Positions 1 through 64,000 of a stretch of 64,000 bases of DNA are shown here, in pieces. The notes beneath the pieces are model-generated. The model was not told the DNA's origin and did no database searches. It saw only the letters and a program-made list of their open reading frames with translations. Source of the DNA: Levilinea sp. (GTDB lineage: Bacteria; Chloroflexota; Anaerolineae; Anaerolineales; Anaerolineaceae). The stretch lies in contig JARKPO010000053.1 of the NCBI GenBank assembly GCA_029975215.1, positions 20,748 to 84,747 of the forward strand. The letters run 5' to 3'. A program made the translations under genes and the position numbers. The number at the start of each line of letters is the position of its first letter. The stretch's first letter is position 1.

Positions 1-2
1 TG

Positions 3-368
3 TGCTACGCGGCCTACATGACCGAAGTGTACCGGGCGGGCATCCAGAGTATTGCCAAGGGGCAAATGGAAGCCGCGCGCAGCCTGGGGATGACGTACTT
101 CCAGGCCATGCGTTACATCATCCTCCCGCAGGCCTTTCGGGTGATCCTCCCGCCGGTGGGGAACGAGTTCATCACCCTGCTCAAAGATTCTTCACTCGTC
201 TCGGCGGTGGCGGTGGCCGACCTGACTCGCCGGGGGCGCGAATTCCAGGCCATCACGCCTCTGCCGCTGCACATTTACCTGATGATCGGCCTGATGTACC
301 TGATCATGACCCTGCTTTCTGCCCGCGTGGTTGCCCTGCTGGAGGCCCGCGTGGTGCGGGAGCGTTGA
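3..368 (+). CDS. amino acid ABC transporter permease, C-terminal part (gene starts before the window)
   Basis: Frame open from window start; [43 protein letters not shown] is the His/Glu-type permease EAA loop signature. Confidence 0.93.
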
Positions 369-369
369 G

Positions 370-1098
370 ATGACCCCTATCATCCAGATCGAAAACATCC
401 ACAAGTACTTCGGGCGTGTGCATGCGCTCAAGGGCGTCAGCCTCGAAATCCAAAAGGGCGAGGTGGTGGTGATTATCGGCCCCTCCGGCTCGGGCAAATC
501 CACGCTGCTGCGCTGCATCAACCGCCTGGAGGAATTCGACCAGGGCAAAATCATCGTGGACGGCATCCCGCTCGACACGGCCGAGAATATCAACGCCGTG
601 CGCACCGAGGTCGGGATGGTCTTCCAGCAGTTCAACCTTTTCCCTCACCTCTCCGTGGTGGATAATATCACCCTGGCCCAGCGCATCATCCGCAAGCGGG
701 AGAAAGCCGAAGCAGAAGAAATCGCCATGCAGCTGCTCAATAAGGTGGGCATCCCTGAAAAAGCCAAAGCCCTCCCCGGCCAGCTCTCCGGCGGCCAGCA
801 GCAGCGCGTGGCCATTGCCCGCGCCCTGGCCATGAACCCCAAGATCATGCTCTTCGACGAGCCTACCAGCGCCCTCGACCCCGAAATGATCCAGGAAGTG
901 CTGGATGTGATGATGAATTTGGCCCAGGAAGGTATGACCATGGTGGTAGTGTCGCACGAAATGGGCTTTGCCCGCGCCGCCGCCAACCGGGCCATCCTCA
1001 TGGACAGCGGCCAAATCATCGAAGAAGCCCCACCCAACATCCTTTTCACCAACCCCACCCAGGAGCGCACCAAAGAGTTCCTTTCCCGGGTGCTTTAA
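370..1098 (+). CDS. amino acid ABC transporter ATP-binding protein (GlnQ-like)
   Basis: Walker [10 protein letters not shown], signature [15 protein letters not shown], Walker [18 protein letters not shown] at 370 directly follows the permease stop. Confidence 0.95.
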
Positions 1099-1128
1099 CG
1101 CTCGCTATTTCTCCGTTCCTCCCCAACC

Positions 1129-1161
1129 GCGCCCCGCATTTGCATGCGGGGCGCACTTTTT
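1129..1161 (+). terminator. rho-independent terminator
   Basis: GCGCCCCGCAT / ATGCGGGGCGC perfect stem followed by a T-rich run. Confidence 0.85.
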
Positions 1162-1198
1162 GCCTGCCCCCATCTCTACATTTGCCGCAGCCCTTTTT

Positions 1199-1227
1199 TT
1201 GACATTTGTCTTCAATTGTGCTATTAA
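1199..1227 (+). promoter_or_regulatory. sigma70-type promoter for the MBL-fold gene
   Basis: TTGACA - 17 nt - TATTAA upstream of the CDS at 1295. Confidence 0.6.
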
Positions 1228-1294
1228 TACTCTTCGAATTACTTCGCATACCGCCGGTTAACCAGACCGGTTTGTCAAAGAACAGGAAGGCTCC

Positions 1295-2191
1295 ATGCAG
1301 CGCGAACGCGTCTCTGAAAATGTATACTGGTTTCAAAGCGATGTCTATGCACAGGTAACCGCCGGGGTCATCACCGGCCCCCAATGGGCTGTCGTCATTG
1401 ACACCCTGGCTATTCCCGATGAAACCCTGGCCATGCGCTCCTTCATCGAGGAAGAACTCAGCGTTCCTGTTCGCTACATTATCAACACCCACAACCACGC
1501 CGACCACACCTGGGGAAACTGCTTCTTCCCCGGCGCCACCATCGTCGCCCACAGCCTCACCGGCCAGATCATGGCCGAGCGCGGCCAAACCGCACTGGAA
1601 GCCGCCCGCAAGCAAAACCCGGCCTTCAAGAACGTCAAAATTGTCCTGCCCCACCTCACCTTTGACGAGGGTCAGATCACCCTGCGCGTGGGCAAGAAAA
1701 ACCTGGTGCTGTTCTCCACCCCCGGCCACAGCCGAGACGGCATCTCTGTTCTGGTGGAAGAAGACCGCGTGCTCTTCGCCGGGGATGCCTTCATGCCCGT
1801 CCCCTATGTGGTGGACGGCAACCTGGATCAGCTCTCCGAAACCATGAAATCTTTGGGCAAAATGGGCCTGGAAAATATCATCCAGGGCCACGGGGATATC
1901 ATCCTGCGCGGTGAAATAGACAACGCCGTCAAAGAAAACATCGCCTATCTCAGCGCCGTGCGCAAATCCGTCAAGTCCGCCCTCAAGCGCCGCAACCCCC
2001 TGGAAGCCCTCTCCCAGGTGGATATCTCCGCCTGCGGCAAGAGCCGTGTCTATCTCGGCGGGCTGGCCGAAGACCTCCACCGCCGCAATTTGCGCGCCGT
2101 GCTCAAGCAAATGGCTGAGGCCGAAGGCATGGATCTGGCCGCCATCGTCGCCATCGCCCAGCAGGAGCAGGAGTACGAAGAAGACGTTTAA
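1295..2191 (+). CDS. MBL-fold metallo-hydrolase
   Basis: THNHADHTWGN metal-binding motif, FAGDAFMP, QGHGD; RBS aggaagg. Confidence 0.9.
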   Translation: MQRERVSENVYWFQSDVYAQVTAGVITGPQWAVVIDTLAIPDETLAMRSFIEEELSVPVRYIINTHNHADHTWGNCFFPGATIVAHSLTGQIMAERGQTALEAARKQNPAFKNVKIVLPHLTFDEGQITLRVGKKNLVLFSTPGHSRDGISVLVEEDRVLFAGDAFMPVPYVVDGNLDQLSETMKSLGKMGLENIIQGHGDIILRGEIDNAVKENIAYLSAVRKSVKSALKRRNPLEALSQVDISACGKSRVYLGGLAEDLHRRNLRAVLKQMAEAEGMDLAAIVAIAQQEQEYEEDV

Positions 2192-2228
2192 CCCCTCTCT
2201 CCCTTGTCCTCGCCCCATTTGTAATAGA

Positions 2229-2268
2229 AAGATCACCCCACACAACGGTCGGGGTGATCTTATTTTTT
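2229..2268. terminator. bidirectional terminator between convergent genes
   Basis: AAGATCACCCC...GGGGTGATCTT followed by ATTTTTT. Confidence 0.85.
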
Positions 2269-2286
2269 CGTCTCCGATGGGTCAGG

Positions 2287-2964
2287 TTACGGCTTGCGCC
2301 CAGCCTTCTTCAGCAGGTATGCCCGCAGCCCCACCATGCGCTCTGTCCCGCGCTTCAGCCGTTCCAGGTTGGGGCGCAGGGCAATCACCACAATGGCCAA
2401 CGCCAGCGCACCGTAAAGCACATACACCCAGGGGGATGTGCCCACCGCCGCGCGGTAGATAAACACCAGTAAAGCTGAAGCGGCAATGCTGATGGTGGTT
2501 ACCGAGGCGTAGCCCACCAGCAGGAACACCAGCACCGCCAGCGGCAGGATTACCATCCAGGCCTGCGGCCACAAAGCGATCGCCCCGCCCAGGGCGGTGG
2601 CGCCGCCGGCCCCGCCGCGAAAGCGCAGCTTGCCGTTTTCATCCAGTTTCAGCAAAAATACCGAATAGTTGTGACCAATAATCGCCAATACCGCCGCCAG
2701 CACTTGCAGCCATACATCCCCTGGCATCAGCCAGCTTACAATCCATCCGGTGGAAACACCCTTGAGCACATCCAGAATGGCCGTCACCAACCCGGCCAAA
2801 AAACCTGCCGCGCGCATGGCGTTGGTGCCGCCGGTGCGGCCGCTTTCCACTTTGAGCACATCTTTGCCCGTCGCAATTTTCACCACAATCCAGCCGCTTG
2901 GAATTGAACCTACCAGGTAGGCCAACAGCAGAACCGATAAAATCCGTAGAATTTCCATTTTCAC
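2287..2964 (-). CDS. plsY: glycerol-3-phosphate acyltransferase PlsY
   Basis: LVGSIPSGWIVVK, SGRTGGTNAMRAAG, FRGGAGGATALG motifs. Confidence 0.9.
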   Translation of the reverse strand: MKMEILRILSVLLLAYLVGSIPSGWIVVKIATGKDVLKVESGRTGGTNAMRAAGFLAGLVTAILDVLKGVSTGWIVSWLMPGDVWLQVLAAVLAIIGHNYSVFLLKLDENGKLRFRGGAGGATALGGAIALWPQAWMVILPLAVLVFLLVGYASVTTISIAASALLVFIYRAAVGTSPWVYVLYGALALAIVVIALRPNLERLKRGTERMVGLRAYLLKKAGRKP

Positions 2965-2997
2965 ATGCCTCCGCCTGTCGAAATGTTAAACCCCAAT

Positions 2998-3456
2998 CTA
3001 CCCGCCGGGTTGCGCTTCCGGCACAACTTCCCAGTCCAATTCCAAAAAACCCTGTCCCTCCGCTGCCGCAAAAGCCCGCATGCGCCAACCTTCTGGCGCA
3101 GGTGAAAAAATCAGCACCGCCGAATCCGGATAGGCGAACTCGCGTTCATCCGTCTCCGAAGGGTGGTCGGGGCCGCTGGGGTGCGAATGGAAAATGGCCA
3201 AAATCTCCTGCCCAGCCGCTTCTAACTGCATCATAGCGTCATACTGCGCCTGCGGCTCCATCCGAAAACGCACCGGGCTGTGGGCCGCGTTTTCCACCGG
3301 CAGCACCACCTGGGCCGTGCCGTCTGCCCCCCCCACCAGGCCGCAGCCTTCCTCGGGCAAACAGCTTTCCACATGCCGGATCATGGCCTCCCACAGCGTT
3401 GGGGTAAACCGCAGCCTCCCCACGCGCCTTAACTCCACCAAAACGCCAGTGCCCAC
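2998..3456 (-). CDS. M67 family metallopeptidase (JAB/MPN domain)
   Basis: E near N-terminus plus IFHSHPSGPDHPSETD (HxHx7-8SxxD JAMM signature). Confidence 0.88.
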   Translation of the reverse strand: MGTGVLVELRRVGRLRFTPTLWEAMIRHVESCLPEEGCGLVGGADGTAQVVLPVENAAHSPVRFRMEPQAQYDAMMQLEAAGQEILAIFHSHPSGPDHPSETDEREFAYPDSAVLIFSPAPEGWRMRAFAAAEGQGFLELDWEVVPEAQPGG

Positions 3457-4283
3457 AGCACCGTCAGCATCAAAACCGGTTCAATCCACAAAATCGCCTT
3501 GGGGCGTCCCTCTTCCCAGGCCCCTGCCGCGCTGGTCAGCGCATAGGCCGCCCCCAACAGAATCAGGCCGTAGGCAATGGGCCGCAGGGGCAGATAATGC
3601 AGCCCCATCCCAATCTGGCCAGTGACCAATGCGATACCCGCCGCCCAACCCCAGGCCCAGCGCCCCCCCAGCCGCAGGTACAGCGTGCGCAGCACCACCA
3701 AGAACAGCGCCAGCACCATCGCCGGAAGTTGAAGGTACAGCCGCAGTTCCGCCGCCCGCATGGCGATAGAAAGGATCAAATACAAGGCAAAGGCCACCGC
3801 CGTCAATCCCACCATCGCCGGGGCAAACAGCGCACCGGATAAATCCACCACCACGTATTCCGCAATGAACACCAGAATCAGCAGCAGGGCCCCCAGCGCC
3901 AACATGGCCCACCATTCCACCCCCACTTCCAGCGTGTTCAGCGTCACCCCAATGGCCCAGGCCGTCATCATCGGCACCAGCCAATGCGGCAGCGTACTGC
4001 CCTCCCCCAGGCGCGGATGCCCGCGCAGCAGCCATTCGCACCCCACCGCCGCCAGGCCCGCCACCGCAAAAGTCACCAGCGTGGATAGATCAAAACTGAA
4101 GGAAAATACCGCTCCCGGCAGGGTCAGGTTCCACACCCGTTCCTGCGTATCCACCAGCGGAGTCAAGGCATAGGCCAACAGAATGGTGGAAGTCAGCACG
4201 CTCAGCCGGTTCACGTCCGGAAAAACGGGATGCTCCTCACTGCTCAAAGCCGCTGGGGCAGGCGTTTCGCTCATAGCTTTCAT
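3429..4283 (-). CDS. hypothetical multi-pass membrane protein
   Basis: Long ORF with many hydrophobic segments; GGAGG upstream of ATG at 4283; overlaps the M67 gene start. Confidence 0.75.
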   Translation of the reverse strand: MKAMSETPAPAALSSEEHPVFPDVNRLSVLTSTILLAYALTPLVDTQERVWNLTLPGAVFSFSFDLSTLVTFAVAGLAAVGCEWLLRGHPRLGEGSTLPHWLVPMMTAWAIGVTLNTLEVGVEWWAMLALGALLLILVFIAEYVVVDLSGALFAPAMVGLTAVAFALYLILSIAMRAAELRLYLQLPAMVLALFLVVLRTLYLRLGGRWAWGWAAGIALVTGQIGMGLHYLPLRPIAYGLILLGAAYALTSAAGAWEEGRPKAILWIEPVLMLTVLWALAFWWS

Positions 4284-4385
4284 TTTAACCTCCCCCTGGC
4301 GTGCTGCCAAGTCACCAAAGTCACACCGCGGTCATGGTTTCCGCCTCGCCCGGCATGCGCCCGCCTGTGGTAAAATTGAAGCCAT

Positions 4386-5390
4386 ATGGACGCAAATTCT
4401 GAAACCACCCAGGCCGCCCCGCCCCGCCTCATTCCGGCCGTAACCGCGGGCTTCAACCTCATCGCTACCAACGTCTGGATCATCCTGCTGCCCCTGGCGC
4501 TGGACCTTTGGCTGTGGTTCGGCCCCAAACTGCGTCTGAAAGCCCTGCTTTTGCCCTGGGTCACCGACTTTTTCAGCCAATTGCCCCCCACCGCCGCGCC
4601 TGAATCGGCCGTTCTGATTCAGCGCATCACCGAAACCTGGCAAAAAACGCTGGAATCCTTCAACCTGTTGGGCGTACTGCGCACCTATCCCATCGGCGTG
4701 CCCAGCCTGCTGTCGGTCAACGGCGTGGCTCAAACTCCGCTGGGGCCTTCGCAGGAATATGAAATGATCACCGCCGCGGGGGCTTTGGGCCTTTGGCTGC
4801 TGCTGCTCCTGGCAGGCCTCTTCATCGGCAGTCTGTTCTTTGGCCGCATCGCCCGCCTGGCCTTCCCCACCCAGCGGCAAGACACCCTGCGCGCTCTCTT
4901 CTGGCAGTTCATGCAGATTCTGATCTTCAACCTGGCCCTCATCTTCCTGCTGCTGGTGCTGCTCTTCCCCATCGCCCTGGCCACCACCCTGCTGGCCGCC
5001 ATCAACCCAGACCTGGCTCAAATTGCCCTTTTCCTCATGGGCCTGGTGCTCATCTGGCTGCTCTTCCCCCTGGTGTTCGCCCCGCACGGTGTCTTCGCCC
5101 TGCGTCAAAATGTCGTCTCCGCCACCCTCACCAGCCTGCGCTTGGTGCGCTTCTTCCTCCCCGGCGCAAGCCTCTTCCTGGTGGTGCTCTTCGTCATCAG
5201 CCAGGGCCTCGACATCATCTGGCGCATTCCCCCCAGCAACTCGTGGATGCTCCTGCTGGGTCTGGGCGGGCATGCCTTCATCTCCAGCAGCCTCATCGCC
5301 GCCAGCTTCGTCTATTACCGCGGCGGCATCGAATGGATGCAGTCCAATCTGAAAAAAATCATGCAACCTTCCTCCCCCACCCGCGCCTAG
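4386..5390 (+). CDS. hypothetical multi-pass membrane protein
   Basis: 334 aa ORF, multiple TM segments, no recognised family. Confidence 0.75.
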   Translation: MDANSETTQAAPPRLIPAVTAGFNLIATNVWIILLPLALDLWLWFGPKLRLKALLLPWVTDFFSQLPPTAAPESAVLIQRITETWQKTLESFNLLGVLRTYPIGVPSLLSVNGVAQTPLGPSQEYEMITAAGALGLWLLLLLAGLFIGSLFFGRIARLAFPTQRQDTLRALFWQFMQILIFNLALIFLLLVLLFPIALATTLLAAINPDLAQIALFLMGLVLIWLLFPLVFAPHGVFALRQNVVSATLTSLRLVRFFLPGASLFLVVLFVISQGLDIIWRIPPSNSWMLLLGLGGHAFISSSLIAASFVYYRGGIEWMQSNLKKIMQPSSPTRA

Positions 5391-5409
5391 CGCAGGGAGA
5401 GACTTTTAA

Positions 5410-7353
<1,944 letters not shown>

Positions 7354-7384
7354 CGCGGCCTCAATCACAGTCCATTAAACTGTC

Positions 7385-7421
7385 ATTGCTTCGACCAGAC
7401 AAGTTTTCTGGTCGAAGCAAT
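7385..7421 (+). terminator. hairpin terminator after gyrB
   Basis: 15-bp perfect stem ATTGCTTCGACCAGA / TCTGGTCGAAGCAAT, 7-nt loop. Confidence 0.75.
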
Positions 7422-7495
7422 CTTTACCCCCTCTCTCTCCCTCTTGCCCTTTGCGCTACAATTAACCTATACTCCAACCGCACACGAGGTGAGCC

Positions 7496-8599
7496 ATGCC
7501 CCCTACCCTGCTCTTCCGCGCCGATGACCTGCGCGATTTCATGATCCGTTACTTCACCGCCCTGAACGTGCCCGCCGCCGACGCCGCCGTCACCGCAGAT
7601 GTGCTCCTCTCCGCCGACCTGCGCGGGGTCGATTCGCACGGCATCATCCGCCTGTACACCTATTACGGCTCGCGCCTGCGCAGCGGCAAGATGGACCCCC
7701 ACACCCCTTACCGCCTGACCCACGAGACCCCTACCACCCTCAATTTTGACGGCGGCAACGGCCTGGGCCAGGTGGTCAGCTACCACGCCATGCAGCGCTG
7801 CATCGAAAAGGCCCGCGACATGGGCATTGCCATGGTCAGCGTGCACAACTCCAACCATTACGGCATCGCCGGCTACTACGCCATGATGGCCCTGCCCCAC
7901 GACATGATCGGCATCAGCTTCACCAATTCGCAGCCCCTGGTGGCCCCCACCTACGGCCGTACCGCCGTGCTGGGCACCAACCCCATCGCCGTGGCCGTGC
8001 CCGCCGGGTCGCAGCGCCCCTACGTGCTGGATATGGCCACCAGCATCGTGCCCATCGGGCGTGTCACCGTCTACGACAAAGCCGGTAAAACCATGCCCGC
8101 AGGCTGGGGCATCAACTCACGCGGCGAAGTCACCACCACCCCCGCCGAAGTGCTGCAAGGCGGCGCGCTCATGCCCCTGGGTGGGGTGGATATCATGCGC
8201 GGCTATAAGGGCTACGGCCTGTCGCTGTGGGTGGACATCTTCTCCGGCGTGCTCTCCGGCGCAGCCTTCCTGACGCATGTCGGCCACCCCTCCAGCACCC
8301 GTCCCAACGCCGACGTGGGCCATTTCTTCGCCGCCATGCGCGTGGATGCCTTCCGCCCCCTGGCCGAATTTAAAGCCGATATGGACGCCATGCTGAGCGA
8401 ATTAAAAGACGCCCCCAAAGCTGCCGGGCAGGATCGCATCTACATTCACGGCGAAAAAGAGTTCGAACGCGCCGAGCGGTATCAAAATGAGGGCGTGCCT
8501 CTGCTGGCCAATGTGGCCGAAGGGCTGCGCACTTCCGGGGCCGAGATCGGCGTGTGCTTCCCCGATCCCATCGGCCAGGCCGCCGAAGAAGACGACTAA
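7496..8599 (+). CDS. Ldh family oxidoreductase (malate/L-lactate dehydrogenase 2 family)
   Basis: ADLRGVDSHGIIRL, VHNSNHYGIAGYYA, LGTNPIAVAVPA, GYKGYGLSLWVDI. Confidence 0.92.
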   Translation: MPPTLLFRADDLRDFMIRYFTALNVPAADAAVTADVLLSADLRGVDSHGIIRLYTYYGSRLRSGKMDPHTPYRLTHETPTTLNFDGGNGLGQVVSYHAMQRCIEKARDMGIAMVSVHNSNHYGIAGYYAMMALPHDMIGISFTNSQPLVAPTYGRTAVLGTNPIAVAVPAGSQRPYVLDMATSIVPIGRVTVYDKAGKTMPAGWGINSRGEVTTTPAEVLQGGALMPLGGVDIMRGYKGYGLSLWVDIFSGVLSGAAFLTHVGHPSSTRPNADVGHFFAAMRVDAFRPLAEFKADMDAMLSELKDAPKAAGQDRIYIHGEKEFERAERYQNEGVPLLANVAEGLRTSGAEIGVCFPDPIGQAAEEDD

Positions 8600-10200
8600 A
8601 TCATCTTCAGGATCAGCGCCTCTTCCCCTGCCAGAGTGATGACCCCGTCCTGCGGTACGGGAGCTTCATTGCGCTTATTCGACAGCAGCAGCTGCCAACG
8701 TTTCCCTGCCAACCGCCCGCCCAACACCAGGCGCGCCGGCCAGCGCCGAAAATTCAACGCCACCAACACGGTTTCCCCCTGGGTCTGCTTTAAATACCCC
8801 AGAACCGCGCGCGGCTCATAGCTGAGCGGCTGAAACAACCCCTGACGCAGGGCCGCATGTTCGCGCCGCAGGGCCAGCAAACGCTTGTAGAAATTCAGCA
8901 GCGAATCGGGGTCCTCGGCCTGCGCCGCGACGTTGCGGAAGGGGTAATCCGGGTGCGGCGGCAGCCAGGGCTTGCCCGCTCCAAAACCGGCGTTCTCGCT
9001 CGCGTCCCACTGCATGGGTGCACGGCAGCCGTCGCGGCCCTTATGGAAGGGCCAGTAACGCTTCCCAATCGGGTCCAAAATCTCACTGCGCCGCAGCGAA
9101 ATATCGCGCATGCCAATTTCCTCGCCGTAATACAGGAAAGGCGTGCCGCGCAGGCTGAGCAGCATGGCCGCAGCCACCTTCAGCCGCTCGTCGTTCTCCC
9201 CGCGCCCAAAGCGGCTGGCCGAACGGCGCACATCGTGATTGTTCAGCACGTAATTGGGCCAGCTTTCGGGCGACAGCACATGATCCCATTCCTGAATGGC
9301 GCGCAAATAGCCCCCCGGCCGCCAGCCCTGGCGCAGCATTTTGAAGTTGAAGGCTGCATGCAGTCGGCCCGGCGCGCAATACTGAGCAGCCACCTCCGCG
9401 GGCGAATCAAAGGTCTCACCTACCACATAGCGTTCCGGGTATTGGTCCAGCAGCGCGCGAATCTCTTCCAGCAAGCCCATCATTTCCGGTTGGTTGTTGT
9501 CGTAAATATGCTGTTGGCGGTCGTAGCCGCGCAGCCCCAGCTTGGGCGGGTTATTGGGCATGTCGGCGTGCTTAAAGTACAGGTTAAACACATCCAATCG
9601 GAACCCGTCCACGCCGCGCTCCAGCCAAAAGCGGAACACATCCAACATGGCCTGGCGCACGGCCGGGTTGCGCCAGTTCACATCCGGCTGCTGTTTGTAG
9701 AACATGTGGTAATAGTACTGTCCGCTGGCCTCATCCCATTCCCAGGCGCTGCCCCCAAACACCGCCTGCCAATTGTTGGGCGGCCCGCCGCCGGGACGAG
9801 GATCGCGCCACAGATAATAATCGCGGTAGGGATTATCACGCCCCTGACGCGCCTGCTGAAACCAGGGGTGCTGGTCGCTGGTGTGATTCAGCACCAGATC
9901 CAGCACAATGCGAATGCCGCGCGCGTGGGCGTCAGCCACCAGTGCGTCAAAATCAGCCAGCGCGCCAAAATCAGGGTGGATATCTACATAGTTGCTCACG
10001 TCATAGCCGAAATCCACATTGGGCGAAGGGTAAATGGGCGACAGCCAGACGGCATCAATCCCCAAATCCTGCAAATAAGGCAATTTACCGCGGATCCCCT
10101 GCAAATCTCCCACCCCGCTGCTGTTGCTGCTGGCAAACGACCGCGGGTAAATTTGGTAAATTACGCCGTCTCGCCACCACAAGAAGGGCTCTGCTGTCAT
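8596..10200 (-). CDS. GH13 alpha-glucosidase / oligo-1,6-glucosidase-like
   Basis: WWRDGVIYQIYPRSF, DLVLNHTSDQHPWF, GFRLDVFNLYF, VGETF, NHDVRRSASR. Confidence 0.93.
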   Translation of the reverse strand: MTAEPFLWWRDGVIYQIYPRSFASSNSSGVGDLQGIRGKLPYLQDLGIDAVWLSPIYPSPNVDFGYDVSNYVDIHPDFGALADFDALVADAHARGIRIVLDLVLNHTSDQHPWFQQARQGRDNPYRDYYLWRDPRPGGGPPNNWQAVFGGSAWEWDEASGQYYYHMFYKQQPDVNWRNPAVRQAMLDVFRFWLERGVDGFRLDVFNLYFKHADMPNNPPKLGLRGYDRQQHIYDNNQPEMMGLLEEIRALLDQYPERYVVGETFDSPAEVAAQYCAPGRLHAAFNFKMLRQGWRPGGYLRAIQEWDHVLSPESWPNYVLNNHDVRRSASRFGRGENDERLKVAAAMLLSLRGTPFLYYGEEIGMRDISLRRSEILDPIGKRYWPFHKGRDGCRAPMQWDASENAGFGAGKPWLPPHPDYPFRNVAAQAEDPDSLLNFYKRLLALRREHAALRQGLFQPLSYEPRAVLGYLKQTQGETVLVALNFRRWPARLVLGGRLAGKRWQLLLSNKRNEAPVPQDGVITLAGEEALILKMI

Positions 10201-10289
10201 GTCGGCTCCATCCACGCGAAAATGAGTACCTATCGGGTATGATTATATCAAAGCTGCCCCGCTCCAATGGTTGGAAGGCTGGCTGATTA

Positions 10290-10318
10290 CTTGCTATCTC
10301 TTCAAAGGTATGTTAAAA
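10290..10318 (+). promoter_or_regulatory. promoter upstream of the nusA operon
   Basis: TTGCTA - 17 nt - TAAAAT. Confidence 0.5.
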
Positions 10319-10354
10319 TAGGGTCACTGAGTAGTTAACGTCATAGAGCGCAAC

Positions 10355-10379
10355 GAAAAGTGGGCGACCCCCACTTTTC
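10355..10379 (+). promoter_or_regulatory. rimP-leader-like hairpin in the nusA 5' UTR
   Basis: GAAAAGTGGG cgacc CCCACTTTTC perfect 10-bp stem plus T-rich tail, the form usually seen before rimP. Confidence 0.6.
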
Positions 10380-10423
10380 TTTGTATGTCAGACAAGGTTC
10401 GAAAAAGGCTGGAGTAAGGTAGG

Positions 10424-12307
10424 ATGAAGAACGAATTTATCCTGGCGTTCAATGAAGTGTTGGAAGAAAAGCAGCTGCCGAAGGAAATCATCCTTCAGGC
10501 CATTGAGTCTGCTATGGTCTCTGCGTACCGGCGGGCGGTCAACGCTTCAAGCGCGCAGCATGTCGAGGCTAAAATCAATCCGGATACGGGCAAAGTCACC
10601 ATTATGGCTGAAAAAGAGGTCGTCGAAACGGTGGAGGATACCCGCACCGAAGTGACCCTTTCTGAAGCCCGCCAGGTTAACCCGGACGCACAACTGGGCG
10701 AAATGGTCATCGTCGAAAGCACCCCGCGCGACTTTGGCCGCGTGGCGGCTCAGACCGCCCGGCAGGTCATCCAACAGCGCATCCGCGACGCCGAACGCCA
10801 GATGCAGTTCGATTACTTCCAAAAACAATTGGGAGAAATCGTCTCCGGCGTGGTGCAGGCGGTCAACGCCCAGGGGCTCACCATTGGCTTGGACATGCGC
10901 GCCGAAGGCATGATGTCGCGCAAAGACCTCATCAATGGCGAGCGCTTCCGCATTCACGACCGTGTGCGCGCTCTCATCGCCGAGGTCAAAGACAACCCCC
11001 GCGGCCCGCAGATCATCCTCTCGCGCACCCACCGCGATTTTCTGCGCCGGCTGCTAGAAAATGAAGTCCCCGAAATCTACCACGGCATCGTGGAAATTCG
11101 CTCCATCGCTCGCGAACCTGGCGAACGCGCCAAAGTGGCCGTCTCTGCCACCCAATCGGGCATTGACCCGGTGGGCGCCTGCGTGGGCATCCGCGGCGTG
11201 CGCATTCAAGCCATTGTGCGCGAGCTGCACGATGAAAAAATTGACGTGATCGAATGGAACCCCGACGCTGCGGTCTTCATCGCCAAGGCCATCTCCCCCG
11301 CGCGCGTGGTGGGCGTGTACCTGAATGAACGCTCGGCCAACGGCAAAACCGCCACCGTGGTGGTTCCCGAAGATCAGCTCAGCCTGGCCATCGGCCGCGA
11401 CGGTCAGAACGCGCGCCTGGCTGCCAAGCTCACCGGCTGGCGGATTGACATCAAGAGCCTCAGCGAAGCCGCCAGCGACACCCTCTACCGCCTGCAGAAC
11501 GAAGCCGAGCTGGCAGACATCGCCCAGGCCGAACAATCCATCCTAGATGATATCTCGGCCTCCCTGGCCAAGAAGGCCGAAGGCCGCCCGCTGACCCCCG
11601 AAGAATACGACCAGATGGCCGCCTTCGTGGACCGAGTGGAAAAGCGCTCCACCCAAGCCCGACAGCCCGTGAAACCCGCGGTGGAATCTGCCGTAATGGA
11701 CGAAGCCCGCGCCTCCATCCCCGAAGAAGCCTTCCAGCAGAACCTGCTGGACAGCGGTTTGGCCGAACATCTGGTCAACTTGCTCCAGGAAGCCGGTTAC
11801 ACCACCGTGGGCGATCTGGCCCTGGAACTGAAAGTCAACCCCGACAACGTCCTGCGAATGCCGGGCGTGGGCGCCAAGTCCATCGCGCAGCTCAACGCCC
11901 TGATGGACTCGCTGACGGCAGCCCCCGCTGTGGAAGAACAACCCGCTGCGCCGGTGGAAATTGAGGCCCCTGCCCAGGTTTCCGCCCCCGTCGAAGCCGT
12001 TGCCGAAACGGTGGAAGAAGCTGCTGCCCCCGAAGTGGAAGTTGCCGCACCCGCGGCGGCCGAACCTGAAGAGGAAGAAGTGGAAGTATCCTTCAACGAA
12101 CTCTTTGCCCTCAAACCTGTGATTGAACCGGCCATCCTCGAAGACGAAGAAGAGGATGACACCAGCAGCGACAAGAAGGACAAGAAGGGTTCGAAGAAGA
12201 AAAAGAAGAAGCAGGTGGTCATTTCGTATGACCCCGACCGCGATATGACCATCGTCCGCAAGAAGCACAAACGCGGTGACGGAGATTGGAGTGATTGGGA
12301 GGCCTAA
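10424..12307 (+). CDS. nusA: transcription termination/antitermination protein NusA with C-terminal extension
   Basis: NusA NTD, S1 (GEIVSGVVQ), KH (GIDPVGACVGIRGVRIQAIVREL, VPEDQLSLAIGRDGQNARLAAKLTGW), HhH tail; then an acidic A/E/P-rich and poly-Lys extension. Confidence 0.96.
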   Translation: MKNEFILAFNEVLEEKQLPKEIILQAIESAMVSAYRRAVNASSAQHVEAKINPDTGKVTIMAEKEVVETVEDTRTEVTLSEARQVNPDAQLGEMVIVESTPRDFGRVAAQTARQVIQQRIRDAERQMQFDYFQKQLGEIVSGVVQAVNAQGLTIGLDMRAEGMMSRKDLINGERFRIHDRVRALIAEVKDNPRGPQIILSRTHRDFLRRLLENEVPEIYHGIVEIRSIAREPGERAKVAVSATQSGIDPVGACVGIRGVRIQAIVRELHDEKIDVIEWNPDAAVFIAKAISPARVVGVYLNERSANGKTATVVVPEDQLSLAIGRDGQNARLAAKLTGWRIDIKSLSEAASDTLYRLQNEAELADIAQAEQSILDDISASLAKKAEGRPLTPEEYDQMAAFVDRVEKRSTQARQPVKPAVESAVMDEARASIPEEAFQQNLLDSGLAEHLVNLLQEAGYTTVGDLALELKVNPDNVLRMPGVGAKSIAQLNALMDSLTAAPAVEEQPAAPVEIEAPAQVSAPVEAVAETVEEAAAPEVEVAAPAAAEPEEEEVEVSFNELFALKPVIEPAILEDEEEDDTSSDKKDKKGSKKKKKKQVVISYDPDRDMTIVRKKHKRGDGDWSDWEA

Positions 12308-12327
12308 CGCCAGGCGGCGAACGTACT

Positions 12328-12672
12328 GTGGCTAAGAAAACGCTGAAGAAAGTTAAACATGTTCCGCAAAGGACCTGCGTCGGCTGCCGGTCTGTGTTAG
12401 CCAAGCGAAACCTCATTCGCCTGGTGCGCACACCCGAAGGCGTGCAGGTAGACCCGAAAGGCAAAATGGCTGGGCGCGGTGCATATCTGCACGATCAACG
12501 CTCTTGTTGGCTGCGCGCCCTCAAAGGCCCGCTGGCGAATGCCCTCAAGGTCGAACTCTCCCAAACGGAACGCGCCGCTTTGCTTGCGTTTCTGGAAACC
12601 TTGCCAGAATCGGATGATGATCCCCTCTCGGGCCTGTCTTCTGCTGAAAATCCCGGCAGCATGACACCCTGA
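12328..12672 (+). CDS. YlxR family RNA-binding protein (DUF448)
   Basis: PQRTCVGCRSVLAKRNLIRLVRTPEG...GRGAYLH; GTG start. Confidence 0.9.
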   Translation: MAKKTLKKVKHVPQRTCVGCRSVLAKRNLIRLVRTPEGVQVDPKGKMAGRGAYLHDQRSCWLRALKGPLANALKVELSQTERAALLAFLETLPESDDDPLSGLSSAENPGSMTP

Positions 12673-12787
12673 CCCTCGCTGAATGGCGCGCCTCCCCCGC
12701 GCCACCTCTGCGACCCCAGGCCGCCCGAGTACGCTCTCGCAATCACCGGCTGGCAGGCAAAATGGGGTGCAATGAAGGAGGTATTTT

Positions 12788-14572
12788 ATGAGCGAGACTG
12801 GGTTGAAGAAGATCGAACTTCCCCATAGCATCACAGTGCGCGACCTCGGTCAGCGCATGGACGCCAGTCCCATTCAGGTCATCAAAATCTTGATGACCAA
12901 TGGAGTCATGGCCAACATCAATCAACTGGTGGATTTTGATACCGCCGCCATCGTCGCCAACGAATTGGGGTTTGAAGCGACGCTCGAAAGCCTCGAAGAA
13001 GTCGAAGAAAAAGAGACCGGTGAAATTCCCCTCTGGCGTCAGGTCATCATGAATGAAGACCCGCGCAGCCTGGTCAAACGTCCGCCGGTGGTCACCATCC
13101 TCGGCCACGTGGATCACGGCAAAACCACCCTGTTGGACGCGATCCGCCACAGCAATGTGGCCAGCGGTGAAGCCGGCGGCATCACCCAGCACATCGGCGC
13201 CTACCAGGTGGAACATCACAACCAGCTCATCACCTTCCTCGATACCCCCGGGCATGCCGCCTTCACTGCCATGCGCGCCCGCGGCGCCCAGGGTGCAGAT
13301 ATCGTTGTCTTAGTGGTAGCTGCCAACGACGGTGTCATGCCCCAAACCCGTGAGGCTATCGCCCACGCCAAGGCCGCCCGTGTGCCTATCATTGTAGCCC
13401 TCAACAAAATCGACCGTCCCGATTCCAATCCCGACTTTGTCAAACGCCAATTGGCTGAAAATGGCCTGGTTCCCGATGAGTGGGATGGCGACACCATGAT
13501 TGTGCCCGTCTCGGCCAAACAGAAAATGGGCATTGAAGACCTGCTGGAAGCCATCCTGCTCGTTTCCGACAGCATGGACATCCGCGCCAACCCCAACGGC
13601 AAAGTCCTCGGCACGGTCATCGAAGCCCAGGTAGAAAAAGCCAAAGGCGTCGTCGCCACCCTGCTGGTACAAAATGGCTCCCTGGAAATGGGCGATATCA
13701 TTGTGGCCGGAACATCGATGGGCCGCATCCGCGCCATGTTTGATTACCGCAACCGCAAAGTGCGCAAAGCCGGCCCCTCCATGCCTGTTCTGGTCATGGG
13801 GCTCAGCGACGTGCCCGCCGCGGGCGATATCTTCCAGGTCTACACCAATGACCGCGAAGCCCGCGCCGTCATCGAAGAACGCAAAACGCAGGCCCAAAAC
13901 CGCCAGGCTGCTGCGCCAAAAGCCACCCTCGAACAGCTCTTTGAGCGCTACCAGGCCGGTGAAACCCGCGAACTGTGTCTGGTGCTCAAAGCCGACGTGC
14001 AAGGCTCCCTGGAACCGATCGTGAGTGAGTTAAAAGACCTCAATAAGTCCGAGATCAAAGTCACCATCCTCCAGGCCGAAACCGGCAACGTCAGCGAAAG
14101 CGATGTCATGCTGGCGGCCGCCTCCAAAGCCATCGTCATCGGTTTCAACGTCACCGCCGATGCGGCTGCCCGCCGCCTGGCCGAAGCCGAAGGGGTCTCC
14201 ATCCGCCTGTACGACATCATCTACCGCCTGACGGAAGATATCGAAAAAGCCCTCAAAGGTATGCTGGAACCGGAATTCAAGGAAGTGCCCCTGGGCAAAG
14301 CCGAGGTTTTGGCTGTGTTCAACATCTCCAAAGTGGGCAACATTGCCGGCTGCCGCGTCACTCAGGGCGAAGTACGCCGCAATGGGAAAGCCCGTATCCT
14401 GCGCGCCGGTAAGGTCATCTTTGAAGGTGATATCTCTTCCCTCAAACACGAACGCGACGACGTGCGCGAAGTGCGCCAGGGATACGACTGCGGTATCTCC
14501 TTCCGCAACTTTGATGAAATGCAGGCCGGAGACCAAATTGAATGTTATACGATTGAGCGATTCGGCAGCTAA
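12788..14572 (+). CDS. infB: translation initiation factor IF-2 (short form)
   Basis: VTILGHVDHGKTTLLDAIR, GGITQHIGAYQV, FLDTPGHAAFTAMRARGA, NKIDRPDSNPD. Confidence 0.97.
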   Translation: MSETGLKKIELPHSITVRDLGQRMDASPIQVIKILMTNGVMANINQLVDFDTAAIVANELGFEATLESLEEVEEKETGEIPLWRQVIMNEDPRSLVKRPPVVTILGHVDHGKTTLLDAIRHSNVASGEAGGITQHIGAYQVEHHNQLITFLDTPGHAAFTAMRARGAQGADIVVLVVAANDGVMPQTREAIAHAKAARVPIIVALNKIDRPDSNPDFVKRQLAENGLVPDEWDGDTMIVPVSAKQKMGIEDLLEAILLVSDSMDIRANPNGKVLGTVIEAQVEKAKGVVATLLVQNGSLEMGDIIVAGTSMGRIRAMFDYRNRKVRKAGPSMPVLVMGLSDVPAAGDIFQVYTNDREARAVIEERKTQAQNRQAAAPKATLEQLFERYQAGETRELCLVLKADVQGSLEPIVSELKDLNKSEIKVTILQAETGNVSESDVMLAAASKAIVIGFNVTADAAARRLAEAEGVSIRLYDIIYRLTEDIEKALKGMLEPEFKEVPLGKAEVLAVFNISKVGNIAGCRVTQGEVRRNGKARILRAGKVIFEGDISSLKHERDDVREVRQGYDCGISFRNFDEMQAGDQIECYTIERFGS

Positions 14573-14601
14573 GCGCCGTTTTGCATGTGGAGTAATCAGT
14601 T

Positions 14602-14985
14602 ATGCCGTCTAAAGTTCGTCTTACCCGTATTGCCGACCGTATCCGCCAGGACCTGTCGGAAATGCTGATTCGCGAGGTGCAGGACCCCCGCCTCAGCGGA
14701 ATTTCCATCACCGACGTCAAGGTGGATCGTGAATTGACCTTTGCCGACATCTACGTGTCTGCGGTGGAAGGCAGCGAGCGCAGCAAAGAGGTTCTGGAAG
14801 GCCTGCAAAGTGCCTCCGGCTTCCTGCGCAGCCAGCTGGCCGCCCGCATTGACCTGCGCACCTTCCCACGCCTGCGCTTCCATTGGGATCCCACCCCCGA
14901 ACGGGCAGATCACATTGAGCGCATATTGGCCTCCCTGCGCCAGGAGCCCAGCATCCCACAGGAAAAGCCGAGCGATGAATCCTGA
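14602..14985 (+). CDS. rbfA: 30S ribosome-binding factor A
   Basis: RIADRIRQDLSEMLIREVQDPRLSGISITDVKVDRELTFADIYVS; position after infB. Confidence 0.95.
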   Translation: MPSKVRLTRIADRIRQDLSEMLIREVQDPRLSGISITDVKVDRELTFADIYVSAVEGSERSKEVLEGLQSASGFLRSQLAARIDLRTFPRLRFHWDPTPERADHIERILASLRQEPSIPQEKPSDES

Positions 14986-15988
14986 GCAAGCCCAGCAGGC
15001 CGCGCTGATTGGCGAGCGCATTCACGCCGCCTCGCATTTCACCCTCGTTTCCCATGTCCGCCCGGACGGAGATGCGGTAGGCTCTTTGTTGGGTCTAGGA
15101 CTGTCGCTGCAAGCCGCGGGTAAAACCGTGGAAATGGTGCTGGCGGACGGCGTGCCCTACAGCTTCCGCCATCTGGAAGGCGCCGATCAAATCGTGCGCA
15201 CGGCTTCGTTCACCTCCGGCCTGACCGCCGTGCTGGACTGCTCCGATCTGGCCCGCACCGGCGGCGTGCTGGAAACGCGCATCCCAGACCTCAGCCTGGA
15301 TCACCACGCCACGAACCAGGGCTTTGCCCGTCACAACCTGATCTGGCCCCAGGCCGCCGCCACCTGTGAGCTGCTGGCCGCCTGCCTGCCTCTGTGGAAT
15401 TTGCCCATGCCTCCCGCCGTGGCCAGCGCGCTGCTCAGCGGGCTGCTCAGCGATACCATCGGCTTCCGCACCCCCAACGTCACCCCCCTCACCCTGCGTC
15501 TGGCAGCTGATCTGATGGAAAAAGGCGCGCCGCTTTCCAACCTGTATCATCAGGCCCTCATCAGCCGCTCGCTGGAAGCCGCCCATTTTTGGGGCGCCGG
15601 TCTGGAATTGGGCCGCCTGCAGCAGCAAGGCCGCGTCCTGTGGACCGTCCTCACCCTCTCCGACCGCAAACGCGTGGGGTACCCTGGCAATGACGACGCC
15701 GACCTGATCAACCTCATCGCCAGCGTTGAAGGCGCCGATGTGGCCTTGATCTTTGTGGAGCAGAAAACCGGTAAAATCAAGGTCAGTTGGCGCGCCGTCC
15801 CCGGCATTGACATCTCAAAAGTCGCGCTCCAGTTTGGCGGCGGAGGGCACGCCGCCGCAGCGGGCGCTGAAATTAGCGGATCTTTAGAATATGTACAGCA
15901 GCAAGTCTTAGAAGCCACCCACCAATACCTGTCCAAACTCAACGGTCATTCAACCCAACCGGTTATGAATAAGGGGAAAGGAAAATGA
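14975..15988 (+). CDS. DHH family phosphoesterase / bifunctional oligoribonuclease-PAP phosphatase NrnA-like
   Basis: SHVRPDGDAVGSLLGLG, DCSD, LDHHATN, FGGGGHAAAAG. Confidence 0.93.
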   Translation: MNPEQAQQAALIGERIHAASHFTLVSHVRPDGDAVGSLLGLGLSLQAAGKTVEMVLADGVPYSFRHLEGADQIVRTASFTSGLTAVLDCSDLARTGGVLETRIPDLSLDHHATNQGFARHNLIWPQAAATCELLAACLPLWNLPMPPAVASALLSGLLSDTIGFRTPNVTPLTLRLAADLMEKGAPLSNLYHQALISRSLEAAHFWGAGLELGRLQQQGRVLWTVLTLSDRKRVGYPGNDDADLINLIASVEGADVALIFVEQKTGKIKVSWRAVPGIDISKVALQFGGGGHAAAAGAEISGSLEYVQQQVLEATHQYLSKLNGHSTQPVMNKGKGK

Positions 15989-16896
15989 GCGACAATCACG
16001 GTGTAGACATTAAAAGTGCCATCTCTGGTGTTCTGGTCATTGACAAACCCGTGCGCATGACCTCACATGATGTCGTCCAGGCCGTCCGCAAAGGGACCAA
16101 CATCCGCCGTGCCGGCCACACCGGCACCCTCGATCCGCGCGCATCCGGCGTTTTAGTGGTACTCATCGGCCCTGCCGTGCGCCTGAGCGAATACGTCTCC
16201 GCCTCCGACAAACGCTATCAGGCCATCATCCAGCTAGGTTCCTCCACCGATACCTACGACGCCGATGGACGCGTCGTACAGACCTCGCCGGTGGATATCA
16301 CCGAGCAGCAGTTTGAGGAAGTCCTCGATACTTTCGTGGGTGAAATCGAACAGGTGCCCCCGCCCTACTCGGCCATCAAAGTCAAAGGCCGCAAAGCCTA
16401 CGAAATGGCCCGCGAAGGCGAAGAGGTGGATCTGGCCCCGCGCAAAATTCAGGTCTACAGCCTGGAACTGCTGGAATGGGCCCCGCCCGAAGCGGTCATT
16501 GACGTGTACTGCTCCTCCGGAACTTATGTGCGCTCGCTGGCCCACGACCTCGGTCAAAAACTGGGCTGTGGGGCACACCTGGTGGGTCTGCGCCGCACCA
16601 AAAGCGGCCGCTTCACCCTGCGCGACGCGGTTCCCCTGCGCAAGCTGCGCGACGCCTTTGAATCGGGCAATTGGTATCAATACCTCATCCCCGCCGCCGA
16701 AGCCCTGTCCGATTGGCCCGCGGTGGAGCTGGATCAGGAAGCGATGGATACCATCCGCCACGGCCACCGCATCCCCGCCGATGAAGGTTCCAAAGGCATG
16801 GCCCGCGGCATCAGTGAACAAGGTGAGCTGGTAGCCCTGCTGGAGTTCGACGAAGAAACCAAAGAGTGGCAGCCGCGTAAGGTCTTTTTCTCCTAA
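15985..16896 (+). CDS. truB: tRNA pseudouridine(55) synthase TruB
   Basis: VLVIDKPVRMTSHDVV, GHTGTLDPRASGVLVV, PPYSAIKVKGRKAYEMAREG; ATGA overlap with the upstream gene. Confidence 0.96.
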   Translation: MSDNHGVDIKSAISGVLVIDKPVRMTSHDVVQAVRKGTNIRRAGHTGTLDPRASGVLVVLIGPAVRLSEYVSASDKRYQAIIQLGSSTDTYDADGRVVQTSPVDITEQQFEEVLDTFVGEIEQVPPPYSAIKVKGRKAYEMAREGEEVDLAPRKIQVYSLELLEWAPPEAVIDVYCSSGTYVRSLAHDLGQKLGCGAHLVGLRRTKSGRFTLRDAVPLRKLRDAFESGNWYQYLIPAAEALSDWPAVELDQEAMDTIRHGHRIPADEGSKGMARGISEQGELVALLEFDEETKEWQPRKVFFS

Positions 16897-16937
16897 ATGG
16901 CAGCCCGCATTCCAGGCTCACCTGCGCCCACGGTCTG

Positions 16938-17867
16938 ATGCAGCAGTATTCCTCTCTGGAAACCCCTAGTCTCCTGGCCTCCTGGGTGGCGGTTGGCGTC
17001 TTTGACGGCGTCCACCGCGGCCATCAGGCCCTGCTGTCGCATTTAACCGCCGGTGCGCACGCCGCCGGTCTGCCTGCCGCCGTAGTCACCTTTCACCCTC
17101 ACCCTGCCGTAGCCCTCGGCAAAGTGCAGCCGCCCTTTTATCTCACCAGCCCGCAGCAGCGGGCTGAACAGCTTTCCCTCCTGGGCATTGACGCCCTGGT
17201 CACCCTGGCCTTCAACGCCAGCCTGGCCCAAGTGGAGGCCGAAGCCTTCATGCGCCAGCTCATCCACGCCCTCGGCCTGCGCCGTCTGGTGGTGGGTGAA
17301 GGCTTTGCCCTGGGCCGCGGCCGCCAGGGGAACATCCTCACCCTGCAAAAACTGGGGGAAGCCCTGGGCTACGGCGTAGAAATCATTCCGCCCCAGCAGT
17401 CCGCCAACGAAGTCATATCCTCCAGCCGCGCCCGCGCCTTGCTGGCCCAGGGGGATATGCCCCAGGTTGCAGCCCTGTTGGGCCGCCCCTACCGCATCGC
17501 CGGGCCAGTGGTACATGGCGACGGCCGCGGCCGCACCCTCGGCATCCCCACCGCCAATATAGCCCCCTGGCCCGAACAGCTCCTCCCCCCAGCCGGGGTG
17601 TATGCCACCTGGTTCACCCTCAAAAACCAGCGCTACCCCTCCGTCACCAACGTCGGCTACCGCCCCACTTTCCTCGAACAAGCCCCCTCCCCGCGTGTAG
17701 AAACACTCGTCTTGGATTTTGAGCGCGACATCTACGGAGATGATGTAGAATTAGATTTCATCACCCGTTTGCGCCCTGAGCAGCGTTTTCCTGGCCCAGC
17801 AGAGCTCATCGCTCAGATCCAACGGGATATCCAACACGCACGGGAGACGCTTTCTCATGTCTCATAA
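16938..17867 (+). CDS. ribF: bifunctional riboflavin kinase/FAD synthetase RibF
   Basis: VAVGVFDGVHRGHQALL, VVTFHPHP, GDGRGRTLGIPTANI, NVGYRPTF. Confidence 0.94.
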   Translation: MQQYSSLETPSLLASWVAVGVFDGVHRGHQALLSHLTAGAHAAGLPAAVVTFHPHPAVALGKVQPPFYLTSPQQRAEQLSLLGIDALVTLAFNASLAQVEAEAFMRQLIHALGLRRLVVGEGFALGRGRQGNILTLQKLGEALGYGVEIIPPQQSANEVISSSRARALLAQGDMPQVAALLGRPYRIAGPVVHGDGRGRTLGIPTANIAPWPEQLLPPAGVYATWFTLKNQRYPSVTNVGYRPTFLEQAPSPRVETLVLDFERDIYGDDVELDFITRLRPEQRFPGPAELIAQIQRDIQHARETLSHVS

Positions 17868-19287
17868 CCCTCGCCAGGTTTATCTGCTTGACCCGCAAAA
17901 GCTGCCCCCCGAAACCATCGCAGTGGCCTTTGCCAAAACCTCGCGCTCTCCCCTGTCTTTTCAAGAAATTGCCGCCGAACTCACCGACGAAAAAAGCGCC
18001 GAATTCCACGAACGCTGGGTGGTGGGGTACGGCCACGCCTCCGTCGCCGAACATGCCGTGCTGCACATCGCCGTGGAGAATATCTCCCGCCTGGCGGTGG
18101 AAGTGCTGGAATCCAACCGCCTGGCCTCCTACACCGAAAAATCCACCCGCTACCAAACCTGGACCCCAGACGGCTATTACATTCCCGAAGAGCTGAGCGC
18201 GCCCCCCCTGCGGAAAACCTACACAGATATCTGCCGCCTGCTTTTCGACACCTACCAACGCGCCATCCCCGCCGTGCGTGAAGTGATCCTCAGCGAAAAC
18301 CCGCCCCAGCCTGGCGAATCAGAAGCCGCCTGGGACCGCCGCCTGCGCTCGGCCTATGTGGATGTCTGCCGCTTTCTGCTACCGGCGGCCTCCCTGGCCA
18401 ATGTCGGCGTCACCATCAACGCCCGCGCCCTGGAACATGCCTTGCGCAAAATGATTTCACACCCCCTGGCCGAAGTGCGCGCCGCCGGGGAGGAAATGAA
18501 AGCCGTGGCTCAGGCCCAGGCCCCCACCCTGGTGAAATATGCCGATGCCCAGCCCTACCTCCAGCGTCTGCCCGAATTCTTCAGCGAAGCCGCCGCCGAA
18601 ATCCCCACCCCCGATTCTCCTCCCAGCGACTGGTGCACGCTCATCTCCAGCGACCCCGACGGTGAAAACCGCGTGCTGGCTGCCGCCCTCTACCGCTTTG
18701 GCCAACACAGTTATCCCCAGATTCTGACCCATCTGCGCAGCCTGAACGCCAAGGGCCGCCGCGAATTGGCCCACCTGCTGCTGGACGGCCTGGAACGCCA
18801 CGACATCCCCCTGCGCGAACTGGAGTATTGCAGCTACACCGTGGATCTAACCCTGGATCAAGGGGCTTATTTTGAGCTGAAGCGCCACCGCATGATGACC
18901 CAAACCGCCCAGCCCCTCAGCCCCCATCTGGGGTACGCCGTCCCCCGCCGCATCCGTGCCGCCGGAATTGAGGAAGATTACCGCCGCGCCATGCAGGCCG
19001 CCGCCCAGGCGTATGAGCACCTGGCCGCCTGGAACCCACATGTGGCCTCCTACGTCATCCCTAACGCCTTTAACCGCCGCGTGCTGCTGCAATTTAACCT
19101 GCGCAGCGCCTTCCATCTGGTCAACTTGCGCACCGCTGAAAACGCCCATTTCTCCATCCGCCGCGCCGTGCTGCGCATCGCCGAGCAGATCCAGGCCGTC
19201 CACCCCTTGCTGGGGGCCTATCTGCGCCTCCCCGCAGGCGAAACCTGGAAAACGGTGGAAGACGCCCATTTTGTACAAACCGCTTGA
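17857..19287 (+). CDS. FAD-dependent thymidylate synthase (ThyX)-like, two tandem ThyX domains
   Basis: N-half GYGHASVAEHAVLHIAVENISRLAVEVLESNRLASYTEKSTRY; C-half ELKRHRMMTQTAQPLSPHLGY and NLRSAFHLVNLRTAENAHFSIRR. Confidence 0.82.
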   Translation: MSHNPRQVYLLDPQKLPPETIAVAFAKTSRSPLSFQEIAAELTDEKSAEFHERWVVGYGHASVAEHAVLHIAVENISRLAVEVLESNRLASYTEKSTRYQTWTPDGYYIPEELSAPPLRKTYTDICRLLFDTYQRAIPAVREVILSENPPQPGESEAAWDRRLRSAYVDVCRFLLPAASLANVGVTINARALEHALRKMISHPLAEVRAAGEEMKAVAQAQAPTLVKYADAQPYLQRLPEFFSEAAAEIPTPDSPPSDWCTLISSDPDGENRVLAAALYRFGQHSYPQILTHLRSLNAKGRRELAHLLLDGLERHDIPLRELEYCSYTVDLTLDQGAYFELKRHRMMTQTAQPLSPHLGYAVPRRIRAAGIEEDYRRAMQAAAQAYEHLAAWNPHVASYVIPNAFNRRVLLQFNLRSAFHLVNLRTAENAHFSIRRAVLRIAEQIQAVHPLLGAYLRLPAGETWKTVEDAHFVQTA

Positions 19288-19313
19288 GCTGCCCTCAATG
19301 GGTAATTCACCTC

Positions 19314-19341
19314 TTGACAGAAGCGGCGTTTTGCCTATAAT
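19314..19341 (+). promoter_or_regulatory. consensus sigma70-type promoter of the T-box/trpS transcript
   Basis: TTGACA - 16 nt - TATAAT. Confidence 0.85.
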
Positions 19342-19349
19342 CATACGAA

Positions 19350-19690
19350 ATCATACAGAAAGACTGTGATGAGGACGAGTACACATCGCCCCGGCGGTAC
19401 AGAGAGCAGTGAATGGTGAGAGACTGCCCGTACAGTGATGTGGAATGGACCTCGGAGTTGCAGGGCAAACGCAAAAGCCAGTAGCCCGCGCCGGAGCTGC
19501 CACCGTTATCCAGGCAAAGGGTATCGCGACCTTCGGGTTTGCCGTACCCCAAAGAGTGAGGCTGGCCTTTTCCCCCTTGTGGTGCATCACCGCAGGGGTT
19601 TTTTGTTAACAAGGCGCACAACAGCCTAATGTGGGTGGCACCACGGACCTGACACAGCGTTCGTCCCAACAGGGATGAACGCTGTTTTTA
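19350..19690 (+). ncRNA. T-box leader (tryptophan-responsive), transcriptional attenuator
   Basis: GATGAGGACGAGTA proximal stem I, CAGAGAGCAGTG...GGTGAGAG AG-bulge/terminal loop, specifier TGG at 19446-19448, T-box GGGTGGCACCACGG (19633-19646), terminator ACAGCGTTC...GAACGCTGTTTTTA. Confidence 0.93.
19654..19690 (+). terminator. T-box intrinsic terminator
   Basis: ACAGCGTTC-g-TCCC aaca GGGAT-GAACGCTGT + TTTT. Confidence 0.85.
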
Positions 19691-19709
19691 TTTGCCAAAA
19701 GGAGACGCC

Positions 19710-20759
19710 ATGCCAACTGAAACCATCCTCACCGGACACCGCCCCACTGGCCCCCGCCATTTGGGTCACCTGGTCGGAACTCTGCACAATTGGGTCGCCC
19801 TGCAAAACACACACACCTGCTTCTTCCTGGTGGCCGACCTGCATGTGCTCACCACCGATTACGAGCACCCTCAGCGCATTTCTGCCAACATTCTCGACAC
19901 GGTACTGGATTGGCTCGCCGCCGGCATTGACCCCTCCCGCGCCACCCTCGTGCTGCAGTCAGCCGTCCCCGCCCATGCCCAATTTGCCGCCCTGCTGGGA
20001 ATGTTGGTCACGGTTGCCCGCCTGGAGCGCGTTCCCACCTATAAAGAGCAGACGCGCGAATTAGGCCTGACCCCCTCGTTGGGGCTGCTCTCGTATCCCG
20101 TTCTGCAGGCCGCCGACATCCTGCTCTACCGCGCTTCGGCTGTGCCCGTCGGCGAAGATCAGCTGCCCCATCTGGAACTCACCCGCGAACTGGCGCGCCG
20201 CCTGAACCAGCTCTATGACGCCGATTTTCCCCTGCCGCGCCCCCTGCTGGCCGCCCAGCCGCGCCTTCCCGGTGTGGATAACCGCACCATGCACAATTCG
20301 TACGGCAATGCCATTTATCTCAAAGATACCCCCGAGGAGACCGCCCGCAAAGTGATGCAAATGTACACCGACCCCACCCGCCTGCGCCCCACCGATCCCG
20401 GCCATGTGGAAGGCAACCCCGTGTTCACCTATCTGGATGCCTTTGACCCCCAGCCCGAAGCCCTGCAGGCGCTGAAAGAAAGTTACCGCGCCGGTAAGGT
20501 GGGAGATGTGGCCGTCAAGCAGCATCTCGCCGCCGTGCTGAACCAATCCCTGGCTCCCCTGCGCCAGCGCCGCAGCGAACTGGCCCGCCACCCCCAGGAC
20601 GTGTTGGATATTCTGCAAACCGGCTCGCAGCATGCCGCCAGCGTAGCCCAAGAAACACTCGACAACGTCCACCGCTGCCTGGGACTTTCCTTAGGCCAAT
20701 CGTTCAATCGTTTTTCCACCCCAGTTGAAATCGCGCCTCTGGTCGGCGCTTTCTGCTAA
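19710..20759 (+). CDS. trpS: tryptophanyl-tRNA synthetase
   Basis: [20 protein letters not shown]-like motif, [37 protein letters not shown] (KMSKS-like variant); GGAG RBS. Confidence 0.94.
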
Positions 20760-20790
20760 CCACCCCAATCATCTTAAGGAGGAATTCACC

Positions 20791-22170
20791 ATGTCCGAAC
20801 AAACCCGTTTTCTCTTGAGCGAAAATGATATCCCCAAAACCTGGTACAACATCAACGCCGACAGCCCCGTAGTCCCGGCGCCTGTTCTGCACCCCGGAAC
20901 GTTAGAACCGGTCACCCCCGATTTCCTCAGCGTGCTCTTCCCCATGGAACTGATCTTGCAAGAGATCAGCACCGAGCGCTATATTGACATCCCCGAACCC
21001 GTGCGCGAGATTTACCGCCTGTGGAGGCCCACCCCCCTGATCCGCGCCCTGCGGCTGGAGCGCGCCCTGGGCACCCCTGCCCATATCTACTACAAGTACG
21101 AAGGCGCTTCCCCCTCCGGCAGCCATAAATCCAACACCGCCGTGGCACAGGCCTTTTACAATAAAGCCGCCGGAACCCGCGCCCTCACCACTGAAACTGG
21201 CGCCGGGCAGTGGGGTTCAGCCCTCTCGATGGCCTGCCAGTTCTTCAACCTGGATTTGGAAGTGTACATGGTCAAGGTGTCGTACGACCAAAAGCCCTAC
21301 CGCCGCTTCTTGATGGAAACCTTCGGCGCGCAAGTCTTTGCCAGCCCCACCCAGCGCACCCAGTCGGGCCGCAGCATCCTGGCCGCCGACCCCAACAGCC
21401 CCGGCTCCCTGGGCATTGCCATCTCTGAGGCGGTCGAAGTGGCGGCGGCATCCGGTGGAGCAAAAAAATACAGCCTCGGTTCCGTGCTCAACCATGTCCT
21501 CCTGCACCAGACTGTCATCGGCGAAGAATCCCTCAAGCAGATGGACCTCGCCAATGAATATCCGGATGTCGTCATCGGCTGTGTCGGCGGCGGCTCCAAC
21601 TTCTCCGGCATCGCCTTCCCCTTCCTGCGCGAAAATCTGCGCAGCGGCCAACGTACCCGCCTGGTAGCGGTCGAACCCGCCGCCACGCCCTCCCTCACCC
21701 GCGGCATCTATGCCTTTGACTACGGCGACACCGCCCGCATGGCGCCGGTGGTGAAAATGCACACCCTCGGCCACGATTTCATCCCCCCCTCCATCCACGC
21801 CGGCGGCCTGCGCTATCACGGCATGGCCCCCGCCCTCTCCGCGTTGGTAGATGCTGGTCTGGTAGAAGCCGTAGCCGTGCGCCAATTGGAAACCTTTGAA
21901 GCCGCCCGCCTGTTTGCCCACACCGAAGGTTTGGTGCCTGCGCCTGAATCGGCACACGCTATCCGTGCCGCCATTGACGAGGCTCTGCAGGCCAAAGCCC
22001 AGGGCGAAAAGCGCGTCATCCTCTTCAACCTCTCCGGACACGGCAATTTTGACCTGGCCGCCTACAATGCCTTCAACTCCGGTGCATTGGAAAATGACGA
22101 CCTGTCTGAAGAAGACATCGCCAATATCCCCGACCGCCTGCCCCAGGTGAATCTGCCCATCCCAGCCTAA
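20791..22170 (+). CDS. TrpB-like pyridoxal-phosphate dependent enzyme (TrpB2 type tryptophan synthase beta)
   Basis: [71 protein letters not shown]; length typical of TrpB2. Confidence 0.92.
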
Positions 22171-22188
22171 GCCGACCGTGCCATAATC

Positions 22189-22240
22189 AACACCCCTGGA
22201 TCTGGGCCCAAAAGCCCAAATCCAGGGGTGTTCTATTTTC
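22189..22240. terminator. terminator between convergent genes
   Basis: AACACCCCTGGATctGGGC...GCCCaaATCCAGGGGTGTT. Confidence 0.85.
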
Positions 22241-22258
22241 AGTCTTGTTTCGGTGAGC

Positions 22259-23425
22259 CTATCCGGCTTCCATGCCGATCAAGACCACCTGTATCTGTTG
22301 GTTGAGGGCCTGCGGGGGCTTTTCCGGCAGGGTGCGCACCACCTGACCCAACGTATACGCGCCTACCAGTGGGATCTGCTTTCCCACCACCCCTTGTACG
22401 GCTTCCAAGAAGCGCGGCGACTGGCTTTCAAACAGATAATGCCAGCTCACATCCGCAAAGACCAGTGCAGCCGCCGGAACCGCCCCACCCAACATGGTCA
22501 GGGCCTCTTCTGCCGCGCTTTGCGCCGCGCGCACACATGCATCCGGGTCGCCCACCATCAGCCGTGCCATCACCCCCGCTTCTACAGGAGCGTTCATACG
22601 CAGCGCACCGTCCGCTTCCATGCGCACCGGTGTGCGGATGCTTAAATCGGAGCTGCCGGGGAATTCTTCTAAACCCAACGGGTACAGCCGGATCAAATCT
22701 GCCAGCGGCGGTGTGCGCCAATCCTGCAAACTGGCTCCAAACACCTCCTCATACACCTCCGCCGGGGTGCGCCCGTCCATGCGCGTCACGCGCAGTCCGT
22801 CCACACGCTCCACCGCAAAACTCAGACCCACATCTCGCCAGCCGCTGCCGATCCCCACCCCCAGGCGCGCCCGCCCCCCCAGTTCCAACGCGCTCAAGGC
22901 CCCGCCCGCGGTTTGGCCGGAGCCAATTAATTCACACAGCTCCCCATTGGTAGGAACCGCCAACCCCCCCGCCAACGCCACAGGCAGCTCAGTCAGCGCA
23001 CTGCACACCGCGGCGCAGTCCCCCCGCACCCCATCCGCAGCGATCAGCAGACCTGCGCTGCTGGAACCGGCCATCTGCATGCCAATCTGCGCCGCAGCCG
23101 TCTTGCCGTCCTGCCCATAATTGGCCAACCAGATGCCGCGCGCGCGCATCTCTGCCCCGCCCAGCAGCAAAACTGCCGCCCGCCGGGGATGATCCTGATT
23201 GCTGTGCAGAATGCGCGGGCTGCCCATCCCCCACAGGGGGATATTTCCCAAAACCCCGCTGACCCCATGCACCAGCTCACTGCCGTCAAACTCCTGTGAA
23301 AACAACACCACCCCAGCCGCAGGCCGTTGGGTTCCCAGGGCGTTCAGCGCCTTCTGAACCGCGTCTAAACCAGCCTCACGTCCGTCTAACCCTTCACCTA
23401 TCCCCAAAGCCGCGTTGTTTGCCAA
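22259..23425 (-). CDS. FIST N/C-terminal domain signal-transduction protein
   Basis: FIST-like layout: VLFSQEFDGSELVHGVSGVLGNIPLWGMGS..., C-terminal FADVSWHYLFESQSPRFLEAVQGVVGKQIPLVGAYTLGQV. Confidence 0.82.
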   Translation of the reverse strand: MANNAALGIGEGLDGREAGLDAVQKALNALGTQRPAAGVVLFSQEFDGSELVHGVSGVLGNIPLWGMGSPRILHSNQDHPRRAAVLLLGGAEMRARGIWLANYGQDGKTAAAQIGMQMAGSSSAGLLIAADGVRGDCAAVCSALTELPVALAGGLAVPTNGELCELIGSGQTAGGALSALELGGRARLGVGIGSGWRDVGLSFAVERVDGLRVTRMDGRTPAEVYEEVFGASLQDWRTPPLADLIRLYPLGLEEFPGSSDLSIRTPVRMEADGALRMNAPVEAGVMARLMVGDPDACVRAAQSAAEEALTMLGGAVPAAALVFADVSWHYLFESQSPRFLEAVQGVVGKQIPLVGAYTLGQVVRTLPEKPPQALNQQIQVVLIGMEAG

Positions 23426-23442
23426 GCCATCCTCCCCGCGGC

Positions 23443-26400
23443 CTACTCAGCCACTGGTACGGTAAAGTGGAATGTCGTTCCCTTGCGGAATTCGCTCTCA
23501 AACCAGATGCGCCCCCCCTGCATTTCCACCAGGCTTTTGGTGATATTCAGCCCCAAGCCTGTCCCCGGTGATTTGCGCGTTTCGGCATCTTCGGAGCGGA
23601 AGAATTTTTGGAAGATCTTCTTCTGATCCTCTTCGTTGATGCCGATACCGGTATCCCGCACCCAGAAATGCACCACCTGAGGCGCGCCCTCCGGGTCCCA
23701 ACGGTTCTCACAAGCCTCCGCCGAAACGTACACATATCCGCCGTTCGGCGTGTATTTGTAGGCGTTGCTCATCAGGTTGGTGATCACCTGCAGCAGCCGC
23801 ACCCGGTCGCCCCATACTGCCGGTAAATCCTCCGGCATGGTGATGTCCAACACCTGCCCCTTATCCTTGATCTGCTGCTGAAGCGAGCGCGCCACCTCGT
23901 CCACCACTTCACGCAGTACCGTGGACTTAAATTCCAGCTTCAAGCGCCCCGCCTCAATGCGCGACACATCCGCCAGATCGGTCACCAGGGTGGCCATGCG
24001 CTCCACATTGGAACGGATCGTGGCCAGGAAGTTAGCCTGCGCGTCATTAATCGGCCCCACCGCCCCCTTGGCCAGCAGTTCACTGTACCCTTTGATAGAG
24101 GTCATCGGGTTTTTCAGCTCATGAGACACAAAGGACACAAATTCGCTCTTGGCCACGTTCGCCGCCTGCACCGCCGCGTAGAGCTGCGCGTTGGAAATGG
24201 CAATGGCGGCGTGATCGCACAGACGCTCCAAAAATCCCAGACGGTCGGGGTTGAGCGCGCGCTCCTCGCGGCTTTCCAGCATCAAAATCGCGGTCGTGCT
24301 CGTCTCCCGCCGAATCGGCAGCAGGGTGATCCACTTGCCGCCCGTCAGCAGCCCCTGGTCCACATCTTTGCCCACTGCCAGCAAACGTGCCTCACCGCTC
24401 TCGGCAGTTTCACCCAGCGCGCAGCGGCTGAGGGGGATCAGATCCTCTTGATAGGGTTCCAGTTCGGCCTGATATCCTTCGGAGGCCATCACCTGAACGC
24501 CGTCCTCATGGATCACTCCCACCAGCCCCGCCTCACATTTGGACTGGCGCAGTGCCCATTCCAGGGTAATGCGCATCGCTCGACCAGGTTCCAGACTGGC
24601 GTTCAGTTCGCGGTCCACACGCTGCATGATCGAAAGTTCTTCCACACGCGCCGCCAGGGCCTGATCGGTCAGCGTGTAAAGGCGTGCGTTTTCCAAAGCT
24701 ACCGCCGCCTGAGCCGCAAAGGCCGAGAGCAAATCCTGGTCGTCGCGGTCAAAGGGCGAGCCGTCGCGCTTATTGATGACTTCAATCACGCCCAGCACCG
24801 TATCCTTCACCATCAGCGGCACAGCCAGCAAGCCGCGGGTGGTGAAGCCGGTCTGCTTGTCGGTCTGCGGGGCCCACACCTCAGATCCTTGAGTCGAGTT
24901 GACAATCACCGCCTGGCGGTTGACCACCGCCTTGCCCACCACACCGCTGCCGGGCGGCAGGCGTTTGTTAATCAAGTCGCTGGCCACCGGGCCCACTGTG
25001 ACCTTAAACACGAGTTCATCCGTCTGCTCATCCATCATGAACAGCGTGCCCGCCTCGCATTCCAAAATGTCCACCGCCGACTGCAAGATGTTTTGCAGCA
25101 GGGGCTCGGTCTCCAGGGTCGAAGTCAGTTGGCGGGTCACATCGTTCAGCGAGGCCAGCTGCCGCGCGCGCCGCTCGGTTTCCTGCAGCAGCCGCGCCTT
25201 CACAATCGCCCCCGCCACCTGATCAGCGATCGCCTGCAGAAGGTTTAACTGCTCGCGGGTAAAGGTTCCAGCCGCGTCGCGACGCGCCAGGCTCAGCGAA
25301 CCGATAGTTTCAGCCCCTGCATTCAGCGGAACCCCCATCCAGGCGTACACGCCCTTGCGCGTCACGCTGATGCCGTGCTGGCCGCATTCACGCGCGTAAT
25401 CATCGGTCAAAATCGCTCGCCGCTGACGAATAATTTCCTGCTCCAAAACCTGCCCGGCCTCAATGGGTTTATTCTCTTTCTGCGGGTAACGCTCATCGTT
25501 CTCCACACAGAAAATTTCCACCAAAGCCCCGCTCTCACGGTCAAACAGCAGGATATGAAAATCATCCGTCCGCAAAATCTGGGTGGTCTGAGCGTAAATC
25601 AGCTCCAGAATGTCGTCCAACGTCAGAGTAATGTTGATCCCCTGGGCCACGCGCGTCAGCACGTTCATTTCGCGCACGCGGTTTTCCATATTGGCCACCA
25701 CCTGGGCGCGTTCAATGGCCAGCGCCGCCTGGTCGTTTAAAGCCTCCAGGAAGTTAACCTCGCGCGAGGTGTAGGGCTCGCCCGAAAGCCGTGCCCCCAA
25801 TGCCATCCACCCCGCCAGGCGCTGCCGCCCAGGCAAGGGGATAAAGAGCTGCGCCTGCAAAAGCTGCAAGCGCGCCTGCTCCGTGCGCAGTTCCACCGGC
25901 AGGGCGCGCAGATCGTTCAGGAAAAAGGTGGCTTTCTTGCGGTTCAAAGCGCTGACCAGCGGGCTGTGCGCCGGAAAGCGCAGATCGCTGGTGTTGCGGT
26001 TGTTTTCGTCCGGCGTCGCCAAATACATTTCGCTCAGCGGGTCATACACAAACAGGTGCAGTTGGCTGGGCATCACCGAACGGTTCACGTACTCGCGCAG
26101 GGTGCGGATGATCTGATGAACTTCAATGGTGGAGGTCAGTTCGCCGCTGAAAGTTTGCAGCCGCTCCTGAAACGCCTGTTCCCCACGGAAGAACAGGGTG
26201 TCCACCGAGCGTTCCATCGCTTGATACAGGGGCTTAAATGCCAGCGCCAGCAGGAAGAACACCAGCGCGTTCAGCAGCACCTGGTTCCCCACCCAGCGCT
26301 GGAAAATCATCCCTAGCCCTGTCACCAGCAAAGCGTAGCCCATGCTCACCAGCACCGCCAGGGTGGCGTACAGCACCGTGCGGCTGAGAATAAAATCGGT

Positions 26401-27186
26401 GTTGAGCATGCGAAAGCGCTGCAAGATATAGGTGGACACCATCGGGAAAACCACCATCGGCGCCAGCAAAAATGGTGAAAAATTCAGCGGCCAGAAACGG
26501 CTGATGACAAACCAGATGCCCAGCGGAGCCAGGGCAATCACCAGCGCCCAGGTCATCAGCCGCACCTGTTCACGGTCCACGGTGGAGCCCAGACGCATGC
26601 GCCGCAGCCAAAGCCAAACCGCCAGCCCGGCCAACCCCAGTGCTGCAAAAACCGTCGCCAGGCCGCGCAGCCAGGGCTGCGCCCCCAACGCCAAAGCCGC
26701 TGCCCCCAACGCCAGACCCAACCCGTACACCAGCACCGTCAGCGGTGGGAAATGTCCCACCACCGCGTCATCCTGCGGGAAGCGCAGCATTAAATCCACC
26801 GCGCCAGCCCCCGTCAGCGCCAGGGCCAACGTCCAGCCTGCTGTCCACTGCTGGGTATTGTAGGCGTCGAACAAACCAGCGCATACCCAGGCAATGGAGA
26901 CCGCCAGCATGGTAAAGGCTCGCCCGCTGGGGTGCGCACGCCGCACCAAAAATACCCAGGCCCCGCTCACCAGATAGACCACACCTACCAGGTAGGCAAA
27001 CAGGCGGTAAGGCGGTCCAAAGCTGCCCCCCGGCTGTATCTCGGCTGTTCCCGGCCAGTGCACCGCCTGGCCAAAATACAGCGCAAAGGCGGCCAACCCA
27101 GCCAGCAAGTAAGCCAAAACCAGCCCTTGCAAGATCAAACTGCGGTCTAGGGTTTGACGACGGAAGAATGGACGCACTTCGTTCAT
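23443..27186 (-). CDS. large membrane sensor histidine kinase with multiple GAF domains
   Basis: Hydrophobic N-terminus; GAF modules (e.g. LLAVPLMVKDTVLGVIEVINKRDGSPFDRDDQDLLSAFAAQAAVALENARL); HisKA FVSFVSHELKNPMTSIKGYSELL; HATPase NLMSNAYKYTPNGGYV, DTGIGI, GTGLGLNITKSLVEMQGG. Confidence 0.94.
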   Translation of the reverse strand: MNEVRPFFRRQTLDRSLILQGLVLAYLLAGLAAFALYFGQAVHWPGTAEIQPGGSFGPPYRLFAYLVGVVYLVSGAWVFLVRRAHPSGRAFTMLAVSIAWVCAGLFDAYNTQQWTAGWTLALALTGAGAVDLMLRFPQDDAVVGHFPPLTVLVYGLGLALGAAALALGAQPWLRGLATVFAALGLAGLAVWLWLRRMRLGSTVDREQVRLMTWALVIALAPLGIWFVISRFWPLNFSPFLLAPMVVFPMVSTYILQRFRMLNTDFILSRTVLYATLAVLVSMGYALLVTGLGMIFQRWVGNQVLLNALVFFLLALAFKPLYQAMERSVDTLFFRGEQAFQERLQTFSGELTSTIEVHQIIRTLREYVNRSVMPSQLHLFVYDPLSEMYLATPDENNRNTSDLRFPAHSPLVSALNRKKATFFLNDLRALPVELRTEQARLQLLQAQLFIPLPGRQRLAGWMALGARLSGEPYTSREVNFLEALNDQAALAIERAQVVANMENRVREMNVLTRVAQGINITLTLDDILELIYAQTTQILRTDDFHILLFDRESGALVEIFCVENDERYPQKENKPIEAGQVLEQEIIRQRRAILTDDYARECGQHGISVTRKGVYAWMGVPLNAGAETIGSLSLARRDAAGTFTREQLNLLQAIADQVAGAIVKARLLQETERRARQLASLNDVTRQLTSTLETEPLLQNILQSAVDILECEAGTLFMMDEQTDELVFKVTVGPVASDLINKRLPPGSGVVGKAVVNRQAVIVNSTQGSEVWAPQTDKQTGFTTRGLLAVPLMVKDTVLGVIEVINKRDGSPFDRDDQDLLSAFAAQAAVALENARLYTLTDQALAARVEELSIMQRVDRELNASLEPGRAMRITLEWALRQSKCEAGLVGVIHEDGVQVMASEGYQAELEPYQEDLIPLSRCALGETAESGEARLLAVGKDVDQGLLTGGKWITLLPIRRETSTTAILMLESREERALNPDRLGFLERLCDHAAIAISNAQLYAAVQAANVAKSEFVSFVSHELKNPMTSIKGYSELLAKGAVGPINDAQANFLATIRSNVERMATLVTDLADVSRIEAGRLKLEFKSTVLREVVDEVARSLQQQIKDKGQVLDITMPEDLPAVWGDRVRLLQVITNLMSNAYKYTPNGGYVYVSAEACENRWDPEGAPQVVHFWVRDTGIGINEEDQKKIFQKFFRSEDAETRKSPGTGLGLNITKSLVEMQGGRIWFESEFRKGTTFHFTVPVAE

Positions 27187-27351
27187 GAAGATCCTTTGTT
27201 GGCTAGGCTGCCTGCCGTGTGTTCTCGCAAATCGGCCCGGTCTCGCTGCCGCGCATTCATTGATTTTTTACAGTGATCCTTACACGTTCTGTGCCAAACA
27301 GCACCAGAAAGAAAATCCCACCGGCCCCAAACCGGCCTCCCCAAAATCAGC

Positions 27352-27528
27352 AAAAACCCTGGTCATGGGGTTAACTGGATTCACCCGCAGGTGCGGAAGA
27401 GACTTCCACACCGCGGGCCTCATTCTGCCAGCACAGCGGTCCTTCGGTTGGCGGTCAGTTGTCTGCGGTACCACCAGCGTGCCATGCTCCTGGAAATCTC
27501 CCATACATTCCGAGATGAGTCTGGCTTC
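27352..27528 (-). ncRNA. candidate structured RNA / leader upstream of the histidine kinase gene
   Basis: Minus strand: extended -10 TTGGTATAAT (27535-27544), strong hairpin CCCGCGGTGTGGAAG-TCT-CTTCCGCACCTGCGGG (27384-27417), terminator-like AACCC-catgacca-GGGTTTTT (27352-27372); about 500 bp of non-coding DNA. Confidence 0.42.
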
Positions 27529-27663
27529 TGCTGTATTATACCAACTGCCGCGCCCAGATGTTTACCCTCTGCCCCGATTCAGCACACCTGCAAATAACCT
27601 GTAAGGCTGAGCGGTGTCTTTTCCTCTCCACTCCATCCCGTGTCCATTCGGGGTAAACAGAGT

Positions 27664-27692
27664 CTGGCAATTTATTACTAAATCACTATACT
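27664..27692 (+). promoter_or_regulatory. promoter giving a probably leaderless mRNA for the CDS at 27703
   Basis: CTGGCA - 17 nt - TATACT ending 10 nt before the GTG; no Shine-Dalgarno. Confidence 0.45.
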
Positions 27693-27702
27693 TATTAACA
27701 AC

Positions 27703-29946
27703 GTGAAAACGACCCTATCCTATTACCCGCCCACCGCCCCCCTAGCGGAACTGCCCCTGGGACGTTACTTACCACCCGTCCCAGCCGGACTGGCGTCCGG
27801 CTGGCTGCGTGAAAACCTGCCGCCGGGCACCTGGGTGCTCGACCCTCTGGGCGCATCCCCCAATTTTGCCCTGGAGGCCGCCGCGGCGGGGTATCGTGTT
27901 ATGGTGGTGTGCAATAACCCCGTGCTGGCCTTTCTGCTGGAAACCCTGGCCAGCGCGCCCACCCGCGCCGAATTCCAGAGCGTTCTGGCCGATCTGGCCT
28001 CCGCCCGCCGCGGGGATGGGCGCATGGAAGTCTACATCAACGCCCTTTACGCTTCGCAGTGCCCCCACTGCGGCCTATCCCTGCCCGCGCGCAGCTATCT
28101 GTGGAAGCGCGGCGAAACCCAACCTGCCGCTCGCCAGATCATCTGCCCACAATGCGGCGATCTGGGCGACCTGCCCCTATCGGAAATGGATCTGGCCACT
28201 CTGGCCGCCCTTGGCTCCGATTCCCTCCACCGCGCCCGCGCCGTGCAGCGCCTGAATCTGGAGGATTCCAATGCGCAGGAGGCCGCCCAAGAGGCCCTGC
28301 AGACCTATTTACCCCGCCCGCTGGTATCTCTCTTTTCTCTGATCAACAAAGCCGAAGGGCTGAACCTGCCCCCGCGCCGCCGCCAGCTGCTTCACGCCCT
28401 GCTGCTCAGCCTGTGCGACCAGGCCTCGGCCCTGTGGCCCGTGCCTGCCAGCCGATCTCGGCCTCGTCAAATCACCCTCCCGGCCCAATTTCGCGAAGTC
28501 AACCTGTGGGCTGCCCTTGAGGCTGCCCCAGATCTGTGGCCTGCTGCCGTCCCCGTGCCCTGCCTGCGCTGGCCAGAGCTGCCGCCTCCCTCTGGCGGCA
28601 TCACCCTCGTCCCCGCCCGTCTCAAGTCTGTCCTGCCCATCCCCATTGATTTTCAAGCTGCCGCCGCCGTGCTGCCGCGTCCAAACCAGGCTTTTTGGAC
28701 CTTTTCAGCCATCTGGGCGGGCTGGCTGTGGGGCGCTTCAGCCACCCAACCTTTGCGCACCTCCCTGGAGCGCCGCCGCTACGATTGGTCCTGGCACGCC
28801 GCCGCCCTGCACCGCACTTTTCAGGCCATGAGCACCCACCTGCCGCCCCAACTGCCCTTTTTTGCCCTGCTGCCCGATCTGGCTCCTGGTTTCCTCTCGG
28901 CCGCCTTCCTGGCCGCCGCCTCCAGCCGCCATACCTGCCTGGACCTGCGCCTGGAACCCGATGCCGATCTGGCCGCGGTCCTATGGTGCATGCCCGATGC
29001 GCCCGCCCCTGCGGCAGGCAGCAGCCCCGCCCCCACCCAGCTGCGCACCGTTGTGCAAACGGCTGTGCTGGCCCACCTGCGCGAACGCGCCGAGCCAGCC
29101 CCTTACATCGTGCTGCACGCCGCTGCCCTGCAAAAGCTCGAAAAAGAAGGGCTGCTGGCGGCTGCTGACCGTAAACAACTTACCAGCCGCCTGGCCGAGG
29201 TGCAAACCAGCCTGAGCGCTGTCTTTCAAATGGAAAACGGCCCTCTGCGCCGTCCGGACGCCGCCGTCCCCATCATCGAAGGCGGCCTATGGTGGTTGTC
29301 CGACCCGCCCACACCCGAAGTCGAACCGCTCAGCGACCAGATTGAACGCGAAGTCATCCGCGCCCTCAGCGGCGGCCAACCCTGGACGCTCTCAGCTCTG
29401 CGCGCCGCCCTGGCCTCGCGCTTTACGGGGCTGTTCTCCCCCTCAGATGAATGGTTAACCGCCTGTTTAGAATCCTATGCTGCTCCCGCCCCCCAGGCCC
29501 CCGAAACCTGGGTGATCAAAACCCAGGAAACCCCGCGCGAACGCCAGATCAGCCTGCGGCATGCCCGTCAACAGCTCACCCGCCTGGGGCAGCGACTGGG
29601 GTATCAGGTCAGCGGCTCCACGCCTGTCTTGTGGAGCGAGCACCAGCAAGCCGAATTCGCGTTTTACCCCTTCGCCTCCAGCATCCTCAGCCGCCACCTC
29701 TTCGCCCCGCCTGCCGCCCGCCACAATGTACTCCTCTTTCCCGCCAGCCGCGCACTGCTCATCCTGCGCAAGCTGGAGTTTAACCCCCACCTGGCTCAGG
29801 CCGCCGCGGGCTGGCACTTCCTCAAGCTGCGCCACCTGCGCCGCCTGGAGCAATCCCCAATCGTCACCCGCGAATCCTTCCCAGCCCTGCTGGATCAAGA
29901 TCCGCTGGGCTGGGAAGAGGCTGTGCAAATGTCGATGTTTGATTAG
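27703..29946 (+). CDS. hypothetical protein resembling a degenerate DNA methylase (methyltransferase-like fold plus zinc ribbon)
   Basis: VLDPLGASPNFALEAAAAGYRVMVVCNNPVLAFLLE (SAM motif I-like), CPHCGL...CPQCGD zinc ribbon, PRPNQAFWTFSAIWAGWLWG; GTG start. Confidence 0.65.
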   Translation: MKTTLSYYPPTAPLAELPLGRYLPPVPAGLASGWLRENLPPGTWVLDPLGASPNFALEAAAAGYRVMVVCNNPVLAFLLETLASAPTRAEFQSVLADLASARRGDGRMEVYINALYASQCPHCGLSLPARSYLWKRGETQPAARQIICPQCGDLGDLPLSEMDLATLAALGSDSLHRARAVQRLNLEDSNAQEAAQEALQTYLPRPLVSLFSLINKAEGLNLPPRRRQLLHALLLSLCDQASALWPVPASRSRPRQITLPAQFREVNLWAALEAAPDLWPAAVPVPCLRWPELPPPSGGITLVPARLKSVLPIPIDFQAAAAVLPRPNQAFWTFSAIWAGWLWGASATQPLRTSLERRRYDWSWHAAALHRTFQAMSTHLPPQLPFFALLPDLAPGFLSAAFLAAASSRHTCLDLRLEPDADLAAVLWCMPDAPAPAAGSSPAPTQLRTVVQTAVLAHLRERAEPAPYIVLHAAALQKLEKEGLLAAADRKQLTSRLAEVQTSLSAVFQMENGPLRRPDAAVPIIEGGLWWLSDPPTPEVEPLSDQIEREVIRALSGGQPWTLSALRAALASRFTGLFSPSDEWLTACLESYAAPAPQAPETWVIKTQETPRERQISLRHARQQLTRLGQRLGYQVSGSTPVLWSEHQQAEFAFYPFASSILSRHLFAPPAARHNVLLFPASRALLILRKLEFNPHLAQAAAGWHFLKLRHLRRLEQSPIVTRESFPALLDQDPLGWEEAVQMSMFD

Positions 29947-29953
29947 CGTTTTT

Positions 29954-30604
29954 TTACTTTTTCTGTCCGTAGGTCTTAAATTTCTCAACCACTACGGCCA
30001 TCTCTTCATCCGAAAGGATCACCGGGTTGCCAATGCAGCGCGCCTGGTAATAAATACGCGCCACCAGCTCAATCTCTTCCGCTGCGGCAAAGGCCGTGGC
30101 CAGGTTCGGGCCCACCGTCACCAGCCCGTGGTTGGCCATCAAACAGGCGTTGTACTGCCCAATCGCCGCCACAATGTGGTCGGCCAGCGCCTGTGTGCCA
30201 AAGGTAGCGTAGGGGGCCAGAGGCACCTTGTTTCCTGAAAACCCCACCAGATAATGCACAGCGGGCAGTTCCCAATTTAAGCACGCGATGGTGGTGGCGT
30301 ACACGGAATGGGTGTGCACCACCGCGTTGACCTCTGGGCGAGCCTGCAGCAATCCCAGGTGAAAATTCACCTCGCTGGAGGGCTTCTTGTCCCCTTCCAC
30401 AATGCGCCCCTCCGGCGTCATCACCACCACATCTTGCGGCTGCATCTCATAGTAATCCACTCCCGAAGGTTTAATTGCGATCAAGTTGGCTTCGCGGTTG
30501 ATCACGCTCAAATTCCCCCCCGACCCGGTGGTCAATTGGGAGGTGATCAGCTTGCGGCCAAAGGTCACAATCGCTTCTCGTTCTTGTTCTAAAAGCATCC
30601 TCAT
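29954..30604 (-). CDS. class II aldolase/adducin family protein
   Basis: LTTGSGGNLSVI, VVHTHSVYATTIACL, ANHGLVTVGPNLATAF; AAGGAGA upstream; start may be 30598. Confidence 0.92.
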   Translation of the reverse strand: MRMLLEQEREAIVTFGRKLITSQLTTGSGGNLSVINREANLIAIKPSGVDYYEMQPQDVVVMTPEGRIVEGDKKPSSEVNFHLGLLQARPEVNAVVHTHSVYATTIACLNWELPAVHYLVGFSGNKVPLAPYATFGTQALADHIVAAIGQYNACLMANHGLVTVGPNLATAFAAAEEIELVARIYYQARCIGNPVILSDEEMAVVVEKFKTYGQKK

Positions 30605-30733
30605 TCTCCTTCTGGTATCAACCACTCCTGTTTCGGGCGCCGGTCAGACCCTTCCCCGCATCGGGGCAGTCAAAACGGGCTGCGCCGCGCACAGGGCTGC
30701 CCAGCCCGCTGAAATCTGCCGAAGGTATCACCC

Positions 30734-33700
30734 TCAGGGTGTGGGCGTCTCGCTGGGTGTGGGCGTCTGCGACGGCTGCGGCGTAGCGGTAACCGTGGCG
30801 GTAGCGGTCGGCGTCGGTGTCAAAGTCGGCTCGTCCGTGGCCGTGCGCGTCACCGTCACCGTGGGGGTGATGGAAGGAACCTGCATATTGATGTGAATCC
30901 GCCGTTCCGCGTAGGTCCCTGTCGTACTTTCCATGTAAATGCGCAGCGTCACCCGCCCCGTGGGCGGCTTACGCAGCGCCCAGGTATAAATCCGCTCCGG
31001 TTGCTTGTACTGGTTCTTCACCCCTTCCACCAACACCCGCCATTCCTTGGGGTCGTCCCCAGCACCCCATTCCAGGCGAAATTGCTTAAAGTTCGCGCTG
31101 GCATACACCACCGCGTAAATATCCAGCGGCCCGCTGGTGATGGTCTGTCCGTCATTGAGACCCGCAAACAGGATGGTTGGCCGCGGATCGCCCTCCTTAC
31201 ATTCGCGTTTGGGCGTAAAAATCACCGGGTCTTCAAAACCCTTCTCCTGCGCCCAGGCCCGCCCCGCGTCTGTCTCGCGCAGCCACTTGATCGCCCACGG
31301 GTCGGTCACATTCATGGTGAACTTCTCATCGGTGTAGTCCGCGCAGAACGGCGATTCACGCAGCTCTGTCCAGGTGTCAATTTTGGTGCGCTTCCATAGA
31401 TCTTCTTCCTTGGGCAGCGGCGGCTGATCCATAGCGAACAGTTCGTTGCGCTGTGACGGGCACCATTCTGAAGGCTCAGCCCCCGAAACCGAACAGATCA
31501 CCCGCTCCACCACCCCCTGAGGCCGCGAAAAGCGTGTCGGGTTGCCGTTGGCCCAGCGCTGAATGCCAAACTGCATAAATTCTGACCAAATGGGGGCAGC
31601 CCCCGTCAGACCGGTGGTGTTTTCCATCGGTGTATAATCTGCGTTGCCCACCCACACCCCCACCACCAGGTCGGGCGTGTACCCAATTGTCCAGTTGTCG
31701 CGGAAATCGTTGGTGGTTCCAGTTTTCACCGCCACTTCAAAAGGCAGGTTCAGCACAGAATTGGCCCCGAACATGGGCGTGCGCGCCTCATTATCCGAAA
31801 GGATCGAGCTGATCAGATACGCATGCTCCGGCCGCAGCACTTGTTCCCCCTGCGGCGGGCGGTATTCATACACCACATTGCCCTGATAATCCAAAATCTT
31901 GGTGATGGCCACCGGCGGGACGCGCAGGCCGGCGTTGGCAATCGTGCCAAAAGCCGAGGTCAATTCCAACAGGCTCACATCCCCACCGCCCAGGGTCAGC
32001 GCCAGGCCGTAATCATTGCGCGTCAGGGTGGTGATCCCCAACCGCTGAGCAAAATTGATAAAGCCGTCTGGGTTGGGTGTTTTGGGGTCATCGTACACAC
32101 TCACAAAGTTCAGCGTCTTCACCGCTGGAACGTTGTAGCTGTTGGCCAACGCCGAGCGCACCGTCACCGGCCCGTGAAAACGCCCGTCGTAATTCACCGG
32201 TTTATACACCGGCGCCGGGTCATCCTCACGTCCCGAAGGCGGAAATTCGCTTTCCACGTCCCAGATCAAAGTCGCTGGGGTCCAGCCCTTTTCAAAGGCA
32301 GCCAGGTAGGTCAGCGGCTTAATGGAAGACCCTGGCTGGCGCGGGCTGATGGCCATGTTGACCTGCCCGGAGATGGCTTCATTATAAAAATCTGCCGAGC
32401 CGACCATCGTTAGGATTTCCCCCGTAGCCGGGTCTATCGCCACCAACGCGCCGTCTGTGGTGCGCCGATCTGCCAGGGCCAGCACCTGTTCCTTCACCAT
32501 CCGCTCGGCTTCTTTCTGCATCTCTGGGTCCAGGGTGGTGTACACCGTGAAGCCAGAGCGGTAAATTTGCTGCGAGTCGTACTGCTCTTCCAGAAGGCCG
32601 CGCACATAGGTCACCCAATGCGGAAAACGCATCATCTGCCGCTGCGGCTTAAAATCATAGGCGTCCATCTCGCGCGCCGCCTGGGTGGCCGCTGCTGCAT
32701 CCACGCACACCGGCTGGACGCTGTTGGACACATCAATGCAGTTCTTTTCCAGGCTCAGCTGGTACATGAGCCCCAGCACCTGCTTGTTGCGCCGCAGGGT
32801 TTGATCGCGGTTGGTATAAATATCGTACACGGACGGCGCCTGAGGCAGCCCTGCCAGGAAGGCCGACTGAGAAAGGGTCAAATTGGCCGCTTGCGTGCCA
32901 AAATAGGTCTCAGCCGCAGCCTGAATACCGTAGGCCATATTGCCGTAGAAGTTTTCATTTAAGTATAGTTCCAGGATCTCATCTTTGGAATACAGACGGG
33001 TGATTTCAGCCGCCAGCACGATCTCGCGCGTCTTGCGTTCCACCGTGCGCTCGTACCGCTCGGATGGATCCATCAGCAGGGTGCGCGCCAGCTGCTGGGT
33101 GATGGTGGAAGCCCCCGAAACCACCTCACCGGTGGTGTAGTTCTGCCAAAAGGCGCGCAAAATCCCCACCGGGTCAAAGCCAGGGTGGTTGTAAAATTCC
33201 TTGTCCTCAGTGGCCAGGGTAGCCGCCACCAGGTACGGTGAAATCTTCTCCAGCGGCACATACGTGCGCCGCCCCGCGTTGGGATCGAGAATTTCATAGA
33301 GCACATCCCCGTTGCGGTCCAAAATGCGCGTGGTTTCAAACTGCGAAGCCCGCTCGCGCAGCGTTTTCACATCCGGCAGTGTGGCGCGAATGGAGAAATA
33401 GCGCACCACCACGATGGACAGCAGGCCAATCACCACTAAAACGCCCACAAACAAACTGCCCACCAATACCTTACCCAAACAGCCCAAAGTTTTTTGCCAG
33501 GAACCGCCGCCAGAAGAAGGCCGTTTGCGCGGCGGGCGGGGAGGCTGGGCTGGAGGACGCTGAGCAGGCGGACCGTAGCTGGGGCGCTGCGGCGGGTAAC
33601 TGGGCGGCGGCGTGTAGCTGGGTTGAACCGGCTGGGTCGGCCGAGGCGGCGGGGGGTAACTGGGCGGCTGCGCCCCATAGGCCGTTGGGCTGACCTGGGT

Positions 33701-34180
33701 GGCGTAAGGATCCACCTCATTCACCCGCCGCGGCAGCACACCAGGGCCGTTGCGGGGTGGGGCGGGCGGAGTCACCTGCGCATTTGGGGGGGTAGCCCCT
33801 AGCGGGCGGACCGGTGCGGCCACCGTGGCCGCAGCGTTGGTCGGGGGAGCCGTGGGCGGCTCCGAACTGGCGGGCTGAACCGGACCGGCCTGGGTCTTCA
33901 GTTCCGCGTACCACCCGCCGGTGGCGTCCGGCGTGCCAGTAGGGTGATGATCCAGCGCCTGGGCCTGGGTCTGGAACTCAGCGTACCAACCCACGGTGGC
34001 GTCCGTCTCACCAGTGGGATGCCGCGACAGATGCTCCAGGGCTTCTTCTGCGTTCTCCGCTTCGGAAAGCAGGCGACGCAGCCGTTCACCCGGGCGGTTG
34101 GGCTGGGTATCGCCAATGGCCGGGGAGGGCTTCTTCGGTTCTTCACCAGCGTTTTTTGGGTCGGTCGAGTTCTCGTTCAT
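30734..34180 (-). CDS. PBP1A family penicillin-binding protein (transglycosylase/transpeptidase)
   Basis: GT51: ATEDKEFYNHPGFDPVGILRA, GASTITQQLARTLL; transpeptidase: RQPGSSIKPLTYLAAF, KTGTTNDFRDNWTIGYTP; Pro/Thr-rich ends. Confidence 0.94.
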   Translation of the reverse strand: MNENSTDPKNAGEEPKKPSPAIGDTQPNRPGERLRRLLSEAENAEEALEHLSRHPTGETDATVGWYAEFQTQAQALDHHPTGTPDATGGWYAELKTQAGPVQPASSEPPTAPPTNAAATVAAPVRPLGATPPNAQVTPPAPPRNGPGVLPRRVNEVDPYATQVSPTAYGAQPPSYPPPPRPTQPVQPSYTPPPSYPPQRPSYGPPAQRPPAQPPRPPRKRPSSGGGSWQKTLGCLGKVLVGSLFVGVLVVIGLLSIVVVRYFSIRATLPDVKTLRERASQFETTRILDRNGDVLYEILDPNAGRRTYVPLEKISPYLVAATLATEDKEFYNHPGFDPVGILRAFWQNYTTGEVVSGASTITQQLARTLLMDPSERYERTVERKTREIVLAAEITRLYSKDEILELYLNENFYGNMAYGIQAAAETYFGTQAANLTLSQSAFLAGLPQAPSVYDIYTNRDQTLRRNKQVLGLMYQLSLEKNCIDVSNSVQPVCVDAAAATQAAREMDAYDFKPQRQMMRFPHWVTYVRGLLEEQYDSQQIYRSGFTVYTTLDPEMQKEAERMVKEQVLALADRRTTDGALVAIDPATGEILTMVGSADFYNEAISGQVNMAISPRQPGSSIKPLTYLAAFEKGWTPATLIWDVESEFPPSGREDDPAPVYKPVNYDGRFHGPVTVRSALANSYNVPAVKTLNFVSVYDDPKTPNPDGFINFAQRLGITTLTRNDYGLALTLGGGDVSLLELTSAFGTIANAGLRVPPVAITKILDYQGNVVYEYRPPQGEQVLRPEHAYLISSILSDNEARTPMFGANSVLNLPFEVAVKTGTTNDFRDNWTIGYTPDLVVGVWVGNADYTPMENTTGLTGAAPIWSEFMQFGIQRWANGNPTRFSRPQGVVERVICSVSGAEPSEWCPSQRNELFAMDQPPLPKEEDLWKRTKIDTWTELRESPFCADYTDEKFTMNVTDPWAIKWLRETDAGRAWAQEKGFEDPVIFTPKRECKEGDPRPTILFAGLNDGQTITSGPLDIYAVVYASANFKQFRLEWGAGDDPKEWRVLVEGVKNQYKQPERIYTWALRKPPTGRVTLRIYMESTTGTYAERRIHINMQVPSITPTVTVTRTATDEPTLTPTPTATATVTATPQPSQTPTPSETPTP

Positions 34181-34365
34181 AAGCGTCTCAGTTCTTCTCC
34201 TCATCACCAGCCGCGCACAAGCGCAGGGTGTCCGTTCTTTTAACGATACAGGAGCAAGCTTCGTTCCCGTTTCCTCGATTCTAGCACAAACCCCCCGCTC
34301 CCGCTTCAATTCAGTTCTCCGCTGCTTACCGCCTTTTTTCACTTGCGCTGTACAATAATACTGTT

Positions 34366-36786
34366 ATGCTTCCGCTGGACCTCCCGTTAACACCTCCCCT
34401 TGCCGTGCCTTTGGCCGCCGACCAGCGTCTGAGCCATGCCGAGTATCCCAACGATATTGTCTGGGAGCTGAACGCTGCGGGCCACCCCCCAGCCCTCAGC
34501 CTGCACACCAGCTTCGGCCTGCGTGCCCATTGGATGCGCCTCTTCCCACGCTTTATCACCCCTGCTGCTGCCGTGCAGGACCCGCAGTCCTTCACAGTTC
34601 CGCCGCGCCTCACCTTTCTATCTCCGGCCTTTGTGCGCCTGGCCTTCGCGCCCCTGCCCTCCATCGAAACCGTGTTTGAAATCCGCGTGCCTGGCTCGCA
34701 AGTCTTGGCGGGGCGCTTCACCTTTAGGAACCCTTCCGTCCTACCCCAACGCTTCACTCTGGAATGGTGCGCCGTGCTCAGCCCGCTCCCCGGCGGCCAA
34801 AGCATGGCCTTTCTGCCTCTCCTGCTCTCCCCCGTTCTGCAAGGCCGCTCCGCCAATCTGGCGCCGGTGTGCTTCCTGGCGGGCGGAGCCGCCGCCAGCC
34901 AGGGGCCTTACCCCGGCCTATCCCTCAGCATAGATCTGCCCCCCGGAGTCGAACACAGCTGCGTCTGGGCGTTGGCCGCCCTGGCCGACCCGCAAGCGTC
35001 TTTCGAAGCCGCCCGCGCCGCCGGCAGCCTTTGGGAGGCCGAAACCGCCCGCGCTGAGCTGCTCCACTCTGCCCAAACCGTCTCCATCCGTACCGGCAAT
35101 CCCGATTGGGACGCCGCCCTGGCTCTCAGCCAACAGATCGCCCCCGCCCTGTTCTTCCCCGCCTCGTCCCGCCTGCCCCATCCCTCCGCTGTGCTCAGCC
35201 GCCGCCCCGACCAGGGCCATTCCTTGCGCGGCGACGGCAGCGACTACGACCACCAGTGGAACGGACAGCCCAGCCTGGATTCGGCCTACCTGGCCGCCCT
35301 GCTGGGCCCTGGCGGGGTGGATTTGGCCCGCGGCCTCCTCCTCAATTTCCTCGCCGTGCAGCAGGAGGACGGCTTTATTGATTGGAAACCCGGCCTGGCC
35401 GGGCAGCGCTCACGCCATTTGTCGCAGCCCCTGCTCTCCGTCCTGGCCCTGGAACTGCACCGCCAGCAGCCCGACCTGGCCTGGCTGGAGCCGCTGTACC
35501 CTAAGCTGCGCCGCTTTTTCCTACGCTGGTTTGCCCCCGACCGCGACCGCGATCAGGACGGTTGGCCGGAGTGGGATCATCCCCTGCAAACTGGCCTGGA
35601 AGATTCGCCCCTCTACGACCGCTGGAACCCTCACGCCCAGGGCGTGCCCCCTGCTCGCCTGGAATGTCCCTCTCTGGCTGCCATGTTGTACCGCGAAGGC
35701 CAATCTCTCGACCGGATTGCCGCCTTGCTGGGGTATGCAGAGGATCAGGCCGCCCTTCAACCGCGCCTGAACACCCTGCGGCAGGCGGTGGAATCCACCT
35801 GGGATGCCAAAGCCCGCACCTACCGCTACCGCGACGCCCTCACCCACACCACCCGCCCCGTACGGCTGCTGTTCACCTTTCAGGGCAGCGGTCTCCACCG
35901 TCTGCGCAAGTCTTTCAAGCAGCCTACCCGCCTGCATCTGCACCTTTACACCCCCCAAGAGATCACCCAGCCGGTGCTGCTGACCCTGGAAGGTGAAGGT
36001 GAAGACGGCCCGCTCAGCGAACAGATCAGTTCGGTGCAGTTTATCTGGAACCACGGTCACGCCCGCTGGACCTCAGAAAAAGTCTATAAAAAACTGCATA
36101 CCCTGACGGTCAAAAACATCTCCCCTCAAACCACCGGCCGCCTGGAAGCCCCCGACACGTTACAGGACGATCTCAGCCTGCTGCTGCCCCTGTGGGCGGG
36201 CATCCCCTCGCCGCACCGCGCCCGCGAATTGGTGGAATCCACCCTTATCCCGCGGTACCTGCAGCCCTTTGGCCTGGTGTTGGCCCCCCCAGACCGCTGT
36301 CCGCCAGCGCCCAGCCGTGCCTGTGGGGTGTCACCCCTGTGGAACGCCCTCATCGTGGACGGTCTGCTCCAATATGGTTATGATGATCTGGCCGCAGAAA
36401 TTCTCACCCGCCTGATGAACGGCATTTCCGCCGCCTTACGCGCGGGCGGCACCTTCCGCGAGATTTACCCCGCGGCCCCTGGCCAGCCCTGCCTGGGTGA
36501 AATGAACCCCCTGCGCGGCCTTCCCCCCGTTCACCTCTTCCTGCGCCTGGCGGGCGTTCACCAATTTATCAAAAACGGGGTAATTGTGCACGGTTTTAAT
36601 CGATTTTTTGCTCCAGTTACGGTAAAATATCATCAAACATTGATATCCTGTCAATCCAGGGAAACTGTGGTTCGTTTTGCCACTGGTGAATCCATCACCA
36701 TCCAAGACCCTGGCTCACACCGTGTCCAACTGGATGATGAAGAACAGCAGTCTCCCAATCTTGAAGAAAGGAGGAACTTGCCCTGA
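34366..36786 (+). CDS. six-hairpin (alpha/alpha)6 glycosidase-like protein (GH63/MGH1-like)
   Basis: YDHQWNGQPSLDSAYLAALLG, QQEDGFIDWKPGLAG, DQDGWPEWDHPLQTGLEDSPLYDRW pattern typical of trehalase/GH63-like toroids. Confidence 0.6.
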   Translation: MLPLDLPLTPPLAVPLAADQRLSHAEYPNDIVWELNAAGHPPALSLHTSFGLRAHWMRLFPRFITPAAAVQDPQSFTVPPRLTFLSPAFVRLAFAPLPSIETVFEIRVPGSQVLAGRFTFRNPSVLPQRFTLEWCAVLSPLPGGQSMAFLPLLLSPVLQGRSANLAPVCFLAGGAAASQGPYPGLSLSIDLPPGVEHSCVWALAALADPQASFEAARAAGSLWEAETARAELLHSAQTVSIRTGNPDWDAALALSQQIAPALFFPASSRLPHPSAVLSRRPDQGHSLRGDGSDYDHQWNGQPSLDSAYLAALLGPGGVDLARGLLLNFLAVQQEDGFIDWKPGLAGQRSRHLSQPLLSVLALELHRQQPDLAWLEPLYPKLRRFFLRWFAPDRDRDQDGWPEWDHPLQTGLEDSPLYDRWNPHAQGVPPARLECPSLAAMLYREGQSLDRIAALLGYAEDQAALQPRLNTLRQAVESTWDAKARTYRYRDALTHTTRPVRLLFTFQGSGLHRLRKSFKQPTRLHLHLYTPQEITQPVLLTLEGEGEDGPLSEQISSVQFIWNHGHARWTSEKVYKKLHTLTVKNISPQTTGRLEAPDTLQDDLSLLLPLWAGIPSPHRARELVESTLIPRYLQPFGLVLAPPDRCPPAPSRACGVSPLWNALIVDGLLQYGYDDLAAEILTRLMNGISAALRAGGTFREIYPAAPGQPCLGEMNPLRGLPPVHLFLRLAGVHQFIKNGVIVHGFNRFFAPVTVKYHQTLISCQSRETVVRFATGESITIQDPGSHRVQLDDEEQQSPNLEERRNLP

Positions 36787-37124
36787 TGTACACGAAGGAT
36801 CCTCACTTAATGCTCATCGCCGTGGTTCAGGCCCAGGATATTGAAAACGCGCACAACAGCCTGGAACAAGCAGGCTTGGTCGCCGAACGTCTCCCTAGTG
36901 TCGGTGGTTTTTTAGGCCGCCGCAATGCTACCCTTCTAATTGTTCTCCCCAAAGATCGCCAACAAGAAGCCGTGGATATTCTCTCCAGCACCTGCCGCCA
37001 GCGGGTGGAGTATATCGCCGTGCCGTTGGAAAGCGCCCCCCTGCCCCTGCCCACCCCTACCCCCATCACCATCGGCGGGGCCACGATTTTTGGTTTGGAT
37101 ATCGAACATTTTGAGGAGTTCTAG
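36786..37124 (+). CDS. cyclic-di-AMP receptor-like protein (DarA/PstA, PII-like)
   Basis: LMLIAVVQAQDIENAHNSLEQAGLVAERLPSVGGFLGRRNATLLIVLP...GGATIFGLDIEHFEEF; TGATG overlap with the upstream stop. Confidence 0.8.
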   Translation: MYTKDPHLMLIAVVQAQDIENAHNSLEQAGLVAERLPSVGGFLGRRNATLLIVLPKDRQQEAVDILSSTCRQRVEYIAVPLESAPLPLPTPTPITIGGATIFGLDIEHFEEF

Positions 37125-37126
37125 CC

Positions 37127-37393
37127 ATGAAGCTCATAATTACCATCGTCCCGGATTCGGATACTGAAGCCATCTCCAGCGCCCTCACGAGCGCAGAACT
37201 GCGCGTTACCACCATTGCCTCCACCGGCGGTTTCCTGCGCCGCGGCCATTCCACCCTTTTGATCGGGCTGGAAGATGAACAGGTGGAGCAGGCCCTCCAC
37301 ATCATCCGCACCACCAGCGGCAAATCCAACGAGCCTGCCAACCGCCGTGGGGTCATCTTTGTCCTCAAAGTGGATCAATACCTCCACCTCTAA
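37127..37393 (+). CDS. second DarA/PstA-like protein, shortened
   Basis: MKLIITIVPDSDTEAISSALTSAELRVTTIASTGGFLRRGHSTLLIGLEDEQVEQALHII, C-terminal region shortened. Confidence 0.75.
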   Translation: MKLIITIVPDSDTEAISSALTSAELRVTTIASTGGFLRRGHSTLLIGLEDEQVEQALHIIRTTSGKSNEPANRRGVIFVLKVDQYLHL

Positions 37394-37428
37394 AAGCGCG
37401 CGGCCTCTGTCCTATTGATAATATTTAT

Positions 37429-37449
37429 CCAGATTATGCTATAATCTGG
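37429..37449 (+). promoter_or_regulatory. perfect palindrome overlapping a -10 box
   Basis: CCAGATTAT-GCT-ATAATCTGG; TATAAT at 37440-37445, TTGATA at 37415-37420. Confidence 0.5.
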
Positions 37450-37499
37450 CCATTCAATTGTGTAATTCCTAAACCTGCAATACCTAAGGAGAATCCATT

Positions 37500-37820
37500 A
37501 TGTCCGAACAGCCGTCTACCGTTCAGCCCACCAGTGATGATAAACTTTGGGCCATCCTGTCCTATCTCCTCGCCCCTTGGGTCTCGTTGATCATCATGCT
37601 CTTCGTCAAAGAAAAAGCTGAAAGCCCCTTCATTCGCTATCATTACATTCAGGCTCTGGGATGGGGTGTGGTTGGCCTGGTCATCTCCCTCCTCACCGTT
37701 GGCTTTTGCGGTATTCTCTGGCTGATCGGCAGCATCTACTTCGCTGTTAAAGCCAACAACGGCGAATATGTGGTCATCCCCGTCCTCACAGACCTGATGA
37801 AAAAGCAGGGCTGGCTCTAA
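37500..37820 (+). CDS. DUF4870-like small membrane protein
   Basis: SDDKLWAILSYLLAPWVSLIIMLFVKEKAESPFIRYHYIQALGWGV. Confidence 0.75.
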   Translation: MSEQPSTVQPTSDDKLWAILSYLLAPWVSLIIMLFVKEKAESPFIRYHYIQALGWGVVGLVISLLTVGFCGILWLIGSIYFAVKANNGEYVVIPVLTDLMKKQGWL

Positions 37821-37944
37821 AGCCCCTCCAAAAACAGAAACGGCGGGGTTTGCGCTTGCGCCCCGCCGTAAACCTATGTATAGTATTCTCAATGTTGTAA
37901 GCGTGTTAAACCGCAGTCACGGTTCATAGATAAGGAGGACAGGC

Positions 37945-38595
37945 ATGGAATTCGGTCAGGCTTTTTCGTATGTCTTCAAAGACCCGGAGTGGTTCAAAAA
38001 AGTCGCCCTCACTGCTCTCATCTCCCTCATCCCGGTCATCGGTCAATTCTATGTTATAGGATGGGGCCTGGAAATCACCCGGCGCGTCATCACCAATGAC
38101 CCCGACCTGCTCCCTGGGATTGACTTCGGCGGTTTCCTCGGCAAAGGCTTCAAGGCCTTCATCGTCAGCTTTGTCTACAGCCTGCCGATGATCCTCTTTG
38201 TCCTGCCCATCCAATTGGTTGCGCCCATTGGCGCCGCCGTTGAGCTGGACCAGGAGACCCTGAGCATCGTCTTGATCGCCGTTTCTGTGTGCTGCGGTGG
38301 TTTGGCCCTCATCTACGGCCTTCTCATGGCCTTCCTCATCCCGGCCGCTTTCGGCAACCTGGCCGCCAAGGGTAACATCAGCGACGGTCTGCGCTTTGGC
38401 GAAGTCTTCGGTCTGGTAAAGAAAGCCCCCGTGGCCTACCTGCTGGTGCTGCTGGGCAGCCTCATCGGCGGCTTCATTGCCCCGCTGGGCTCCATCGCCT
38501 GCGCGATCGGCGTCTTCCTTACCGCCGTCTACGCCACCACCATCACCGCCCATCTGCAAGGTCAGGCCTATAAACAGGCCACAGGCATTCTCTAA
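37945..38595 (+). CDS. DUF4013-like membrane protein
   Basis: MEFGQAFSYVFKDPEWFKKVALTALISLIPVIGQFYVIGWGLEITRRV. Confidence 0.82.
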   Translation: MEFGQAFSYVFKDPEWFKKVALTALISLIPVIGQFYVIGWGLEITRRVITNDPDLLPGIDFGGFLGKGFKAFIVSFVYSLPMILFVLPIQLVAPIGAAVELDQETLSIVLIAVSVCCGGLALIYGLLMAFLIPAAFGNLAAKGNISDGLRFGEVFGLVKKAPVAYLLVLLGSLIGGFIAPLGSIACAIGVFLTAVYATTITAHLQGQAYKQATGIL

Positions 38596-38646
38596 GCCTG
38601 TTTTCCCTTCACCTGTTTCCTGGAGAAGCAGGGACGCCCTTAAATA

Positions 38647-38686
38647 AGCGCTTTCCGGTGCTGTGCCGGAAAGCGCTCCCTTTTTT
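38647..38686. terminator. terminator between convergent genes
   Basis: AGCGCTTTCCGG tgctgtg CCGGAAAGCGCT ccc TTTTTT. Confidence 0.9.
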
Positions 38687-38698
38687 CCTTATTCCAGC

Positions 38699-39283
38699 TT
38701 AGATTTGACCTTCGTGAAATTCATCCACCTGATACACCCCCACGCGCAGCTTGCGCCGCCGCCAGGTGTCTGCGGGTGCGCCCATTTTCATGCACAAATG
38801 GGACAAAAACTCCGCTGGGTCAGGCAGCTTTTCCCATACCTGCGGCAAAAACGTCGCCCGCCGTCCCCCATCCCATAGGATGACCCCATCCACCCCGGGG
38901 CGCAGCCGCGCGGCCAAGTCGTCCCCATCGCTGTATTCCAATATTTGCGGCGGGGTCAGGATCGAAATCTCAATCTGAAGTCCGTCCACTTCCTCAGGCC
39001 GCACGGGGTAAAAGCGGTAATCTTCGCTGGCGGCCGCTGCAGCGTGCTCGCACACATCTTGCACCAATGGCTGGTAGGCTTCCAACGCGCCAATGCACCC
39101 GCGCAGATCCCCATCCGCCGTGGTCAGGGTCACAAAAGACGCTCCCCAGGCCTGCAGCGCGGGCGAATAGTCCTCTACCCGCACGTTCATCGTCTGTTGG
39201 CGCGCCGTCCGCGCCACCGTTTCGCGTGCCAGCCGCAGCAGGGTGCGGCGATCTTCCAGAGTCAGAGCCGTTGAGGTCATCAT
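38699..39283 (-). CDS. AMMECR1 domain protein (AmmeMemoRadiSam system protein A)
   Basis: AWGASFVTLTTADGDLRGCIGALEAYQPLVQDVCEHAAAAASEDYRFYPV...DGVILWDGGRRATFLPQVWEKLPDPAEFLSHLCMKMGAP. Confidence 0.93.
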   Translation of the reverse strand: MMTSTALTLEDRRTLLRLARETVARTARQQTMNVRVEDYSPALQAWGASFVTLTTADGDLRGCIGALEAYQPLVQDVCEHAAAAASEDYRFYPVRPEEVDGLQIEISILTPPQILEYSDGDDLAARLRPGVDGVILWDGGRRATFLPQVWEKLPDPAEFLSHLCMKMGAPADTWRRRKLRVGVYQVDEFHEGQI

Positions 39284-39762
39284 CCAATCGTATGAAACTT
39301 CCGTCCCAAATACACCAAAGGCCGCCCCTCATCACCCAGTTGAGCCTGAAGCACTTCGCCCACCAACAGGGTCGATTCGGCCATGTCGTAACGGTGCACC
39401 ACTTTGCAGTCCAAAAAGGCCAGCCCGCCCGCCAAAAACGGCGCACGGCTGGCCGCCTCCGTCCAATCCAAACCCGCGAAGCGGTCTCCATCTTCAGGGA
39501 TGCGCCCCGCAAAACGCTCCGCCGCTTCCAACTGATCCTCCCGCAAAATGGTGACGGCGAAAATTCCGCTCTCTTCCACCAAACGGAAGGTGCGCGTTCG
39601 TCGCGCCAGGGTCACCGCCACCCGCGGCGGGAACAGCGATACCGAAGTAAAAGAGTTCACCGTCATGCCGTGCCGCACGCCGTCCAGTTGGCTGGTCAAA
39701 ATGGCCACCCCTGTGGTCCAGCGCCGCATGGCGCTGCGCAGGTCTTCACCGCCTACACTCAT
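39280..39762 (-). CDS. flavin reductase family protein
   Basis: MRRWTTGVAILTSQLDGVRHGMTVNSFTSVSLFPPRVAVTLAR. Confidence 0.92.
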   Translation of the reverse strand: MSVGGEDLRSAMRRWTTGVAILTSQLDGVRHGMTVNSFTSVSLFPPRVAVTLARRTRTFRLVEESGIFAVTILREDQLEAAERFAGRIPEDGDRFAGLDWTEAASRAPFLAGGLAFLDCKVVHRYDMAESTLLVGEVLQAQLGDEGRPLVYLGRKFHTIG

Positions 39763-39892
39763 CCTGTTTTCAATGCCTCACACCTTTCTAAAGTTAATCC
39801 ATTTATACAACGCTCCTTAACCCCGAGTCAAGTCGCGCGTATATCCGAAAAAAGGCTTGCCGGAATTCCTCAAATTGAGTACTATCATCAGT

Positions 39893-40705
39893 ATGAATAA
39901 TTCGATTCCTTCCCGCCCCGCCTCGCGTCCCGCCCGCACAGCCCCCTACAGCGCTTTAAACGCGCTGCAATCGGTGCTGACGGTCGCCTTCATCATGGCC
40001 ACGCTGCTCACCATGTGGACGCCTAGCAACCTTTTTTCCGATCAACTCCTCAATGAAATGCTTCTGGCCGTGCAAAGCGGCGGCTTCACCCCCACTCCCA
40101 GCGCCCCGCTCAATACCCTCACCCCCTCCTCCCGTCCCCGCATCGGCATTGTTGCCGGCCACTGGGGCAACGACGTGGGCGCAGTGTGTGATGATGGCCT
40201 GACAGAATTGGATGTCAACCTGAAAATCGCCACCTACGTGCGCGACTACCTGATTCAGGCAGGCTATGACGTGGACTTGTTCAAAGAACGCGATCCCAAG
40301 CTGGTGCAATACCGCGCCGCCGCGTTGGTGTCCATTCACAATGACTCTTGTGTGTACGTTAACGATGAAGCCACGGGCTTCAAAGTGGCTGCAGCCATGT
40401 ACTCCGCCTACCCCGAAAAAGCCAAGCGTCTGGAAAGCTGCCTCGTCCAGCGTTATCAGGCCCTCACCAACCTCAAGTTTCACGTCAACACCATCACCAA
40501 TGACATGACGGAATACCACATGTTTAATGAAATCCACACGGACACCACCGCCGCCATCATTGAAACTGGTTTCCTCAACCTGGATCGAGAAATCCTCACC
40601 CAACAGCCGGAGCTAGTGGCGCGCGGTGTGGCGAATGGGATCATCTGCTACGTGAACAACGAAACCTTAGACACGCCCAATGAAGAGGAAACCCCCGCCC
40701 CATGA
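39893..40705 (+). CDS. N-acetylmuramoyl-L-alanine amidase (Amidase_3)-like
   Basis: IGIVAGHWGNDVGAVCDDGLTELDVNLKIATYVRDYL...VSIHNDS...AAIIETGFLNLDREILT; single TM N-terminus. Confidence 0.82.
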   Translation: MNNSIPSRPASRPARTAPYSALNALQSVLTVAFIMATLLTMWTPSNLFSDQLLNEMLLAVQSGGFTPTPSAPLNTLTPSSRPRIGIVAGHWGNDVGAVCDDGLTELDVNLKIATYVRDYLIQAGYDVDLFKERDPKLVQYRAAALVSIHNDSCVYVNDEATGFKVAAAMYSAYPEKAKRLESCLVQRYQALTNLKFHVNTITNDMTEYHMFNEIHTDTTAAIIETGFLNLDREILTQQPELVARGVANGIICYVNNETLDTPNEEETPAP

Positions 40706-41817
40706 ACCAGGCTGTTGAGCCAGCCGCCCTACAGGCGCTGCATCAAGCCCGCCAGGCTCTTTCCCATCGCGACAGCGCGTCGGCGCACCGCTGGGCCGAA
40801 GAAGCCGCTCGCCTGGCCCCTCACCTGGAAGAACCCTGGCTCATCTTAGCGGCAGTGGCCGCCCCTCAAGATAGCATCGAATTTCTCAAGCGTGCGCTGG
40901 AGGTAAACCCCACCAGCCAACGCGCGCGCAAAGGCATGCATTGGGCCGTCCGCCGTCAACGCGAAGCCCAAAGCAAGCTTACCCCGCCCGCGCCCGACCC
41001 CGCTGCCACCCGTCAGGTCAACGTCACTGCCCGCCCCAGCGCGCCGGTCATGTCCCCCGACCGCACTTCGCCTGTGGCCGTGCGCCGCGGTTCCGCCCCG
41101 CCCCCGCGCCAAAAAGCCAACCCTTTGCTGGCCGCTGCTCCCTGGCTTGCGGCTGTGATCTTCCTCTGTTTGGCAGGTTTCACCTGGCTGGTCTGGAACA
41201 ATCAATGGGTGGTTCTGGCGGGAAATCACGATGCACTCCGCGATATTCCCCTGCTGAAGCCCACCCTCACCGCCACCAACACGCCCACCCCCACAGCCAC
41301 CTTCACCGCCACAGCCACCCCCCTGCCCACCCGCACACCCAAACCCACCCGCACGCCCACGCGCAAACCCACCCGCACCCCCACTTCGCCGCCCATTGAA
41401 GTACTGCCCACCGAAGCGGTCTATGAGGAAGAACCCGCCTACGAGCCGCCGCCGGTCAGCTTTGAGGGGCGCTGGATGGATGTCAACCTCACCACCCAAA
41501 CCCTGACTGCCTACGAAGGGGACGCGGCTGTCAACACCTTTATCGTCTCCACCGGCACCTGGGAACACCCCACCATCACCGGGCAATATGCCGTTTATGT
41601 CAAATACCGCTACGCGGATATGTCGGGCCCGGGTTACTACCTCCCTAACGTGCCCTATGTCATGTATTTTTACCAAGGATACGGCCTGCACGGCACCTAC
41701 TGGCATAACAATTTCGGCGTGCCCATGAGCCACGGCTGTGTGAACCTGCAAACGGATGACGCTGGTTGGCTCTTTGACTGGGCCTCTGTGGGAACAACGG
41801 TGAACGTTCATTACTGA
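40702..41817 (+). CDS. L,D-transpeptidase with TPR-like N-terminus, TM segment and Thr/Pro-rich linker
   Basis: YkuD motif HGTYWHNNFGVPMSHGCVNL; TPTPTATFTATATPLPTRTPKPT linker. Confidence 0.92.
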   Translation: MNQAVEPAALQALHQARQALSHRDSASAHRWAEEAARLAPHLEEPWLILAAVAAPQDSIEFLKRALEVNPTSQRARKGMHWAVRRQREAQSKLTPPAPDPAATRQVNVTARPSAPVMSPDRTSPVAVRRGSAPPPRQKANPLLAAAPWLAAVIFLCLAGFTWLVWNNQWVVLAGNHDALRDIPLLKPTLTATNTPTPTATFTATATPLPTRTPKPTRTPTRKPTRTPTSPPIEVLPTEAVYEEEPAYEPPPVSFEGRWMDVNLTTQTLTAYEGDAAVNTFIVSTGTWEHPTITGQYAVYVKYRYADMSGPGYYLPNVPYVMYFYQGYGLHGTYWHNNFGVPMSHGCVNLQTDDAGWLFDWASVGTTVNVHY

Positions 41818-42881
41818 TGGATACGCTCTACCCCTCAGATCTGAAACGCTATTCCCGTCGGGAATTTATCCGCCTGGCTGCTCGATCCCTGGCAGGCTTC
41901 TTTATGCTGCCTCTGCTGGAAGCCCCCACCCCCCAGGCCGCTTTTTTGGACCCTACCCAGGAGCGCCAGGGACGCATCCTCAACAATCAGGCCTCGCTGT
42001 ACGCCAGTCCATCTTTTTCCAGCACCTTCATTAAGGTCTTCCACTTCGACCGCATTGTGCCCATCACCGCCATCACCATCGGCGACAAGGAACCGGCCTA
42101 CAACCGCATCTGGTACCAAATTAATAATGAAGGTTGGGTGCATTCCGGCAGCGTGCAGCCTGTCGAAATCAGCCCCGTGTCGCCCCTGCGCAAAATTCCG
42201 GAAAAAGGTTTTCTGGGCGAGATCTGCGTGCCCTACACCGACGCCGTGTGGCATTACCGCCGTCCCACCTCCATCGCCTACCGCTTTTATTACTCCACCA
42301 CGCATTGGGTCACCGGCGTCAGCGTGGACAGCCGCGATCAGGTCTGGTATCACGTGCCGGATGATAAATGGGGCTACACCTATTATGTCGACGCCCGCCA
42401 CCTGCGGCCGCTCTCTGCCGAACAGCTTTCACCGCTCTCACCCCACGTACCCCCCGAAGAAAAACGCATTGAGGTTCACCTGGACGAACAGGTGCTCATC
42501 GCCTACGAGGGCGGGAAGGCCGTATTCATGTCGCGAACAGCCACCGGCGCGCGCTTTCGCGACGGCGATTTCACCACCCGCAAGGGCCGCTACATCACCA
42601 ACCGCAAGCGCCCCTCGCGCCACATGGCTGCCGGGGATGCCGCTGCCCCCAACAGTTACGATTTGCCCGGCGTCCCCTGGGTGTCGTATCTAACCAAGTC
42701 GGGCGTCGCCATTCACGGCACCTTCTGGCATAACGATTTTGGCAAACCGCGCAGCCACGGATGCATCAACGTCTCGTCCCGCGCCTCCCATTGGATTTAC
42801 CGCTGGACGATGCCCGAAGTTCCCAAGGGCGAGCAGACCTGGGCCGCCGAAGACGGTACCGCCGTGGATGTGATGGATTAG
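41817..42881 (+). CDS. L,D-transpeptidase with Tat-like signal
   Basis: SRREFIRLAARSLAGFFMLPLL; catalytic HGTFWHNDFGKPRSHGCINVS. Confidence 0.92.
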   Translation: MDTLYPSDLKRYSRREFIRLAARSLAGFFMLPLLEAPTPQAAFLDPTQERQGRILNNQASLYASPSFSSTFIKVFHFDRIVPITAITIGDKEPAYNRIWYQINNEGWVHSGSVQPVEISPVSPLRKIPEKGFLGEICVPYTDAVWHYRRPTSIAYRFYYSTTHWVTGVSVDSRDQVWYHVPDDKWGYTYYVDARHLRPLSAEQLSPLSPHVPPEEKRIEVHLDEQVLIAYEGGKAVFMSRTATGARFRDGDFTTRKGRYITNRKRPSRHMAAGDAAAPNSYDLPGVPWVSYLTKSGVAIHGTFWHNDFGKPRSHGCINVSSRASHWIYRWTMPEVPKGEQTWAAEDGTAVDVMD

Positions 42882-42913
42882 TCCCCCACCGGCCGCCGTC
42901 ATCTTGGCGCCCT

Positions 42914-42970
42914 TCGTTTCTTCGCGGTAAAAACGTGTCTTTGAACCGCAAAGGCGCAAAGAACGCAAAG
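42914..42970. repeat. candidate interspersed repeat (AACCGCAAAGGCGCAAAGAACGCAAAG type)
   Basis: 42944-42970 AACCGCAAAGGCGCAAAGAACGCAAAG with internal CGCAAAG periodicity and an upstream TTCTTCGCGGT half able to pair with it. Confidence 0.4.
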
Positions 42971-43068
42971 GTAGATTGGTGCATCCCGCTTCATCCAACA
43001 GGCAGGACGGCCCCCTCCCCGCATCTCATCACCTGGCCCCATTCCAACGAAAAGTTAATACAATTCTT

Positions 43069-43098
43069 TTGAAAACCTACCACGGCTCGCAGTATAAT
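43069..43098 (+). promoter_or_regulatory. promoter of the 43117 gene
   Basis: TTGAAA - 18 nt - TATAAT. Confidence 0.6.
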
Positions 43099-43116
43099 AA
43101 CCCCAAGGAGAGTACC

Positions 43117-43542
43117 ATGCCGCGACCTATGTTTGCTGGCCTCATTGTGGATGAGTACGATCAGCCCGTCGAAGTCACCTACGTCGGCGCCGAGCCGTGC
43201 TACGTGGTCAATGATGCTGGTTTTCGCCGCCATATCCCCTCCGAGCAGGTGGACCGTCAGGTTCTGGAACTGCTTACCAGCCAGGTGGAAGAAAACAAAG
43301 AAGCCATCGCCGACCAAACCGCCAAAATGCTGGGGCAGGATGATATCTTCTCCCGCGCCATGCTCCTGAACCAATTGACCACCCTGGATCAGCAGTTTGA
43401 TAAGCTCCTCGAACAAGGCATCCCCGAAGAGGGCCGCGCCTATTTGGGCATGCTTGGCTTCCGCATCGTCATCAACCTGCACGGCGAAGTCGTCCGCGTA
43501 GACCAACCCGCTGCGCCCCCCAGCGATGAGGGCAACGAGTGA
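43117..43542 (+). CDS. hypothetical protein
   Basis: 141 aa ORF after AAGGAG RBS, adjacent to the thioredoxin gene. Confidence 0.75.
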   Translation: MPRPMFAGLIVDEYDQPVEVTYVGAEPCYVVNDAGFRRHIPSEQVDRQVLELLTSQVEENKEAIADQTAKMLGQDDIFSRAMLLNQLTTLDQQFDKLLEQGIPEEGRAYLGMLGFRIVINLHGEVVRVDQPAAPPSDEGNE

Positions 43543-43545
43543 ACT

Positions 43546-44379
43546 ATGCCAACGCCTGACTTTATCGTGGATGTCAACGAACTGAATTTTGAATATGACG
43601 TCGTCACCTACTCCCAAAATATCCCCGTCGTCGTGGATTTTTGGGCCGATTGGTGCCGCCCCTGCAAGACCCTTTCCCCCATGCTCGAACAGCTCGCCGT
43701 CGAAGCCGGTGGGGCGTTTCGCCTGGCCCGCCTGGATGCCGACGCCAACCCCAACCTCATCGCTCTGTACGGCGTGCGCACCCTGCCCACCGTCAAAGCC
43801 TTTTCCGGCGGACAGGTGGTTTCTGAATTTTCCGGCCTACTGCCCGAAGCCCGCCTGCGCGAATTCCTCAGCAAAATCACCCCGCCCAGCCCCACCAATT
43901 TGCTGCTGGAAAAAGCCGCCAGCCTGCTCTTCTATGAAAAATGGGAGGCTGCCGAAAAGGCCTACCAGCAATATCTGGAAACCATCCCCGACCAGCCCGC
44001 CGCCCTGCTGGGGCTGGCCAAAGCCCTCCTGGCTCAGGGAAAAACTGCCCGAGCTGAAACCGTGCTCCAGCATATTCCCCTCAGCCGTGAATTTCGCCAG
44101 GCCGAGCACCTGTGGCCTTTGATCAAAGAGGTGCAAAAAGCCGCCAAAGACCAGGCTCCGCTCAGCGACCTGGAAGCTGCCTTCCAAAACTGCGTCCATC
44201 TCCTCAGCCTGGGCAAGTTGTACCCCGCTCTCGACGGTCTGCTCGACATCCTGCGCCAGGACCGTCACTACAAAGAAGACCGCGCCCGTCAACTGGTGGT
44301 GGGGATTCTGGAAATCCTCGGCTATGAAAGCGATCAGGCCCGCCGTTACCGCGCAGAACTGGCCTCCATATTGTTCTAA
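43546..44379 (+). CDS. thioredoxin-TPR protein (CnoX/YbbN-like co-chaperone)
   Basis: VDFWADWCRPCKTLSPMLEQL, YGVRTLPTVKAF, TPR-like C-terminus. Confidence 0.9.
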   Translation: MPTPDFIVDVNELNFEYDVVTYSQNIPVVVDFWADWCRPCKTLSPMLEQLAVEAGGAFRLARLDADANPNLIALYGVRTLPTVKAFSGGQVVSEFSGLLPEARLREFLSKITPPSPTNLLLEKAASLLFYEKWEAAEKAYQQYLETIPDQPAALLGLAKALLAQGKTARAETVLQHIPLSREFRQAEHLWPLIKEVQKAAKDQAPLSDLEAAFQNCVHLLSLGKLYPALDGLLDILRQDRHYKEDRARQLVVGILEILGYESDQARRYRAELASILF

Positions 44380-44395
44380 GACTCAGCTATAAAAA

Positions 44396-44428
44396 AACCG
44401 CCGTCCGATCAATCCTGGGACGGCGGTT
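44396..44428. terminator. bidirectional terminator
   Basis: AACCGCCGTCC...GGACGGCGGTT between convergent genes. Confidence 0.8.
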
Positions 44429-44444
44429 GTGCGTTAAACTGTGA

Positions 44445-45506
44445 TCAGCGGCCAGCTTTCATGGCCGCTTTTAACTGTACCAGCGCCTCCACCGGCGTGG
44501 GGTCCATGCCGTAAGCCGCCGCCAGATAAAACATGGCGTAATCGCCAAACTGCAGCGCTGTCCACTGCTGGGCCAGCTTGCCTGTTCCCTGAGCCTGGTA
44601 GCTGTCGGTGAACAGCCCCTCAGCCGTCATCATCTGACGCGTTAACAGCAGGCGTTTCTGGTTGCGAGGGTGAACGCTTTCGCCCTGTAAAAACAGCACC
44701 GCCAGGCGGCTGAGCGCATCTTCGGGGTTCACCAGTCCCGCCAGAGTGTTGTGATCCGCCTCGGGCAGTTCCTCAAATTGACCCCAGGCTTTAGCCAGCT
44801 CGCTCACCTGGCCCTTCCAGCGCCGCGCCACGGGGGCCAGCGCGTCTGCGCCCAAGATCACCGGAATGCGCCCCACCAGCTGCCCTGCTGTGCGTTTGGC
44901 CGAATTTTGGTGCGTGGGAGATTCCATACGCAAATTCTCTCGCTGCGCTTCCATCGCCTGCACCGCTGCAGTCAGCTCGGCGCTGGGGTCGGGCAGCAGC
45001 CCCAATCGAAAAAAGGCCGCCAGCAGCAAACCAAAGGAAAAACCCACCGCCGAACGGGGCTGCCCCGCATGTTCAAACGTCCAGGAAGGCAGGCCTGCTT
45101 CGGCCGCCCGCGCCTGCAATGCCCCGCCCGTGCTCAGGCTCAAAATGCGGCAGCCCGCTGCGCGCGCCGCCTCAAACGCCTCCAGGGTCTCTTCCGTCTG
45201 TCCAGAGTGGGATGAGCAAATCACCAGGGTCTCTGAGCCGCGCGCCCAGCCCGGCAGCCCGTAGTTGCGGTGCAGCACCACCGGCACACGCAAAGCATCA
45301 GCTCCAAACGCCATCACCAAATCGCCGCCGATAGCCGATCCGCCCATTCCGGCGATGACCACCTGGCGAACGCCATCCATCCTTTCCAGGGGCAATCTCA
45401 GCCCCAATTCCCAGGCCTGCCGCAATTGTTCGGGCAGCTGGTCAATATAGGTGTACATCCCTTCCGTGTCCAGCGCCCGCATGCGATCTAACTGGTCTAA
45501 ATCCAT
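44445..45506 (-). CDS. bifunctional phosphoglucose/phosphomannose isomerase (SIS domain)
   Basis: VIAGMGGSAIGGDLV, SETLVICSSHSGQTEETLEAFEAARAAGCRILSLSTGG. Confidence 0.9.
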   Translation of the reverse strand: MDLDQLDRMRALDTEGMYTYIDQLPEQLRQAWELGLRLPLERMDGVRQVVIAGMGGSAIGGDLVMAFGADALRVPVVLHRNYGLPGWARGSETLVICSSHSGQTEETLEAFEAARAAGCRILSLSTGGALQARAAEAGLPSWTFEHAGQPRSAVGFSFGLLLAAFFRLGLLPDPSAELTAAVQAMEAQRENLRMESPTHQNSAKRTAGQLVGRIPVILGADALAPVARRWKGQVSELAKAWGQFEELPEADHNTLAGLVNPEDALSRLAVLFLQGESVHPRNQKRLLLTRQMMTAEGLFTDSYQAQGTGKLAQQWTALQFGDYAMFYLAAAYGMDPTPVEALVQLKAAMKAGR

Positions 45507-45549
45507 TCAGCCATTCTCCGTTTCTCAGGCTGTGCGCCTGTATCATGAT

Positions 45550-46524
45550 TCATGGACCTGTCCAGGTCACATATTCGACATTGAGGACATATTCTTCCAG
45601 ATCGATCTGTCCCAATTGTAAGAAGCCGTATAACCCGCGGTTCGTGGCGTAACACACGTAGACCCCGTCCCGCAAACTTTCCAGCAAAACAGGTTCGTCC
45701 CCCAAAGGGATGGCCTGGCAGTCAGCTATTTGCGGCTCACGCGCGCCAAAGACTGCCATGCGTGTGTTGCGTCCCAACTCAAGCTGGGCCGCTCCTGTAT
45801 CTGCCAGCATAAAGCGCATCTCCCCCCCCATTTCGGCGTTGATCTGGCCCTGATCCAGGTCCAGGTCGTCCTGCAGAAACAGGGTCGCCTCGCCCGCCAC
45901 CAGGATATTCACCTGCGCGGCTGCGGTGGGGGAGATGCTCAGCACAGCAGCATCATTTTTGATCACTTCGACCCGAACCCAAAACGGGGATTTGCCGTTG
46001 GGACCAATGCCAAAAAAGCTGCCGTCAGGAGCCTGCAAAATCCAATTGCCCTGATACATCGCCGGCCCTTGGGGCGCGGTCATCTCCACCGAAATATCCA
46101 CGCTCTCGCCCGCCGCCACCTCGCCCCGCAAGGGGATACGCTCCGGCGCGCCAAAGGTCTCTCCCGAAAACCACACCAGCTCATAGGTTTCATCCCAGGC
46201 ACAGCTTCCCTGGTTCACCAGCCTCCAGGTTTTGGTAAATCCTTCCCCTTCGTGCAGCACCGTGCCGTCCGGAATGGTCACGTCAATCGGCCGTCCCGCC
46301 GCAGCGCGGTGGCAGGGCCCTTCTGCCGCGGCCGGCTCACTTGCCGCTGGTTTGGTGTCGGGCGCGGGCGGCGGTTCCTGCGTGGGCGGGGGCGGCAGTT
46401 GAAACTCTGCGGTCCGGGCCGCCGCCTCCAGTTTATCTTCCGTCTGATATAACGTCTGCGGCAGCAGACCGCAGCCCGACAGGAACAAGCTCACCATCCA
46501 CAGCATCATCCCGATTCGTTTCAT
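45550..46524 (-). CDS. lipoprotein with NBR1-like Ig domain
   Basis: MKRIGMMLWMVSLFLSGCGLLPQ lipobox; TVLHEGEGFTKTWRLVNQGSCAWDETYELVWFSGE... NBR1 Ig-like pattern. Confidence 0.78.
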   Translation of the reverse strand: MKRIGMMLWMVSLFLSGCGLLPQTLYQTEDKLEAAARTAEFQLPPPPTQEPPPAPDTKPAASEPAAAEGPCHRAAAGRPIDVTIPDGTVLHEGEGFTKTWRLVNQGSCAWDETYELVWFSGETFGAPERIPLRGEVAAGESVDISVEMTAPQGPAMYQGNWILQAPDGSFFGIGPNGKSPFWVRVEVIKNDAAVLSISPTAAAQVNILVAGEATLFLQDDLDLDQGQINAEMGGEMRFMLADTGAAQLELGRNTRMAVFGAREPQIADCQAIPLGDEPVLLESLRDGVYVCYATNRGLYGFLQLGQIDLEEYVLNVEYVTWTGP

Positions 46525-46665
46525 GCCCAAATTGTACCTTGAATCACCGCCGAAATCAGCCTTCTTTCCCACCGTCAAAAGTTCGACACTAGTCTTGCCG
46601 CGGGGCTTTTTTCGGATATAATGAGGTGGATTATTACGGATAGAAATCGCTGGTTGGAGAAGCCC

Positions 46666-47490
46666 ATGTCTGAGAATGCCCGTCACGCCGCCTTTTGGAG
46701 ATATCTGGATGGCGCCTGGGATGCACAAGAAAATTCTGTCATCGCCGAAGTCCCCGTCTCGCTGACGGTGAACGCCGAAGTCTGGATTACCTTCATGTGT
46801 ACCCCCCTCCAGTTAGAGGCCCTGGCAGTGGGGTTCTTATACAACGAAGGTTTCATCCAATCCAGCAGCGATATTGCCGATGTGCGCGTGTGTGAAAACG
46901 GCACCAACATTGACGTGTGGACTTCCATCCCCGTTAAAAAGCCCGCCCATTGGCAGCGCACCTCGGGCTGTACCGGCGGGGTCAGCAGCCCCAACCCTCA
47001 AAACCCAGGCGCCGCGCGCAGAACGGAAACCAGCCCCAGTCTCACCCCCCAAGCCGTTTTAGCGAGCATGGAACAACTGGCCGTGTCGCAGTCGCTGTAC
47101 CGCGAATCGCGCGGGGTGCACTGTTCTGCCCTCTCTGACGGACAAAACGTGCGTCTGTTGGCCGAAGATATTGGCCGCCACAACACCGTGGACAAGCTGA
47201 CCGGCCTGTATCTGCTGCAAAAAGAAACCTTCACCCCCACACTGGTGATCACCACCGGCCGCATCAGCTCCGAAATGCTGCGCAAATCCGCCCGGTTGGG
47301 AGCCTTAGCGGTGGCTTCGCGCACCTCCCCCACGACCCTATCCATCGAGATGGCCGAAGAGATGGGGCTGACCCTCATCGGCTATGTGCGCGGCAACCGT
47401 TTTAACGTCTACACGCACCCTGAGCGTTTATGCGGCCTGCCCTGTTTCTCGCTGGCCGATTCTGTATCTTCCGAACAGCCGTCCAACTGA
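46666..47490 (+). CDS. fdhD: formate dehydrogenase accessory sulfurtransferase FdhD
   Basis: ALAVGFLYNEGFI, TSGCTGGVSS, ALSDGQNVRLLAEDIGRHNTVDKLTG, TTGRISSEMLRKSARLG. Confidence 0.93.
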   Translation: MSENARHAAFWRYLDGAWDAQENSVIAEVPVSLTVNAEVWITFMCTPLQLEALAVGFLYNEGFIQSSSDIADVRVCENGTNIDVWTSIPVKKPAHWQRTSGCTGGVSSPNPQNPGAARRTETSPSLTPQAVLASMEQLAVSQSLYRESRGVHCSALSDGQNVRLLAEDIGRHNTVDKLTGLYLLQKETFTPTLVITTGRISSEMLRKSARLGALAVASRTSPTTLSIEMAEEMGLTLIGYVRGNRFNVYTHPERLCGLPCFSLADSVSSEQPSN

Positions 47491-48092
47491 AGCGCCTGTG
47501 CCTGAGCCTGAGCAAATTCTTCAGGGGTATTTACATTTAAAAATGTCCATCCCTGGGGATCCGCCGCAGCCACCTCATTTCGCCCAAACACCCGCACACG
47601 CACCTCTGGAAACCAGGCGATCATGCGCCGCTGTTCGCGCGCCAGCGCCCGTTCCACCGCCGGAAGGCAGGTTGCTCGGCGGTACGCCGCATGCAGCGGC
47701 TCCAGTCCGTTCTCCGTCTCCGGGATGACCACATCCGCCCCCTCGGCATCCATCACTGCCAACATGCGCAAGAGCATGGCGCAGCTGACAAAGGGCATGT
47801 CGCAGCCCACCACCAGCACCCGTTCCCCTCGCGCCGCCGCCAGCGCCGTATACAAGCCCCCCAAAGCCCCTTTGCCGGGGAAAATATCCGCAAACAGCGG
47901 CAGCCCCAAGAAAGCGTACAGCTCTGGCTCCTGCGTGGTCACCAGAGTCTCATCCGCAGCCGGGTGAACCCGCGCCGCCACTCGTGCAATCAGCGGCTGG
48001 CCGCAAAATTCCATCAATGCCTTATTCTGCCCCATCCGCCGTGATTCCCCCCCCGCCTGAATCACCGCGCTGGTTCGCAACCGGTCGTTCAT
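47409..48092 (-). CDS. mobA: molybdenum cofactor guanylyltransferase MobA
   Basis: VIQAGGESRRMGQNKALMEFCGQPLIARV, PGKGALGGLYTALAAARGERVLVVGCDMPFV; convergent overlap with the fdhD 3' end. Confidence 0.92.
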   Translation of the reverse strand: MNDRLRTSAVIQAGGESRRMGQNKALMEFCGQPLIARVAARVHPAADETLVTTQEPELYAFLGLPLFADIFPGKGALGGLYTALAAARGERVLVVGCDMPFVSCAMLLRMLAVMDAEGADVVIPETENGLEPLHAAYRRATCLPAVERALAREQRRMIAWFPEVRVRVFGRNEVAAADPQGWTFLNVNTPEEFAQAQAQALQLDGCSEDTESASEKQGRPHKRSGCV

Positions 48093-48288
48093 GTTGGCAA
48101 CCTTCATCCTTTCATCGGCGCGCTGCGCCTCGCAGATACCTTTATTCTACCCGATTCATCGCTTTCGTTCCCGCTTTATGGTACACTTTTATTATATGAA
48201 TACTCCATTTTACCTGCCCCGCCAGGCAAAATGGCCGTCGCACCTCGTCCACGGGTTGCCCCCTTTCTAGACCTGCCACGGAGCGTGT

Positions 48289-50031
48289 ATGAACGAGATA
48301 GACCTGACCCTTCTGGAGCCTGTTCTTCAAACCTACGGCCCTCAAGGCCGCACCGCCCTTCTCCCCGCCCTACACGCCGCTCAAAACCTTTATGGGTATC
48401 TGCCAGAGCCAGTAGCGGCTGCTGTTGCCCGTGCCTTACATGTTCCCCTGGCCGATGTGCACGGCGTCATCGAGTTCTACGCCATGTTCTACCCCCAACC
48501 GGTGGCCAAAACCGTCCTGCACGTCTGCAACGACCCCGCCTGCGGCATGGCCGGGGCCGATGCGCTGTTTAAGCAGCTTGCCAGCCGCGTTGAACTGAAT
48601 CTCGACACCCCCACCGGCGCATCTGTCACCGTAGAACGCGCCCCCTGCCTGGGTCTGTGCGAACACGCCCCCGCTCTGCTGGTGCAAGGGTCCCAGGTGG
48701 CCCAGGCCGACCGCCGCTCATGGGAAGACCTGGTGCGCGGCCGCCTGCCCCGTCCCCGCACCCTTGTGGGCGGCGATGTCTCCATCCTCACCGCCAATTG
48801 TGGCAAGAATCGCCCCACCACCCTGGAAGAGTACATCCAATCCGGTGGGTATGCCGGTCTGCGCCGAGCCCTGCAAAGCTCCCCCGCCGAGGTCATCGCC
48901 GAGGTCAAGGCGTCGGGTTTGGTGGGGCGCGGCGGCGCAGCTTTCCCCACCGGTCTTAAGTGGGAAGGGGCCGCCAACGTCTCCGGCGATCCCAAATATG
49001 TGGTCTGCAACGCCGATGAAGCCGAACCTGGCACCTTCAAAGACCGCGTGCTGATGGAAAATGACCCCCACCGCATCCTCGAAGGCCTGCTCATCTGCGC
49101 CTACGCCGTCGGCGCCTCGCATGGGTATTGGTATATCCGCGGCGAATACACCGCACAGATGGAAATCGTTGCCCATGCGGTCGAAGAAGCCCGCCAGGCC
49201 GGAATCTTGGGCGATGCCATCCTCGGCTCCCCCTTCCACTTTGACCTGGAAATCCGCCGCGGCGCGGGAGCCTATATCTGCGGTGAAGAAACCGCCCTGT
49301 TTGAATCCATCGAGGGTAAGCGCGGCTTTCCCCGCATTAAGCCTCCCTTCCCCACCACCCACGGCCTGTTTGGGCGGCCTACGGTCATCAACAACGTCGA
49401 GACCCTGGCTAACCTGCCCTACATCCTCACCCACGGCGCGGCCCAATACCGCCAATTGGGCACCGAAAAATCCCCCGGACCCAAGCTCTTCTGCCTTTCG
49501 GGAGATGTGGTGCGCCCGGGACTGTACGAAGTGCCTTTCGGGGTCACTTTTGACCATTTGCTCAACGACCTGGCGGGCGGCGTGCGCGGCGGCGCGCTAA
49601 AAGCTGCCCTGTTCGGCGGCGCAGCCGGGGCTTTTGCCACCCCGCAGCACCTCAGCGTGCGCCTCACGTTTGAAGATCTGCGCGCCGCGGGCCTGCCCCT
49701 GGGATCCGGCGTCATCACCGTCTTTAACCAGCATCGCGACCTGCGCGATGTGCTCGTACGCCTGGGGCATTTCTTCGCCGACGAATCCTGCGGCAAATGC
49801 TACCCCTGCCAGTTGGGAACCCAACGTCAGTATGAAATCCTCCAGCGCGTGGCCGCGGGCAGCCCCCTGCCCGAAGATGCCGCCCGCCTGCAGGATGTCG
49901 GCTGGACCATGACCGACGCCTCTTTGTGCGGCCTGGGGCAGACCGCCGCCTCTGCCGTGCTCAGCGCCATGCGCCACTGGCCCGAACTGTTCGTCCCCGC
50001 CGCCCAATCCGCCCCTCAAGCACAGGTATAG
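48289..50031 (+). CDS. NuoE-NuoF fusion, NADH-binding (FMN/FeS) subunit of formate dehydrogenase
   Basis: NuoE-like CNDPACG...[15 protein letters not shown]; Nuo[70 protein letters not shown]. Confidence 0.94.
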
Positions 50032-50043
50032 GGAGCTGCCGCT

Positions 50044-50760
50044 ATGTCCGAAACGATTTCCCTGACCATCAACGGCCAACCCGTCACCGTACCCGCCGGA
50101 ACCACCCTGCTCAAAGCCGCCGAGCAGGCCGGCATCTCCATTCCGACCATCTGCTACCACGATTACTGCACCGCTAACGGCCTTTGCCGCCTGTGCGTGG
50201 TGGAGGTAGAAGGCTCCCGCACCCTGGTGGCCTCCTGCGTGGCCAAAGCCGCCCCCAATATGCAGGTGCAGACCCATTCTGAACGGGTCCTTCGCGCCCG
50301 CCGCACGGTATTGGAAATGCTGGAAGCCTCGGTGGATCTGTCCGAAGCCCCCGAAATCCAGGCCTTTTCCCAGGAACTGAACGCCGACCCCCAGCGCTTC
50401 CCAGACGCCGAAAAACGCCAGCCGCCCGTGGTGGATGATAACCCCATGTATGTGCGCGACTACGCCAAATGCGTCTTATGCTGGCGCTGCGTGCAGGTCT
50501 GCGCCGAAGATGCCCAATACACCTTTGCCATCAACTTCACTGGCCGCGGCTTTGAGACCCAAATTGGCACATTCTTTGAAAAGCCCCTGCCCGATACCAG
50601 CTGCGTCTTCTGCGGGCAGTGCGTGGGCGTTTGCCCCACCAATGCGCTGAAACCCAAACGGCAGTGGCTGATGGAACAGGGCTACAGCGCCGATGAAATC
50701 ACAGAGATGACTCGCACCGAGCGCCGCCGCCACAAACGCGCCCCTCTCTCCGCCGAATGA
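50044..50760 (+). CDS. 2Fe-2S / 4Fe-4S ferredoxin subunit (HoxU/NuoG N-terminus-like)
   Basis: [21 protein letters not shown]...; [11 protein letters not shown] and [12 protein letters not shown] clusters. Confidence 0.92.
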
Positions 50761-50780
50761 CCCGCCCAGGAGAACCCGCC

Positions 50781-52940
50781 ATGTTAAAACCAGACCGAAT
50801 CGTCTCCACCACCTGCCCCTACTGCGGCGTCGGCTGCAATTTGCAGCTCCACATCCAGGGCGACACCATTTTCAAAGTCACCACCCCCTTCGACGCCCCT
50901 GTCAATAAGGGCAACCTGTGCGTCAAAGGCCGCTTTGGTTACGATTTTATCTATCACCCCCAGCGCGTCACCACCCCTCTCATCCGCAAGACCCCCCAGC
51001 AGCCCGGCAGCCGCACCCAGGCCTTTGACCGTTCGGAATGGCGCGAGGTATCCTGGGACGAAGCCCTGGAATACACGGCCGACCGCCTGGTGGAAATCTA
51101 CCAGCGCGACGGTTCCCGCGCTATGGCCGCTTACTGCTGCGCCAAGGCCACCAACGAGGATAATTACCTGCTGCAAAAGATGTACCGCGCGCTTTTCCGC
51201 ACCAATCACATTGACCACTGCACCCGCCTGTGCCACGCAGCCAGTGTGGTGGCTTTGCAAATGGCGGTGGGCTCCTCCGCCATGAGCAACACCGCGGATG
51301 AGGTGGTGGACAACGACGTATTCATCCTGACCGGCTCCAACACCACCGAAAACCACCCCATCATCGCCCTGCAAATGAAGGCCGCCATCCAAAAACACGG
51401 CGCCAAATTGATTGTGGCCGACCCGCGCCGCATCGAGATGGTGGATTACGCTGTGCTGTGGCTGGCGCAGAAACCCGGAACCGACGTACCCCTCTTTTCG
51501 GCGATGGCGCACGTCATTCTCAAAGAGAACCGCTACAACCAGGAATTTATTGACGCCCGCACCGAGAATTTCGCTGAATTTGCCGCCTCGATGGAAAAGT
51601 TCACCCCCGAATACGCCGAATCCATCACCGGCGTCAGCCGCGATAAGATCATCGAAGCCGCCCGCCTGTATGCCGATGCCCGTAACGCCGCCATCTACTG
51701 GTCTCTGGGCATCCCCGAACATTCGCACGGCACAGCCAACGCCCTCAGCCTGATCAATCTGGCCCTGCTCACCGGCCACATCGGCCGCCGCGGCAACGGG
51801 CTGAACCCCCTGCGCGGGCAAAACAACGTCCAGGGAGCCTCCGATTCCGGGGCCATGCCCTGGCATTACCCGGGCTACCAGTCTGTGGCCAATGAAGAAG
51901 CCGCCCAAAAGTTTGAGCGCGCCTGGAATATCGAACCGGGCGGCCTCAACCGCAAGCTGGGCCTCACCACCACCGAGATTCTCGGCAATGTCCAGCCCAA
52001 CGGCGTGCGCGCCCTGTACATCATGGGCGAAAACCCTATGATGTCGGAACCCAATCTCAACCACACCCGCCACCAGATGGAACAGCTGGAATTCGTCGTC
52101 GCCCAGGATCTGTTCATCAACGAATCCGGCGCCTTTGCCGATGTCTTCCTGCCCGCCGCCAGTTGGGCTGAAAAAGAGGGAACCTTCACCAACACCGACC
52201 GGCGCGTCCAGCGCGTCCGTCAGGCCATCGCCCCCCGCGGTCAGGCCCGCGCCGATTGGCAGATCGTCTGCGATCTGGCCCAGCGCATTGAAAAACGCCT
52301 GGGCCGCCCCACCGCCCGCTGGGATTACACCCACCCCTCGCAGGTGCTGGAAGAGATGGGCAGCCTGGTGCCAGAATACGCCGGGGTCAAATATCACCGC
52401 ATTGAAACCCTCGGTCTGCAAGTCCCCGTGCTGAACGACGAACACCCCGGCACACCCTTCCTCTTTGCCGAAAGCTTCCCCCGCGGGCGCGGCAAATTTC
52501 ACCCCCTGGAATACGTGCCCTCCGCCGAAATGCCCGACGACGAATATCCCTTCATCCTCACCACTGGCCGCGTATTGGAACACTGGCACGGCGGAACCCT
52601 CACGCGTAATTCCGGCCTCAACGACCTGTGGCCCGAAGCCCTGATGGAGATCAACCCAGAAGACGCCGCCCGCCTGAGGATCGCACCCAACGGGCCGGTG
52701 CGCGTCACCTCGCGCCGCGGCACCATCGTGCTGCGCGCCCGCGTCACCCCCAAGGCCGTGCGTGGCGTGGTTTTCATCCCCTTCTTTTACGGCCCAGCCG
52801 CCGCCAACCTGCTCACCAATGACGTGGTGGACCCGCAAGCCAAAATCCCAGAATACAAGGTCAGCGCCGTGCGCATCACACCGGTGGAGGAAAGCGAACT
52901 GCCCGACCCACAAGCTTTCCAGAGCCGCGGACGCTACTAA
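50781..52940 (+). CDS. formate dehydrogenase catalytic (molybdopterin) subunit, Cys type
   Basis: TCPYCGVGCNLQL, KGNLCVKGRFGYDF, DHCTRLCHAASV (Cys at the active-site Sec/Cys position), GQNNVQGASDSGAMP, molydopterin-dinucleotide binding C-terminus LTTGRVLEHWHGGTLTR. Confidence 0.94.
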   Translation: MLKPDRIVSTTCPYCGVGCNLQLHIQGDTIFKVTTPFDAPVNKGNLCVKGRFGYDFIYHPQRVTTPLIRKTPQQPGSRTQAFDRSEWREVSWDEALEYTADRLVEIYQRDGSRAMAAYCCAKATNEDNYLLQKMYRALFRTNHIDHCTRLCHAASVVALQMAVGSSAMSNTADEVVDNDVFILTGSNTTENHPIIALQMKAAIQKHGAKLIVADPRRIEMVDYAVLWLAQKPGTDVPLFSAMAHVILKENRYNQEFIDARTENFAEFAASMEKFTPEYAESITGVSRDKIIEAARLYADARNAAIYWSLGIPEHSHGTANALSLINLALLTGHIGRRGNGLNPLRGQNNVQGASDSGAMPWHYPGYQSVANEEAAQKFERAWNIEPGGLNRKLGLTTTEILGNVQPNGVRALYIMGENPMMSEPNLNHTRHQMEQLEFVVAQDLFINESGAFADVFLPAASWAEKEGTFTNTDRRVQRVRQAIAPRGQARADWQIVCDLAQRIEKRLGRPTARWDYTHPSQVLEEMGSLVPEYAGVKYHRIETLGLQVPVLNDEHPGTPFLFAESFPRGRGKFHPLEYVPSAEMPDDEYPFILTTGRVLEHWHGGTLTRNSGLNDLWPEALMEINPEDAARLRIAPNGPVRVTSRRGTIVLRARVTPKAVRGVVFIPFFYGPAAANLLTNDVVDPQAKIPEYKVSAVRITPVEESELPDPQAFQSRGRY

Positions 52941-52962
52941 GCCCAACCCCTTTTACTGCCAA

Positions 52963-53002
52963 TCGCCCAGCGCGTATGCTTTTTCTGCCGCTGGGCGGTT
53001 TT
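52963..53002 (+). terminator. terminator after the formate dehydrogenase operon
   Basis: TCGCCCAGCG...CGCTGGGCGG + TTTT. Confidence 0.8.
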
Positions 53003-53206
53003 GCTTCTGGCTTCCAGGTCTTCCTGTGCACCCGCAGGCCTTGCTGTCGCCAAAGCTGATGATCACAACTGACCTTGCCCTGTCTATCAATCCGTTGGGT
53101 GATATACTTGTTTGCAAGGAAACACACCATCTTCTCCCCACTTGATTAAGACCCTGAAACACCAGGGTCGTATTGTGTTTGGAATGGATTATTACGTGAG
53201 GGAAAA

Positions 53207-53620
53207 ATGGTGGATAGCAAATGCACCGTTTACTTTGAAGACCCTTTTTGGGTGGCCGTATTTGAGCGTTTAGATGGGTGCGGTTATTCTGTGGCTCGGT
53301 TTGTATTTGGCAGTGAGCCGTCGGAGACAGAACTGCATGAGTTTGCCCTCAAGCACTTTCAAACGCTATCATTTAGTCTTCCAGGGCCAAGGTCAAAACT
53401 GACAAGCCATGAAGTTCGTTTTAAACGCCGCCAACGTGAAGCCCGTCAACAAACACAGCAAGCGGGTATCGGCACTCGTGCTCAGCGCGCGCTCCAGGCA
53501 GAACGTGAACGAATGAAGCGGGATCGCCAGGAAGAAAGCCGTGAGGAACGCGAAACACGGGAACGGCAAAAGTTTATTCAAAAACTGACGCAGAAGAAGC
53601 AAAAACACCGCGGGCATTAA
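53207..53620 (+). CDS. YjdF family protein (DUF2992)
   Basis: CTVYFEDPFWVAVFERLDGCGYSVARFVFGSEPSETELHEFAL, Arg/Glu/Lys-rich basic C-terminus. Confidence 0.85.
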   Translation: MVDSKCTVYFEDPFWVAVFERLDGCGYSVARFVFGSEPSETELHEFALKHFQTLSFSLPGPRSKLTSHEVRFKRRQREARQQTQQAGIGTRAQRALQAERERMKRDRQEESREERETRERQKFIQKLTQKKQKHRGH

Positions 53621-53794
53621 CCCTGCTTGCATCAGCAGTTCTACACCAGCCAACCTCCGCCCTATTGCGTTGAGTGTGGTTCATTTCTGCAAATCCCCAG
53701 CCATTTTGGGGCAGGCCCGTCTCCTCAGGTCTTGCGCCTCACCTCCGTCTGGGGTATAAACAAATCATCTGTTCTCACCACTCAGTGAGTCCGT

Positions 53795-55720
53795 ATGCTG
53801 CCGCAAATTCAGACCTTCCTCAACCGATCCCGTCAGTTAGAAGAAGAAGGCAAAACCCTGGACGCTCTTCAAGCCGCCCAGGAAGCTCTGGACTGCGTAC
53901 GTGATCAGGAAGGATCCCTGGAGTGGGTCCACGCCCAGGCCCGCCTGGCACGTGTGTACGTGCTCACCGGCCAATACGCGCAGGCCGAAGAACATGCCGC
54001 TGCCGCCATCAACGCGCCCAACTGCCCTCTGCACGTTAAGGGTGACGCCACCCTCACTCTGGGGGTGTGCGCCAGTGAAACCGACCGCCTGCAGGAAGCT
54101 GAGGAGCTTTTTTACCGCGCTGCTGACATCTTTCGACAGGCGGACCTGCCCTCCGAAGTTGGCCGCGCCCTGCACGACCTGACCACCTGTGTTTTCATGC
54201 ACCGCGGGCAGTTCCGGCTGGCCCTCATCACCATTGAAGAAGCTGCCAGCCTGCGCACCACAGACCAAAACGACCATTGGGGCCTGCCCTGGGTGCAGGC
54301 CTACATCTACCAGTTATTTGGAGACCGCAGCCGCACACGCCAGGCTCTGGACGAACTCCTGCCCCTGATCAAACCTGGAACGCGCGTGGCAGGCGGCTAT
54401 TACTTCCTGTGGGCGCGCCAATCGCTGGACGACGGCGAATTGGATAAAGCGGCCGAATACCTGCGCCTGGGCATGCGCATCGCCACCACCACCGGATCAC
54501 CCGATCTCAACATCTGGATGCGCATGGAATACAGCCGTTTTTACCGTCTTTCTGGCGAAGCGCCGGTGGGCCTCTCCTGGGCCGAAGACGCCGTCAACTA
54601 CGCCCGCCGCGTTGCTTACAAAAGCCTGCTGGGCGCGGCCCTCATCGAACGCGCCCAGGCCGCCTGGGAGTGCGGCGATCTCACCTCGCCCCTTCAGGAT
54701 CTGCGCGAAGCCCTCGCCATCCTCGATCAGGTCGAAAACAATTTCGACGCCGCTCGGGCTGCCTTCCTGTTGGCCGCCTGGGAACAACAGCATGCCAGCC
54801 CAACAGCCCTGGAGGCCTGGAATGAAGCCGCCGAGCGCATCCTGCGGGGCGGCTACGCCTTCCTCATCGAGCGCGAGCGCCGCACCACCTTCCCCCTCCT
54901 GGCCAGCCATCTGCGCGGCCCCGGCCGCCCCGCCGCCGAAAAGCTCCTCCACAAACTGGTGCTGGTGGACCCCCCGCCCCTGCGCATCCACGGTCTGGGT
55001 CAGTTCACCGTCTGGCAGGGCCGCAGCCCCATCCCCGACCAGGTGTGGAAGCGCCGCAAAGCCGGTGAATTGTTTCGCTTCCTGCTGCTACAAGAGCAGT
55101 ACTCCGCCAGCCGCGATATTCTCCTGGACGCCCTGTGGGCCGAAAGCGACGCCGCCGCCCTCACCGACCTCTTCCATCAGGCCACCTCCACCCTGCGCCA
55201 CCTCTTAGAGCCAGACCTGCCCGATAAATTCCCCTCCCGTTATCTCAAGGTGGAAGGCGACCGTGTGTACCTGCTGCTGCCCCCTGGTTCTCACATGGAT
55301 TTTCTGGAATTTGAGCAGGCCCTGCCCCTGGCGGTTCAACGGGGAACCATTGAGCCCCTGGAAAAAGCCCTGTCGCTGTACATGGGCGAACTCTTCCCCA
55401 TGGACCGCTACAACGATTGGAGCGCCCTGCGGCGTCAGAGCCTGGAAGATCTGTACCTCAGCGGTATGCAAACCCTGGCCTCAGCCTACCTCAACAACCA
55501 TCAGGAATACCGCGCCCTGCAGTGCGCCCGGCTCATCCTTCAAAAAGACCCCTGGAATGAAATGGCTGTGTGGATTGGCATGCGCGCCCACATGCGCCTG
55601 AACAACGCACCCCGCGCCCTCCAGCTCTACCGCCAGTTGGAAGAAAGCCTGCGCAGCGATCTGAACACGCGTCCCTCCCCCGAACTGCGTGATCTGGCCG
55701 ACCAAATTCGCCAGCGGTAG
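53795..55720 (+). CDS. BTAD/SARP-type transcriptional regulator with N-terminal TPR region and C-terminal winged-helix + BTAD domain
   Basis: C-terminus RIHGLGQFTVWQGRSPIPDQVWKRRKAGELFRFLLLQEQYSASRDILLDALWAESDAAALTDLFHQATSTLRHLLEP... MAVWIGMRAHMRLNNAPRALQLYRQLEESLRSDLNTRPSPELRDL. Confidence 0.88.
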   Translation: MLPQIQTFLNRSRQLEEEGKTLDALQAAQEALDCVRDQEGSLEWVHAQARLARVYVLTGQYAQAEEHAAAAINAPNCPLHVKGDATLTLGVCASETDRLQEAEELFYRAADIFRQADLPSEVGRALHDLTTCVFMHRGQFRLALITIEEAASLRTTDQNDHWGLPWVQAYIYQLFGDRSRTRQALDELLPLIKPGTRVAGGYYFLWARQSLDDGELDKAAEYLRLGMRIATTTGSPDLNIWMRMEYSRFYRLSGEAPVGLSWAEDAVNYARRVAYKSLLGAALIERAQAAWECGDLTSPLQDLREALAILDQVENNFDAARAAFLLAAWEQQHASPTALEAWNEAAERILRGGYAFLIERERRTTFPLLASHLRGPGRPAAEKLLHKLVLVDPPPLRIHGLGQFTVWQGRSPIPDQVWKRRKAGELFRFLLLQEQYSASRDILLDALWAESDAAALTDLFHQATSTLRHLLEPDLPDKFPSRYLKVEGDRVYLLLPPGSHMDFLEFEQALPLAVQRGTIEPLEKALSLYMGELFPMDRYNDWSALRRQSLEDLYLSGMQTLASAYLNNHQEYRALQCARLILQKDPWNEMAVWIGMRAHMRLNNAPRALQLYRQLEESLRSDLNTRPSPELRDLADQIRQR

Positions 55721-55766
55721 CCCCTTTTTCGATTTTTCCCCAAAAATCCCCTCAAAAACGCCCCAG

Positions 55767-55800
55767 TTGTCAGTAAAATGTCAGCCGTTTGTTGTATAAA
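55767..55800 (+). promoter_or_regulatory. SARP-like operator (TGTCAG direct repeats) and -10 box
   Basis: TGTCAGT aaaa TGTCAGC (55768, 55779; 11-bp phasing), then 9 nt to TATAAA (55795-55800). Confidence 0.55.
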
Positions 55801-55806
55801 CAGGGT

Positions 55807-55925
55807 GTCATTGTTCCATACCTTCGCAATACCCCTCTCGCTTTGCCCCCCTCCTTTTGACGCGACCGAGGGGAAGCGTCAAAGTCCACAAGCCCCCGTT
55901 TCCGCAGGAAAAACGGGGGTTTGGC
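55807..55925 (+). ncRNA. candidate small structured RNA ending in a strong terminator
   Basis: Hairpin CTTTTGACGC...GCGTCAAAG (55854-55884), terminator CCCCCGTTTccgcaggAAAAACGGGGG TTT; no plausible ORF. Confidence 0.42.
55891..55923. terminator. terminator
   Basis: AGCCCCCGTTTccgcaggaAAAACGGGGGTTT. Confidence 0.8.
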
Positions 55926-56035
55926 CTTAATAACCCTCGTTAATTGACTCTCCCTCCGGTGTGCTATAATCTGAATCAACCTGCCCACTGCAATTTGGTC
56001 GGGCGGCCCCAACCTTGCCAAAGGAGGGTTTGTTC

Positions 56036-56419
56036 ATGCGCCTGCGTCGCGCGGCTCCCTGGTTTATCCTCGGTTCGATCTTTATTCTCATCTCGCTCTG
56101 CGGCGGCTGCACCTCGCTGCTCGGCCTGAGCGGCGGTTCGTCCAGCCCGGCCTGGAACAGCGGTTCCGGCCCCAGCGTTTCCAATCCGCTGCCGGATTCA
56201 TCAACCGATGAAAATTCCGATAGTTTCTGGAATTGGAATGACGGCGACAGCGGCGGTTGGGAGTCTGGATCTGACTCCGGCAGTTGGGATTGGGGCGGCT
56301 CCGATTCGGGCAGCTGGGATTCCGGCGGCTGGGATTCGAGCGATTCGGGCAGTTGGGATTCTGGCGGTTGGGATTCTGGGGGGTGGGATTCCGGCGGCTC
56401 TGACAGCGGTTCTTGGTGA
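56036..56419 (+). CDS. small secreted/lipoprotein-like protein with Trp/Gly/Ser/Asp repeats
   Basis: RBS AAGGAGG, hydrophobic leader ending LCGGC, then SDSGSWDSGGWDSSDSGSWDSGGWDSGGWDSGG. Confidence 0.7.
   Translation: MRLRRAAPWFILGSIFILISLCGGCTSLLGLSGGSSSPAWNSGSGPSVSNPLPDSSTDENSDSFWNWNDGDSGGWESGSDSGSWDWGGSDSGSWDSGGWDSSDSGSWDSGGWDSGGWDSGGSDSGSW
56235..56416 (+). repeat. degenerate tandem repeat encoding GSWDSGGWD units
   Basis: Repeated (c/t)GGGATTC(c/t)GG(c/g)GG(c/t)TGGGATTC units. Confidence 0.75.
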
Positions 56420-56426
56420 GGTTCTT

Positions 56427-57209
56427 ATGCTCTACGGATGTTTCTTCGCACTTGGCTGCCTCTTCTTCCTGGTCGGGATTGTGGAGCTGCTCTCCTCGCG
56501 CGGGTCTGCGGGCCGCAGCGCCCCGCCCATGCCGCGGCGCACTTCAACCTTTATACCTGTCCCTAACAACCCCCTCAAACCCTCCTCTCCGCTGCCGCCT
56601 GCGGTGCAGGCAGCCAAATCCACCCTTCCTACCGAACCGCGCGGCGCCATGAACACTCCTCAAAAACTCACCTGGATCAAAATCGGCAACCGCATCCGCA
56701 TCCGCGGCCTGCAGCAGGGCGAACTGACTCTGCACGTCCTCGGCTCGGTCACCTTTGCTGAGCTGTGGCAAACCTCACGCGGGCCTCAGGCCCCCTGGGT
56801 GCCCACCGGTCAGCAGTTCATCGGCTTCTGGTTAGAGACCAACCGTTTCCTCCTCAACTGGCTCAACCGTTTTTACCTGTTGGATGAGGCCATCCCCACC
56901 TCAGACGTGGAAATTCAGCGTGATTTCGCCCCCCACGCCAAAAAGTTTGCCCAGTCGAATCAGACAGCTGACATTCATTTTGAATACCCTCCTGCGGTCT
57001 GGCATATTGACGACATCGGCAAGTTTTCCATCGCCGATCTTCAGGGCGAAGGCTTTAACACACTCACCCCGCATGCCGTCGGGCGCTTCATCCATTGTTC
57101 CGGCGACAGCCGACGCGCCCTGGTGCTGGAAGATTACGAAGGCGGCGGCGGGCCCGATACCGTCTGGCTCGGCACTCTGATTGACGAAAACGATATTCAA
57201 CCTGCCTGA
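56427..57209 (+). CDS. hypothetical membrane-anchored protein (possibly DUF4178-like)
   Basis: N-terminal TM MLYGCFFALGCLFFLVGIVELL, soluble domain WIKIGNRIRIRG...; TGA/ATG close to the upstream gene. Confidence 0.65.
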   Translation: MLYGCFFALGCLFFLVGIVELLSSRGSAGRSAPPMPRRTSTFIPVPNNPLKPSSPLPPAVQAAKSTLPTEPRGAMNTPQKLTWIKIGNRIRIRGLQQGELTLHVLGSVTFAELWQTSRGPQAPWVPTGQQFIGFWLETNRFLLNWLNRFYLLDEAIPTSDVEIQRDFAPHAKKFAQSNQTADIHFEYPPAVWHIDDIGKFSIADLQGEGFNTLTPHAVGRFIHCSGDSRRALVLEDYEGGGGPDTVWLGTLIDENDIQPA

Positions 57210-57250
57210 CCGCAGGCCTCCATCATTCCGTTCCTTCAAGGAGAAGGCTT

Positions 57251-57586
57251 ATGAACAAGAATTCACGCGAAATCTGGGTGATCATGGCAGCGCTGGCCGC
57301 TTTTGTGATCCTTGGACAACTGGCTTCTTACTTTCTGGCTCCCGCCTCATGGGCGGCCTTTCTGCAGCGGCTGCCCGTCATCCTCAGCATGATCGCCTTT
57401 TGGGTGCCCATCATCACCCTGCTCACCACCCTCATCGTCTGGGGCGTGCTGCGCTTCCTCGGCTTTGAATCCCTGCAAGCCATCCGCAGCGAGATGGTGG
57501 AACAAAACAACCCCGCCCCAGCCATCCTCTTTATCGGTGCTGTCATCGCCGCTGTGCTGCTCTTCTCCATCGTCATCCGCCCCTAA
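57251..57586 (+). CDS. small membrane protein
   Basis: 111 aa with three hydrophobic segments; AAGGAGA RBS. Confidence 0.7.
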   Translation: MNKNSREIWVIMAALAAFVILGQLASYFLAPASWAAFLQRLPVILSMIAFWVPIITLLTTLIVWGVLRFLGFESLQAIRSEMVEQNNPAPAILFIGAVIAAVLLFSIVIRP

Positions 57587-57608
57587 AGTTCCCTTGCCTT
57601 TACAATCA

Positions 57609-57640
57609 AAAACAGGCTTGCCTTTCGGTAAGCCTGTTTT
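57609..57640. terminator. bidirectional terminator
   Basis: AAAACAGGCTTGCC tttc GGTAAGCCTGTTTTTTT. Confidence 0.9.
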
Positions 57641-57665
57641 TTTGGTTCAGTCACCCACTGCGCGG

Positions 57666-57854
57666 TTAGCGCCGTTCGATCAGGGTGCGCGCCAGCTGCA
57701 GGAATTCTTCCCATTCATCATCGAAGAAGTGCAGCGTCACATTGTTCAGTTCCATGTGGAAAGTGGTCTCGCCGTCCGGCTCTTCGGCCTTCCACGCCAG
57801 ATAATTGTCGGTCTCAGCCAACGTCTCAGTCTTGGGTTCCATCGGGTTGCTCAT
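57666..57854 (-). CDS. small hypothetical protein
   Basis: 62 aa, MSNPMEPKTETLAETDNYLAWKAEEPDGETTFHMELNNVTLHFFDDEWEEFLQLARTLIERR; upstream AAGGAAG RBS. Confidence 0.65.
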   Translation of the reverse strand: MSNPMEPKTETLAETDNYLAWKAEEPDGETTFHMELNNVTLHFFDDEWEEFLQLARTLIERR

Positions 57855-57937
57855 AGTTTTCCTTCTTTCCTATCCTTCGGCTCGTGAATAAATTGATTAT
57901 CCCACACCTTGCCCCACTTGCAAAGACGCCAGCTCTC

Positions 57938-59200
57938 TCAGCGTTTCTGCAGCCGGTCGCGCAGGGCGCGTACCCGGCTGACCCACTGCTCGCGCAAACC
58001 GTGAATGACGTTGGAAAAGCGCGGCGGGGGCGGCGGGGTCACAATCCCTTCCCACGGGTCCCGATCTGCCAGCTTGCGCAGCGCATACTCCACCAGCAGC
58101 TTACCCGTGGCCACCACCGGCGCCGCTAGAACCACACCCACAATGCCCAACAGTCGCGCTCCTACCAAAGCCGCCACCATCACCGCCGCCGGGTGCACCC
58201 GCAGCGTATCGGCCAGCAGGCGCGGCACGACCATATTATCCATGATCACGTCCGTCACCCAGGCCACACCCACCACCACCAGGGCATAGGCAATTGGGCT
58301 GATCCCAAACAGCGTCCATCCCTGGAAAAAAGCCACCAAACCGTAAGCCGTCCAGGCCACCGCCGGGCCCACATACGGCACAAAACGGGCCAACCCCGCC
58401 AGCAGCGCCAGGCCGTAAAAGTAGCGCACGCCCAGCCCGCCCAGCAGAATGGAATATACCACCACGGTAATGAGCATGATGATCATCTGGCCGCGCAGAA
58501 ATGCATTCCAAATCCGCGAAAGCTCCAGTCCCATCCGTTTCAGGTCATATTCATATCCCGGAATTTGGATGCTGAACAAATCCTCGCGCAGCCCACCGCT
58601 TTCGGCCAGCATGAAGTACGACACCAACAGCATAAAGAACAGCCAGCCCATGGTCGTGGCTGCCCCCGAGGCCAGGCTGGTAATCACCCCGCCCAGGCGC
58701 GAAAGTATCGGCTGCACCACCCCCAGAGCTTGATTGGCCAGATTTGCCAGGTTGCTGGTCTCCACTGGAATTTGAAACGGTCCAAATTGCAAGGGTTGGG
58801 CAGCAAGGTTGTTCAGCAGCCGCGGCAGATCTGCGATGCCTTTCTGTAAAAAGGTCACCAGACTGGAGGCCTGTTCCACCAGGGCAATCCCGCCCCAAGT
58901 CAGCAGACCCAAAAGCAGCACCAGCACCACCAGATAGAGCAGATTCACAGCGGTTTGCCACGAGCAGTGCAGCCTGCGGCGCAGTCCGTCGGCCAGGGGT
59001 TGGAACAAATAAGCAATCATAAACGCCAACAGCAGCGGCCCCACAATGCTTTTATAGCCAATCAGCAGCCCCGCTAGCATGGCCACCAGCGTCAGGCCCA
59101 CAATCAGCTTGGTGGTGTTGCTCCACCGCGGCGAACTTTCCTCTTTGCGTGTTCGCTTTCCCTCTTCAGCAGGATGCTGCTCTGTTTTCGTCTCATCCAT
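57938..59200 (-). CDS. AI-2E family transporter
   Basis: Multi-TM with LLFGISPIAYALVVVGVAWVTDVIMDNMVVPRLLADTLRVHPAAVMVAALVGARLLGIVGVVLAAPV. Confidence 0.93.
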   Translation of the reverse strand: MDETKTEQHPAEEGKRTRKEESSPRWSNTTKLIVGLTLVAMLAGLLIGYKSIVGPLLLAFMIAYLFQPLADGLRRRLHCSWQTAVNLLYLVVLVLLLGLLTWGGIALVEQASSLVTFLQKGIADLPRLLNNLAAQPLQFGPFQIPVETSNLANLANQALGVVQPILSRLGGVITSLASGAATTMGWLFFMLLVSYFMLAESGGLREDLFSIQIPGYEYDLKRMGLELSRIWNAFLRGQMIIMLITVVVYSILLGGLGVRYFYGLALLAGLARFVPYVGPAVAWTAYGLVAFFQGWTLFGISPIAYALVVVGVAWVTDVIMDNMVVPRLLADTLRVHPAAVMVAALVGARLLGIVGVVLAAPVVATGKLLVEYALRKLADRDPWEGIVTPPPPPRFSNVIHGLREQWVSRVRALRDRLQKR

Positions 59201-59348
59201 ATCGATCTACCTGACCTGTCCACGTATCTTCCACTTACCCGTTTTTAATTATACGAGGAAACCGCCCAAAAAGTCTCACCCCGGCGTAAAAAAACCCCCG
59301 CCGCAGAACTGCACACTGCCACAGGGGTTCATGAATCAATCACTGTGT

Positions 59349-59984
59349 CTATGGGCAGGCGCCCGGCCCAAAAGCCCAGCCAAACAGGCTGCACCACAAA
59401 TTCAAAGCGTCAATGGCAAAAAACACCACCCCGCACAAACACACCACCACCAACAGCGCGATCAAAATGATCAGCCACACCGGGAATTTCTTCTTGGGTT
59501 CATCCTCTTCGGGCGGTAAAGGAACCTGCCCGGAATAGGCAGGCGCAGCCTGACGCGGCGGAGGGGCCGGGGCATACGCCGGGGGCGGCGGGGCATAGGC
59601 AGGAGGCGCGGCTGGGGGCTGCGGAGCCGCATAGGGCGCACTTCCCCGCACCGGCGCGGCCACAGTGGCCGCCTGGTCGCTTTGCACCGTCTCGAACAGC
59701 AGGGCCACATGCTCGCCAAAAGTCACCATTTCCCCTGGCCGCAGCAAATACGGCCCCATCAGGCGTTGGCCGTTCACCGCCGTGCCGTTGGTGGAACCTA
59801 AATCCTCCAGCACATAATTGGCCCCCTGAAGGTACAGGCGCGCATGGCGGCGCGACATTTCAGGGTCGTTGATGACAATATCGTTATTCAAATCCCGCCC
59901 GATGAACAGTTCCGCCTTTTCCAGCGGGTAAGCCGTCCCTGCGTTCGGGCCAGACCGAATGACAATTTGGTAAAACGCGCTCAT
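59349..59984 (-). CDS. FHA domain protein with C-terminal TM segment
   Basis: FIGRDLNNDIVINDPEMSRRHARLYLQGANYVLEDLGSTNGTAVNGQRL. Confidence 0.93.
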   Translation of the reverse strand: MSAFYQIVIRSGPNAGTAYPLEKAELFIGRDLNNDIVINDPEMSRRHARLYLQGANYVLEDLGSTNGTAVNGQRLMGPYLLRPGEMVTFGEHVALLFETVQSDQAATVAAPVRGSAPYAAPQPPAAPPAYAPPPPAYAPAPPPRQAAPAYSGQVPLPPEEDEPKKKFPVWLIILIALLVVVCLCGVVFFAIDALNLWCSLFGWAFGPGACP

Positions 59985-60137
59985 AGAGTCTCCTCCTTGC
60001 AGTCTGCCGCCCAATTTTCACACCGCCGGCAGAATTGGCTGGTTTCCGATTTCCTCTTTAGTATATACCAATATTGCAAATCCAAAAGCCCCTGCCCGCG
60101 TCAATTTTCCCAACCCAGCCCGCAAACCAATTACAAA

Positions 60138-60203
60138 ATGCAACTTTTTAAACTCTTGTATTTTTTCGGCTAGCCCTTATAATTCGACGCTATGCAACTT
60201 TTT
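60138..60203 (+). promoter_or_regulatory. 12-bp direct repeats flanking a -10 box
   Basis: ATGCAACTTTTT at 60138-60149 and 60192-60203; TATAAT at 60178-60183. Confidence 0.45.
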
Positions 60204-60242
60204 GCTGCTGATCTACAGGCTTAAGAAGCCAAAGGAGAAACC

Positions 60243-61454
60243 ATGTCCGACTTTTTGCTGAACTCCACTTCCCCCTCGCCGGATGACCAGGAAGTCACCG
60301 AAGGCGATAAACCTCCTGATCCCAGCCCGCGTCCGGCTCGTCCCTGGCGCGTCGCGGTGATTGCCAACGTGAAGGGGGAAACCTCACTGCCGATTCATTC
60401 ACCCCAGGATGCCGGCGCGGAATTTGACCGAAAAGAAACCATTCAGGCCATTCAAGCGGCCATCGAATCTGACGGCCATTCCACCATCTTTTTACAAGCA
60501 GACGCCAGTTTACCGTTTAAACTCAGCGAAGCCTGCCCCGATATCTGCTTCAACATCGCCGAGGGTGCGGGGGGTGACGCGCGCGAAGCCCAGGTTCCGG
60601 CTTTGCTGGAAATGCTGCATATCCCCTACACCGCCTCGCGCGTGCTGGCCAACGCCCTGGCCCTGGACAAAACCATGACAAAGCACATCTGGTCGGTCGC
60701 AGGTTTACCCACCGCCCTCTTCCAGGAATTCAGCCAGGCAGACGACCCGCTGGATGAGCACATGACCTTCCCCATGTTCGTCAAGCCTGCGCGCGAAGGC
60801 ACCGGCATGGGCATGGGCTCCGAATCCATCGTCTACGATGAAGCCCAACTGCGCCGCCGTGTGGCCTGGGTGATCCAGGAATACGCCCAGCCCGCCCTGG
60901 TGGAAGAGTACCTGCCCGGGCGCGAGTTCACCGTAGCGGTCTTAGGCCGCCGCCAGGCCCAGCTTTACAGCCGCCTGCCGCATCTCTATGCCGAAGACGG
61001 TTTCCACCGTTTCCCCGTGCTGGAAATTGACAACACCCGCTCCGCCACCCCCGGTGTCTACGGACATTTCACCAAAACCCTCACCAATGAAGACCCCGGT
61101 GTGCCTGGCTTCCTCTGCCCTGCGCCCATCCCCGCCGAGCTGGCCTCCGAGCTGTGCGAGTTGGCCATCCGCGCCCACCAGGCCATCGGTGCGCTGGATG
61201 TCTCGCGCATTGACTTCCGCATGGATGCCGCCGGGCGCCCGCGCCTGCTAGAGATCAACAGCCTTCCCGGCCTGACCCCTGGCTTCTCGGATATCTGCGT
61301 CATTGCCAACGCCGAGGGCATCTCCTACAACGATCTCATTTTAGAGATCCTCTACCTGGGCGCCTCGCGCTTTGGGCTGCTGCCGGCCCGCGGTGAACCC
61401 CGCGCTGCCGTAACCCTGCCCATCAATCAGATACAGGCCGCGTCCAAGCTCTAA
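60243..61454 (+). CDS. D-alanine--D-alanine ligase-like ATP-grasp protein
   Basis: CFNIAEGAGGDAREAQVPALLEMLHIPYTAS, MFVKPAREGTGMGM, DVSRIDFRMDAAGRPRLLEINSLPGLTP. Confidence 0.92.
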   Translation: MSDFLLNSTSPSPDDQEVTEGDKPPDPSPRPARPWRVAVIANVKGETSLPIHSPQDAGAEFDRKETIQAIQAAIESDGHSTIFLQADASLPFKLSEACPDICFNIAEGAGGDAREAQVPALLEMLHIPYTASRVLANALALDKTMTKHIWSVAGLPTALFQEFSQADDPLDEHMTFPMFVKPAREGTGMGMGSESIVYDEAQLRRRVAWVIQEYAQPALVEEYLPGREFTVAVLGRRQAQLYSRLPHLYAEDGFHRFPVLEIDNTRSATPGVYGHFTKTLTNEDPGVPGFLCPAPIPAELASELCELAIRAHQAIGALDVSRIDFRMDAAGRPRLLEINSLPGLTPGFSDICVIANAEGISYNDLILEILYLGASRFGLLPARGEPRAAVTLPINQIQAASKL

Positions 61455-61488
61455 GCCGCCGCGTCAGCCTGCCGGGCAAAAAAATCAA

Positions 61489-61527
61489 AACGCCTCAGGG
61501 CTAATCACCCTGGGGCGTTCACTTTTT
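61489..61527. terminator. bidirectional terminator
   Basis: AACGCCTCAGGG ctaatca CCCTGGGGCGTT cacTTTTT. Confidence 0.85.
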
Positions 61528-61541
61528 CTCATCCACAAAGG

Positions 61542-62081
61542 TCAAAAGAGGAAAGGAACCGCCGCCACCATCCACGGGGCCAGTTCCACCATCCCCCAGC
61601 CCACCAGCAGCCCCAACAGGTAGCCCGCCACCACATCCGAAACGTAATGCACCCCCATCAGCACACGCGCCGCGGCCACCACCGGCGACCACAGCACCAC
61701 CAGCCAGCCAAACCAGGCCGGCCCCAGCGCCATCGCCATCACCGCCAAAAGCGCCGCGCGCGCCGCATGGCCAGAGGGAAAGGAATGCGGATCGGTTGAG
61801 CGGTAAATTCCGCCCCATTCGCCTTCCGGGCGCCGCCGACGGATCAGCAATTTAATGGAAAGTACCAGCACGGCCTCAAATACCAGACTCACCGCCAAAA
61901 TCGCCGCCAAACAGCGCCAGTCCGGCGTGCCCAACAGCCACACCAGGCCCAAGCCCGCCAGCCAAAACCATGAATCGCCCGAATGGGCTAAAAAGGACAT
62001 CGCCTTCCAGCCGCGCACCCCCGGCCGCAGCCGCAGTTGGTCCGTCAGATTCGCGTCCCAAACCATCAGCGTTCTGAGCAT
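61542..62081 (-). CDS. PAP2 family phosphatase
   Basis: KLLIRRRRPEGEW, SFPSGHAARAALL, GVHYVSDVVAGYLLG. Confidence 0.93.
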   Translation of the reverse strand: MLRTLMVWDANLTDQLRLRPGVRGWKAMSFLAHSGDSWFWLAGLGLVWLLGTPDWRCLAAILAVSLVFEAVLVLSIKLLIRRRRPEGEWGGIYRSTDPHSFPSGHAARAALLAVMAMALGPAWFGWLVVLWSPVVAAARVLMGVHYVSDVVAGYLLGLLVGWGMVELAPWMVAAVPFLF

Positions 62082-62083
62082 GG

Positions 62084-62866
62084 CTAAATCTCCCCGGTTT
62101 CCAGCCGCAGCAAATCCCGGCGCATCAGTTCATACTGCCCGTATTTATCAATATCCATTCCCAGCTCCGCATACGGGCTGATGATGGCCCGCCCGCGCAT
62201 GCCCATGCGCTGCGCCACACGCCGCACCGCCCCTTCCAGGTCCAACCGCCCCAACAGCACCAGCGCCAGCGTATCCAGCCCAATCATAGCCGCCTGTTTC
62301 AGCGGGTTCTTGCGAGCAGCAATCAGGCGCGCCGCCACCGGCTGGTCATCCAGCGCCAGCCCCAATCGGAACCCGTTTAAATCCCCCCCGCACACCTCAG
62401 CCCCCTTCAAGCGCAGATAGGTGCGCCGCGAACCGGGGTAACGCGCCTCCATCACCTGACGCTGCACCACGGTGTAGTATAAATCCTCCTCACTCTCGCC
62501 CATGCGCTCCGCCAGCCATTCAATGATCTCCGGCCGGATTCCCGGAATGTCCGCTGAAACGGAAATGCAGTTCTCCTGCGGCGAGCGCCACTGCATCAAA
62601 ACCTTGGCCCCCGCCACCATGTTTTCCAGCACCCCGCCGTGATCCGCCAGGCGCGCCGCGCACTTCGGGCAGTCCACCGCCGCCCCCTCCGGCAGCCCCA
62701 CAATCACCACCCGCTCCACGCAGTCCGCCGCGTTCATCGCGTCCAACGTCCACTGCGCCACCGGTTTACCGCCCAGGGAGATCAAAGATTTATGCCCGTC
62801 CACCGTCAAAGGGTACAAAGGGTCATCCGTCCGACAGGTTCCACCCGCTAAGAGAATCGCATCCAT
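62084..62866 (-). CDS. nucleotidyltransferase family protein (MobA-like NTP transferase)
   Basis: MDAILLAGGTCRTDDPLYPLTVDGHKSLISLGGKPVAQWTLDAM. Confidence 0.85.
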   Translation of the reverse strand: MDAILLAGGTCRTDDPLYPLTVDGHKSLISLGGKPVAQWTLDAMNAADCVERVVIVGLPEGAAVDCPKCAARLADHGGVLENMVAGAKVLMQWRSPQENCISVSADIPGIRPEIIEWLAERMGESEEDLYYTVVQRQVMEARYPGSRRTYLRLKGAEVCGGDLNGFRLGLALDDQPVAARLIAARKNPLKQAAMIGLDTLALVLLGRLDLEGAVRRVAQRMGMRGRAIISPYAELGMDIDKYGQYELMRRDLLRLETGEI

Positions 62867-62871
62867 GCGCC

Positions 62872-63789
62872 TTACAGCTCCTGAAGCTGCGGCTGAAGTT
62901 TCAAATCAGCCACCAGCGATTTCATCAAATCTAAATACCCGTCCATGTGCGCGTAATCCACCGGCTTTTTCCAGCCGACGGCCGCCAGCATGCCCGCTTC
63001 CAGCAAATTGGTGCCAAAGGTGCGCCCGTCATAGGAGGGCGTGGTGGTGACCATGTGCTGAACTCCCGCCGCGCGAAAAATTGCGCGGTCTTCCGGCGTG
63101 GTGGTGTTGGTCACAATCACCTTGCCATCCATCCGCTCCGGCATGTTATGAGTGATGTAATGGCAGTCCCCCGCCACCACATGCGCCCATTGGAAATATT
63201 TCTCAAAGCGCGGATGGCGCTCTTCCTGCTTTTCGCCTGTAGGGTACAGCCACGAAAAGGGCAGCCGCCCCACCACCGGCAGCAGCAGCCGCAGCACCCG
63301 CTGTAAGCTGCGCTTGCTGTGCAGGGGGATGGGCGCGCCGAGCACAAACATCAAGTCACCAATCACCGAATCATACCCACCGTCCAAAAAACCGCAGGTC
63401 AGGCCGTAGCGGTCTACCCCACTGATGAGGAAGGCGCGTCTCTGCTCCCCCCTGGGCTTCAGCTGAGTCTCCACCACCTCCGCCGCCTGGCGTTCCAGCG
63501 TCTCTTTCAGGCCGGTTCCATCCACCACCGGAGTCTTTTCCACAAAGCGCACCATTGAAGCCACCGAGCGCAGCGGGTGCCATTCCCCTTCCACCAATAA
63601 GCCCAACACCGCCCCGCCCACGCCAAAGGCATCTACCTGCCCATCCAGCTCCCGGTACAATTGAGCGGCGGCTTCCATATCACCGTCTGTGCCAATCCGT
63701 TCCAATTGCACTTTTTCCCCCAAAAGGTTCACCACTACAGATTTATTACGCTTCGAGGATCCAATGCTGATACTAACCGCTCTCTTCAT
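62872..63789 (-). CDS. conserved protein of the type often labelled quinate 5-dehydrogenase
   Basis: MKRAVSISIGSSKRNKSVVVNLLGEKVQLERIGTDGDMEAAAQLYRELDGQVDAFGVGG...; label from memory of annotation practice. Confidence 0.6.
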   Translation of the reverse strand: MKRAVSISIGSSKRNKSVVVNLLGEKVQLERIGTDGDMEAAAQLYRELDGQVDAFGVGGAVLGLLVEGEWHPLRSVASMVRFVEKTPVVDGTGLKETLERQAAEVVETQLKPRGEQRRAFLISGVDRYGLTCGFLDGGYDSVIGDLMFVLGAPIPLHSKRSLQRVLRLLLPVVGRLPFSWLYPTGEKQEERHPRFEKYFQWAHVVAGDCHYITHNMPERMDGKVIVTNTTTPEDRAIFRAAGVQHMVTTTPSYDGRTFGTNLLEAGMLAAVGWKKPVDYAHMDGYLDLMKSLVADLKLQPQLQEL

Positions 63790-63963
63790 CGTATTCGGCT
63801 CCCAACCACTGAGATGGTACCATTTTACCGCCAACTGACCAATTTATAAAAATCCCAAAAAATCTGAAGATCGGACAAAAGATCGGACAAGTGAATAAGC
63901 AGAGAAACCTCGAAGGAGATAAACTTGGTTTTCCACGACCATACTTATCAACGACGAGGTTTC

Positions 63964-64000
63964 ATGGACAAGTTTATCAACAATCAGGAATTTATGGTGG
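63964..64000 (+). CDS. possible CDS start truncated by the window edge
   Basis: ATGGACAAGTTTATCAACAATCAGGAATTTATGGTG open to the edge; only 12 codons visible. Confidence 0.3.
   Translation, partial: MDKFINNQEFMV

Follow-up and report, generated by a model that had tools for sequence, protein, structure and literature searches.

A SARP-type operator that very probably belongs to the adjacent regulator, in Anaerolineae and some other bacteria

Introduction

Activators of the SARP family carry a winged helix and a BTAD domain as a pair at the N terminus and control secondary-metabolite clusters. They bind directly repeated heptamers with a phase of 11 (or 22) bp, the 3′ heptamer being some 8 bp away from the −10 element. 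AfsR of Streptomyces coelicolor activates an adjacent small-protein gene, afsS (PMC10972967). In the AfsR-DNA complex, residues T88 and R92 make specific base contacts, and S91, R94, and K95 hold the backbone (PMC10936776). Three other activators, PimR, SanG, and PolR, have the heptamers TGGCAAG, CGGCAGG, and CGGCAAG, with 4-bp spacers (PMC3367932). In the literature on Chloroflexota, we found no previously defined SARP-type operator.

The locus described here lies in a 64-kb stretch of DNA, which we call the window. It resembles AfsR/afsS in pairing a protein with an OmpR-type winged helix and BTAD with two 11-bp-phased direct repeats just upstream of a −10 element with a poor −35 (PMC10936776, PMC10972967). 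As in AfsR, a TPR domain lies within the same protein, and the usual predicted target is a neighboring small-protein gene. Unlike our regulator, AfsR has its DNA-binding half at the N terminus and carries an NTPase (NOD) domain; its repeat, CGTT(T/C)ATCGNN, is unlike the Chloroflexota heptamer. Unlike afsS, the Chloroflexota small protein belongs to no known family, and at the window locus no protein is left and only an RNA is predicted. The heptamers of the PimR group nearly match the YGGCARt sites that we found with one type of recognition helix (H-type, below), but the PimR site consists of three repeats, lies far upstream of the −35 element, and controls the regulator of a biosynthetic cluster (PMC3367932).

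Other proteins share parts of the architecture. EmbR of Mycobacterium tuberculosis (2fez/2ff4) has the same winged helix and BTAD fold, but its DNA-binding half is N-terminal and an FHA domain takes the place of the TPRs. DnrS of Thermus thermophilus is likewise an activator from outside Actinobacteria with a C-terminal BTAD, but has an N-terminal GAF domain, and the study that describes it does not define the DNA sequence it binds (PMC5748679). MalT domain III (1hz4) folds like the N-terminal TPR half of our regulator, the presumed sensor, but MalT binds DNA through a LuxR-type domain.

Results

A sequence-only reading of the window had pointed to two heptamers phased by 11 bp and separated by 9 nt from a TATAAA, just downstream of a BTAD regulator gene. 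These elements are exactly as described (Table 1), and the stop codon of the regulator ends at 55720. No −35 hexamer is present upstream of TATAAA; an extended −10 (TGn) occurs in most relatives, and the window has TTG at that position. Thus two family traits are present, the 11-bp-phased heptameric direct repeats and a 3′ repeat about 8 bp from a −10 that lacks a good −35, the distance being 9 nt in nearly all loci.

Table 1. Features of the operator locus, in window coordinates
Feature	Position	Strand	Basis or remark
Regulator gene, 641 aa	53795-55720	+	ORF, Pfam, AF2 model, AfsR profile match, Foldseek
Codons of recognition helix α3, residues 453-471, LFHQATSTLRHLLEP region	55151-55207	+	AF2 secondary structure, AfsR alignment, covariation
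Operator half-site 1, TGTCAGT	55768-55774	+	Sequence, conservation beside orthologues
Operator half-site 2, TGTCAGC	55779-55785	+	Starts 11 bp from start of half-site 1
−10 hexamer TATAAA	55795-55800	+	9 nt (55786-55794) after half-site 2
Predicted short transcript without the relatives' small ORF, ~120 nt	55807-55925	+	Start site inferred
Conserved stem-loop, 9-bp stem, 12-nt loop	55855-55884	+	0 of 1,000 shuffles; 42 of 42 identical to Levilinea
AGGGGA at 3′ end of the loop	55869-55874	+	
Intrinsic-terminator-like hairpin directly 3′ of stem-loop	55889-55923	+	T tract weak; not flagged by consensus scan
Separate lipoprotein-operon promoter, TTGACT-N15-TATAAT	55944-55970	+	Outside the regulator's unit
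62-aa gene, usual convergent neighbor of the operator transcript	57666-57854	−	Set apart here by the lipoprotein operon

Within a single genome, the operator is not significant: TGTCAG-N5-TGTCAG occurs exactly once in the 4.3-Mb genome, compared with about 0.5 expected by arithmetic, and 14 times with one mismatch, compared with seven for a reversed-pattern control. In the 64-kb window, the operator is the top match to a matrix built from the family's operators (27.8 bits; runner-up, 6.3 bits). Two near-copies in the same genome, TGTCAGACAAATGTCGG and TGTCAGACATATGTCCG, lie 63 bp apart (L034 and L035; contig C15, bases 385 and 448) and resemble sites of a different regulator, with a palindromic TGTC-N-GACA core.

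To look for the site beside orthologous regulators, we drew on 61 relatives, a class-wide set of 396 genomes, and a family-wide set of 147, plus a scan of named genomes. That scan brought in Levilinea saccharolytica (the 95% relative) as well as Longilinea arvoryzae and Anaerolinea thermolimosa, together with two MAGs of Thermoanaerobaculales. At 41 of the 47 loci collected first, the operator adjoins the regulator, in the interval that runs from 60 nt upstream to 450 nt downstream of the stop codon. It scores 8.8-42 bits at these loci, compared with at most 5.0 bits for opposite-strand and gene-internal controls; as the matrix was trained on loci among those scored, the scores are partly circular, although the controls and the variant sites are unaffected. 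When only non-identical regulators are counted, the site adjoins 54 of 66, mostly from Chloroflexota plus two Acidobacteriota MAGs, and it is conserved down to 28% protein identity. The association also holds where the flanking genes differ. Between the window species and L. saccharolytica, the stretch from stop codon to operator is 50% identical and that from operator to −10 is 97% identical. The sequence-only reading was to be dropped if the motif both occurred at chance frequency in the genome and lacked conservation beside orthologues; the frequency is indeed about that of chance, but the conservation is there, so the two do not coincide.

The family consensus is YGTCAGT-N4-YGTCAGT-N9-TAnnnT or, with the extended −10, YGTCAGT-N4-YGTCAGT-N7-TGnTAnnnT. 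With the correct −10 spacing, this pattern has 12 matches in eight of the 396 genomes, compared with one match for off-by-one spacing and one for a reversed control. An off-spacing match in G279, TGTCAGTgaaaTGTCAGCtagTGTCAGCTAAAAT (L104), contains TGTCAG three times, and its third copy abuts the −10. At 12 of the 66 regulators, no adjacent site was detected. One such genome, G073, carries the site elsewhere, before the small ORF described below. A blind search of the site-less loci found no other phased repeats, and the TGGCAG sites predicted for three H-type regulators (L060, L061, and L069) were absent beside them, with just 167 nt of downstream sequence available at L060. Genome G130 has five operator copies (L108, L113, L114, L115, and L116), several of them before secreted or membrane proteins. 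These five sites are a small regulon, and the regulator is thus not strictly single-target everywhere. Two genomes of the same genus, G061 and G099, each have one copy, before a related membrane protein. The Thermoanaerobaculales (Acidobacteriota) MAGs (L162 and L169) have this regulator together with the operator and the small ORF; horizontal transfer or binning could account for this.

The regulator matches Pfam BTAD (PF03704, E 1.2e-15) and TPRs, and its AlphaFold (AF2) model has a mean pLDDT of 92.9. A TPR superhelix (approximately residues 1-390) is followed by an OmpR-type winged helix (396-493) and BTAD (502-640). In the model, the winged helix consists of strands at 396-399 and 405-408; helices at 420-432, 440-447, and 453-471; and a wing at 484-493. 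A profile of the orthologues matches AfsR over residues 396-633 (E 1e-18) and also picks up EmbR, and Foldseek aligned the C-terminal half with AfsR (8k60, TMt 0.76, 3.5 Å) and EmbR and the N-terminal half with MalT domain III (TMt 0.75). The order of winged helix then BTAD is that of SARPs, but the pair stands at residues 396-640, behind the TPR domain, and not at the N terminus. The protein had been described as a BTAD/SARP-type regulator. For its DNA-binding half this is apt; because the domain order is reversed, we call the whole protein SARP-like rather than a canonical SARP.

The two halves of a site vary together, and they also vary with the recognition helix. Within loci, we counted 12 mismatches between half-sites, compared with a mean of 35.5 after shuffling (0 of 10,000 shuffles as low). 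The paired variants include TGGCAG/TGGCAG, TGTAAG/YGTAAG, TGTCAA/TGTCAA, TGGCAA/TGGCAA, and TGTTAT/CGTTAT. Helix and site pair as HQATS with TGTCAG, HHATS with TGGCAG, HAIS with a final A, and PFHQ with TGTAAG. All 38 HQ regulators have sites without G at base 3, while 11 of 13 HH (or YH) regulators have G there in at least one half (Q versus H, Fisher p = 1.6e-9). Two H-type regulators (L178 and L179) have T-type sites. Isoleucine in place of threonine at the second position on from Q/H pairs with A at base 6 in three of three regulators and in no others; proline before the phenylalanine pairs with A at base 4 in three of four. When the regulator is aligned to AfsR, its Q462 (the Q/H position) matches T88, and the T/I position matches A90.

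On a maximum-likelihood tree, changes between Q and H agree with changes at base 3 in five independent cases, with none opposite and two unchanged (sign test p = 0.0625). For T/I and base 6, two of two cases are concordant and none opposite; for L/P and base 4, three of four are concordant, none opposite, and one unchanged. The pooled covariation is strong yet short of formal proof, as the Q/H test alone gives p = 0.0625 and the helix positions were picked after inspection, with the T/I and L/P pairs being few. This residue-base covariation lends support to the predicted base contacts by helix α3. Together with conservation and half-site covariation, and with Q462 aligning to the base-contacting T88 of AfsR, it argues that the regulator encoded upstream very probably recognizes the window site as its own SARP-type operator and promoter. 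The earlier proposal of a cognate SARP-style operator controlling a short transcript immediately downstream thus gains strong support from comparisons among orthologues.

At most loci, the operator precedes a small ORF of 60-87 codons (about 70 aa) that starts ~40-110 nt past it and is often followed by genes for secreted proteins. The product follows the pattern MRTxxTFxLRLLVDxxxPxxLRGxLxxV...F...LLxLL and matches no Pfam or NCBIfam family; its AF2 model (βββ-α, pLDDT 79) has no confident fold match in the PDB. The putative targets seen are thus this orphan protein, secreted proteins, or RNA, and not the secondary-metabolite clusters usual for SARPs. A model of the small protein matched all eight ORF-bearing genomes tested and had no match in the window's genome or in five other RNA-only genomes. 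The tree shows no fewer than three occurrences of the RNA-only state: in the window's group; in L004 with L005; and in A. thermolimosa, beside an ORF-bearing sister. By this placement, a stem-loop element was kept through three or more losses of the small ORF.

In Longilinea and other relatives, that stem-loop (CGGTGCG..CAGGGGA..CGCACCG) lies in the 3′ UTR of the small ORF, immediately before the terminator. Among seven stems from the family, 8 of 11 pairs show compensatory change; none of 500 shuffles reached the covariation score, and slid alignments fail. A covariance model (R1) found a held-out member (L074, 28.7 bits) and, in the 147 family genomes, gave nine matches at E < 0.005, all from genomes with the regulator and eight at the operator locus by coordinates; the ninth, in G493, is on a separate contig. 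One further locus (L008), where the AGGGGA hairpin is imperfect and the regulator sits on a long branch, was left uncounted. R1 does not find the window's own stem-loop, which is divergent (GAGGGGA, one extra base). We base its homology on position, the AGGGGA loop, the 9-bp form of the stem, and the shuffle test in Table 1. The predicted window transcript thus consists of a leader, the stem-loop, and the terminator. Compared with L. saccharolytica, the terminator is 97% and the stem-loop region 100% identical (42 of 42).

Rfam 15, searched at 55700-56100 with gathering and permissive thresholds, gave no relevant family; elsewhere in the window (19357-19671, +), there is a T-box leader (RF00230, 98.6 bits). 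We considered the AGGGGA loop as a CsrA sponge and rejected this for the window's genome, where CsrA is absent. CsrA was not found in G000, G001, G030, or G025 and was present only in G450. A search near the locus for TCCCCT as a partner of the loop gave no consistent target, and the TCCCCT matches in the regulator mRNA track conserved FPSRY codons.

Discussion

From the site, its conservation and geometry, both covariations, the ORF loss, and the retained stem-loop, all read from sequence, we infer binding, activation, a start site, and RNA production at the operator. The two phased heptamers, upstream of a −10 without −35, would make this promoter dependent on a SARP-type activator. The regulator would bind it through its C-terminal winged-helix/BTAD half, one protomer per heptamer, and stand in for the −35 contact with sigma in the manner of AfsR at the afsS promoter. 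Its TPR domain may sense a signal. In Anaerolineae and some other bacteria, this promoter would express the small orphan protein, often then secreted proteins; in the window's lineage, where the small ORF is gone, it would drive the ~120-nt RNA alone. We put the probability of this explanation as a whole at roughly 0.86.

What is new is the phylum, the conservation of the geometry, the code relating helix residues to bases, the family of small proteins, and a transcript reduced more than once to RNA alone. A SARP-type operator with its promoter geometry is now defined across dozens of genomes, and the partial amino-acid-to-base code for helix α3 predicts specificity swaps, a point left open by the AfsR structures. 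A layout like that of afsR-afsS, in which a small-protein gene adjoins the activator gene, is now placed outside Actinobacteria. The small proteins form a family, identified here, that Pfam and NCBIfam lack. The lineages in which the mRNA appears reduced to an RNA-only transcript form a natural series.

Possibly, Anaerolineaceae have a dedicated regulatory RNA under the control of this activator: repeated loss of the small ORF from its mRNA would have left behind an sRNA that consists of the 3′ UTR stem-loop, with the loop CAGGGGA, and the terminator; we hold this tentatively, at somewhat under even odds. A non-functional remnant is also a serious candidate, though one we would not call probable: the operator would be kept for other targets of the regulator and the hairpin as part of a terminator. 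The ORF is, after all, simply gone in three lineages, the search near the locus gave the loop no conserved partner, and a terminator is needed to protect the downstream gene. Yet the stem-loop is 5′ to the terminator, shows covariation, and keeps its AGGGGA; it is fully identical in two Levilinea-group genomes whose neighboring spacer is 50% identical; and the window's genome has no second exact operator.

The sequence-only reading had also allowed that the operator might control the lipoprotein operon beyond the short transcript. The operon is on the same strand, 230 nt away, and several class members do have secreted proteins encoded after the small ORF and codirectional with it. Here, the terminator-like hairpin and an independent promoter (with a 17-nt spacer in Levilinea) stand between, and in relatives the operator transcript is a small ORF and/or a hairpin-terminator element. 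As the next gene in most Anaerolineaceae relatives examined is the convergent 62-aa gene, the operon looks like a later insertion. Control by read-through is thus unlikely, and the operon is probably not a target. A lipoprotein-like small ORF at 56036-56419 (+) has a long low-complexity tail of SGSWDSGGWDSG repeats, whose number differs between the window genome and Levilinea.

Binding of the regulator to the repeats is a prediction, and a different protein could bind them, their position by the BTAD gene reflecting synteny only. We consider this very improbable, since the half-site letters track the regulator's recognition helix at independent points of the tree and the association persists with other neighbors and in Acidobacteriota MAGs. 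A chance direct repeat, which one exact copy per genome would fit, is refuted by conservation beside distant orthologues.

Directly upstream of the regulator in the window is an NADH/formate dehydrogenase-like operon (48289-52940, +). Other Anaerolineaceae (L002-L005) likewise have formate-dehydrogenase-like sequence upstream of their regulator gene, and the activator may thus be tied to redox metabolism.
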